Shown in pieces: positions 1 through 42,416 of a DNA stretch of 42,416 nt. Under the pieces are notes generated by a model. It was not told the DNA's origin. It made no database searches and worked only from the letters and a program-made list of their open reading frames with translations. Origin of the DNA: Kiritimatiellia bacterium (GTDB lineage Bacteria; Verrucomicrobiota; Kiritimatiellia; RFP12; UBA1067). The DNA is taken from NCBI GenBank assembly GCA_017520845.1, contig JAFXEU010000074.1, forward strand, positions 1 through 42,416. The letters are read 5' to 3'. Both the position numbers and the translations under genes were made by a program. Positions within the stretch are counted from its first letter, which is position 1, and the number at the start of each line of letters is the position of its first letter.

Positions 1-38
1 CGAAGTATGCGTATTTACTTGTCTAAGCGCGAAAATGC

Positions 39-212
39 ACCTGTCGCAAAGCGATCAGGTTCCCCGACGAGCAAAGCGAGGAGCTTTCGCGTAGCGAAAG
101 TCGCAAGAGGGTGCGCGTCACAACTCCGTAGCGAGTCGAGATCGAGAAGAGCTCGGCCTCGCGGTCGCTCGGCTTGCTCGCGTCCCTATGGGTTGCGAGC
201 CCGCTTACGCGG
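39..212. repeat. Cluster of short palindromic hairpins
   Basis: At least four stem-loops follow one another. ACCTGTCGC (39-47) pairs with GCGATCAGGT (51-60) with one bulge and an AAA loop. CTTTCGC (84-90) pairs with GCGAAAG (94-100) around GTA. GCTCGC (176-181) pairs with GCGAGC (195-200), with CCC/GGG inside. CCGC (201-204) pairs with GCGG (209-212) around TTAC. The loops are short and the stems share CGC/GCG cores, as in REP-like intergenic elements. No second copy was noticed in this window, so membership of a genome-wide family is untested. Confidence 0.45.
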
Positions 213-385
213 CGGATAATCCGTTAATCCATCGAAGCTCACTGCCGCCGCGATATGTAAAGTCACGGTAAGAACAAGGAGTAATAAGATTATGGTTATT
301 ACTGTTGTACAGAATGAATAAAGGCAAATGGGGAAAGGTGGGGAAATTTCAGAATTTTCGGCGCTTCCATGAGGCGGCGGGATTT

Positions 386-393
386 GGTATACT
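386..393 (+). promoter_or_regulatory. Extended -10 promoter of gpmI
   Basis: TGG followed by TATACT (388-393) forms an extended -10. No good -35 is seen at the expected distance. The transcript would start near 400, giving a leader of about 55 nt with Shine-Dalgarno AAGGAG at 441-446. The perfect palindrome ATTCGCGAAT (411-420) lies just downstream of the predicted start and could be an operator. Confidence 0.6.
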
Positions 394-455
394 ATTTAAT
401 ATTGAATTTCATTCGCGAATTTAATAAAAATTAAGTTCTTAAGGAGATAAATAAA

Positions 456-2042
456 ATGAGACCTGTAGTATTCATTATCCGTGACGGTTGGGGTGTTAAC
501 GAGCGCAAGGACGGCAATAGCGTCTATGGCGCCAAAACGCCCGTTATCGATCAGATCCGCGCCCGCTATCCCCATTGTCTTCTCGACTGCTGCGGCGAGG
601 CTGTAGGACTTCCCGACGGATACCAGGGTTCGTCTGAAGTCGGCCACCTCAACATGGGCGCGGGTCGTATCGTCGTTCAGGAACTGAAGCGCATTGACGA
701 CGGGCTCGCCTCCGGCGATCTCTTTAAGAACGAGAAGTGGAGTAAACTCATCGAGAATTGGAAGAAGAACAATTCCCAGTTCCATTTCTTCGGCCTTCTC
801 CAGGACGAGGGCGTTCACGCCCATCAGGAGCATCTTTTTAAACTCATGAAGCGCGCCCGCGCTGAATTCCCCGAGGGCAGAATCGTCGTTCATCCGTTCT
901 TGGACGGCCGTGACACTCCGCCCAGATCCACGCTCGAGTATATCGCCCGCCTTAAACAGGAACTCGCTACGATCGGCAATGCCGTTATCGGAACGGCTAT
1001 GGGCCGCTATTACGGTATGGACCGCGCGAAGAAGTATGCTCTTACCGATACCGCTTACTCCTGCATCGTCGATTGCGTCGGCGAGCGCGTCAATTCGATT
1101 GAAGAGGCCGTCAAGCACGAGTACGAGACGGGCAAGACCCCCGACAACACTCCCATGACCGACGAGTACATTCCCTGCTACGTCATCGGCGACTACGCCG
1201 GCATGCAGGACGGTGACGTCGTGATGCACACCAACTACCGTCAGGATCGCGCGATTCAGCTTACCCAGGCGTTTGTGTGTGACGATTACGCCGGTGTCCG
1301 TGCGCGTCGTCCCGCCGTCACATTCCTCGGTTTTTCGCGTTATTGGGATGAGTTTGAAGATTATCTTCTCGGCGCGGGCGGTTCGGGCGGCAGCATGGAC
1401 AACCTCCTCGGCGAGGTTATCTCCAAGGCCGGGCTTAAGCAGCTTCGTATCGCCGAAACGCAGAAGTTCCGTCATGTTACGAGCTTCTTCAACGGTAAGT
1501 CGACTACTCCATCCGAGGGCGAGGATCAGGTCGATGTCCCGAGCCGCTTCGATCCCGCGACGTTCGCTTCTCACCCCGAGATGGACGCGTACACGGTTAC
1601 CGACGAGCTTTTGAAGCGTCTTGAGAACAATCCCTACGGCTTTATCGCTGTAAACTATGCCAACTGCGACATGGTCGGCCATACGGGCGATTTTGACGCC
1701 GCCAGGAAGGCTGTCGAAGTCACCGACGAGTGCATCGGAAAACTTCTTCCGCGCCTCATGGAGCTCGACGCCCATGTTCTTATTTTCGCTGACCACGGTA
1801 ACGCGGAGCAGATGGTTGACTACAAGTCGGGTCTTACAAAGACGTCCCATACGCTCAATCTCGTCGAGTGTTTCTATGTCGCCAATGACGCGGCGGGCGT
1901 GAGGTTAACTCCTCTCGCTAAGCTTTCGGCCGTGGCGCCGACAGCTCTTCAGATGCTCGGTATCCCTGTTCCCCCGGAGATGACGACTCCTTCGCTTCTC
2001 GCAGGTAAAGAGCCTTGGTCCAAGACCGCTCTCAACGTCTGA
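456..2042 (+). CDS. gpmI: 2,3-bisphosphoglycerate-independent phosphoglycerate mutase
   Basis: This cytoplasmic enzyme interconverts 3- and 2-phosphoglycerate in glycolysis and gluconeogenesis using two metal ions. At 528 aa it has family-normal length. The N-terminal metal site has Asp10 in RDGWG, and the phosphoserine nucleophile is Ser60 in GSSEVGHLNMGAGR, where most relatives have GNSEVGHLN. Further family motifs are HPFLDGRDTPP, GRYYGMDR, NYRQDRAIQ, CDMVGHTGDFDA, FADHGNAEQM near residues 443-452 and the late TSHTLN. The ATG has an ideal AAGGAG nine bases upstream. It is the first gene of a run transcribed from the promoter at 386-393, and its stop overlaps the next start as TGATG. Confidence 0.96.
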   Translation: MRPVVFIIRDGWGVNERKDGNSVYGAKTPVIDQIRARYPHCLLDCCGEAVGLPDGYQGSSEVGHLNMGAGRIVVQELKRIDDGLASGDLFKNEKWSKLIENWKKNNSQFHFFGLLQDEGVHAHQEHLFKLMKRARAEFPEGRIVVHPFLDGRDTPPRSTLEYIARLKQELATIGNAVIGTAMGRYYGMDRAKKYALTDTAYSCIVDCVGERVNSIEEAVKHEYETGKTPDNTPMTDEYIPCYVIGDYAGMQDGDVVMHTNYRQDRAIQLTQAFVCDDYAGVRARRPAVTFLGFSRYWDEFEDYLLGAGGSGGSMDNLLGEVISKAGLKQLRIAETQKFRHVTSFFNGKSTTPSEGEDQVDVPSRFDPATFASHPEMDAYTVTDELLKRLENNPYGFIAVNYANCDMVGHTGDFDAARKAVEVTDECIGKLLPRLMELDAHVLIFADHGNAEQMVDYKSGLTKTSHTLNLVECFYVANDAAGVRLTPLAKLSAVAPTALQMLGIPVPPEMTTPSLLAGKEPWSKTALNV

Positions 2043-3031
2043 TGCGTCGGTTATTCGTTTCGATTGCGTTTGTACTTCTCGCTGCGTCGGTTATGGCCGG
2101 CGTGAGCGTGAGCAAACGCTATCGGAGCGAGCGCAATAAAGAGCGCGAGGTCAGAAAGTCGACCGAGTTCATAATTCTCCATACGACCGAGGCTGCCGAG
2201 AAAAGTTCACTGAGGCATGTTTCCGAAAGGGGGCTTTGCCATTATTGCGTAACACCTTCGGGAGCTATCTATCAGATTATCGACCGTCATCGCGTCGCGT
2301 TTCACGCGGGATGTTCGATGTGGAACGCGAAGGAGGAGATCGATAAACATTCAATCGGTATTGAGTGTGTCGGCTATCACGACAAGGTAATGCCCCGCAA
2401 GCAGCTTAACGCAATCCGAGATCTGGTTGCGGAACTTCAGGCGATCTACGGAATTCCGGACGATAAGGTTCTGACCCACAGTCAGGTCGCTTTCGGCGAG
2501 AAGAACAAATGGCAGAAGCGCCGTCACCGCGGGCGCAAACGCTGCGGAATGCTGTTCGCGATGCCGAGTGTGCGGGGCGTTCTTAAGCTCGACTCCCGCC
2601 CGGCGTTCGATCCCGACGTAAAGGCGAAGCGACTTATCGTCGCCGATAAATATCTTAACAGCGTCTTGTACGGTTCCTTGGACACGATGGTTAAAACTTA
2701 CGGCAAGGCGACGATAAAAAAGGTTGATCCGACAAAATCCAAACTCGTAAAGGCAGATCCGAAAAAGAAGGGTATAACAGGTGAGGTTAATTCCCGTCCT
2801 GCATCGGCTAAGTTTAAAATAATTCCGCAGTCAATTGCCGAATTGAACGCTCAGGGCTTCAAAGCCGTCGGTGTTGTTTCCAAAAAGAAACTTCCCTTGA
2901 ATATCGTCGGGAAACATTGGAATTCAAAAGATACGTATTATTCAATTCGCGGTCGTGTCATTCCCGGAAACATCGTAGATCCGAAGCGGTTTGAAGAAGG
3001 TATGACGATATGGAGAAAGCCAACGAAATGA
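2042..3031 (+). CDS. Exported N-acetylmuramoyl-L-alanine amidase, Amidase_2 fold
   Basis: Probable zinc amidase cleaving the bond between N-acetylmuramic acid and the peptide stem of peptidoglycan. I chose the ATG at 2042 (329 aa), which overlaps the gpmI stop as TGATG and opens directly into a signal peptide (MRRLFVSIAFVLLAASVMAG). An upstream in-frame ATG at 2015 lies inside gpmI. The catalytic domain covers about residues 40-175. Expected zinc ligands are His47 in ILHTT, His146 in THSQV and Cys168 in RKRCGM, so the triad looks His-His-Cys as in T7 lysozyme rather than His-His-Asp as in AmpD. Glu109 in IGIECVG is the likely catalytic region. The Lys-rich tail from about 200 to 329 was not recognised and may bind cell wall. 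Confidence 0.85.
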   Translation: MRRLFVSIAFVLLAASVMAGVSVSKRYRSERNKEREVRKSTEFIILHTTEAAEKSSLRHVSERGLCHYCVTPSGAIYQIIDRHRVAFHAGCSMWNAKEEIDKHSIGIECVGYHDKVMPRKQLNAIRDLVAELQAIYGIPDDKVLTHSQVAFGEKNKWQKRRHRGRKRCGMLFAMPSVRGVLKLDSRPAFDPDVKAKRLIVADKYLNSVLYGSLDTMVKTYGKATIKKVDPTKSKLVKADPKKKGITGEVNSRPASAKFKIIPQSIAELNAQGFKAVGVVSKKKLPLNIVGKHWNSKDTYYSIRGRVIPGNIVDPKRFEEGMTIWRKPTK

Positions 3032-3951
3032 GCGAAGAAAAATCCAAAGAAAATCTCGTCATTATCGGCAGCGGGCCCGCCGGTCTCGCGGCGGGCATAT
3101 ATGCGTCGCGCGCCGGTCTTAAGCCGCTTGTCATTGAAGGTATGCTCGCGGGCGGACAGTTGACGAAGACGGACGAGGTTGAGAATTATCCCGGTTTTGA
3201 AAATCCCCAGACAGGGCTTTCTCTTATGGCGGCTATGCGCGCTCAGGCTGAACGCGCGGGAGTCCGCTTTGAGATGGATGAGATTTCGTCTGTCGATTTT
3301 TCTTCTTCCGTCAAGCGCCTTTCCGGAATGATGGGGGATATTACGTCCGATGCCGTCATTGTCGCGACGGGAGCGGGTGCGCGCTGGACTAATCTTCCCG
3401 GCGAAGATAAATATAAAAACAAAGGCATCAGCGCGTGCGCCGTGTGCGACGGCGCGTTTTTCAAGGGTGCCGACGTCGCCGTCATCGGAGGGGGCGATAC
3501 GGCTCTTGGAGATGCGCTCTATCTTTCGCGTATCGCGAAGTCAGTTTATCTTATCCACCGCCGCGATGCGTTTCGAGGTACTAAAGTTCTCGCGGAGCGC
3601 GTTCTAAATACGCCGAACATCACCGTTCTTTGGAACACGACCGTCTCATCGTTTGAGGGAGACGGCGCGAGATTGACTTCGCTTAAGCTTTCGGGAGACC
3701 GCGAAATCGCCGTGACGGGTGCGTTCGTCGCCATCGGTCACGATCCTCAGACGGTGTTCCTTAGAGGCGCCGTCGATCTTGACGACGCCGGTTACGTAAG
3801 GGTGGAGCGTACGCGTACCAATGTCGATGGCGTATTCGCGGCGGGCGATTGCGCAGATCCGTTTTACAAACAGGCCGTAATCGCGGCGGGCGCGGGTGCG
3901 CAGGCGGCGATCGAGGCTCAACATTACCTGCAAGAAAGGGGTCTTGTATGA
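3028..3951 (+). CDS. trxB: Thioredoxin reductase
   Basis: FAD- and NADPH-dependent reductase (307 aa) that keeps thioredoxin reduced. Visible motifs are the FAD-binding GSGPAGLAAGIYASRAG near residues 14-30, the redox disulfide Cys137-Ala-Val-Cys140, the NADPH-binding GGGDTALGDAL, and the C-terminal FAD motif GVFAAGDCAD. The ATG at 3028 overlaps the amidase stop as ATGA, with GGAG at 3012-3015. An in-frame ATG at 3010 would add six residues and overlap the amidase more deeply. Its substrate thioredoxin is encoded immediately downstream, again with an ATGA overlap, which strongly supports the call. Confidence 0.96.
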   Translation: MSEEKSKENLVIIGSGPAGLAAGIYASRAGLKPLVIEGMLAGGQLTKTDEVENYPGFENPQTGLSLMAAMRAQAERAGVRFEMDEISSVDFSSSVKRLSGMMGDITSDAVIVATGAGARWTNLPGEDKYKNKGISACAVCDGAFFKGADVAVIGGGDTALGDALYLSRIAKSVYLIHRRDAFRGTKVLAERVLNTPNITVLWNTTVSSFEGDGARLTSLKLSGDREIAVTGAFVAIGHDPQTVFLRGAVDLDDAGYVRVERTRTNVDGVFAAGDCADPFYKQAVIAAGAGAQAAIEAQHYLQERGLV

Positions 3952-4256
3952 TTACCGACATCAACGAAAAAGATTTTGATTCCGCAATCGCCGAGGGCGT
4001 TGTTCTCGTTGACTTCTGGGCGACATGGTGCGGACCCTGCAAGATGCAGGGCGCAATTCTTGAGTCGAAGGTTGCGCCCGTGAAGCCCGAGCTTAAAATT
4101 CTCAAGGTCGATATCGACGGGAATATTTCGCTCGCACAGAAATTCGGCATCATGTCGATTCCTGCGCTCAGGATTTTCAAAAACGGAAATCTCGTCAAAT
4201 CCTTTGACGGCGTCACGAAGCCCGAGGAGATCATCGCCGCGGTCGAGAACGCTTAA
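3948..4256 (+). CDS. trxA: Thioredoxin
   Basis: Small cytoplasmic disulfide reductase (102 aa). It has the classical active site WCGPCK with Cys28 and Cys31 and the cis-proline Pro72 in SIPAL, where most thioredoxins have TPT. The ATG overlaps the trxB stop as ATGA and is preceded by AAGAAAGGGG. Longer in-frame openings upstream run through trxB and are not needed, because the thioredoxin fold begins at this Met. Together with trxB it makes a complete reductase/thioredoxin pair. Confidence 0.95.
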   Translation: MITDINEKDFDSAIAEGVVLVDFWATWCGPCKMQGAILESKVAPVKPELKILKVDIDGNISLAQKFGIMSIPALRIFKNGNLVKSFDGVTKPEEIIAAVENA

Positions 4257-4272
4257 TCAAGGGATTGGCGAT

Positions 4273-5028
4273 ATGAAATTTGAACCGAACGTTCACACGC
4301 TCGTATGGGGGAGCGAGAGTTGGGAGATTTCGGCGCATTCTTCTTCTCCGAGTGTCATAGCCGACGGCGTTGAGAAGGGGCGTACGCTCGCGGAGGTTGA
4401 GCCTGAGTTTCCTGTTCTTGCGAAAGTGATCGACGCTAAAACGCGACTTTCGGTCCAGGTGCATCCGAACGAGCGCACGGCTCTGATCGCGGGCGGTGAG
4501 CCTAAGACGGAGATGTGGTGTGTTCTCGAGCCGGGGCCGATCTATGCGGGGCTTAAGAGCGGTGTCGGCGCGTCAGAAGTCGAGAGCGCCATCGCTGACG
4601 GGAAGTTTGAGGATATTCTCGTTAAGCACGATGCGAAGAAATACGATACCTTTTTTATTCCCGGCGGTCTTGTTCATGCGATCGGAGACGGCGTAAAACT
4701 TTACGAAGTCCAGCAGAGCTCCAATACGACCTACAGACTTTACGACTGGGGACGCACAGGCGCCGACGGAAAGCCGCGTGAGCTTCATATCGCCAAGTCT
4801 CTTGAATGCATCGATTTCACATTAGGCGTTCCGGAGCCTGTCCGAAACGTGAAGTGTGAGTTTTTCGACTTTACCCAGCACGATTTCCCCGAAGAGCGCG
4901 AGGTGACCGCCGAGAGCGATTATCTTCTCGTTTATGAGGTTGAAAAATCTCTTTCAACGCTTCTTCGCCGAGGTGAAAAAACTTTGGTCGGACCGGGTCG
5001 CGTCTTTTTAACAGCTGTTTCAAAATGA
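4273..5028 (+). CDS. manA: Class I mannose-6-phosphate isomerase
   Basis: Zinc cupin enzyme interconverting mannose 6-phosphate and fructose 6-phosphate. The length of 251 aa fits the short family form rather than the roughly 390-aa enterobacterial form. Likely zinc ligands are Gln62 and His64 in VQVHPN, Glu80 in KTEMW and His135 in GLVHAIG. The family signature QQSSNTTYRLYDWGR is at 147-161. The ATG at 4273 follows trxA by 16 nt with only a weak GGGATTGG ribosome site. An in-frame ATG at 4204 lies inside trxA and is unlikely. The stop overlaps the next start as ATGA. Confidence 0.92.
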   Translation: MKFEPNVHTLVWGSESWEISAHSSSPSVIADGVEKGRTLAEVEPEFPVLAKVIDAKTRLSVQVHPNERTALIAGGEPKTEMWCVLEPGPIYAGLKSGVGASEVESAIADGKFEDILVKHDAKKYDTFFIPGGLVHAIGDGVKLYEVQQSSNTTYRLYDWGRTGADGKPRELHIAKSLECIDFTLGVPEPVRNVKCEFFDFTQHDFPEEREVTAESDYLLVYEVEKSLSTLLRRGEKTLVGPGRVFLTAVSK

Positions 5029-5867
5029 GTACTGTTGATAAAATTTTAGCGCTCATACGCGATACAAGTTCATCTCTTCCCGACGATGTCGAGAAGGCGA
5101 TTTTAAAAGCGATGCGCCGCGAAGAAAAGGGTTCTTCGGCGAAGATGATTCTTAAGACGATTCTCGATAACTGCGCTCTCGCGCGAGAGAACGTTACGCC
5201 GCTTTGCCAGGATACGGGGACGCTGACGTTTTTCGTAGATTCCCGGCTTCGCAAGAAGGTCAACCGCAAGGTGGTTTCCGAAGCGGCCCGCAAGGCGACT
5301 GAAAAAGGATATCTCAGAAAGAACTGCATAGATTCCGTTGACGGGAGGTCCTACGACGACAACGTCGCGGAAGGTGCGCCGGTCATACATTATTTCGAAC
5401 CGGAGTCTCCCGATTCCAGGCCGACAGTCACGCTCATAATGAAGGGCGGCGGCTCGGAGAATATGTCGCGCCAGTATTCGCTTCCCGATTCGTCTCTCGG
5501 AGCGGGGCGCGATCTGAAGGGCGTTGAAAAATGTATTCTCGACGCCGTCGTCAAGACTCAGGGCTACGGTTGCGCGCCCGGTATTCTCGGAGTTTGTATC
5601 GGCGGCGACAGAGCGACGGGCTACGAGATCGCCAAGGAGCAGCTTTTAAGAGGTTTGGCGGATTCGTCGAAAGATCCGCGACTTGCGAAGATGGAGAAGT
5701 CTATTCTCAAGAAGGCCAATTCGCTCGGTATCGGGCCGATGGGGCTCGGTGGAAAGACGACGCTTCTCGGGGTTAAGATCGCATCCCGCCCGCGTGTTCC
5801 CGCGAGCTTTTTCGTGACGATAGCGTATATGTGCTGGGCAGGGCGCAGAAGGACGGTGGAAATATGA
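5025..5867 (+). CDS. Class I fumarate hydratase, alpha subunit
   Basis: The iron-sulfur half of a two-subunit class I hydro-lyase (280 aa), interconverting fumarate and malate in the TCA cycle or reductive branch. Three cysteines are spaced as expected for the 4Fe-4S cluster: Cys61 in CQDTG, Cys183 in GYGCAPGI and Cys270 in AYMCWA. Other motifs are GGGSENMSRQ near 141-150 and the tail SFFVTIAYMCWAGRR. Class I fumarases are oxygen-sensitive, which fits an anaerobic host. L-tartrate dehydratase is a related alternative and cannot be excluded. The partner subunit starts in the ATGA overlap downstream. Confidence 0.9.
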   Translation: MSTVDKILALIRDTSSSLPDDVEKAILKAMRREEKGSSAKMILKTILDNCALARENVTPLCQDTGTLTFFVDSRLRKKVNRKVVSEAARKATEKGYLRKNCIDSVDGRSYDDNVAEGAPVIHYFEPESPDSRPTVTLIMKGGGSENMSRQYSLPDSSLGAGRDLKGVEKCILDAVVKTQGYGCAPGILGVCIGGDRATGYEIAKEQLLRGLADSSKDPRLAKMEKSILKKANSLGIGPMGLGGKTTLLGVKIASRPRVPASFFVTIAYMCWAGRRRTVEI

Positions 5868-6433
5868 TCGAGCTTAAGTATCCGTTTGACGAGAAGTCGA
5901 TCCGCTCGTTGAAGGCGGGTGACGCCGTGAGCATCACCGGCGTTATTCATACAGGGCGCGACAAGTTCCATAAGTATTTCGCCGACGGCGGCAGGATAAA
6001 CGTCGATTTTAAAGACGGCGCGCTCTTTCACTGCGGTCCTGTGGTCGTTAAACGGGGCGGCGAGTGGAAGGTTGTCGCGGCGGGACCTACGACTTCGGTA
6101 AGAGAGAATCCCTACGAGCCTGAATTCATCGCCAAGTCAGGCGTAAGGATAATTATCGGGAAGGGCGGTATGGACGCCGCGACATTGGAGGCGATGCGCA
6201 AATACGGCGCGGTTTACGTTCAGGCGGTTGGCGGGGCGGCGGCTGTTTCGGCCGCGTCGGTAAAGCGCGTTCAAGGCGTCGATTTTCTCGATGAATTCGG
6301 CGCCGCCGAGGCGTGCTGGCATTTTGAAGTCGAGGGCTTTCGCGGAGTCGTCGCGATGGACTCTGGCGGCACGAGTCTTTTCGACCGTGTCGCCTCATCT
6401 TCGCATAAAAAATTTCTTGAGTTTTACAATTAA
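5864..6433 (+). CDS. Class I fumarate hydratase, beta subunit
   Basis: C-terminal half of the class I fumarase (189 aa), which completes the substrate site of the alpha subunit. Recognisable features are GVIHTGRDKFHKYF near 27-41, corresponding to the family TARDxAH segment, then AGPTTSVREN, GKGGMDAAT and AVGGAAAVSAASV. The ATG at 5864 overlaps the alpha stop as ATGA, with GGTGGA just upstream. Another in-frame Met at 5831 would overlap the alpha gene by 37 nt. The split-gene arrangement with equal stoichiometry through coupling is typical of bacterial and archaeal two-subunit enzymes. Confidence 0.9.
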   Translation: MIELKYPFDEKSIRSLKAGDAVSITGVIHTGRDKFHKYFADGGRINVDFKDGALFHCGPVVVKRGGEWKVVAAGPTTSVRENPYEPEFIAKSGVRIIIGKGGMDAATLEAMRKYGAVYVQAVGGAAAVSAASVKRVQGVDFLDEFGAAEACWHFEVEGFRGVVAMDSGGTSLFDRVASSSHKKFLEFYN

Positions 6434-6465
6434 ATCGACTTAATAAAAAGAAAGGGGTATATCTT

Positions 6466-7866
6466 ATGCGGTTAAGCAGAATGTCGTTTTTTAAGTCAGC
6501 TCTCGCCGCCGGAGCGTTTCCGTATGTTGCCGGATGTCTTGGATTGAAAGGTAGCGCTAAGCGAGGGGATAAGGTGCGTCTAGCGTGTATCGGCGTGGGA
6601 AATCAGGCTTGGAACGATATTGTTGAATTCATGAAGACCGGTGACGCCGTTATCGCCGCGCTCTGCGATGTCGATCTCGGCGCGAAGCATACCGAGAAAG
6701 CCTTGGCGACCTACCCGAATGTGCCCCGCTTTAAAGACTTCCGCAGGATGTTCGATGCGATGGAGGGTAAAATCGATGCGGTGCTCGTCGGTACTCCCGA
6801 TTTCTCACACTTCCCGGCCACGATGGACGCCATACGGCGAGGTATACCGGTTTATGTCGAAAAGCCTCTCGCCCACACTTTCCAGGAGTGCGAACTTCTT
6901 ATGCAGGCCGAAAAGAAGTACAACGCGATCTGCCAGCTCGGCAACCAGGGACATTCAGGCGCAAATCCTCTTCAGATGGGTGAATATGTCAAGAAAGGAA
7001 TTATCGATCCTTCCAAGCTCGTTCGCATGGTCGCCCACATGAACAACCCTCGCCGTTGGCATAAGTGGAACGGCGATGTTAAATCTTTCCCGGCCGCTGA
7101 AAAAATCCCTGAAACTCTTGATTGGGATCTCTGGCTTTCTCAGACGCTCCCGCACGGTTATTCCAAACATTACATCAACGGCGATTGGCGCTGCTGGTAC
7201 GACTTCGGCATGGGATGTCTCGGAGACTGGGGTGCGCATACGATGGATACGATGCACCGCTTCTTTGAACTGGGACTTCCGAGCGAAGTTAAGATTTCGG
7301 ATGTTAAAGGTTGGAATCCCTATGTTTATCCTATGCAGGATACACTCCGGTTCACCTTTGATGCAAAGGGTAAGCGTCCGAAAATCGATCTTGAATGGTA
7401 CGAGGGCATTAATAATATGCCTAAACTGCCGAAGGGCTATAAATATCTCGCCTGGGGCGGCGATATTCCCGCTGCGAAAGGTTCTACCGCCAAAGCCGCC
7501 CAAAAGCTTATTCCCGGACGCTTTTTTGAACTCAGCGACGGTTCCGCCTGGGAGGGCGGCTCTCACAGCGCGCCGCTTCTTAAGATCGGCGTCGATAAAA
7601 AGGATCTCCCCGCCTATACCCAGCCCGTCGGAACTCACTGGAAGAACTTCTTTATGGCCGTCAAGGGCGAGGCGAAGGTAAATTCTCCGTTCTCCATCGG
7701 AGCTCCGCTTTCGCAGGTCTTCTGTTTGGGCGTAATCGCTCAGCGTCTCAACCGCGGCTTCAGGTTCGATCCCGTAACCAAGCGCGTTGTCGGGGACGAT
7801 GTTGCCGATGCGCTTCTTCGCGGCCCCGCGCCGCGCAAGGGATGGGAAGAGTTTTACAGAATCTGA
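6466..7866 (+). CDS. Exported Gfo/Idh/MocA-family oxidoreductase, probable lipoprotein
   Basis: NAD(P)-dependent sugar oxidoreductase family protein (466 aa), substrate unknown. After the N-terminal region there is a Rossmann segment with IGVGNQAW near 42-49, EKPLAHT near 131-137 including the family EKP, and DWGAHTMD near 252-259. The N-terminus MRLSRMSFFKSALAAG resembles a Tat signal (SRRxFLK) with the second Arg replaced by Met. It ends in a lipobox VAGC with Cys24, so the protein is probably exported and lipid-anchored. An internal Met at 6481 would drop the Arg residues. AAAGAAAGGGG precedes the start. The next genes encode a sugar TIM-barrel/DUF1080 fusion and a phosphoesterase, supporting an extracytoplasmic sugar pathway. 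Confidence 0.88.
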   Translation: MRLSRMSFFKSALAAGAFPYVAGCLGLKGSAKRGDKVRLACIGVGNQAWNDIVEFMKTGDAVIAALCDVDLGAKHTEKALATYPNVPRFKDFRRMFDAMEGKIDAVLVGTPDFSHFPATMDAIRRGIPVYVEKPLAHTFQECELLMQAEKKYNAICQLGNQGHSGANPLQMGEYVKKGIIDPSKLVRMVAHMNNPRRWHKWNGDVKSFPAAEKIPETLDWDLWLSQTLPHGYSKHYINGDWRCWYDFGMGCLGDWGAHTMDTMHRFFELGLPSEVKISDVKGWNPYVYPMQDTLRFTFDAKGKRPKIDLEWYEGINNMPKLPKGYKYLAWGGDIPAAKGSTAKAAQKLIPGRFFELSDGSAWEGGSHSAPLLKIGVDKKDLPAYTQPVGTHWKNFFMAVKGEAKVNSPFSIGAPLSQVFCLGVIAQRLNRGFRFDPVTKRVVGDDVADALLRGPAPRKGWEEFYRI

Positions 7867-7896
7867 TCGTGCAGTTTTCAGTTAAGGGGTAAAAGA

Positions 7897-9498
7897 ATGA
7901 AAAAGATCATTTTTGCGGCAGCCTTATCGGCAGTGTTGGGTTCATTCGCGGCGGTCCCGTTCAAAATAGGGATAGCGGGTTATACTTTCTACAAAAAATC
8001 ATTGGACGAGTCTTTGACGATAATGCGGAAAATCGACTGCTGTTATCTCTGCCACAAAGACTTTTTCCTTAAGTATGACGCGAGCGATGCTGAAATAGCG
8101 GCGTATCTCGACAAGACCTCTAAATACGGCGTCAAAACGCTTGCTACGGGGCCCCTTTACGCTAAGGATGAGGCAACGGTTCGCGCACAGTTCGAGTTCG
8201 CCAGAAAGCTTGGCGTTAAGATTCTTGTCGGCGTTCCATACGAAGTCAAAAAGGGCGCCAAGGATGGATGGGGTCCTAATCGCATAGAGTCCGACGCGAT
8301 GCTCGACATAATCGAAAAGCTCGTCAAAGAGTACGACATGTATTATGCCATTCACAATCACGGTCCGGACATTCCTAATCTCTACCCGACCGCCGAATCA
8401 GTGATGGCGCGAATCGCCAACCGCGATAAGCGCATCGGTGTTTGCCTCGACGTCGGTCACGAGCGCCGCGCAGGTCTCGATCCCGTCGCGTTTATCCGCA
8501 AACATTCCGACAGGATTTTTGATGTTCACATAAAGAATATCAAGATCGACCCCGTTAAGAATATCGCTATGGAAGGTCCGCGCGGCGAACTCGATATCCC
8601 GGCGATTTTCCAGGCGCTCGCGGATGTCGGTTACACTGGTGTATGTCATATCGAATACGAAAAGGATTTCAACGATAATGCGATGGGCTTGGCCGAGTCC
8701 TTCGGATATTACCGAGGAGTAGCCGATTGCATCAAGGCTAAGGCCGTTATGAAGCCGGCTCCCGTCGGCGCAAATACGTTGAGCGACGCCGAGAAAGCCG
8801 ACGGCTGGAAGCTTTTGTGGGACGGCAAGACTCTCAACGGTTGGGTCGGCGTTAAAAACGAGTTCAAGACTCCCCCTTCAAAGGGTTGGGTGATAAAAGA
8901 CGGAACTCTTACGATGCGTCCCGTCAACGGTATCACTCCTGACGGCAACTGGTTTCCGCTTCCTCCGGAGGATCAGAAGCTCGGCGGCGGCGGCGATATC
9001 GTAACGGTCGGGAAGTATCGCGACTTCGCCTTCAGGTTCGATTTTCGTCTTACGAAATATGCGAACTCCGGCGTTAAGTATTTTTACGACGAGAAGCAGA
9101 ACAATGGCACGTGCGAGGAATATCAGATTCTTGAAAACGGTCATCCGGATTCGTCAAAGGGCAAAGGCGGCAACCGCAAGAGCGCGTCGCTTTATGATAT
9201 ATTCGCCGCGAATGCCGACGAGATTCTTAAGTCTCCCGGTGAATGGAACAGCGGTATGATCGTCTCGAAGGGTTCAAAGGTCGAGCATTGGCTCAACGGT
9301 GTCAAGGTTCTCGAATACGACCGCGCGTCAAAGGCGTTCAAGGATGGCGTAAAGGCTTCCAAGTATGCGTCCTGGGGTGTTAGTTCCGATGGTAAACCTC
9401 AGGCCTGGGGCGAGTTGACAGAAGGCCGCATTCTTCTTCAAGATCACAGCGATTCCACGGTTTCATTCTGCAATTTGAAGATTAAGGAGTTCAAATGA
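7897..9498 (+). CDS. Secreted sugar isomerase/epimerase-like TIM barrel fused to DUF1080
   Basis: A 533-aa two-domain protein with a Sec signal peptide (MKKIIFAAALSAVLGSFAA). Residues about 20-285 form a xylose-isomerase-like TIM barrel (AP_endonuc_2), with candidate metal or active residues in HNHGPD, CLDVGHE, DVHIKNI and HIEYEKD. Residues about 300-533 form a DUF1080 (3-keto-disaccharide hydrolase) domain, opening with GWKLLWDGKTLNGW and containing EYQILENG. Established work links DUF1080 proteins with cleavage of 3-keto-glycosides made by Gfo/Idh enzymes, and such an enzyme is encoded just upstream. The ribosome site is TAAGGGG. The precise substrate cannot be read from sequence. The stop overlaps the next start as ATGA. 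Confidence 0.88.
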   Translation: MKKIIFAAALSAVLGSFAAVPFKIGIAGYTFYKKSLDESLTIMRKIDCCYLCHKDFFLKYDASDAEIAAYLDKTSKYGVKTLATGPLYAKDEATVRAQFEFARKLGVKILVGVPYEVKKGAKDGWGPNRIESDAMLDIIEKLVKEYDMYYAIHNHGPDIPNLYPTAESVMARIANRDKRIGVCLDVGHERRAGLDPVAFIRKHSDRIFDVHIKNIKIDPVKNIAMEGPRGELDIPAIFQALADVGYTGVCHIEYEKDFNDNAMGLAESFGYYRGVADCIKAKAVMKPAPVGANTLSDAEKADGWKLLWDGKTLNGWVGVKNEFKTPPSKGWVIKDGTLTMRPVNGITPDGNWFPLPPEDQKLGGGGDIVTVGKYRDFAFRFDFRLTKYANSGVKYFYDEKQNNGTCEEYQILENGHPDSSKGKGGNRKSASLYDIFAANADEILKSPGEWNSGMIVSKGSKVEHWLNGVKVLEYDRASKAFKDGVKASKYASWGVSSDGKPQAWGELTEGRILLQDHSDSTVSFCNLKIKEFK

Positions 9499-10715
9499 AC
9501 AGAAGAGATTTTTTAAAGCTTTCCACAATGGCTGCGGCGTCGCCGATCGTTTCTGCCTTTGGCGCTCCCAAAACAGACGCGACCTCTCAGCAATCTGCGG
9601 CAGGTTCCGCTCTTTTCAGAGTTAAGCCTTACGTTCAGCTTTTTGACGAGGATTCCGTTTGTATTACGTGGATGACGAGCGAGAAGACGACCGGCTATGT
9701 AACATGGAATCAAGATCGTTTTAGCTCTGCGGGGCAGCGCGCTTGGGATGAGACTGACGGCTTATTAGACGCTAACTTCTTCGTACATCGCGCGACGATT
9801 GTCGGTATTGATCCTAAAAAGCCTCTTCTTTATCGCGTACATTCCCGTCCGTTCGAGAAGTTTGGCCCTTACGGTGTAAAATATTCCGCTCCTGAAGAAA
9901 CCTTTTATGGTGAGATTAAAGAGCTTTTACCTAAGAACGGTGTTGTTTCGTGGGGTATGCTCAATGACGTTCATGAAAGAACGTCGATCATTAAGCGTTT
10001 TATCCCTCACATGAAGGATCTTAACGGATTTTGCTGTATGAACGGCGACATCATGAATTACGTCGAAAGCGAAAACGGCGTTGTCGGATGTATAACCAAG
10101 CCGTTTTCGTGGGTCGCCCAGGAGGCGCATTTGCCGGTTTGGTATTTGCGCGGCAATCACGAAACCCGCGGGTGCTTCGCGCGTAATTTGCGCGATTATC
10201 TCGCGCTAAAAGACGGTCGCTATTATGGCGCGGCGACTCTCGGCGGAGTTCGCTTCGCGTTTCTCGACTCCGGCGAAGATAAGCCCGATAGAAACGGCGA
10301 ATATTCGGGTCTCGTAGCGTTTGATCGATATATCGAAGCTCAGAATAAGTGGCTCGAGCGCGAGGTCGCGTCACCCGCCTGGAAAAAGGCTCAGGCGCGC
10401 GTCGTTTTTCGCCATATCCCGTTCCCTCTTAGACCGACCGATTCCAAGGGCGGCTGGAAGCATAAATTGCCGCGCTTGACCGATATGGATAAAATCCTTC
10501 AGGGCGCGAACGTTTCGCTCGGTATGTCGGCGCATATCCATTTTGCCGAATGGTATCTGCCGATTCCTGAAAGACCTTATCATCTTATTACAGGCGGTGG
10601 TCCTGATCTGAATGATGCGTACCTTACAAAATGCTTTTTCTACAATCGTAAACTCAAGATTGTTCAGATAGATGAGAAGGGTAAAAAGAGTTTTGACAGG
10701 ATGATTTCGGTTTAA
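9495..10715 (+). CDS. Tat-exported metallophosphoesterase, purple-acid-phosphatase-like
   Basis: A 406-aa protein starting with a clear twin-arginine signal (NRRDFLKLS, then a hydrophobic stretch and AFGA). Residues about 40-110 look like the Ig/Fn-III-like N-terminal domain of purple acid phosphatases (PYVQLFDEDSVCITWMT). The calcineurin-type metal site is spread over LNDVHER (where the family usually has GDxH), MNGDIMN, RGNHETRG, RHIPF and AHIHFAEW. It presumably hydrolyses a phosphomonoester outside the cytoplasm. The ATG overlaps the preceding stop, so it is coupled to the DUF1080 fusion gene. The substrate is unknown. Confidence 0.87.
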   Translation: MNRRDFLKLSTMAAASPIVSAFGAPKTDATSQQSAAGSALFRVKPYVQLFDEDSVCITWMTSEKTTGYVTWNQDRFSSAGQRAWDETDGLLDANFFVHRATIVGIDPKKPLLYRVHSRPFEKFGPYGVKYSAPEETFYGEIKELLPKNGVVSWGMLNDVHERTSIIKRFIPHMKDLNGFCCMNGDIMNYVESENGVVGCITKPFSWVAQEAHLPVWYLRGNHETRGCFARNLRDYLALKDGRYYGAATLGGVRFAFLDSGEDKPDRNGEYSGLVAFDRYIEAQNKWLEREVASPAWKKAQARVVFRHIPFPLRPTDSKGGWKHKLPRLTDMDKILQGANVSLGMSAHIHFAEWYLPIPERPYHLITGGGPDLNDAYLTKCFFYNRKLKIVQIDEKGKKSFDRMISV

Positions 10716-10720
10716 TTGAT

Positions 10721-10942
10721 ATGGACGAAAAGCAGAAAGAATTTTTAAGCCGTCTGGCGGGCGTTTTGGAAGTGGATTCCATATCCCCCGCCGATGATTA
10801 CCGTCTGACTCCGCTTTGGGGGTCTCTTACATGTTTCGCCCTTAAGGTTACGATAATGCAGCATTACGGGCGCGATGTTCCGTTGAAAGATCTCGATTCT
10901 TTCCCAGACGTCAAAACGCTGATGGAGAATGTTCTAAAATGA
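10721..10942 (+). CDS. Acyl-carrier-protein-like protein
   Basis: A 73-aa acidic helical protein. The segment TPLWGSLTCFALKV aligns with the ACP motif GxDSLxxVxL, placing the likely phosphopantetheine serine at Ser35, with Trp-Gly in place of the usual Leu-Asp. The remainder fits the later ACP helices (VPLKDLDSFPDVKTLMENV). The gene starts five nt after the phosphoesterase stop with no obvious ribosome site and ends in an ATGA overlap with a NeuD-like acyltransferase. No ketosynthase is present, so it more likely donates an acyl group for a modification than takes part in bulk fatty-acid synthesis. Function as a carrier is inferred from one motif and the context. Confidence 0.7.
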   Translation: MDEKQKEFLSRLAGVLEVDSISPADDYRLTPLWGSLTCFALKVTIMQHYGRDVPLKDLDSFPDVKTLMENVLK

Positions 10943-11574
10943 AGAATCTCGTCATAATCGGAGCGGGGGGCTTTGGACGCGAAATGTTCGCTGCCGCCAG
11001 AGAGGCGGTCGGATACGGAACGGAGTTTACGGTAGCTGGATTCCTTGATGATAATCCTTACGCCTTAGATTGTTTTGAATCCTATCCGCCGATTTTAGCG
11101 TCGCTCGCCGATTATGTGATTAGAGAGAATGATGTTTTTATAACGGCGTTAGGTTCTGTAAGTACGCGTAAAAAATGTGTCGAGGCGATTGAAGCGCGCG
11201 GGGGACGCTTTATTTCCGTAGTTCACCGCACGGCGACCGTCGGGCCTAATGTCGAAATCGGTGAAGGTTCATTTTTAGCGCCTAATACAACGTTGACGGC
11301 CGATGTCAAAGTCGGCCGCCATTCATGCGTTTTTCATAATTCGTCAGTAGGTCACGACAGTATTCTCGGCGACTTCACCCATGTTTACGCCCAATGCGCG
11401 ATAGGCGGCGCGGTTGTGATGGAAGAAGGTTCCGTCGTCTATCCCGGTTCCGTCGTCACACCTCGCCGAAAGATCGGCGCGTGGTCGGTCGTCGGCGCGC
11501 TGTCGGCCGTTTTTACGGATGTTCCCGCCGGTGTTACCGTATTCGGCAATCCTGCGCTGACGATAAAAGACTGA
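10939..11574 (+). CDS. NeuD/PglD-like sugar O-acyltransferase
   Basis: A 211-aa protein with a Rossmann-like N-terminal part (NLVIIGAGGFGREMF) that in this family binds the sugar nucleotide. From about residue 95 there is a left-handed parallel beta helix of hexapeptide repeats (ATVGPNVEIGEGSFLAPN, then VKVGRHSCVFHNSSVGHD). The likely catalytic histidine is in SSVGHDS. Relatives transfer acetyl groups to sialic acid or bacillosamine precursors. The coupled ACP-like gene suggests the acyl donor may be ACP-bound rather than acetyl-CoA, which is an inference. The acceptor is unknown. Confidence 0.87.
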   Translation: MKNLVIIGAGGFGREMFAAAREAVGYGTEFTVAGFLDDNPYALDCFESYPPILASLADYVIRENDVFITALGSVSTRKKCVEAIEARGGRFISVVHRTATVGPNVEIGEGSFLAPNTTLTADVKVGRHSCVFHNSSVGHDSILGDFTHVYAQCAIGGAVVMEEGSVVYPGSVVTPRRKIGAWSVVGALSAVFTDVPAGVTVFGNPALTIKD

Positions 11575-11605
11575 TTTTAAAATATTCAAATAAAGGAGAT
11601 TGAAA

Positions 11606-13042
11606 ATGAAAAATTACTCTAAATCGCTTTTTTTAATTTTGCCTTTGATTGCGGCATTGACGGCTTTCGCCGACATCAGAGCCGTCACGCCCGATAACTG
11701 GGGTAATAAGCCGAATTCCTGGCAGATGAAGCGTCATAATCTTTTCAAAGAGAGAATCGCCAAAGGTGCGGGCGAAGTCGTTTTCATCGGAGACTCCATT
11801 ACCCATTTCTGGGAGAATAAGGCGTCCTGGAAGAAGCATTTCGGCGATGGTCCCCGCAAGGCTCTCAACCTTGGGATTTCCGCCGACCGTACCGAGCATG
11901 TCTTATGGCGCATAACCGAGGGCGGCGAGCTTGACGGCTACGAGGCGAAAGTTGTCGTGATTCTCATCGGTACCAACAATGCGGGACACCATAGTTTCGA
12001 AAAAGAGCCTCCGGTCGACACCGTCCATGGTGTCAGAAAAATCATTCATACGGTAAGGGCTAAGCAGCCTAAGGCCAGAATACTCTTAACGGCGATTTTT
12101 CCTCGCGGCGAATCCGACAATGATCCGAACCGCAGGCGAAACGAGGTCGTCAATGGCGCTATTAAAGAATTCTGCGACGGTAGAACCGTTGTCTGGTGCG
12201 ATTTCAACGATGCTCTCGTAGATGAGAAGGGGGACAGCAAAAAGTATTTTCACGACCGTCTCCATCCTAGCGACAAAGGTTATGAGGTAATCGAAAATAT
12301 GCTCGTGCCGATTATCGACGAGGCCTTGAAAACTCCTTTGGATAAACCTATAAAGGGTAGGATTTCATCCGTAAAAGGTAAGCGTGAGCCGGCCGCGATG
12401 AGACCGATTTCCTACTTTAAGGATTCAAATTGGTGGTATAAGCGTACTCTCGAGAAGCGCGATGAGATTCTTTCGGGCCCGAAGAAATACGACATCGTTT
12501 TCGTGGGCGATTCGATCACGCACCGCTGGGAGCGCAAAGGCGGAGAGGGTGTGAAGCATTTCGCGGAATTGAAAAAACAGTATAAGATTCTGAACCTCGG
12601 TTACGGCGGCGACCGTACTCAGCACGTTCTGTGGCGCATGAAGAACGGCGAACTCGAGGGCTATAAGGCGAAACTCTTTATCCTCATGATCGGTACCAAC
12701 AACAACGGCGACAAGCCGGAGCATATCGCCGAAGGCATCAAGCGCATTATCGCGACAATCAAAGAGAAGCATCCCGAGTCGAAAATCATGCTTCTGCCGA
12801 TTTTTCCGCGCGGAGCCGACGCGAACGACGTTAAGCGCAGGCGGAATGAAGCCGTCAATAATATCATCAAGTTTTTCGCTGACGGAGAGAAGGTAATCTG
12901 GGTCGACTTCAACGATAAACTCGTTGACGCGAAGGGTGATACCAAGAAGTTTATGAATGATAGACTTCATACCAATCATAAAGGATACGGCGTGTGGCGT
13001 AAGGCGGTTGTTCCTTATTTTAAGGAAATCATCGGAAAGTGA
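11606..13042 (+). CDS. Secreted tandem-domain SGNH/GDSL hydrolase
   Basis: A 478-aa secreted protein made of two SGNH esterase domains of the PAF-acetylhydrolase-like type. Each has the Ser motif GDSITHFW or GDSITHRW, an oxyanion segment NLG-(I/Y), DRT-(E/Q)-HVLWR, the Asn block GTNN and a Asp-His pair (DRLHPSDKGY and DRLHTNHKGYG). Both domains therefore appear catalytically intact, indicating internal duplication. A signal peptide ends near FADIRA. I prefer the ATG at 11606 with AAAGGAG seven bases upstream over the TTG at 11600. It probably deacylates a carbohydrate and may oppose the acyltransferase encoded just before it. Confidence 0.9.
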   Translation: MKNYSKSLFLILPLIAALTAFADIRAVTPDNWGNKPNSWQMKRHNLFKERIAKGAGEVVFIGDSITHFWENKASWKKHFGDGPRKALNLGISADRTEHVLWRITEGGELDGYEAKVVVILIGTNNAGHHSFEKEPPVDTVHGVRKIIHTVRAKQPKARILLTAIFPRGESDNDPNRRRNEVVNGAIKEFCDGRTVVWCDFNDALVDEKGDSKKYFHDRLHPSDKGYEVIENMLVPIIDEALKTPLDKPIKGRISSVKGKREPAAMRPISYFKDSNWWYKRTLEKRDEILSGPKKYDIVFVGDSITHRWERKGGEGVKHFAELKKQYKILNLGYGGDRTQHVLWRMKNGELEGYKAKLFILMIGTNNNGDKPEHIAEGIKRIIATIKEKHPESKIMLLPIFPRGADANDVKRRRNEAVNNIIKFFADGEKVIWVDFNDKLVDAKGDTKKFMNDRLHTNHKGYGVWRKAVVPYFKEIIGK

Positions 13043-13061
13043 TCATGAACAGGCGACGGGA

Positions 13062-13089
13062 TTGAACTATTGCCGTAATTTGGTATAAT
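13062..13089 (+). promoter_or_regulatory. Promoter of the rpiB-glyA fusion gene
   Basis: TTGAAC (13062-13067), a 16-bp spacer and TATAAT (13084-13089) preceded by TGG form a near-consensus extended promoter. The leader is about 20 nt and contains Shine-Dalgarno AAGGAG at 13105-13110. Confidence 0.8.
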
Positions 13090-13115
13090 ATTACAAATTT
13101 TCTTAAGGAGATTAT

Positions 13116-14795
13116 ATGAAACTAGCAATTGCTTCCGATCATGGCGGAGTAGAACTTAAATCCGCATTGGTTAACGCCTTGGCCGACATAGCCGAAGTTG
13201 AAGATTTAGGGCCGTCCGACAAGATGAGCTGCGACTATTCCGACTACGCCGTGAAGGTCGCGATGAAGGTCTCTTCCGGTTCAGCCGAATTCGGTATTCT
13301 CATCTGCCGCAGCGGTATCGGCATGTCGATGTGCGCCAACCGCTTCCAGAACGTCCGCGCGGCTCTCTGCTCCACGACCGAAGCCGCGACTCTCACGCGT
13401 CAGCACAACGGCGCCAACGTTCTCTGTCTCGGCGCCGACACGGTTTCCGTCGAATACGCCGTTGAGATCGCCAAGGCGTTTCTCGCCACTCCCGTCGACG
13501 AGGATGAGCGTCATGCCCGCCGCCGCTGGAAGCTTGAGCGCGCCCAGCGCTTCTCCGACGCATCCGGCCTTATGCGCGACGACCCCGAGGTTTTCGCCGC
13601 GATCGAGGCCCAGACGATCCAGGAGGATACCGAGATCAATCTCATCGCCTCCGAGAACACATCTTCCCGCGCCTGCCGCGAGGCGACCGGCTCCGTACTC
13701 ATGAACAAGTACGCCGAGGGCTATCCGGGCAAGCGCTGGTATTCGGGATGTCTCCCCGTCGACGCGGCAGAGGAGCTCGCCCGCAAGCGCGCATGCGAAC
13801 TTTTCGGCGCCGACTACGCCAACGTCCAGCCCCACTGCGGCTCGGCGGCCAATATGGCCGTTTACTTCGCGACGATTAAGCCCGGCGACACGATTCTTTC
13901 GATGTCGCTCGATCAGGGCGGTCACCTTTCGCACGGCTCGCCCGTCAACTTCTCGGGCAAAATCTACAACATCGTCCCATATACGGTTAATCCCGAGACC
14001 GAGACGCTCGACTACGATCAGATCGAGAAGCTCGCGATGGAAGTGAAGCCCAAGATCCTTCTTACGGGCGCATCGGCCTATCCGCGCACGATCGACTTCA
14101 AGCGTATCCGCGAGATCTGCGACAAGGCGGGCTGCATCATGCTCGTCGACATGGCCCATATCGCCGGTCTCGTCGCAGGCGGCGCCCATCCCTCGCCCGT
14201 TCCGTACGCCGATTTCGTCACCACAACGACCCACAAGACCCTCGGCGGTCCGCGCGGCGGCATGGTTCTCTGCAAGGAGCAGTGGGCGAAGGCTCTCGAC
14301 TCCGCCGTGTTCCCGGGTATGCAGGGCGGTCCTCTCGAGAACATCATCGCGGCGAAGGCCGTTGTCTTCCGCGAATGGATGCTCCCCGAGAAGAAGGGCT
14401 ACGCCCAGCAGGTCGTTAAGAACTGCCAGGTCATGTGCAAGACCGTTCAGGATCGCGGCTACCGCATCGTTTCGGGCGGCACCGACAACCATCTCTTCCT
14501 CGTCGACGTCAAGAAGACGAAGGGTATCACCGGTAAGGAGGCCGCCGCGGCTCTCGACGCCGCCGGCATCGTCGTCAACAAGAACACGATTCCCTACGAT
14601 ACCGAGTCTCCCTTCAAGACTTCCGGCATCCGCGTCGGCACGGCTTCGGTCACGACCCGCGGCATGAAGGAGGCCGAGATGATCAAGATCGGAACATGGA
14701 TCGCCGACGTTCTCGACAATATCGCCGACACCTCCGTGCAGGAGCGCGTCAAACGCGAAGCGAAGGAGCTCGTTGCCAAGTTCCCCGTTCCCTGA
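13116..14795 (+). CDS. Fusion of ribose-5-phosphate isomerase B and serine hydroxymethyltransferase
   Basis: One 559-aa frame with two complete enzymes. Residues 1 to about 150 are RpiB: ASDHGG at the start, [13 protein letters not shown] holding the catalytic cysteine where most have CGTGIGMSI, and [13 protein letters not shown] with the ring-opening histidine. Residues about 155-559 are Gly[32 protein letters not shown], the PLP lysine in [22 protein letters not shown] and [14 protein letters not shown]. RpiB interconverts ribose and ribulose 5-phosphate, and GlyA makes glycine and methylene-THF from serine, so both supply nucleotide synthesis. No stop or start separates the parts. Codons strongly favour C endings (42 of 60 bases at 13501-13560 are G or C), suggesting high expression. 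Confidence 0.95.
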
Positions 14796-14810
14796 TTTCA
14801 GGATTCGCGC

Positions 14811-15743
14811 ATGCCTAAAGTCGCCGTAGTCGGAGTTGTAGGCAGGACGAACGCCGGTAAATCGACGCTCGTCAACCGCTTGGTGGGCGAGAAGGTTTCG
14901 ATCGTCTCGCCCGTCGAGCAGACTACACGCAACACGATACGCGGCATTGTCGACGAAGAACGGGGGCAGCTCGTTCTTCTCGACACTCCGGGGCTTCACA
15001 AGGCCGTCGGCAATCTCGGTAAAATTCTCAACCGCATGGCGCGTCGCAGCGCTGCGGGAGCCGATATTCTCGCCGTCGTTTTCGACGCTTCCGAAGAGCC
15101 TCAGATGGAAGACATCGGCTGGATGAGCCGAGTTGCCAAAGAAAAGCCCGAGAAGCTCGTTTTTGTTCTCAACAAAGCCGACCGCAATCCTTTTTACGAA
15201 GATGCGTTCAGGGCGGCGTGGGACGAGGCGCTTGCCGATGTCGCCGCGGCATATCCCGATGAGAGCGGAGTCGTCGCCGAGCCGGTCTGGGTGAAGGCGA
15301 TCTCAACTACCGAGGGCGGCGCAAACAGGGTTTTAGACACGCTTTTCGGATTCGCCGAAGAAGGCGAGAAGCTTTTTCCCGAAGACATCGTAACCGACTA
15401 TCCGCGTAAACTCGCGATGAGCGACGTTATCCGCGAGAAGTTTCTGGCGCGTCTTCATCAGGAGATCCCCCATGAGCTCGGTATTGCCGTAAAGAAGATT
15501 GTCGAGAGCACGGGCCGCTGGGATGTCGAGGCCGATGTCATCGTCAACCGCAACTCTCAGAAGCCGATAGTCATAGGACGCGGAGCCGAAACTCTGAAAA
15601 ACGTCCGTAAAAGGTCCGAGCGCGAGCTTTCCGAAATTTTCGGCGTCAAGGTCGCTCTTAAACTCTGGGTCCGCGTCGAACCGAAGTGGATGCAGAACGA
15701 GAAGATACTCTCCGAGATGGGATATGTGGGAGGAGAGATATAA
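14811..15743 (+). CDS. era: GTPase Era, 30S ribosomal subunit assembly factor
   Basis: A 310-aa GTPase that binds 16S rRNA during small-subunit maturation. The G1 motif is GRTNAGKST, the G2 region TTRNTIRG, the G3 motif DTPG and the G4 motif NKAD. The C-terminal KH domain contains VIGRGAETLKNVRKRSERE followed by VALKLWVRVEPKW. In canonical Era the G1 reads GRPNVGKST, so Pro to Thr and Val to Ala are mild variants. The gene follows glyA by 15 nt and is probably on the same transcript. Its last bases contain the Shine-Dalgarno of the next gene. Confidence 0.95.
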   Translation: MPKVAVVGVVGRTNAGKSTLVNRLVGEKVSIVSPVEQTTRNTIRGIVDEERGQLVLLDTPGLHKAVGNLGKILNRMARRSAAGADILAVVFDASEEPQMEDIGWMSRVAKEKPEKLVFVLNKADRNPFYEDAFRAAWDEALADVAAAYPDESGVVAEPVWVKAISTTEGGANRVLDTLFGFAEEGEKLFPEDIVTDYPRKLAMSDVIREKFLARLHQEIPHELGIAVKKIVESTGRWDVEADVIVNRNSQKPIVIGRGAETLKNVRKRSERELSEIFGVKVALKLWVRVEPKWMQNEKILSEMGYVGGEI

Positions 15744-15744
15744 G

Positions 15745-17856
15745 ATGCGTATTCTCCGGTTATCTCTCCTGATTCCGGCGCTTTTGACGTTTTCCGGCGT
15801 TTTCGCCGGGGTGTCTGATCTTGATGTGGCTAAAAAGGCTCTGCGCGACAATCTTTGGGAAATCGCCAGAATCCGCGCCGCCAATGTCGACGGTGATGAA
15901 GCCAAGGTGATTATACTCGAAAGTTACGCCCATGAGGGCAAGTGGAAGGAGATTCTCTCTCAGCTTAATTCGTGGGGAAACGTTCCGGCTACCGATCCGT
16001 TTGTTTTCTACCGCACGCTGGCCGAGGCCAGGCTGAACGGTTCCTCAAGTCTCGTCGATGTTCTTTCGAATTTCAAATTTGCCGATAAATCCTTCGCCAG
16101 GAGTCTGGCGGCACTTTGCGTTCAAATGTCTCTTCGTGACGGTGATGTGGCGGGGGCGAAAAAAATAGTCGAGGATTTCGCTCTTTATTCAGCCGACGAT
16201 GATTCAAAGGTCGTTTCCGCCGAAGTTTACAACATTGCGGGAGACCGCGGCAGGGCTGTCGCTCTCTGGAGCGAGACGGTTTCATCCACTAACGCCGGTG
16301 AAACGGCGTTTGCGATGGCCGCGTGGAATCTCGGAGACACGAACAGCCTTAAAAGCGCGTATTCGAAAATCGAAAGGGACGTCGAGCTGAAGCGTCGCGT
16401 CGGATTGAAGCTGGGCACGGTTCTGATAGCCGATCCTGAATCTTTCGAGGAGGGCAGGAAACTCATCGTTTTTCTCGTGAATGAATCACCCGGTACAAAA
16501 GGTGCCATGGAGGCGTTGCTCGCGCTTGCCGACAAACATCTCAAAAGCGGTCGTTGCGAGGAGGCCGAAAAAGCTTTTCACAATGCGATTGAGGCGTGGC
16601 CGGAGGCCGCGCGGAATTATGTCGTCCACGAAGGACGCGGCTGGGCGCTGCTGGAACTTAAAAGATATGATGATGCGCTGCTGTCGTTTTCCCGCGCGGA
16701 GGAATGCGCCGCCGGCGACAACGATAAGGCCACGGTGATTCTGAAGCAGGGGGAGATCCTTTCATTGCTCGGACGCGGCGAAGAGGCGATGGCGAAGTAT
16801 CGTGTCGTGAAAAACAATTATCCCGAGACTCCCGCCGGTAAAAAACTCATACGCATTCTGCATCTTAAGGATCTCGAGTCCCGCGGCCGCGATCTCTACC
16901 GTGATTTCCGCTTTGCCGAGGCGTATGACGTGTTTGCCGAAATCGCGAAGTTGGACCCCGCGAGCAAGCCGCGCATGGAATATCTTGAAATGCTCTGTTT
17001 CTACGGTCAGGGCAAGGACGAGAAGGCGTGTTCTATGGCTCAGAATCTTTCTTTGCATTGCGAAGATCCTACGATAAAGGCCGAGGCGACGCTTTGGCTG
17101 GCGAAGTTCTTCTACAACGAAAGGCGCTGGTCCGAGTCCTGCGATCTTTTTTCCGGTTACGCGACCAACATGATGCCTTCGTCGGCCGGGGCCCCTTACG
17201 CGCTTCTCTGGGCGTCGCGCGCGGCTTTCGCCGGCGGAGATTCCCGTAAAACGATCGATCTGGTGACGAAGCTCATCAAGGATTATCCCGAATCGTCCGA
17301 AAGGCCTTCCGCATGTATCCTTCAGGCGGAGGCGCTCGTTGAAACCTCGCGCTTCGACGAGGCCATAGTCGTTTTGAACAATGCGGTAAACGATTTGAAA
17401 ATCACTCCCGCTGAACGAGTGCGGGCGAGAACGCTTTTGGCCGACGTGCTGTTCGTGATGGGAGCCGACAATCCGGTGCGTTACGACGAGGCGCTCAAGG
17501 TCTATCTGGCTTTGTATATGGGCGAGAAGCTTGAAACCGGCAAAAAAATCAATCTCGCCTTTAAGATGGCCAGGACGTTCGAAAAGCTCGACCGCATTGA
17601 ACTGGCTCTCGATCAGTATTACGGCGGGGTTATCTGCGCCTATCGCGACGCCAGGGCCAGAGGCGAGGTTTTCGACGATGAAGTCAAGTCCAATTTCGCT
17701 CGCGCCGCATTCAGACTTTCCGACGAGTATGAACGTCGCGGTCAGGACGAAAAGGCGAAGAATATTTTAAGACTGGTCATACGAAGCGACGTCAAGGCCT
17801 CGGTCGAGGAGGCGCGTCGCAGACTTAAGCGCATTAAAAAGAAAGGCGGTTTCTGA
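15745..17856 (+). CDS. Exported TPR-repeat protein
   Basis: A 703-aa protein with a signal peptide (MRILRLSLLIPALLTFSGVFAG). The remainder is alpha-helical with many TPR-like repeats, for example SGRCEEAEKAFHNAIEAWP, KRYDDALLSFSRAEECA and ETSRFDEAIVVLNNAV. It probably acts as a periplasmic scaffold. I prefer the ATG at 15745 because GGAGGAG lies at 15729-15735, nine bases upstream. An in-frame ATG at 15724 lies within era and would precede the signal peptide. The stop overlaps the ExbB-like start as TGATG. TPR genes are often next to ExbB/TolQ clusters, where they are thought to assist the complex. The specific role is unknown. Confidence 0.85.
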   Translation: MRILRLSLLIPALLTFSGVFAGVSDLDVAKKALRDNLWEIARIRAANVDGDEAKVIILESYAHEGKWKEILSQLNSWGNVPATDPFVFYRTLAEARLNGSSSLVDVLSNFKFADKSFARSLAALCVQMSLRDGDVAGAKKIVEDFALYSADDDSKVVSAEVYNIAGDRGRAVALWSETVSSTNAGETAFAMAAWNLGDTNSLKSAYSKIERDVELKRRVGLKLGTVLIADPESFEEGRKLIVFLVNESPGTKGAMEALLALADKHLKSGRCEEAEKAFHNAIEAWPEAARNYVVHEGRGWALLELKRYDDALLSFSRAEECAAGDNDKATVILKQGEILSLLGRGEEAMAKYRVVKNNYPETPAGKKLIRILHLKDLESRGRDLYRDFRFAEAYDVFAEIAKLDPASKPRMEYLEMLCFYGQGKDEKACSMAQNLSLHCEDPTIKAEATLWLAKFFYNERRWSESCDLFSGYATNMMPSSAGAPYALLWASRAAFAGGDSRKTIDLVTKLIKDYPESSERPSACILQAEALVETSRFDEAIVVLNNAVNDLKITPAERVRARTLLADVLFVMGADNPVRYDEALKVYLALYMGEKLETGKKINLAFKMARTFEKLDRIELALDQYYGGVICAYRDARARGEVFDDEVKSNFARAAFRLSDEYERRGQDEKAKNILRLVIRSDVKASVEEARRRLKRIKKKGGF

Positions 17857-18491
17857 TGGCTTTTATGTTTGGCAGCGTTATGCAGATGACGATGGCCGCC
17901 AACGTGGTTTTTTGGATCCTTATCGCGCTTGCGGTCGCGGCCGTTTTCGTTTTCGTCGAGCGCTTTATCGAATTGCGCCGCGCCCGGATCGATTGGCATG
18001 ATTTTCTCAAAGGCGTTATGAACGTGCTCGATTCCGGCAACGAGGACGAGGCTTTGGCCATCTGCGAAGATATTCCCGTTCCCGTGACGAACATCGTCGC
18101 TGTCGCCATCCGCCACAGAAAGGGGAGCGCCTTGTCTCTGAGGGAGGCCGTAGACGCCAGAGGCCGCGCCGAACTGGCCCGTCTCGACAGACGTCTGACG
18201 TCACTTTCCGTGATCGGCCAGATAGCTCCTCTTCTCGGTCTTATGGGGGCTCTTATCGGTTTTGTCCAGACGGTGTCCGTAGTCGATCTCGGTGTGGTAG
18301 TTCAGCGTACCGAACTTGTTCAGATGGCCTCGAAATCCATGGTGAGCGCCATAATCGGTTTAGGCGTCGCCATACCGGTCGCCGTGATGTACACAATGCT
18401 CCGCCTGAGAATGGACCGCCTTACCGCCGATCTCGAAGCGGCCGCGACGGAGATCGTAGGCTATCTGCTTTCAAAGGGAGTCCGCGCATGA
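17856..18491 (+). CDS. ExbB/TolQ/MotA-family membrane protein lacking proton-path residues
   Basis: A 211-aa inner-membrane protein with the family layout: a TM helix near 16-36, a cytoplasmic loop, and TM helices near 117-140 and 161-182. The family core is clear in IGQIAPLLGLMGALIGFV and GLGVAIPVAVMY. Aligned by eye with E. coli ExbB, Thr148 corresponds to Ala132, Glu176 to Lys160 and Thr181 to Ala165. These are the residues linked to proton passage, so the usual proton-motive function is doubtful. The gene is coupled to the TPR gene before it and to an ExbD-like gene after it, which has matching losses. Confidence 0.87.
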   Translation: MAFMFGSVMQMTMAANVVFWILIALAVAAVFVFVERFIELRRARIDWHDFLKGVMNVLDSGNEDEALAICEDIPVPVTNIVAVAIRHRKGSALSLREAVDARGRAELARLDRRLTSLSVIGQIAPLLGLMGALIGFVQTVSVVDLGVVVQRTELVQMASKSMVSAIIGLGVAIPVAVMYTMLRLRMDRLTADLEAAATEIVGYLLSKGVRA

Positions 18492-19003
18492 GACAGTGGG
18501 GATGGTCGAGAACAAGCCCGGAGAGTCCGGGTAGAAAGAGCCTGCCGACCTGGCTCAGGGCTCTTTCCGCCGCCGTGCCGTGGATAACGATGCTGATCCT
18601 GTTTCTGACCATTTCGAAGATAGACGGTACGTTTTTTCTCGACAGGGGCACGCTGATCGATCTGCCCGACGGAGTCGGAGATATTTCGCGGTGTCACGCG
18701 GTCGCGTACGTCTCTCATACCGACGAGGGTGTGCTCGTCTTCTTCGACGATACGAGATACGTTTTAAACGAACCTTCCCAGATGGACAAGTTTTCCCGCA
18801 TACTTTTCGAACGCGTGTCGTATGTCCCGTCTTCAAATGGCGCCGCGGACGGCGATTCCGAATCGTCGGTTCCGACGCTTTTTCTTCTTGTCGACAGGCG
18901 TGTCACGCTTGAAGACCAGATGTATATAACGCGAATCGCCAGAAAGAGCGGAGTAGGCCGCATTATGATAGCCGAGCGGAAGGAAGGCGCTGTTCAGGAA
19001 TGA
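18488..19003 (+). CDS. ExbD/TolR-like single-pass protein without the TM aspartate
   Basis: A 171-aa protein with a short cytoplasmic N-terminus, one TM helix near 26-43 and a periplasmic domain. The C-terminal piece TLFLLVDRRVTLEDQMYITRIARKSG fits the ExbD/TolR domain, and GTLIDLP matches the family segment after the helix. In E. coli ExbD the helix begins TPFIDVML with the essential Asp25. Here the matching segment is VPWITMLI, with Thr34 at that position and no acidic residue in the helix. It overlaps the exbB-like stop as ATGA. An acidic Ser-rich insert near 113-126 is unusual. The family call is moderately secure, resting on position, topology and C-terminal pattern. Confidence 0.72.
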   Translation: MRQWGWSRTSPESPGRKSLPTWLRALSAAVPWITMLILFLTISKIDGTFFLDRGTLIDLPDGVGDISRCHAVAYVSHTDEGVLVFFDDTRYVLNEPSQMDKFSRILFERVSYVPSSNGAADGDSESSVPTLFLLVDRRVTLEDQMYITRIARKSGVGRIMIAERKEGAVQE

Positions 19004-19470
19004 CGAAAATCCGCATTAAACCTCAACGCCGCTTGAGATACGAGATGCTCTCTCTCGTACCGCTTGCGGTTTTGACCGCTGCTCTTTTTTTCGCGTTCCC
19101 TTACAAGGTTCTGAGCATGAAGAAGTCTGACGTCGAGTTTTCCCCGCCTTGTTGCGCGTATGTCGAATTGACGGGCGAACAGGAACTCGAAGTCATGAAA
19201 AAAATCCATTCTGCGATTTCTACGGACGTGGTGGGAGTCCGCGATCTGCGGGCGGATCTTTCGATTTCCACGATTCCGGAGCGTCCGTCGGAGACGATCG
19301 TCAGGATCGAAAGCCGGAAATCTCCTGCGGATATTTCCAGACCGGAACTCGAGCTTTCCTCAGTCCCGTCGACGCTCGCCGCGCCAGAGCCGGTCGAGCT
19401 GACACCCTCGGAGGAGCCGGAAGGCGCGAAAACTTTTTCGAAAGAAAAAATGCTGAAACTCATCGATTGA
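19000..19470 (+). CDS. Single-pass membrane protein of unknown function in the ExbB/ExbD-like set
   Basis: I do not recognise this 156-aa protein. It has a basic cytoplasmic N-terminus (KIRIKPQRRLRYE), one TM helix near 16-34 and a roughly 120-residue periplasmic part rich in Pro, Ser and Glu after about 95. PPCCAYVEL contains two adjacent cysteines. It sits where TonB or a second ExbD usually lies and overlaps the preceding stop as ATGA. It lacks a recognisable TonB C-terminal domain and a convincing ExbD fold. It could be a degenerate TonB-like arm or an accessory subunit. The frame is supported by the coupling and by its conserved-looking topology. Confidence 0.7.
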   Translation: MTKIRIKPQRRLRYEMLSLVPLAVLTAALFFAFPYKVLSMKKSDVEFSPPCCAYVELTGEQELEVMKKIHSAISTDVVGVRDLRADLSISTIPERPSETIVRIESRKSPADISRPELELSSVPSTLAAPEPVELTPSEEPEGAKTFSKEKMLKLID

Positions 19471-19483
19471 AAGGAAAACAGAA

Positions 19484-20095
19484 ATGACACAAAATCAGAT
19501 ACTCAAGGCGTTCAAGGACACTGGAGCTCTTCTCGAGGGCCATTTTGAACTCCGTTCGAAGCTTCATTCCAACCGCTATTTCCAGTGCGCGAACGTTCTG
19601 CGTTTTCCGCGCGTCGCCGAGAAGCTCTGCCGCGAGGTTACGCGCGCGGCCGTGAAAAGCGGTAAGCTCGGCAAGCGCATCGACGGCGTCATTTCTCCCG
19701 CAGTCGGCGGCATTCTTGTCGGTCACGAGGTTGCGCGCGAACTTAACGTCAAGTGCATTTTCGCCGAGAAGGTCCAGGGCGAGGGCGTAGACGCGACCGG
19801 CAAGCCCAACACCGTTCTCGCGATGCGCCGCTTCCAGATCAGGAAAGGCGAGCGTTACGTCGTCGCCGAGGACGTCGTCACCAAGGGCGGCCGCGTCCAG
19901 GAGACGATCGATCTCGTCAAGGCTGCGGGCGGTAAGGTCGCGGGCGTCATTCTTCTCGTCGACCGCTCCGCCGGAAAGGTCAAGTTCGGCCGTATTCCCA
20001 TGTTCTCTCTCATGCAGATGACGCCCGAGACGTGGACCGCCGCAGAGTGCCCGATGTGCAAGGCCGGCGGCAAGGCCTGCCATCCCGGTTCGTGA
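19484..20095 (+). CDS. pyrE: Orotate phosphoribosyltransferase
   Basis: De novo pyrimidine enzyme (203 aa) converting orotate and PRPP to OMP. It has the N-terminal signature ALLEGHFELRSKLHSNRYFQ, PAVGGILVGHEVAREL, and the PRPP motif YVVAEDVVTKGGRVQETI. The C-terminus has an unusual CPMCKAGGKACHPGS ending with three cysteines, which could bind metal. The Shine-Dalgarno is GAAAGGA. It follows the membrane set by 13 nt, so it is probably on the same transcript despite having no related function. C-ending codons dominate. Confidence 0.94.
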   Translation: MTQNQILKAFKDTGALLEGHFELRSKLHSNRYFQCANVLRFPRVAEKLCREVTRAAVKSGKLGKRIDGVISPAVGGILVGHEVARELNVKCIFAEKVQGEGVDATGKPNTVLAMRRFQIRKGERYVVAEDVVTKGGRVQETIDLVKAAGGKVAGVILLVDRSAGKVKFGRIPMFSLMQMTPETWTAAECPMCKAGGKACHPGS

Positions 20096-20120
20096 TTTTT
20101 AAAAGGAATCCGATACAAGA

Positions 20121-21317
20121 ATGAATTCCAGCTTTAATACCGTCGAGGAATGTCTCGAAGCGCTCCGCCGCGGCGAGATCGTTCTCGTCACCGACGACGC
20201 CGACAGGGAGAACGAGGGTGACTGCATCTGCGCGGCTGAGTTCGCCACGCTTGAAAACGTGAACTTCATGGCTACGTACGCGAAGGGCCTTATCTGCATG
20301 CCGATGAGCTCCGCGATGTGCCGCAGACTCGATCTCCCGCAGATGGTTTCGACAAATACCGACAATCATCAGACGGCCTTCACCGTGTCGATCGACGCAG
20401 TCGAGACGACGACGGGCATTTCGGCGCTCGAGCGTTCGATGACGGCCCTTAAGTGCGTCGATGAAAACGCAGAACCCGGCGACTTCCGCCGCCCTGGGCA
20501 CATGTTCCCGCTCGAGGCCCGCGAAGGAGGCGTCCTGAAACGCGCGGGTCATACCGAGGCGACCGTCGATCTGTGCCGTCTCGCCGGGCTCAAGGAAGTT
20601 GGGCTTTGCTGCGAGATAATGAAGGACGACGGCACGATGGCGAGACTCGACGACGTTTTCGCCTTTGCCGCCGCCCATAATCTCAAGGTGATGTCGATCG
20701 CCGATCTTATCGCGTATCGCCGCAAGAACGAGAAGTCCGTCGATCTTGTCGAGGATGTCGATCTTCCGACCGACTACGGCCACTTCAGGCTCAAGATGTA
20801 CAAAAGCCGCGTGACGGGTCTTGAGCATCTCGCTCTTGTAAAGGGCGATGTCGCTTCCGCCGAAAGCGTTCTCGTAAGAGTGCACTCCGAATGCTTCACG
20901 GGCGACGTTCTCGCGAGCGAGCGCTGTGACTGTGGGCATCAGCTTCACAAGGCGATGGCGATGATCGAGCGCGAAGGCGTAGGCGCCGTTCTTTATATGC
21001 GTCAGGAAGGGCGCGGCATCGGCCTTAAAAATAAGCTTCACGCCTACCGTAAACAGGAAGAGGGTCTCGATACCGTGGAGGCGAATCTCGCGTTGGGCTT
21101 TGCGCCCGATCTGCGCGATTACGGCGAGGGCGCCCAGATGCTTGTTGATCTCGGAATCAGTAAGCTACGCCTGATGACCAACAACCCTTGCAAGATCGCC
21201 GGTCTCGAGGGTTACGGGCTTGAAATCGTAGAGCGTGTTCCGATCGTCATTGCGGCGAACGAGAACGATAAACGCTATCTCAATACTAAAAAAGAGAAGA
21301 TGGGTCATCTTCTCTGA
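20121..21317 (+). CDS. ribBA: Bifunctional 3,4-dihydroxy-2-butanone-4-phosphate synthase and GTP cyclohydrolase II
   Basis: Catalyses two entry reactions of riboflavin synthesis (398 aa). Residues 1 to about 205 form the RibB part with DDADRENEGDC and RPGHMFPLEAREGGVLKRAGHTEA split across 120-145. Residues about 210-398 form the RibA part, with zinc cysteines Cys258, Cys269 and Cys271 spaced as in E. coli RibA, then RQEGRGIGL, EEGLDTVEAN and MTNNPCKIAGL. Both sites look complete. The ribosome site is AAAAGGA. No FMN riboswitch fits in the 25-nt gap before it. Confidence 0.95.
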   Translation: MNSSFNTVEECLEALRRGEIVLVTDDADRENEGDCICAAEFATLENVNFMATYAKGLICMPMSSAMCRRLDLPQMVSTNTDNHQTAFTVSIDAVETTTGISALERSMTALKCVDENAEPGDFRRPGHMFPLEAREGGVLKRAGHTEATVDLCRLAGLKEVGLCCEIMKDDGTMARLDDVFAFAAAHNLKVMSIADLIAYRRKNEKSVDLVEDVDLPTDYGHFRLKMYKSRVTGLEHLALVKGDVASAESVLVRVHSECFTGDVLASERCDCGHQLHKAMAMIEREGVGAVLYMRQEGRGIGLKNKLHAYRKQEEGLDTVEANLALGFAPDLRDYGEGAQMLVDLGISKLRLMTNNPCKIAGLEGYGLEIVERVPIVIAANENDKRYLNTKKEKMGHLL

Positions 21318-21337
21318 AATCGGACGGAGGCGGAACG

Positions 21338-22324
21338 ATGAAGGTTGCGGTAATCGGTGACGGCGGCTGGGGCACGGCAAACGCGCTTCTGCTCTCGGGC
21401 TACGGACACGACGTCACCGTCTGGGGCGCGTTCCCGGATTACATCAAGGAGCAGAAGGCGACCAGACGTAACGCGAGGTTTCTCAAGGGAATCGTTCTTC
21501 CCGAGTCTTTGAAGCTGACCGCCGACTGCCGCGAAGCCGTAGAGGGCGCCAATATCGTCGTTCTCGCTCCGCCTTCGAAGTATTTTGCGTCGGTTCTCCA
21601 GCGCTTCAAAGGCCTGATAACTTCCGAACAGCTCGTAGTATCGCTGACGAAGGGGCTTTGCGAGTCGACCAACCGCAGAATGACCGATATAGCGTGCGAT
21701 ATTCTCGGCGTTGACGGCGTTGTCGCTCTCGCCGGTCCCACTCACGCCGAAGAGGTCGCCCGCGGGATTCCGACCGCGATCGTCGCCGCGTCGACCGATG
21801 TCGAAAAGGCAAGGAAAGTCCAGGAAATCTGGTCCGGTCCCGCATTTCGCGTATACACGTCCGCCGATCCCGTCGGCGTTGAGATCGGCGGTGCCGTGAA
21901 AAACGTCATCGCGATCGCAGTCGGCTGTTCGGACGGGATGGGATTCGGCGATAATACGCGCTCGGCTTTGATCACCCGCGCTCTCGTGGAGATGAAGCGT
22001 TTCGTGCTCGCCTACGGCGGAACCCCTGAAACCCTTTCGGGGCTTGCGGGCATAGGAGATCTTATAGTGACGTGCACTTCCGTCCATTCGCGCAACCACT
22101 CCGTCGGAGAACGTCTCGGACGCGGTGAAAAAATCGATGAGATTCTCGGTTCCATGCAGATGGTCGCCGAGGGCGTCTGGAACTCGAAGGTTATCCATTC
22201 TCTCGCGGAGAAGCTCGGTGTGGATATGCCTATCTGCAATCTTGTTTATGCGCTTTGCTACGAAGGCTTCGATGCCCGTGAAGCGGTTGCGATGATGATG
22301 ACGAGGGAACTTAAAAGCGAATGA
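21338..22324 (+). CDS. gpsA: NAD(P)-dependent glycerol-3-phosphate dehydrogenase
   Basis: Makes sn-glycerol 3-phosphate from dihydroxyacetone phosphate for phospholipid synthesis (328 aa, family-normal). The nucleotide motif is GDGGWGTA at 8-15. Further signatures are SLTKGLC, AGPTHAEEVARGIPTA, the catalytic lysine in GGAVKNVIAIAVG, GFGDNTRSALITRALVEM and the GLAGIGDLIVTCTS block. The ribosome site is GGACGGAGG. The stop overlaps the prepilin peptidase start as ATGATG. Confidence 0.95.
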   Translation: MKVAVIGDGGWGTANALLLSGYGHDVTVWGAFPDYIKEQKATRRNARFLKGIVLPESLKLTADCREAVEGANIVVLAPPSKYFASVLQRFKGLITSEQLVVSLTKGLCESTNRRMTDIACDILGVDGVVALAGPTHAEEVARGIPTAIVAASTDVEKARKVQEIWSGPAFRVYTSADPVGVEIGGAVKNVIAIAVGCSDGMGFGDNTRSALITRALVEMKRFVLAYGGTPETLSGLAGIGDLIVTCTSVHSRNHSVGERLGRGEKIDEILGSMQMVAEGVWNSKVIHSLAEKLGVDMPICNLVYALCYEGFDAREAVAMMMTRELKSE

Positions 22325-23178
22325 TGTACGATCCTTTTATCATTACTGTGTTTGCGGTGTTTTCATTCGCGTTCGGAGCGCTGATAGGCTCGTTTCTGAA
22401 CGTTGTCATCTGGCGTGTTCCGCGCGGCGAATCGATAGTTTCTCCGCCTTCACATTGCCCCAAGTGCAACACTCCGATAAAATGGTGGTGCAACATTCCT
22501 ATTCTTTCATGGATCGCTCTTCGGGGTAAATGCGCGAAATGCAAAGAGCCTATATCGTTCAGATATGTTCTCGTGGAGCTTTTGTGCGCGGCGCTTTTTC
22601 TCTGCGCCTTCTGGCGTTACGGGTATTTCGCGCCGCTTGCGTGGGTGTGGATCGCTCTTATGATAATCGGCACGTTTATCGATTTCGATCATCAGCTTCT
22701 CCCGGATTTCGTGACTGAAGGCGGAATGATCTACGGAGTTCTGGTTTCCGTCTCGTTTTGGGCTTTGGATTCATTCACGTCGGTTAAGCTTGTTAATATA
22801 GCGCCTGAGTTCTTCAAGATTCATCCGGTGGATTCTCTTATTGGTCTTGTGTTCGGATTCGGCCTTTTGTGGCTCGTGAGATTCTTTGGCACGGTCGCGT
22901 TCAAACGCGAAGCGATGGGGCTCGGCGATGTTTTTCTTATGGGCGCGATAGGTTCGATTTTCGGATGGAAGGCAGTCATGGTAACGCTTATTCTTTCGTC
23001 TCTTTTCGGTTCCGTCGTGGGCGTCGCGATGATAGCGTTGAGCAAGACCAGACTTGGCGGCTTTACGGCGATACCGTTTGGTCCGTACCTTTGCGCCGGT
23101 TGCCTGGCGTGGATGTTTTTCGGACAGGAGTTTCTGAACTGGTATATTTCGCTTTTAAGCGGCAGGCCCGTACAGTGA
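22321..23178 (+). CDS. Prepilin leader peptidase/N-methyltransferase, A24 family
   Basis: Integral membrane aspartic peptidase (285 aa) that cleaves type IV prepilin-like leaders and methylates the new N-terminus. The N-terminal domain has GSFLNVVIWRVPRGE and two zinc CxxC pairs, CPKC and CAKC. The catalytic aspartates lie in FIDFDHQLLPD and GLGDVFLMG. Several hydrophobic helices follow. Translation may start at 22321 or at the adjacent ATG at 22324. No pilin genes are present in the window, so its substrates must lie elsewhere. Confidence 0.93.
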   Translation: MMYDPFIITVFAVFSFAFGALIGSFLNVVIWRVPRGESIVSPPSHCPKCNTPIKWWCNIPILSWIALRGKCAKCKEPISFRYVLVELLCAALFLCAFWRYGYFAPLAWVWIALMIIGTFIDFDHQLLPDFVTEGGMIYGVLVSVSFWALDSFTSVKLVNIAPEFFKIHPVDSLIGLVFGFGLLWLVRFFGTVAFKREAMGLGDVFLMGAIGSIFGWKAVMVTLILSSLFGSVVGVAMIALSKTRLGGFTAIPFGPYLCAGCLAWMFFGQEFLNWYISLLSGRPVQ

Positions 23179-23197
23179 AACAGGAAGGTGATTTAAG

Positions 23198-23728
23198 ATG
23201 ACCCACGAACTGGAAAAATACATAAAGTCTATACCCGACTTCCCGATCAAGGGGATTTTATTTCGCGATGTAACTGGTATTTTGGATTCGGTGAAGGGCT
23301 TTCAGCTTGCTCTCGACGAACTTCAAAATTCCCTCGCCGGCGTGAATGTCGATAAAATCGCAGCGCCTGAATCTCGCGGTTTTATCTTCGGTGCGGCGCT
23401 CGCCGACAGACTTAAGGTTCCTTTTGTGCCGATACGCAAGCCCGGCAAGCTTCCGCGTGAGACGATTTCGGAGTCATACGCGCTCGAATACGGCGAGGCT
23501 ACGCTTCATATTCATTCCGACTCGGTCGCAAAGGGGGAGAAAGTCGTTCTCATCGACGATCTTCTCGCGACAGGCGGCACCGCTCTCTCGGCGGCGAAGC
23601 TTATCGAACGGCTCGGCGGCGAAGTTTCGAAAATTCTCTTTCCGATAGAGCTTGAAGGATTCGACGCGCGGAATTCCGTTCTTGAAAAGTATGATGTGAT
23701 TTCACTGGTTCGTTATCCGGGGAAATGA
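23198..23728 (+). CDS. apt: Adenine phosphoribosyltransferase
   Basis: Salvages adenine with PRPP to AMP (176 aa). Family motifs are SIPDFPIKGILFRDVTG at the N-terminus, APESRGFIFGAALA, RKPGKLPRETISESYALEYG and the PRPP-binding VVLIDDLLATGGTALSA. The ribosome site is AGGAAGGTGA. It is paired with a second purine phosphoribosyltransferase one base downstream of its stop, making a two-gene salvage unit. Confidence 0.95.
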   Translation: MTHELEKYIKSIPDFPIKGILFRDVTGILDSVKGFQLALDELQNSLAGVNVDKIAAPESRGFIFGAALADRLKVPFVPIRKPGKLPRETISESYALEYGEATLHIHSDSVAKGEKVVLIDDLLATGGTALSAAKLIERLGGEVSKILFPIELEGFDARNSVLEKYDVISLVRYPGK

Positions 23729-23729
23729 A

Positions 23730-24275
23730 ATGATTCCCAAAAAATATATTTCTCCGGACAGGTTTCAGGAGGATGTCTGGCGTCTTGCGGCGAAGGCGCG
23801 TTCCTCGGGATGGAAGCCTGATATGATAATCGCGCTTTGGCGCGGAGGCGCGACGGTCGGTATTTCAGTCCATGAGTTTTTTAAGGCGACCGGTTGGACG
23901 GTGAATCACATTCCTCTTAAGTGTTCGAGCTACACCGGAATCGGCGAAAATGAAGGCGATGTCGTTTTTACCCTCGGCGATGAAGTCTTCGCGATGATCA
24001 AGCCCGGCGATAAGGTTCTCGTCGTGGATGATGTTTTTGATACCGGCAAATCCGCCAAGACTGTGAAGACCCGTTTAGATGGCGTCGGCGCCGAAATGAA
24101 ACTCGCCGTCGTCTACTGGAAGAGCGAGAACAATACAACGGATTTAAAGCCGGATATCTACACCGCTGACATGGGCGGCGAATGGATCGTCTTTCCTCAT
24201 GAGATCGATGGTCTGACGGCCGAAGAAATTTCGGCTAAAAATTCCCTGTTGTCGGAATTGATTGCCGGATTTTAA
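23730..24275 (+). CDS. Purine phosphoribosyltransferase, probably hypoxanthine/xanthine/guanine type
   Basis: A 181-aa type I phosphoribosyltransferase. The PRPP loop is VLVVDDVFDTGKSAKTV near 93-109, and the N-terminal part has DMIIALWRGGATVG. The tail EWIVFPHEIDGLTAEE resembles hypoxanthine or xanthine phosphoribosyltransferases of the yeast and archaeal kind. The base preference (hypoxanthine, xanthine or guanine) cannot be fixed by eye. It begins one base after the apt stop. Confidence 0.85.
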   Translation: MIPKKYISPDRFQEDVWRLAAKARSSGWKPDMIIALWRGGATVGISVHEFFKATGWTVNHIPLKCSSYTGIGENEGDVVFTLGDEVFAMIKPGDKVLVVDDVFDTGKSAKTVKTRLDGVGAEMKLAVVYWKSENNTTDLKPDIYTADMGGEWIVFPHEIDGLTAEEISAKNSLLSELIAGF

Positions 24276-24304
24276 TTACAATAACGATAATTATTTTGTA
24301 TAAT
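24276..24304 (+). promoter_or_regulatory. Promoter giving a leaderless dipeptidase mRNA
   Basis: TTACAA (24276-24281), a 17-bp spacer and a perfect TATAAT (24299-24304). The ATG at 24312 follows after seven bases, so transcription should begin at or next to the start codon. No Shine-Dalgarno is present. Confidence 0.75.
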
Positions 24305-24311
24305 TACAGAT

Positions 24312-25658
24312 ATGGAAGATTCTCTTAAAAAAGAATATTACGAATTGTTGAAGTTTGAATCGGTCGGTGCCGATCCCGCTAAGCTGAAGGAATGCGCCTC
24401 TTGCGCCGTTTGGCTTAAGAAGTGGCTTGAGGCGATCGACTTCGACTGCGAACTTCTCATGGGTGATATAAAGGACGGCAAGGCCTCGCCGCCCGTTCTT
24501 TACGCCGAGAGGAGCGGGTGCGAAGGCTCTCCCACGGTCCTGATTTACGGGCATTACGACGTTCAGCCCGCCGATCCCATCTCCGAATGGAAGACGCCGC
24601 CGTTTACGCCGACCGAGATTGACGGCCGCGTCTACTGCCGCGGCGCCGAGGACGACAAGGGTCAGTTTTTCGCGTTTCTGAGCGGCGTAAAAGATTATCT
24701 CGCGGGCAATCCCGCAAATGCTCCGACCATCAAGATCATTCTCGAAGGTCAGGAGGAATCCGGAAGTGAAGCTCTTATCGCCCTGGCCGATTCAATGAGA
24801 AAGCGCATAGCGGCGGATGTTCTTTTAGTCTGCGATACGTCCGCGGCCGCCGATCTTCGCCCGTCGATCGTTGCGGGGCTTCGCGGCGTAAGTCACTTTA
24901 CCGTTCGACTTAAAGGGCCTTCGCGCGATCTTCATTCAGGAGCGTACGGCGGCATCGCGCCAAATCCGGCACAGGCGATTGCGGAAATAGTTTCATCTCT
25001 TCACAATCCCGACGGTTCTATCGCCGTCGACGGTTTTAGCGACGGTATTGAGCGCCCGACTGGTGAAGAGGTCGCCGCGGCTGAAGCCGGCGCAGATTCG
25101 AAGGAGGCTTACGAGGCCGATATCGGCTGCGAGGCGGCCGGCGGCGAGAAGGGCAAGAGCATCGTCGAGCGCAACTCGTTCGAGCCTACGATTGAAGTGA
25201 ACGGCATTCACTCCGGTTATGCGGGGCCCGGTTCCAAGACCGTCATTCCGAGCGAGGCTTTCGCCAAGATTTCGATGCGTCTCGTGCCGGGCCAGTCGAT
25301 ACGCGCCGTGCGTGATGCCGTTACCGCGCATCTGAAGGCGCACTGTCCGCGCGGCATGACGCTTTCTGTCGAGGATTACACTCTCGGCGCTGGAGGCTTC
25401 AGGCTTCCTCTCGCCTCGCCGCTTTTCCGTCTCGCGAGCGATGTCCTTTCGGAGATGGACGACCGCGGCGCCGTTTACCAGTGGGACGGTGCGTCTATTC
25501 CCGTTATAAGTGTTTTGAAGGAAGTCTCCGGAGCGGCGCCGTTGATCGTCGGCTGGGGGCAGCCGGAAGATAAAATCCATTCGCCCAACGAAAGTTATTC
25601 GTTCGCCCAGTTCGATAAGGCCCGCGAATGGGGCCGGAAGATCATCGCGGCGTTTTAA
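24312..25658 (+). CDS. M20-family dipeptidase
   Basis: Two-metal cytoplasmic peptidase (448 aa) of the M20 family, closest by motif to the dipeptidase/CNDP group. Metal and catalytic positions are His81 and Asp83 in GHYDVQP, Asp114 in GAEDDKG, the Glu pair in EGQEESGSE near 146-154, Asp in VCDTSA, and the final His in IHSPNESY. The dimerisation (lid) domain spans about 205-340 with GPSRDLHSGAYGG at its start. It has its own promoter and no ribosome site, consistent with a leaderless mRNA. The substrate may be general dipeptides from peptide uptake. Confidence 0.92.
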   Translation: MEDSLKKEYYELLKFESVGADPAKLKECASCAVWLKKWLEAIDFDCELLMGDIKDGKASPPVLYAERSGCEGSPTVLIYGHYDVQPADPISEWKTPPFTPTEIDGRVYCRGAEDDKGQFFAFLSGVKDYLAGNPANAPTIKIILEGQEESGSEALIALADSMRKRIAADVLLVCDTSAAADLRPSIVAGLRGVSHFTVRLKGPSRDLHSGAYGGIAPNPAQAIAEIVSSLHNPDGSIAVDGFSDGIERPTGEEVAAAEAGADSKEAYEADIGCEAAGGEKGKSIVERNSFEPTIEVNGIHSGYAGPGSKTVIPSEAFAKISMRLVPGQSIRAVRDAVTAHLKAHCPRGMTLSVEDYTLGAGGFRLPLASPLFRLASDVLSEMDDRGAVYQWDGASIPVISVLKEVSGAAPLIVGWGQPEDKIHSPNESYSFAQFDKAREWGRKIIAAF

Positions 25659-25680
25659 TCGCTTAAATGGAGATATTAAA

Positions 25681-27297
25681 ATGAAGCTTAATCTTGACTC
25701 TGTTGTAAATAATGCCGAGGCGTGGACGAATGCGGGCGTTGCACTGCCTCAGTTCGATATCGCCGCAATGCGCGCTCAGAGCGTCGTTCAGCCCGAGTGG
25801 GTTCATTTTGGAGCGGGCAATATATTTCGCGGCTTCATCGGATCGATAGCCCAGAAACTTCTTGATGAAGGAATTTCCAAAACCGGCATAATCGCGTGCG
25901 AGACGTTCGACTACGACATTATCGACAAGATTTACAAGCCGTTCGACAATCTGACGCTCAATGTTCTGATGAACGCCGACGGAACGACCTCGCGCCGCGT
26001 CCTGGCAGGTATCGCCGAGGCGTTGAAGGCGGATTTTACGGATGACGTTTCTAAAGAGCGTCTTAAAGAGATTTTCCGCGCACCGTCGCTCAAGATGCTT
26101 TCGTTCACGATCACCGAGAAGGGGTATCAGCTCAAGCGCACCGACGGCTCGCTTCTCCCGGTCGTGGAATCCGATATGAAGGAAGGTCCCTCCAAAGCGC
26201 GTCATGCGATGTCGATCGTAGCCGCGCTTCTTTTGGAGAGATTCAATTCGGGTGCGGCTCCCGTTGCCGTCGTTTCGATGGACAACTGCTCGCATAACGG
26301 CGAAAAGCTTATGACTGCGGTTCTCGCCGTCGCGACCGCATGGCGGGACAACGGATTTGTTTCCGACGCTTTTATCGATTACATCTCCGACGAAAGCCGC
26401 GTTTCGTTCCCGTGGACGATGATCGACAAGATCACGCCCCGCCCCCATCCCGCCGTCCGCGAATCGCTCGAGCGCGACGGGTTTGAGGAGATGGAAGGTG
26501 TCGTCACCTCCAAGTCCACGTTCATCGCGCCGTTCGTGAATGCCGAGCGCCCCGAGTATCTTGTCGTGGAAGACCGCTTTCCGAACGGACGTCCCGCGCT
26601 TGAAAAGGCGGGTGTTTATCTCACCGACCGAGAGACTGTAAATAAGACCGAGCGCATGAAGGTTACGACGTGTCTCAATCCTCTTCATACGGCGATGTCT
26701 GTCTACGGCTGCCTTTTAGGTTATACGCTCATCTGCAAGGAGATGGAGGATCCGGATATCGTCCGTCTCGTAAGGCGCTTAGGTTATGTCGAGGGGCTTC
26801 CCGTCGTCACAGATCCCGGAATTCTTTCGCCCAAGGCGTTTATCGACGAGGTTGTCGAAGAGCGTCTGCCCAACAGGTTCATGCCCGACGATCCGCGCCG
26901 TATCGCGACCGACACTTCGCAGAAAGTCGGCATACGTTTCGGCGAGACGATAAAGAGCTATATCGTCTCAGGTAAGGATCTCAACGGACTTGTTTCGATT
27001 CCGCTCGCTCTCGCGGGCTGGATGCGCTATCTGCTCGCGGTGAACGACGCGGGCGAGGCGATCGAGGTAAGCCCCGATCCGCTCAAGGAGGAAATGCGCT
27101 CTAAGCTTCAGGGTATCGTCTGGAACGATCCCGCGAGCTACTCGGGTCAGCTTAAACCGATTTTCGCGAACGCGTCCGTTTTCGGCGTCGACCTTACCGG
27201 CACCGTTCTTTTTGAGAAGATCGAAAAGTATTTTCTTGAATCGCTTAAAGGCCCGGGTGCGGTCCGCAGACTGCTGCACACGGCTTTGGCGGACTGA
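25681..27297 (+). CDS. Mannitol dehydrogenase family oxidoreductase
   Basis: NAD-dependent long-chain polyol dehydrogenase (538 aa), probably acting on mannitol/fructose or mannonate/fructuronate. Family features are HFGAGNIFRGF near 41-51 for nucleotide binding, VVSMDNCSHNG, FPWTMIDKITPRPHP, and the catalytic Lys region KTERMKVTTCLNPLHTAMSV. It is longer than the roughly 490 aa usual for MtlD or UxuB, which fits a subfamily rather than a fusion. GGAGAT precedes the ATG by a few bases. It may be transcribed with the dipeptidase. The precise polyol or uronate substrate is not decidable here. Confidence 0.88.
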   Translation: MKLNLDSVVNNAEAWTNAGVALPQFDIAAMRAQSVVQPEWVHFGAGNIFRGFIGSIAQKLLDEGISKTGIIACETFDYDIIDKIYKPFDNLTLNVLMNADGTTSRRVLAGIAEALKADFTDDVSKERLKEIFRAPSLKMLSFTITEKGYQLKRTDGSLLPVVESDMKEGPSKARHAMSIVAALLLERFNSGAAPVAVVSMDNCSHNGEKLMTAVLAVATAWRDNGFVSDAFIDYISDESRVSFPWTMIDKITPRPHPAVRESLERDGFEEMEGVVTSKSTFIAPFVNAERPEYLVVEDRFPNGRPALEKAGVYLTDRETVNKTERMKVTTCLNPLHTAMSVYGCLLGYTLICKEMEDPDIVRLVRRLGYVEGLPVVTDPGILSPKAFIDEVVEERLPNRFMPDDPRRIATDTSQKVGIRFGETIKSYIVSGKDLNGLVSIPLALAGWMRYLLAVNDAGEAIEVSPDPLKEEMRSKLQGIVWNDPASYSGQLKPIFANASVFGVDLTGTVLFEKIEKYFLESLKGPGAVRRLLHTALAD

Positions 27298-27314
27298 ACT
27301 TTAAATGATATAAT
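27286..27314 (+). promoter_or_regulatory. Promoter giving a leaderless HIT-protein mRNA
   Basis: TTGGCG (27286-27291), a 17-bp spacer and TATAAT (27309-27314) preceded by TGA form an extended promoter. The -35 overlaps the end of the upstream gene. The ATG at 27321 begins six bases after the -10, and no Shine-Dalgarno is present. Confidence 0.75.
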
Positions 27315-27320
27315 ACGAAT

Positions 27321-27725
27321 ATGAAAAACAATTGTATTTTTTGCGCTATCGCCGAGGGCGAGATTCCCTCCTTCAAGATTTACGAAGATGAGATATGTCT
27401 TGCTTATCTCGATATAAACCCTTTTTCCGAAGGCCATACACTCGTAATCCCGAAGGCTCATTCCGAAGGGCTCCTCGATACGCCTTGTGAAACGCTCGCC
27501 GAACTTGTCAAGCGCGTCAAGAAGGTCGCTTCTCACATCAAAGCGACGCTAAACGCCGACGGCTTCAATATTCTCCAGAACAACGGTGAAGCCGCCGGTC
27601 AGACCGTCAAGCATATTCATTTCCACATCATTCCGCGCTTTGGAAAGAACGAGATAAAATTTGAAAGCACGAAGGGTGACATGGATGAGCTTAAAGCGCT
27701 TGCGGAGCGTTTGCGCATGGCTTGA
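27321..27725 (+). CDS. HIT-family nucleotide hydrolase
   Basis: Small Hint-type nucleoside phosphoramidase (134 aa). The histidine triad is His98, His100 and His102 in KHIHFHII. The N-terminal Cys5-Ile-Phe-Cys8 pair is common in zinc-binding HIT proteins. HTLVIPKAHSEGL is the other family motif. It is the first gene of a probable transcript with the downstream helicase, rsmB-like and radical SAM genes. Confidence 0.93.
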   Translation: MKNNCIFCAIAEGEIPSFKIYEDEICLAYLDINPFSEGHTLVIPKAHSEGLLDTPCETLAELVKRVKKVASHIKATLNADGFNILQNNGEAAGQTVKHIHFHIIPRFGKNEIKFESTKGDMDELKALAERLRMA

Positions 27726-27728
27726 TAA

Positions 27729-30026
27729 ATGACTCCGGCCGCATTTATAGACAATCCTGCCTGGGCTGATATTTTCCCCGAGTTTAAGGACGGCGGATCG
27801 TCCCGTCATCTGCCTACCCACGAAGATTCATCGAGAATCGATCCGGAGAAGGCCGCCGGCCATCTTATGATCGGCGGAACGCTCGGCTCGATGCGCGGGT
27901 ATGAGGAGCGTCCCGGCCAGCTCGATATGCTGAAGTCCGTCGCCGAGGCGTACAACGCGCGTGAGCATCTGATGATCGAGGCGGGTACGGGCGTCGGAAA
28001 ATCTCTGGCGTATCTTATCCCGTCGGTTCTCTGGGCGTGGACGAACGATACGCCGGTAATCGTCTCGACCGCAACTCGCAATCTTCAAAGTCAGCTTATC
28101 AGCTCTGATATCCCAAGAGCGGTATCGATTTTGGGAGACGAGGCTTCAAAGTTCAAGACCGCGCTTTTAAAGGGCCGCTCCAATTATCTTTGTTTAAGGG
28201 CTCTCGGCGACTTCTTCGCGCCCGGCTATTGGACGATGACGAAAGAAGAGCAGGATGAGATGCCCCGTTTTATCGAGTGGCTTAAAACGACGAAAGACGG
28301 AGATCTTGATACTTACGACGGACTTCCGCGCTCTCTTGTTTCATGTCCCGGCGAAGAATGCAGCGCGAGACGCTGCCCGTATTATTCGCGCTGCTTCGTT
28401 TTTCGCGCGCGCAAGGCAGCGGCAAAGGCCCATCTCGTCGTCGTCAACCATGCGCTCGTTCTGGCTGAAGCGACAAGCGGCGCGGGAGCGATTCTGCCCG
28501 CGTATTCGCGGCTCGTTCTCGACGAGGCCCACAATCTCGAATCTATAGCGACGGATTATTTGAGCCGCGAATTTTCGATAGAGGCATTGACGCGGATTTT
28601 CAACCGTCTAATCCGTAAAGGCCGCGGTAAACGCGCAAGCGCATCGGGCGCTCTCGCCTCGCTTGAGCGTCAGCTTCAGCGCGGAGCGGTAAGCGACGCG
28701 TCCGCCGCTTCAGCCGTCGTCCGCCTTGCAGGTGAAATTTCAAGCGCTACGGTGCAGTCTCTCAACGCTCTTGAAGATGTGATAGACTATTCTGTCCATC
28801 TGTTCAAGCCGATAAAAAACGCCGAAACTCTGAGATATAAGATGCAGGGCGGCGTAAGGATGTATTGCGTGCGCGGGCTTTTCAGGGAATATTCAGGCGA
28901 TGATTGGGACGAGGAAATCTTCTTCGCTCTTCAAACCAAACTTGAGAGCGCTCTCGCATATACGGTAAAGACTCTCCATGAACTTCGCGATACTTTAGAG
29001 CGTTCCGTACCCGAAGGCGAGGTAAATACGCTTTCAGATATCGCCGTACAGTTTGATGCTATCGCCGAGAGTCTTGTCGCTTTCGCAAACGATGCCAATT
29101 TCATTCTCTCAGCCGAGGAATCGACCCACGCTTATTGGATCGAGCGTGTTCATAGAGAGAAACGCAAAACTTCCGTAAGACTTGTCGCCGCGCCTCTTTC
29201 CGTAGCGGACGATCTTCATAATCTTCTTTATGATCCGAAGGATTCCGTTGTTTTAACATCAGCGACGCTGCGCGTCGGAAACGATTTCAAGTATATGTCT
29301 CGCCGTCTCGGCTGCAAAGAGCGTTTCAGGGCTTTGACGGCACTTTCCCCGTTCGATTATCTTAAGCAGTCACGCGTACTCGCGCCCGATTGTCTCCCGG
29401 ATCCGTCTGCCGATCCCGCAGGTTATTCCGAGAAGCTCGCTCTTTTACTGAAAGATCTTTTTTCGGCGACCAGAGGCCGTGCGCTTGTCCTCTTTACCAG
29501 TTATGAGATGATGAATTCCGTCGCGTCGTTTTCGCGCGATGTTTTCGCCCGGGAGGGTATTGAGCTTTTAGTCCAGGGAGAAGGTCTCTCCCGCGAGTCA
29601 ATGACGAGCAGGCTTAAAGATTCGCATGACGGTTCGCGCACGGTACTTTTCGGCTCGCAGTCTTTCTGGGAGGGTGTCGACGTTTCCGGCGAGGCTCTTT
29701 CGTGCGTCGTAATCGCGCGGCTTCCGTTCGCGCAGATCGGCGATCCTGTCGTCGAGGCGCGCGCCGAGAAGATCGACAGAGAGGGCGGAAGCTCCTTCAG
29801 GGATTACGCGCTTCCCGAAGCCGTGATAAAATTCCGTCAGGGTTTCGGTCGTCTTATCCGCTCCAAGCGCGACAGCGGCGTTGTAGTCGTCACCGATCCG
29901 AGACTCGTTACGAAGAATTACGGAGCGGTATTCCGCAAATCAATACCGGCGTCTGTTCATACGGTCGTCGATCTTAATGAACTTATCGATCGGGTCATTG
30001 AATTTTTTGAAGGAAGAGAAATATGA
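27729..30026 (+). CDS. DinG/XPD-type ATP-dependent DNA helicase
   Basis: Superfamily 2 helicase (765 aa) related to DinG and Rad3/XPD, acting in DNA repair or removal of R-loops. The Walker A motif is EAGTGVGKS near 85-93, the DEAH box is LDEAHNLE near 263-270, motif III is VLTSATLR, and motifs V-VI are FWEGVDVSGEALSCVVIARLPF and FRQGFGRLIRS. Four cysteines for a 4Fe-4S cluster are available in YLCLRAL and SCPGEECSARRCPYYSRC. The start is three bases after the HIT stop and no ribosome site is clear. The stop overlaps the next gene as ATGA. Confidence 0.92.
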   Translation: MTPAAFIDNPAWADIFPEFKDGGSSRHLPTHEDSSRIDPEKAAGHLMIGGTLGSMRGYEERPGQLDMLKSVAEAYNAREHLMIEAGTGVGKSLAYLIPSVLWAWTNDTPVIVSTATRNLQSQLISSDIPRAVSILGDEASKFKTALLKGRSNYLCLRALGDFFAPGYWTMTKEEQDEMPRFIEWLKTTKDGDLDTYDGLPRSLVSCPGEECSARRCPYYSRCFVFRARKAAAKAHLVVVNHALVLAEATSGAGAILPAYSRLVLDEAHNLESIATDYLSREFSIEALTRIFNRLIRKGRGKRASASGALASLERQLQRGAVSDASAASAVVRLAGEISSATVQSLNALEDVIDYSVHLFKPIKNAETLRYKMQGGVRMYCVRGLFREYSGDDWDEEIFFALQTKLESALAYTVKTLHELRDTLERSVPEGEVNTLSDIAVQFDAIAESLVAFANDANFILSAEESTHAYWIERVHREKRKTSVRLVAAPLSVADDLHNLLYDPKDSVVLTSATLRVGNDFKYMSRRLGCKERFRALTALSPFDYLKQSRVLAPDCLPDPSADPAGYSEKLALLLKDLFSATRGRALVLFTSYEMMNSVASFSRDVFAREGIELLVQGEGLSRESMTSRLKDSHDGSRTVLFGSQSFWEGVDVSGEALSCVVIARLPFAQIGDPVVEARAEKIDREGGSSFRDYALPEAVIKFRQGFGRLIRSKRDSGVVVVTDPRLVTKNYGAVFRKSIPASVHTVVDLNELIDRVIEFFEGREI

Positions 30027-31165
30027 AAAATTCCAGAAGAGCTGCGGCTTTCGCGATGGCGCGTTGGCTCGCGACGAAAGATTTTCCGTCTGATCTTCTG
30101 CCGCGCGGCCCTGAGCGCGGCGAAGTCCAGGATATGCTTTATACGGCGATACGCCGCTTAAGACCTTTGAGAAAAGTTTTGGGCGAACTTATGTCCACAT
30201 GGTCGAAGGGCGAACTTGAGGCGCTTTTGTATATCGGAGCCGCCCAGATTCTCTATATGCCCTCCATACCCGATCACGCGGCGGTAAACGAAACCGTGAA
30301 TGCGGCGAAAGTCTGCGAAAACCCCAATATCGCCAAAGTCGTCAACGGAGTTCTCCGCAATCTTTTAAGACGGCGCGGCGAATTCGAGGCAATGCTTGCG
30401 AAAAGTCCGCTTGAAGTGCGCGAGAGTCTCCCCGGTGCTCTGGCTAAGCGTTGGGTCGCCCGGTTCGGCGAGGAGGATGCCGCGAAACTGGCTAAATGGC
30501 ACAATGAGCCCGCCGAAACTTATCTCGCCTATTCGAACGGAGAATTCATGAAACTCCCGCGTGGAACGAAAGTCGAGGATGTCGAAGGGTTCGCTGATGG
30601 CGCTTTCATCGTTCAGGATCCGGCGACTCATCATGCCGTTGAGCTTCTCGATCCGAAGAAGGGCGAGACGATTCTCGACGCATGCGCCGCTCCCGGAGGA
30701 AAGACTATTCAGATTGCCTGGCGCGGAGCGGATGTAACGGCCTGTGAGGTTAATCCAAAACGCAGACGCAGACTCGAAGAGAATTTAAAACGAACGGGAG
30801 TTGCCGCGAAAGTGATAAACGAACTCGCCGGCGGATTGTACAACAAGGTTCTTGTCGATGCGCCGTGCTCGAATACGGGCGTTTTGAGGCGCCGGCCCGA
30901 TGCGCGGTGGAACTGGAGCGAAGAGAAGATGCTCGAGCTCGTAAAGCTTCAGTCTCAGATTCTCGATGTCTGCGCCCGCCTCGTCGCTCCCGGCGGTACG
31001 CTCGTATATTCGACATGTTCCAACGAACCCGAAGAAAACGCTCTTCAGGTTGAGTCATTCCTCGCCCGTCACGGCGATTTTGAATTTGTCGAAGCGACAG
31101 AATCCGTTCCTTTCAATACTCTTTGTGACGGCGCGTTCGCAGCATCAATGAGAAAGAAGAAGTAA
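30023..31165 (+). CDS. RsmB-like 16S rRNA cytosine-5 methyltransferase
   Basis: SAM-dependent m5C methyltransferase (380 aa). Residues 1 to about 125 resemble a NusB-like RNA-binding domain (HAAVNETVNAAK and AKVVNGVLRNLLRR), which is the hallmark of RsmB. The catalytic part has the SAM motif ILDACAAPGGKT, motif IV DAPCSNTGVLRRRPD with Cys282, and motif VI YSTCSNEPEEN with Cys332. These are the paired cysteines of Nol1/Nop2/Sun enzymes. The ATG overlaps the helicase stop. Confidence 0.91.
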   Translation: MKNSRRAAAFAMARWLATKDFPSDLLPRGPERGEVQDMLYTAIRRLRPLRKVLGELMSTWSKGELEALLYIGAAQILYMPSIPDHAAVNETVNAAKVCENPNIAKVVNGVLRNLLRRRGEFEAMLAKSPLEVRESLPGALAKRWVARFGEEDAAKLAKWHNEPAETYLAYSNGEFMKLPRGTKVEDVEGFADGAFIVQDPATHHAVELLDPKKGETILDACAAPGGKTIQIAWRGADVTACEVNPKRRRRLEENLKRTGVAAKVINELAGGLYNKVLVDAPCSNTGVLRRRPDARWNWSEEKMLELVKLQSQILDVCARLVAPGGTLVYSTCSNEPEENALQVESFLARHGDFEFVEATESVPFNTLCDGAFAASMRKKK

Positions 31166-31187
31166 CGCGTTTTTCATGTGAGAAATT

Positions 31188-32750
31188 ATGTCTAAGCGCC
31201 TCCTTCTTTTAACTCCGCCGCTGCTGCAGCCTAATTGTCCGTATCCCGCTACGGCGCACCTTACCGGATTTCTTTCCGATCGCGGATTTGATGTCCATCA
31301 GCGAGATCTGTCGATTAAGGTTGTTTTGGATGTTTTGCGCAAATACGGCGGAGATGAGGCGGACGAGCTTATAGAGTTTCTCCAAGGTCCTGCGCCATTC
31401 GAGGCGAAACGGGACGCGAGCGCATTGATAGACGAACTGGCGATCTGGATACGCGATAATATAGACTCTAGTTTCGGCTTTTCGCGTTATGCAGAACATC
31501 TTTGCGCGGCGATTGACGATTTCGGCGATTTTGAGAAACTGATCCGCCGTCGCAGTGTCATAGACGCGCCGCTTTACTCTCGCATTAAGGAGGCGATGGA
31601 CGAAGTAAAGCCTAACGTTGTAGGTTTTACATGCCCGTTTCCAGGTACGCTTCTCGCGGCGTTCAAGGCGGCGCGGTATATTAAGCGCCATTATCCCAAA
31701 GTCCGTCTCGTCATAGGCGGCGGATATGTTTCGAGTGAACTTCGCAATATGAGCGATCCGCGGCCTAAAAAGTATTTTGACGATTTTATTCTGGATGAAG
31801 GTTATATACCGCTGGCGAAAATACTTTCACCGCGCACCAGGCTTACGGAAAACGATGTACCCGTATTCGTCAAACCGTCATATCGCGGCTTGGATATGGG
31901 AGAATATTTCGATGTCGTTGAAACCGGCAATTTCGTGACGACGTTATGGAGTGCGGGCAAGTGGCGTAAACTCATCATGGCCCGCGGATGCTACTGGCAC
32001 AAGTGCGCGTTCTGCGACGTTAAACTGCCTTACATCGGATGCTTTAAAATGCCTAAGGCCGTTGAAATAGTCGATGCGATGGAAGAGCTGGGTACATTGT
32101 TCCATTTTGTCGATGAAGCTATGCCGCCCCAACTCGTTAAAGGCGTCTGCGAGGAGATTTTAAGGCGCGGGTTTAAATGTGAATGGTGGGGTAACATCCG
32201 TTTCGACAAGACGTTTACGCCGGCTCTTGCGCGTCTTATGGCAAAGGCGGGCTGCATCGCGGTCACGGGCGGACTTGAATGCGCTGATGACAGACTTTTA
32301 AAGCTGATGAACAAGGGTATTACTCTTGAATCTTCAAAGCGCGTTTTAAAGGCGTTCAAATCGGCGGGAATCGCGGTTCACGCATATTTGATGTACGCGT
32401 TCCCGACAGAGACTAAAGAAGAGGCGTTAGGTGCGCTCGACTATGTTCGCGGGCTTTTTAAAGACGGTCTGATCGACAGCGCATTTTGGCATCGTTTCGC
32501 CCTTACTGTCCACTCGCCTGTCGCGGCGAATCCCGAAGCGTTCGGCATATCCGTCATAAATCCAATGCACAAGAAAAATCGCGTTTTTGCTCATAATGAA
32601 ATTTTTTACACCGAAAATGACGCCCCGGATTGGACTACTATAGGTCGGGCTCTTGAACTCGCGGTCGCGAATTACTGTGAAGGACGCGGCCTTAATAAGA
32701 GTGTTGAATATTGGTACCGAACTTCTATACGATCGCTAACTCGCGCGTAA
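31188..32750 (+). CDS. B12-binding-type radical SAM protein
   Basis: A 520-aa protein. Residues 1 to about 200 resemble a cobalamin-binding domain (LLLLTPPLLQPNCPYPA, then NVVGFTCPFPG and VRLVIGGGYVSSEL). The radical SAM barrel contains Cys268, Cys273 and Cys276 in GCYWHKCAFCD, that is Cx4CxxC rather than the canonical CxxxCxxC. GGLECADDRLLKLMNKG and AYLMYAFPTETKEEA fit the rest of the barrel. The reaction is unknown. Candidates are a C-methyltransferase or a peptide or cofactor maturase. No short precursor peptide gene was seen beside it. Confidence 0.86.
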   Translation: MSKRLLLLTPPLLQPNCPYPATAHLTGFLSDRGFDVHQRDLSIKVVLDVLRKYGGDEADELIEFLQGPAPFEAKRDASALIDELAIWIRDNIDSSFGFSRYAEHLCAAIDDFGDFEKLIRRRSVIDAPLYSRIKEAMDEVKPNVVGFTCPFPGTLLAAFKAARYIKRHYPKVRLVIGGGYVSSELRNMSDPRPKKYFDDFILDEGYIPLAKILSPRTRLTENDVPVFVKPSYRGLDMGEYFDVVETGNFVTTLWSAGKWRKLIMARGCYWHKCAFCDVKLPYIGCFKMPKAVEIVDAMEELGTLFHFVDEAMPPQLVKGVCEEILRRGFKCEWWGNIRFDKTFTPALARLMAKAGCIAVTGGLECADDRLLKLMNKGITLESSKRVLKAFKSAGIAVHAYLMYAFPTETKEEALGALDYVRGLFKDGLIDSAFWHRFALTVHSPVAANPEAFGISVINPMHKKNRVFAHNEIFYTENDAPDWTTIGRALELAVANYCEGRGLNKSVEYWYRTSIRSLTRA

Positions 32751-32764
32751 CGAGATGGGTTCCC

Positions 32765-32862
32765 GTGTAAAAAACGGAAGGTTTATCGTAAAACTTTAAC
32801 CTACGCCTCGGGAGCTCATCGGAGATTGAATCGGAGATGTGTAAAAAACCTGGAAGTTACAC
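32765..32862. repeat. Direct and inverted repeats upstream of the CotH-like gene
   Basis: GTGTAAAAAAC occurs at 32765-32775 and 32839-32849, each followed within two bases by GGAAG and then an imperfectly repeated A/T-rich tail. The second copy contains a dyad, GTGTAA (32839-32844) and TTACAC (32857-32862). ATCGGAGAT is repeated at 32818-32826 and 32830-32838. The layout could be a pair of regulator sites. No regulator gene is adjacent. Confidence 0.4.
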
Positions 32863-32883
32863 GATAAGCCGATGGTACTTGTT

Positions 32884-32910
32884 TTGAAATCGTGTTTTAT
32901 TTGATATAAT
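32884..32910 (+). promoter_or_regulatory. Promoter of the CotH-like gene
   Basis: TTGAAA (32884-32889), a short 15-bp spacer and TATAAT (32905-32910) preceded by TGA. The predicted start falls near 32917, where an ATG opens a three-codon frame (Met-Ser-Tyr, stop). The real ribosome site AAAGGAAGCGAGGG follows before the ATG at 32947. Confidence 0.65.
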
Positions 32911-32946
32911 AATCACATGAGTTATTAAAGGAAGCGAGGGAATATT

Positions 32947-35900
32947 ATGAAGATTTCATCTGCTTTTTATTTCAACCGCGCGGGATTTGCGGTAAAATCA
33001 GGATCAGGTACGGCGACTTTCCTCGTTAGGACGATTGCCGTGTTTGCCGCATTCGTCGCGTTTGACGCATTCGCGGCTCTGCGCATTACTGAAATATGTC
33101 CGAGACCCGACGCTCCCGATCCTAACGGAAAAGAAGCCGGATGGATAGAACTTACGAATATGGGCGATGAGCCTGTTAATCTGAACAATTACGCTCTTAT
33201 CCGATGGAATCGCGGTAAGGAAGACAAGAAGAAAAACCGCCGCAGACTTTGTGACCGCGTTTTAGCTCCCAACGAGCGGACGCTGGTTTATACGAGCGAG
33301 GCTTATCCGAATTATCGGGACGGCGAGAAGGTGGCCGTTTATGAAAATGACGTCATGGTATTCCCTTCGAAGGTGAACCCGAAAAAGTTTCCAAACGTCG
33401 CGCTCTATAGAGTTAATGCCGATGGTGAAGCGAAAGATAAAATAGAGACGTTCATTGTTCCGGTCGATCTTCCCGACAATCGGAGTTTCGGTCCCGGACA
33501 GGTTGATGAAACTCATGACGTTCCGCTTACGGATGATAATACTCCTTACCAATATAAAATCGGTGATGAAGACTTTAGTTCGACATCCGGGACCTTAACA
33601 GTTTCGACTAAAAAGCCGCCGAGAGATTTAACCGACGCTTTAGTTGAAATGGAAGTTGAGGCTGATGATTCGGTGAAAAAAGCTTCACTTTCAGAATCGC
33701 TTGATGCTGCTGACGTTTTGCAGAAAGGAGCATACGATTTTTCAAATGCGACGAGCGCGAATAGAGGCGTTAAGATGATTCCTAACGATTATCCCTCGCA
33801 CGCATACACCGTTTCGCTTTATTTTCGTTCTAATCCGTCTTCCGTAAAAGCCGAACACAATACCGCCAATAACGGCATGCCGCTGTTCGAGTGCCGCCCG
33901 TCTAAAACCGGCGATAGGACGGGTATGATGGTATTTCTGAATGACGACAATCAGATAACGCTGCAACCGCGTTCCCGAAGCGACAGCAGAACATACACGT
34001 CAGATACCACCGTGGATTATGCCGACGGCAAGTGGCATCATCTTGTGCTGGTCGCGGGACAGACCGAGGGGGATGAATTATCGCTCTATATCGACGGAGC
34101 GGCAGAGTTCGCCGGAACAATGCCGTTTGACTGCAAATTGCAGGATACCGTTCCGTTTTGCTTTGGACACGCCTACGATTCAACATCTTGGCATTTATTC
34201 AAAGGGCAGCTCGCCGACATTCGCGTCTATAAGAGAGCTTTAAGCGAGACTGAAATCTCATATCTTGCGAATGAGAATCTCGCCATGCGCGAAGTTACTT
34301 CTGAGTATGGCGGGCTTACATGTAAAACAAATGCTGTGACGGCTACGAAATTGACTTACGATAGCGCTAAAGATACTTATTTATTTTCGTCAGGTGAATA
34401 TAATTCGCTGTTAGCATATATTGAAAACAAAGAACAGCAAACCGATGAATTTTGTAAATCCGGCGAAACATTGAGTTTCTGGATAAAGCCTTCGTCGTTC
34501 GCCGCTCCCGGAAGCGAGGCTGTCGCGCTGATGGATTCGCGCGCCGGGGCGCAGGTCAAGGAGGGCTATTTGCTTTTGATCGGGATCCGCGATGATTCCA
34601 AAAAGGGTCGTGTTTATCTGCAGCGAGGTTCAGGCAGCGTGGCGGGCGGCCTTCACAATATCGAATTCGGCGAGGCTCCTGAGATTCCGACCGGCGAATA
34701 TACCCATGTCGTGTTCTCGATCGATGCCGTAACGAAAAAGGGGACGCTTTATTTAAATGCCCGCAAGACGGGTACGGCGGATGTTCCGTACTATGAGCCG
34801 TCGACAACGACGCGCAGATTCGGCGGAACCCATGACAGATATTGGCGAGGCTTCCGCGGAGAGATGTCCGAGATAAAAATTTTCTCGGGAGTTTTACCCG
34901 AGCGAGAGGTTGTTAAAATTTACAACGCCTCTGAACATTCCGCAGAAGACATTCTTGAAAACGGGATTGAGGGAGCGATTGGTGTTGATGAGCTGCGGTC
35001 TTTGACGATAAAAGGAAACTTGACGCTCCCTGAACATGTCGACGGAGCGACGTTGACTTTCAATGTCGACAAGATCGGCGGGGACATTACGTTAAAGTCC
35101 GGCGGCGCCGATCTTCCTGTAGGGGAACCTGTTGAACTTGACGGCAACGTCACGGAATTCCCGTTCACTTTTACGCTCTCCCCGGATTTGAACATCGATG
35201 TGATGCGCTTTTCGTTCAACGCCGTGCGGGGTGCGCCTGTCCGCGGAGTTTCGCGCAAGATTTTTACGACCTTAACGCCTGGTGCAGAAAATGACTATAG
35301 CGGATGCGTAGCTTACGGTCCTAATATCGGTCCGTCTAACTCTGAGATTTATGAAGATTTCGGCTATTACCTGCCTAAAGCGATGGCGACGGTTGGTGAA
35401 CCGTACACAGTCGTTCTTGATGTTCATCCGATATCCGGCGACAGCGAAAATGAGATTGCAAAAGTTGAACTTATGTATCGCAGTAATTTAGGCGAGGTCA
35501 AATATGTCGATGCACCCTTTACTCAAAATTCGTTTAAGCGTATTGTCGAAGAGGAGGACGAGTCGGGTGAGGAAGTCGAGGTTGAAAAACTGAGCGGCGG
35601 ATATGTCGGAGTCATTCCCGCTTCAGATATTCCCGAATCTGGAAAGCTTATTCAATTCGGCGCACGCATTACTGACGGTGCCGGACGCAGCTGGATTTCA
35701 CCATCGCGCAACAATCCCGATGATTGTCCGAACTGGTACGGTACGATCGTAACTCCCTCTGAAGATCAGAAGTCAAAGCATGATAAACTTCAGACTTTCC
35801 ATCTTTTCGTCGAGGAGTCTCATTTAAACCTTATGGATAAGGATTACGATGCGATTAAAGGGTCGCATCCGCTCGGTGCGCGTTGCGGTGTTTATGATGC

Positions 35901-37923
35901 TCAGACGGATACGTATTACGATAACGTGCGCATTGATCTTCGCGGCAATACGACGGCGGGCTTCGCCAAGAAGTCGCACGGTCTCAGGTTTTCGAAATGC
36001 CAGCCGCTCACCTGCCGCAATATGCTCGAGGGAGGCAAGAAGGGCACGAAGCTCAAGGAAATCCGCAAGACGTCCTTTATCGCGGAGTTTGCCGATCCTA
36101 CCTTTATCCGGCAGGCGTTGTCGTTTTATGTTTGGCGCAATGCCGGCAACAAGGTGCCGTTCGATTATCCGGTGCGCTTGAATCTGAACGGCGAATTCTA
36201 TCAGCTCGCGTTCCATTCCAACCGCTTCACGGACGAACTTATCGAAGATTACTACGGTCTTGATCCGATGGGGTACGGGTATAAGAACGTAGGCGCGATT
36301 TCCACGGATATCGGTACGGTCGCCGGCGAGGTCGAAAAGAAAACTCCCGACGACGGCGATGAGACGAGTGCCGCGGCATATGCGCCGCTGAAAGTTTTTG
36401 CCGAAACTTTTAAGTCGTCGGTAAATTGTCCTGAAAATGATTCTGCTCTGACCGGGGTCGTCTACGACACGTTCGATATTCCCGCGTGGATCAACTATCT
36501 TGCGACGGCGCGCATCACCCAGGAGGCGGATGATATCTGGGCGAATATATGTCTATATTGGGATAAAAACGGCAACGGCGTATGGATGCCGCTCGCGTAC
36601 GACCACAATCTTTCGTGGGGCGCGTGGTATTTCGGCGACGACCGCGATAAGGGCCGTATCGGCGTAAGACCCGATGACGACAGCTTCAAGTCGCATCCGT
36701 TTTACGGCGGGTGGAAGATACGCGCCTACAAACAAAACGGTTCCGCCGTCGGTAACGGCAACTACGCCGTCGAGGCGATCTGGCAGAATTCCGATTTTCG
36801 CCGGATGTATCTGCGGCGTTTGAGAACTCTGATGGATGAGCTTCTTAAAGCTCCCGGAACCGCGAAGGAGGACACTCCGTTCTGGAACGATTACGTGAAG
36901 CTCTTCAAGGAAGTCATCGCCGCGGATGCCGAGATCGACCGTGAAAAGTGGGGCGAGTCTTATAAAGATACCGTAATATACGTGTGGGATCGCGTGCTCG
37001 GACTGGACGAGGCTTATGATGACTTGTGGGAAAATTATATTGTCAGGCGCCGCAATCACCTTTATAATACGCATTCGATCACCAATACGGCCAGAGAGAT
37101 CGGGTACGCGTCCGACAGGAACGCGGGCATACCCCTGTCGCATCCCGAAAAATTCGCGCCGATACTGATCGGGAAGATCGACGGCGGCGTAAAGCTTACG
37201 AACCCCAATGTCGATTCCATCGACCTGAGCGGCTGGACCGTGGAAGGCTTGATGGACGTTTCGACGCTGCCCGAAGATTCCGCTGATGTCGTCACGCTGC
37301 CGCCCGGTACAGTGCTTCTCGGCGGCAGCTCGCTCGTTCTCGCGTACGACCGCAAGACGTTCATCGGGAAAAACGAGCCGTGCTTCGTCATCGGTCTTGC
37401 CGTCTACGGCGATGACAAGACGTGGATACCGGCGGCGAATCCCGACGCGACCGCGATCGTTCTCAAGAAGGCGAACGGCGACGTCGTCGTTGACGATCTC
37501 GTTCCCGAGGGTGTCGCGGCGTGGCTCAACGAAGCGCTTGAGAAGGGTGCCGTGACGGTCGATTCCCTTTCGGCGGTTACGAAGGCCGCCGATTACGAAG
37601 TCGCGTATCTTTTAAACGAAGTTCCGGTCTCGGATATGAATGAGAATACGGTGCTCAAAATCACCTCTTTCTCCGTCGATGTTTCGGGCAATGTCATGAT
37701 CGGCGCCTCGCTTGACGTCAACGGCGAGTCAAAGCGCGGTTCCATTAACGGTTATGTAAGACTTTATTCTTCTCAAAGTCCTTCGGGGCCATGGGACGAA
37801 ACGGACGTTTCGGGGCAATCTTTCGACGGGAACGGGATTGTCGAGTTGACCGGCGGTTCAGGAACGCGCAATCCCGTCAATGCGGACAGCCCATGCTTCT
37901 TTAAGGTTAAAATAACGCGATAG
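32947..37923 (+). CDS. Large secreted LTD/LamG/CotH multidomain protein
   Basis: A 1658-aa exported protein with a long basic N-terminus and hydrophobic signal segment near 27-45 (ending DAFAALR). A lamin-tail-like domain covers about 44-135 (RITEICPRPDAPDPNG). Two LamG/concanavalin-like domains lie near 280-440 (GKWHHLVLVAGQ, LYIDGAAEF, ADIRVYKRALSETEI) and 508-655. A CotH-like kinase-fold domain covers about 950-1380 (IDLRGNTTAGFAKKSHGLRF, RLNLNGEFYQLAFHSNRF, WMPLAYDHNLSWG). A second lamin-tail-like segment lies near 1405-1530, followed by a beta-rich tail. CotH proteins phosphorylate spore coat proteins in Bacillus. Here the motif corresponding to WDxDxxFG reads YDHNLSWG. It likely acts on the cell surface, with target unknown. 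Confidence 0.85.
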   Translation: MKISSAFYFNRAGFAVKSGSGTATFLVRTIAVFAAFVAFDAFAALRITEICPRPDAPDPNGKEAGWIELTNMGDEPVNLNNYALIRWNRGKEDKKKNRRRLCDRVLAPNERTLVYTSEAYPNYRDGEKVAVYENDVMVFPSKVNPKKFPNVALYRVNADGEAKDKIETFIVPVDLPDNRSFGPGQVDETHDVPLTDDNTPYQYKIGDEDFSSTSGTLTVSTKKPPRDLTDALVEMEVEADDSVKKASLSESLDAADVLQKGAYDFSNATSANRGVKMIPNDYPSHAYTVSLYFRSNPSSVKAEHNTANNGMPLFECRPSKTGDRTGMMVFLNDDNQITLQPRSRSDSRTYTSDTTVDYADGKWHHLVLVAGQTEGDELSLYIDGAAEFAGTMPFDCKLQDTVPFCFGHAYDSTSWHLFKGQLADIRVYKRALSETEISYLANENLAMREVTSEYGGLTCKTNAVTATKLTYDSAKDTYLFSSGEYNSLLAYIENKEQQTDEFCKSGETLSFWIKPSSFAAPGSEAVALMDSRAGAQVKEGYLLLIGIRDDSKKGRVYLQRGSGSVAGGLHNIEFGEAPEIPTGEYTHVVFSIDAVTKKGTLYLNARKTGTADVPYYEPSTTTRRFGGTHDRYWRGFRGEMSEIKIFSGVLPEREVVKIYNASEHSAEDILENGIEGAIGVDELRSLTIKGNLTLPEHVDGATLTFNVDKIGGDITLKSGGADLPVGEPVELDGNVTEFPFTFTLSPDLNIDVMRFSFNAVRGAPVRGVSRKIFTTLTPGAENDYSGCVAYGPNIGPSNSEIYEDFGYYLPKAMATVGEPYTVVLDVHPISGDSENEIAKVELMYRSNLGEVKYVDAPFTQNSFKRIVEEEDESGEEVEVEKLSGGYVGVIPASDIPESGKLIQFGARITDGAGRSWISPSRNNPDDCPNWYGTIVTPSEDQKSKHDKLQTFHLFVEESHLNLMDKDYDAIKGSHPLGARCGVYDAQTDTYYDNVRIDLRGNTTAGFAKKSHGLRFSKCQPLTCRNMLEGGKKGTKLKEIRKTSFIAEFADPTFIRQALSFYVWRNAGNKVPFDYPVRLNLNGEFYQLAFHSNRFTDELIEDYYGLDPMGYGYKNVGAISTDIGTVAGEVEKKTPDDGDETSAAAYAPLKVFAETFKSSVNCPENDSALTGVVYDTFDIPAWINYLATARITQEADDIWANICLYWDKNGNGVWMPLAYDHNLSWGAWYFGDDRDKGRIGVRPDDDSFKSHPFYGGWKIRAYKQNGSAVGNGNYAVEAIWQNSDFRRMYLRRLRTLMDELLKAPGTAKEDTPFWNDYVKLFKEVIAADAEIDREKWGESYKDTVIYVWDRVLGLDEAYDDLWENYIVRRRNHLYNTHSITNTAREIGYASDRNAGIPLSHPEKFAPILIGKIDGGVKLTNPNVDSIDLSGWTVEGLMDVSTLPEDSADVVTLPPGTVLLGGSSLVLAYDRKTFIGKNEPCFVIGLAVYGDDKTWIPAANPDATAIVLKKANGDVVVDDLVPEGVAAWLNEALEKGAVTVDSLSAVTKAADYEVAYLLNEVPVSDMNENTVLKITSFSVDVSGNVMIGASLDVNGESKRGSINGYVRLYSSQSPSGPWDETDVSGQSFDGNGIVELTGGSGTRNPVNADSPCFFKVKITR

Positions 37924-37945
37924 GCGATAAGGTTCGATTTCATTG

Positions 37946-38024
37946 TGCGACATTCCTTTTGGTTGTTTTTTTTGTGCAATCGGTATTCTACCGAAAACCG
38001 TCAAAAGGATGTCGCATTTTTTTT
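37946..38024 (+). terminator. Strong intrinsic terminator with nested hairpin
   Basis: TGCGACAT (37946-37953) pairs with ATGTCGCA (38009-38016). After one bulged T, CCTTTTG (37955-37961) pairs with CAAAAGG (38002-38008). Eight T residues follow at 38017-38024. The 40-base loop contains a second hairpin, CGGTA (37981-37985) and TACCG (37989-37993) around TTC, and its own run of eight T. It lies 22 bases beyond the CotH-like stop. Confidence 0.85.
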
Positions 38025-38096
38025 AGTCGTTTTAAACTGAGTGTCGCCAGAGTTCAAAAAATGGGTAAACTCCAGGAGCGAACGGAATGCTATTTA

Positions 38097-38105
38097 TGGT
38101 AAAAT
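38097..38105 (+). promoter_or_regulatory. Extended -10 promoter for the metalloprotease-like gene
   Basis: TGG followed by TAAAAT (38100-38105), with no clear -35. The ATG at 38112 lies six bases downstream, consistent with a leaderless mRNA. The ATG at 38106 directly abuts the -10 and would lie upstream of the transcript. Confidence 0.55.
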
Positions 38106-38111
38106 ATGGGT

Positions 38112-40829
38112 ATGTTAGATTTTCTATTTAGCGAGGCTGTGATGGCTAAGATTGGCGCGGCGTTGGTTGCCGCGCTCTTGGCGATCGCATTCGGGAAAAT
38201 CATACTTTCGATGCTGGGGCGGTTTTTCAGGTTTTGGCTAAAGTTGCCAGTATTAGCTAAAGTAATTCTTCCTGCTGTTTTGATTGTGTTTTGTCTTCAC
38301 GGCAGCATTAAAAACAGAGGGGCGTTTTCGCTTCGGCCGGCCAATGTCGCGACTGTGACGGATGTTGATATCGAGCGCGGGTTTAAGTTGGAGAGCGTCG
38401 TTACCAACGCGGCGTATTTTTATGAGCTTGCGAGTAATGCTGTGCGCAATGCGGCCTGGCATTTGGCGGGCGGGCATAGCGCCTTTAATCGGTATAATCT
38501 CGGATGGTCGTTTCCAATGGGAGAAAACAGTTACGATCATATTATTGCTTTTCAAGAGGGGAGCGTATTTCATAATCCGCGTGATGAACATCCGCTTTTC
38601 AAGCTGTACGACGGGGTCCTTTCGTTTGTTCCGGGATATTCCGATTTTTGGACGCTGATAGATGATAAGCGCGGCGTTTTTACTTGGCACAATGTCGTAC
38701 CGTACGATAAGACGAACGAAACGGTTTCGGTTCAGTTGGAGCTTATTAAGAACGGAGATTTTACGATTCGCTCGAATGAACTTGAGAATGTTTATCGGCG
38801 CATCAATCCCGATGATTGGGATAATGACGGTTTAGCCAATGAAGTGGACGACGCACCGAAGAGTTACGACGGGGATTTTTTCGGCGTCGCTTCGCCGCTT
38901 CCTGAAGGAGCTCTTGAGTCGGCGTATTACTGGATAGATCTTTGCGTGACGGGCGCTGTCGATACGGCAACGGTGCGCGTTATTTGCGACGGGCCGAGCG
39001 ATTTAGGCGACCATGTAATTATCGCACGGACGAATGAAGTTTTTAGAGTTCCGCTTTTAAAAGGCGCGTGTTACGATGTTGAAAGTGCGCTTCCGATCTG
39101 CGTTGTTGATCAATCCAGTGATAATATCGAGGTTTCATGCAATGATTGCTGGGAGTATCATCATCCTTCAGTAAGTCATCATTATTTGAGTGTCAGTTAT
39201 TATGTAGATTTTTGGCTTGAGAACAGCGGGAATCTTTGCGGGCTAAAGAGTTCTGAAAATATCGGCGCGGCAGTTTCTGATGTGACCGGCGCCTGTTGTA
39301 AGTCGGATATTACTTCGCTCGGCTTCAGGTGGTGCTGCAACGCGAGCTGCAACTGCGGAGGGGATCACGAGCATTATCTCAATGGGCTTGTTTCGTGGGA
39401 AGGGTACACGACATGGCTCGGCTCGTGGGTATATTGTGCGTGTGCTGAGGATGATTCTTCGGAAGAGGAGAGCGAGCCGCCAGTAAGTTTGTCACTCTCG
39501 ATTCCGCGCGTTATATTCACGAATAACGACGGCGCGGCGGAAAAGTCTGATTTAGCTCCGTTGTCGATTTCCTTTGTTGCGCCCGTAACTACGAATGGTG
39601 TTCTGGTTGTTGATTCTCCTGAAGATACGAATGATATAGCAATATGGGCAGACACGAATAAAACCCAACGGGTAGATTTTCCTATTGTGTTGCCGATTGA
39701 AGGTTCTTCTTTTTCTACAAATCTTTATGTGGAAGGTCTTTATTCCAGTTATTCTGAAGATGCGATAGTTCTGTGTGCAAACTGGAAAGAAGAAGAGAGC
39801 GGGACTACAAAAATATCTGTTACAAGACGTTCTACTATCTATTATCCAGTTGCTAATGTGATTAACTGCACTCTTTATGATAATGGGCGGCTATGTAATC
39901 CGTCCGGGATTGTGGTTGGGTCTAACGCTTGCTTTGTTGTTGAGTTCCCCTACTTTGAACCACCGTCGTCGGAGATAAAGTGGTCTGTTGTTGAAGGTGT
40001 TGCGCGTTTTGTCGGAGGAGATACGGGAAGCAAGGTCTATGTCACAAGCGACATTCCAAATCAAATCGTTAAGCTTCGCGTTCAGGTTGGCGATTGTGTA
40101 AGCCGGCCGATAGAGTTTACCGCGTTTACGGTCGAGCCTCTTTCGGTTAAGACGACGGTATGGATAGTGCGGGATGACAGAGGGAATAATGCAGCTCGTA
40201 CGGCTGATGAAGTTCGAACTATGATGTCCGAGGCAAATAGAATTTACGAGCAGATTGGCGTTTCGTTTTACATTGATTCTATTTCGTATACGAATCGAAG
40301 TGACTGGTTGGATATTTCAAAGCCTAGAGGCGACATGTCTGTTAGTGATTTAGTAAAGCGCAGGCAATTGGTTGGTTTGTCAAAGGATACAGGTGGGATA
40401 GAAGTCTATTTTATTGATAAAATATCAGATCGCTCCATAGCTAATGCAGATATGTTTGGAATTGTTGTGTCGACAAATGCTACGGCAAAAGGGCTTGCAC
40501 ATGAAATAGGACACGCATTTGGTTGTTCTGATATTTATCATGCCAAGAAAATACAAGGGCAGGTTATAACACTACCTGATCGAATGGCGTATAAAGAACA
40601 TGCGGAATATGATTGGAATAATGGAAGTGGATGTCGTTATTATCCTAGAAGTGCGACTCAAGATCAATTGATTGCGAGTCTGCTGATGTGTGGATATCAG
40701 TATCCTCAAATCGGAGACCTCTCGTACGGATCCGTGTATGGTTTTGCGAGGAATGATGATATACCAGGTATGGTTGACGTAGGCTTTTTTAGGGGTAGTG
40801 TGCGCCGATCAATTCAATTGCACAGATAA
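38112..40829 (+). CDS. Membrane-anchored protein with calcium-loop motif and C-terminal metzincin-like protease
   Basis: About 905 aa. I chose the ATG at 38112 over the in-frame 38106 because the -10 box ends at 38105. Two hydrophobic helices near 11-33 and 47-63 anchor it. A calcium-binding loop reads DDWDNDGLANEVDDAP near 234-249. The middle is cysteine-rich (CCKSD, WCCNASCNCGG) and unrecognised. The C-terminal domain has HEIGHAFGCSD with zinc ligands His797, His801 and Asp807, catalytic Glu798, and a possible Met-turn at Met859 (LLMCGY), the layout of metzincin peptidases. Base composition becomes AT-richer towards the 3' end. It could be a surface protease or an effector with a replaceable C-terminal domain. 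Confidence 0.75.
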   Translation: MLDFLFSEAVMAKIGAALVAALLAIAFGKIILSMLGRFFRFWLKLPVLAKVILPAVLIVFCLHGSIKNRGAFSLRPANVATVTDVDIERGFKLESVVTNAAYFYELASNAVRNAAWHLAGGHSAFNRYNLGWSFPMGENSYDHIIAFQEGSVFHNPRDEHPLFKLYDGVLSFVPGYSDFWTLIDDKRGVFTWHNVVPYDKTNETVSVQLELIKNGDFTIRSNELENVYRRINPDDWDNDGLANEVDDAPKSYDGDFFGVASPLPEGALESAYYWIDLCVTGAVDTATVRVICDGPSDLGDHVIIARTNEVFRVPLLKGACYDVESALPICVVDQSSDNIEVSCNDCWEYHHPSVSHHYLSVSYYVDFWLENSGNLCGLKSSENIGAAVSDVTGACCKSDITSLGFRWCCNASCNCGGDHEHYLNGLVSWEGYTTWLGSWVYCACAEDDSSEEESEPPVSLSLSIPRVIFTNNDGAAEKSDLAPLSISFVAPVTTNGVLVVDSPEDTNDIAIWADTNKTQRVDFPIVLPIEGSSFSTNLYVEGLYSSYSEDAIVLCANWKEEESGTTKISVTRRSTIYYPVANVINCTLYDNGRLCNPSGIVVGSNACFVVEFPYFEPPSSEIKWSVVEGVARFVGGDTGSKVYVTSDIPNQIVKLRVQVGDCVSRPIEFTAFTVEPLSVKTTVWIVRDDRGNNAARTADEVRTMMSEANRIYEQIGVSFYIDSISYTNRSDWLDISKPRGDMSVSDLVKRRQLVGLSKDTGGIEVYFIDKISDRSIANADMFGIVVSTNATAKGLAHEIGHAFGCSDIYHAKKIQGQVITLPDRMAYKEHAEYDWNNGSGCRYYPRSATQDQLIASLLMCGYQYPQIGDLSYGSVYGFARNDDIPGMVDVGFFRGSVRRSIQLHR

Positions 40830-40843
40830 TAAGGAGCAAAGCG

Positions 40844-41605
40844 ATGAAAAAATATTATGTTTTTTTGATTGTTCAAATAATTAATATAGCACTGTTATAT
40901 GCTGCTACACAGGAAGAACGACTTGCTGTATTGGAGTATGTAGCTCTTTATGAACCTTCTGATTGGATTGACGAGAATGAGGTAATCCCAACACCTGCTG
41001 ATGCGAAGAAAAAGTTTAATTTAACGGATGCAGAATTATATGCCGATATAAAGGCTTTTGAGAAAAAATATTCTGTGACTGAAACAAATGAAGAAAAACG
41101 ACTTTGCAGGAAAATGTCTGTTTTATGGATAGGGGGATATGGTACGACTAATGATTATCCGTATTTAAGGAGTATAATGTATAATAAAAAAGATTATGCT
41201 CAAGAATATGCGATGAGAATTATGTTGGAAAAAACAAAATTGACAAATCAGCTTATACCGCTAGCCAATGAGATTGTGACAAATAAGACTGTATTTTCTC
41301 ATGGATTGAGGAGGATAACGTATGTTTCCTTAGCAGATATGTGCAATGCAGAATATACAAATATTTATGTAAATAGTGTTCAGATTCGTTCTAATATTGC
41401 GTCTTTTTTTCTTGAGCGTGCTGCGACAGAGCCTGATATGATGCTTTATGTTGACCGCGTTGCTTGTGACTTAAATCCAACATATCGTCATAGTCAGCAA
41501 CGGCGTGACAATCTGGCAAGGCTGCGACCTGCGGGACTTACAGGAGAGCAGGCGGAAATATATGACACTCGTCAGCGCGACGCGCAGCCTAATGATAGTA
41601 AATGA
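40844..41605 (+). CDS. Secreted helical protein of unknown function, paralogue of the next gene
   Basis: A 253-aa protein with a signal peptide (MKKYYVFLIVQIINIALLYAA). It is helical and was not recognised beyond a possible HEAT-like character. The segment VDRVACDLNPTYRHS at 203-217 and GTTNDYPYLRS at 100-110 have matching counterparts in the following gene, so the two are related. AAGGAG precedes the ATG, and the gene starts 14 bases after the metalloprotease stop, so they are probably co-transcribed. It is AT-rich (23 of 60 bases at 41101-41160 are G or C). It could be a partner or immunity-like protein for the protease, which is unproven. Confidence 0.7.
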   Translation: MKKYYVFLIVQIINIALLYAATQEERLAVLEYVALYEPSDWIDENEVIPTPADAKKKFNLTDAELYADIKAFEKKYSVTETNEEKRLCRKMSVLWIGGYGTTNDYPYLRSIMYNKKDYAQEYAMRIMLEKTKLTNQLIPLANEIVTNKTVFSHGLRRITYVSLADMCNAEYTNIYVNSVQIRSNIASFFLERAATEPDMMLYVDRVACDLNPTYRHSQQRRDNLARLRPAGLTGEQAEIYDTRQRDAQPNDSK

Positions 41606-41681
41606 AAAGTGATGTGTACCCCTACAAGCTTTTCATAAATAGAGGTTGTATATGCGAAATATATGTGTGTTAATATCGTTT

Positions 41682-41687
41682 TATAAT
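41682..41687 (+). promoter_or_regulatory. Candidate -10 box before the last gene
   Basis: A perfect TATAAT lies 43 bases upstream of the ATG at 41731. No good -35 or extended -10 was seen, so the call rests on one hexamer in AT-rich DNA. Confidence 0.35.
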
Positions 41688-41730
41688 GAGAATCGTAAGC
41701 AAAGTCCTAAGCATGAGTGAAAGGAGAAAT

Positions 41731-42416
41731 ATGAAAAGAATATTAATGTTAGGGATGTTTTCTTTATTTCTGGTCTTTGATGCATTATCGGAGTCGATGT
41801 CAGATGAAGAGATATTAGCGACCCTTGCCACGGTGCAAAGAGGAGGGTGCGATCTAGATTTGTTTTCAAGTATGTATAAAAAAGCAATTGCGGCGTGTAA
41901 TGGTGACAAGGAACGACTTTCTCGTCTTTTTGTTAGGTTGGCAGTAGAAAAGCCACGATGTAAAAAATGGGCGATAACGAGTTTGTCTACACATGGAACA
42001 GCATCTGCATTGCCTTTTTTATATTCTCAAACAAATGACGTTCGAGTTTGTGAATCTGTGGCGTATGCGGTTGTTAATATAGAAGGAGTTACATCTAATT
42101 CGATCGCTATTGTAAATAAGGCGTTTAAAGACCCTCCAAGTAATAGTAATAAAAAATATGCTATTTGTGCATCAATACGAAAGAAAGCTTTGTTAAGCCC
42201 AAGGAATTCTGTTGGAAGGAATCTTGCGATAGAAAATCTTAAACGGTATGCCAAAGAAATTCCATCATTAGCAGTCTGGGCCGATGAATTTGTTGTATCG
42301 CTTGATCCTCAGTATGAAAATAGCGATGAAAGAATGAAGATTCTTGAAGAAATTGCAGAGACGAATCCTCATGATTTTCATCGACAACATGCAACAAATG
42401 CTGTAAAGCGGATAAA
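41731..42416 (+). CDS. Secreted helical protein of unknown function, 3' end outside window
   Basis: The frame is open from the ATG at 41731 to the window edge (228 codons, no stop), so the gene is partial here. AAAGGAG sits just upstream. An in-frame ATG at 41713 has no ribosome site and would spoil the signal peptide (MKRILMLGMFSLFLVFDALS). The protein resembles the preceding gene: ADEFVVSLDPQYENS at 184-198 aligns with VDRVACDLNPTYRHS there, and GTASALPFLYS near 89-99 aligns with GTTNDYPYLRS, with similar spacing. Helical repeats suggest a HEAT-like fold. Function is unknown, and it shares the low GC of its neighbour. Confidence 0.7.
   Translation, partial: MKRILMLGMFSLFLVFDALSESMSDEEILATLATVQRGGCDLDLFSSMYKKAIAACNGDKERLSRLFVRLAVEKPRCKKWAITSLSTHGTASALPFLYSQTNDVRVCESVAYAVVNIEGVTSNSIAIVNKAFKDPPSNSNKKYAICASIRKKALLSPRNSVGRNLAIENLKRYAKEIPSLAVWADEFVVSLDPQYENSDERMKILEEIAETNPHDFHRQHATNAVKRI

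Follow-up and report, generated by a model that had tools for sequence, protein, structure and literature searches.

Ton and Tol machines use the proton gradient of the cell for pulling on the outer membrane, and the membrane aspartate of ExbD, TolR and MotB is, to our knowledge, regarded as indispensable. The locus described here raises the question of whether an ExbB/ExbD-type complex in which this residue is replaced may have been retained without ion coupling. The locus lies on a 42,416-nucleotide stretch of DNA from a Kiritimatiellia bacterium, a member of a group of gut bacteria (GCA_017520845.1, JAFXEU010000074.1, positions 1 to 42,416), called the window below. In the open-access papers searched, no natural loss of the ExbD aspartate was reported.

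The four-gene cluster and its products

Both the ExbB-like and the ExbD-like reading frames were present at the coordinates in Table 1, with short start/stop overlaps with their neighbours. The cluster is read in a single direction, successive genes overlapping at their start and stop codons, in the order TPR protein, ExbB-like protein, ExbD-like protein and single-pass protein, and is flanked by era and pyrE; neither TolB nor Pal was found in the operon. The TPR protein has a probable signal peptide (the likely start is the internal Met of MRILRLSLLIPALLTFSGVFAG) and was matched by the TIGR02795 ybgF model at 5e-21, below the cut-off of the model. A near-identical locus was found in the yak-rectum MAG Kiritimatiellae bacterium RGIG9840, in which these proteins are 95-100% identical. 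With the window ExbD-like protein as single query, the search for related loci found the sibling genome only. Elsewhere in the window, LTD, Laminin_G_3 and CotH domains were found in the 1658 aa product of positions 32947-37923, and positions 38106-40829 hold a 907 aa open reading frame with no Pfam match at E <= 1e-4.

Table 1. Positions in the window of the cluster genes and of the sites discussed in the text
Feature	Position	Strand	Basis
TPR protein, first gene of the cluster	15724..17856	+	TPR_6 7e-14; CpoB/YbgF-like repeats
ExbB/TolQ-like protein, 211 aa	17856..18491	+	PF01618 1.3e-16; alignment; predicted fold
Lys160 codon, ExbB E176 site	18333-18335		
Ala165 codon, ExbB Thr181 site, co-varying with ExbD-like Thr34	18348..18350	+	
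ExbD/TolR-like protein, 171 aa, periplasmic ExbD-type domain retained	18488..19003	+	Profiles; predicted fold
Thr34 codon, site of the proton-carrying Asp (ExbD D25)	18587..18589	+	
TonB-like transducer without C-terminal domain: TM helix, D-box-like strand, Pro-rich linker	19000..19470	+	
C-terminal peptide FSKEKMLKLID	19435-19467		

The ExbB-like protein passed the curated cut-off of PF01618 (MotA/TolQ/ExbB proton channel family) with 60.9 bits versus 22.9. TolQ was its best NCBIfam and PDB sequence match, and the best Foldseek matches of its single-chain structure prediction (mean pLDDT 93) were E. coli ExbB and TolQ. For the alignment, E. coli ExbB and TolQ from NC_000913 and the paralogues of the window genome were used as references. 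A132, K160 and A165 were aligned with ExbB T148, E176 and T181, and the pore Thr ring (T148 and T181) is thus missing in the window protein. These correspondences had been assigned by eye in the sequence-only reading and were confirmed by the profiles, the alignment with the E. coli proteins and the predicted folds. The same reading had counted E176 as a proton-path residue; however, the site is occupied by S, M, K and E in the canonical ExbB paralogues of the genome, so K160 by itself says little, and E176 was dropped as a marker of proton coupling. T148A and E176K are features of the sub-lineage of the window; D25T and T181A occur in nearly the whole genus.

The ExbD-like protein has the architecture of the ExbD/TolR family, one TM helix and an ExbD/TolR periplasmic domain. 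PF02472 (ExbD) was matched by 69 of the 70 members of the orthologue alignment, and the profile of the relatives was aligned with canonical ExbD/TolR by hhalign with a probability of 97.8% and gave PDB profile matches to ExbD (1.4e-10) and TolR (2.6e-8). TolR (5by4) and the periplasmic domain of ExbD (8pek/8vgc) were the top matches of the predicted fold. As had been proposed, alignment, profile comparison and predicted fold place Thr34 where ExbD has its essential D25 (D25/D23 in ExbD/TolR), and the membrane aspartate is therefore absent from the window protein.

The last product of the cluster, previously taken for a single-pass protein without further assignment, was aligned with longer orthologues (about 235-263 aa) bearing a TonB-like C-terminal domain (CTD); one of these domains scored above the TonB_C cut-off and two more weakly matched TonB_2. 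Thus, an unrelated partner was rejected, and the protein is read as a TonB-like force transducer whose CTD has been lost. The domain was absent from the window protein both by the CTD profile (each training sequence was tested with itself excluded) and by the alignment with the longer orthologues. Since pyrE begins 13 bases past the stop codon, no CTD is hidden downstream, and concealment by a frameshift was ruled out. The TM helix is followed by a strand, CCAYVEL in the window protein and AAYVVLAP in relatives, that by eye looks like the TonB D-box, which binds ExbD (PMC10907165). No His, and hence no SHLS motif, is present in the TM helix of the window protein; a His was found inside the TM helix of a few deep orthologues (e.g. 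G081, G119 and G128). In 35 of the 44 short proteins, the place of the TonB domain is taken by a short conserved peptide at the C-terminus (consensus FSREELLKID), which may be a binding motif.

Site states and co-variation across Kiritimatiellae

The profile of the ExbD-like protein matched 271 of 288 genomes, the weaker matches of which may be canonical ExbD. From the class Kiritimatiellae, 156 adjacent ExbB-like/ExbD-like pairs were extracted (118 pairs in an earlier set). Among loci reaching far enough, the TPR gene preceded the pair in 35/36 T/A, 25/31 D/T and 18/21 N/T cases (ExbD site/ExbB181); pyrE followed in 34/40 T/A loci. The distant relatives keep the Asp and both Thr within the same TPR-ExbB-ExbD-TonB-like operon, which is class-wide; the window cluster, earlier put forward as an undescribed system, is a derived form of this operon and not a wholly undescribed kind.

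At the Asp25 site of the 156 ExbD-like orthologues, T is the commonest residue (63), ahead of D (37), N (35) and S (14), and 7 have another residue. The state of ExbB181 follows this site. With D, it is Thr or Ser in 37/37 pairs (Thr 36, Ser 1), and Thr148 is also retained in every D-type pair; with N, it is Thr or Ser in 32/35 (Thr 30, Ser 2; three N/A pairs); with S, in 10/14 (four S/A pairs). With T, it is Ala in 62/63, the exception being one T/T pair, and with A, M or I it is Ala in 6/7. ExbB181 was the top column of both proteins by normalised mutual information with the site state (118 pairs). In the cryo-EM structures of E. coli TolAQR and TonB-ExbBD, the two sites touch, the essential Asp being in contact with the polar Thr ring (PMC12215075).

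The association was evaluated with phylogenetically independent pairs on maximum-likelihood trees built without the two co-varying columns. About 5-6 changes in the same direction versus none in the opposite direction were obtained (p 0.03-0.06, borderline) under a D/N/S versus rest grouping that was picked with the data in view; the association was weaker for D/N versus rest. The 38 pairs added to the earlier set gave no sharper result. The exchange arose separately at least in the family of the window, in G040 as compared with its congener G035, and in G055/G215 as compared with their congeners. The substitutions are not restricted to one genome: the joint loss in the two subunits is confirmed, extends over dozens of species, shows co-variation and is under purifying selection (see below).

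The CTD of the transducer was detected in 28/32 D, 21/24 N and 5/9 S loci and in 1/33 T/A loci (loci with enough flanking sequence). In the tree, this loss traces essentially to a single event; the tie to the loss of the Asp is thus not independently replicated, and a statistical link was rejected. Note that the CTD is mostly retained in Asn and Ser species, so that losing the Asp and losing the CTD are not strictly coupled.

Canonical pairs elsewhere in the window genome, for which the sequence-only reading had asked, were found: four ExbB loci and five ExbD genes keep the canonical Thr (both) and Asp. In the same genome, locus L003 (G000:C76) holds a second TPR-linked pair, in which a TPR protein comes after canonical ExbB and ExbD, and adjoins an apparent purH. 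Locus L002 (G000:C12) encodes ExbB, two different ExbD and a TonB-like proline-rich protein, with the canonical Asp throughout; at L006 (G000:C36), a protein of 363 aa with a weak MotA_ExbB match (20.8 bits) and coiled-coil-like repeats is followed by a single-pass protein.

A probable loss of ion coupling and its alternatives

The joint loss in dozens of species, the co-variation, the purifying selection and the presence of canonical pairs elsewhere make a stator-like complex independent of the proton motive force, as first proposed, the best reading; that ion coupling has been lost in the window complex is what we infer from the sequences. The proton site, its contact partner and the outer end of the pulling arm are gone, yet selection maintains the locus, which points to a role that is probably not proton-driven. 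Specifically, we favour (probability about 0.6) a former Ton-type 5:2 motor retained as an assembled, ion-uncoupled envelope scaffold or sensor working with the periplasmic TPR protein. The broader proposition, that a static or signalling ExbBD-type complex without ion coupling is lineage-wide, so that a 5:2 "motor" family persists without its motor residue, we regard as evenly balanced.

The ancestor would have been a complete Ton-type machine, widespread in Kiritimatiellae, with a periplasmic TPR protein, an ExbB pentamer, an ExbD dimer and a TonB-like transducer. In the lineage of the window, the ion-binding Asp of ExbD would have been exchanged for Thr and the ExbB Thr touching it for Ala, probably with the packing of the contact kept, and the transducer has lost the domain that reaches the outer membrane. 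The four proteins may still assemble: an ExbB-like ring forming the pore would enclose two ExbD-like helices (a presumed 5:2 stoichiometry), and the periplasmic domains of the ExbD-like protein may bind the shortened transducer by its D-box-like strand, close to the TPR protein. Such a complex would no longer be turned by proton flow; it might be a static scaffold in the envelope, or a sensor or adaptor that serves the cell wall or the periplasmic TPR protein.

The main rival is that the complex is still ion-driven, the role of Asp25 being taken over by another group, such as a relocated acid (Glu at site 176 of ExbB) or a water/hydroxyl wire that runs past Thr34. An acidic residue stands at site 176 in 34/63 T-type pairs versus 1/37 D-type pairs, so an acid was apparently gained after the loss of the Asp in much of the genus. 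However, the window protein has K there, its two nearest relatives have K and R, and further T/A lineages have G, R, Q or P; of the T/A pairs, about half to two thirds carry an acid at this site and the others K, R, Q, S, P, G, N, A or T, and no conserved acid was found in the membrane part of these pairs. Thr is not expected to undergo cyclic protonation at physiological pH. Moreover, D25N suffices to inactivate ExbD in E. coli (PMC11658791). We consider continued ion drive unlikely.

Slightly less probable still is that the Thr-type ExbD is a regulatory or capping subunit mixing with canonical ExbB and ExbD, so as to switch motors off or to make one-sided motors. The canonical genes of the same genome would offer partners, and heterologous TolR-like pairs are known at other loci (PMC12204202). 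However, at the contact site the Thr-type ExbD co-varies with the ExbB encoded next to it, which suggests a dedicated partner; the two genes also remain side by side.

Decay of the locus, i.e. a redundant Ton copy drifting towards a pseudogene, would agree with the stepwise loss of the Asp, the Thr and the CTD and with the ExbD-like protein and the transducer being the fastest evolving of the cluster. However, the dN/dS values against the sibling genome G025 were 0.05 (ExbB), 0.31 (ExbD), 0.20 (transducer) and 0.07 (TPR protein); these ratios are rough, dS being small (0.05-0.16) and the counts low, and most comparisons with remoter genomes were saturated in dS. Dozens of species have uninterrupted reading frames, P31, P60, D136, G155 and the FFD-R motif are invariant or nearly so in the orthologues, and the new C-terminal peptide of the transducer is itself conserved. 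In addition, the ExbB-like orthologue was found in 32 and the ExbD-like one in 31 of 35 genomes of the same genus, many of which are incomplete. Decay is thus improbable. An alignment artefact, with the real pore residues in another register, might be suspected from the window ExbD-like protein having no Pfam match when searched singly, but is hardly credible, since orthologues with D in the Thr34 column, three residues past an invariant Pro, bridge to canonical ExbD, the predicted TM helix (21-48) has no acidic residue except D46 at its periplasmic end, and no alternative register gives it one.

Under the favoured reading of an ion-uncoupled complex, the natural D/N/S/T variants with the matching change of the ExbB contact would represent a mutational path from a motor to an apparent non-motor. 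Such a series would let the ExbBD functions that depend on ion flow be told from those that require assembly only, and it advises caution in annotating such genes as proton channels.

Comparison with known systems

The cluster shares with the Ton system (ExbB-ExbD-TonB) the folds of ExbB and ExbD, a transducer with a single TM helix, a D-box-like strand after this helix and, in distant orthologues of the window transducer, the TonB C-terminal domain. It differs in that the lineage of the window lacks ExbD Asp25, ExbB Thr148/Thr181 and the TonB CTD, in that the operon includes a periplasmic TPR protein, and in that the TM helix of the transducer is without the SHLS-type His. As for Tol-Pal (TolQ-TolR-TolA, CpoB/YbgF), the best match of the ExbB-like protein is TolQ and the TPR protein is YbgF/CpoB-like; however, TolB and Pal are missing, the proton residues are lost, and the transducer has no TolA-type C-terminal domain. 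The MotAB/PomAB flagellar stators and the AglRQS gliding motors belong to the same 5:2 motor superfamily, but are reported with a membrane acid (PMC9389320), which is replaced in the window.

Loci of the PVC group (e.g. in Tichowtungia) encode a TPR protein, a TolQ-like protein, two TolR-like proteins and a vWA transducer, have an SHLS motif, and were read as driven by the proton motive force (PMC12204202). They belong to the same superphylum as the window and likewise combine a transducer anchored by a TM helix with TPR, TolQ-like and TolR-like proteins; the window locus differs from them in having one ExbD, a transducer of the TonB type and an ion site that is lost.
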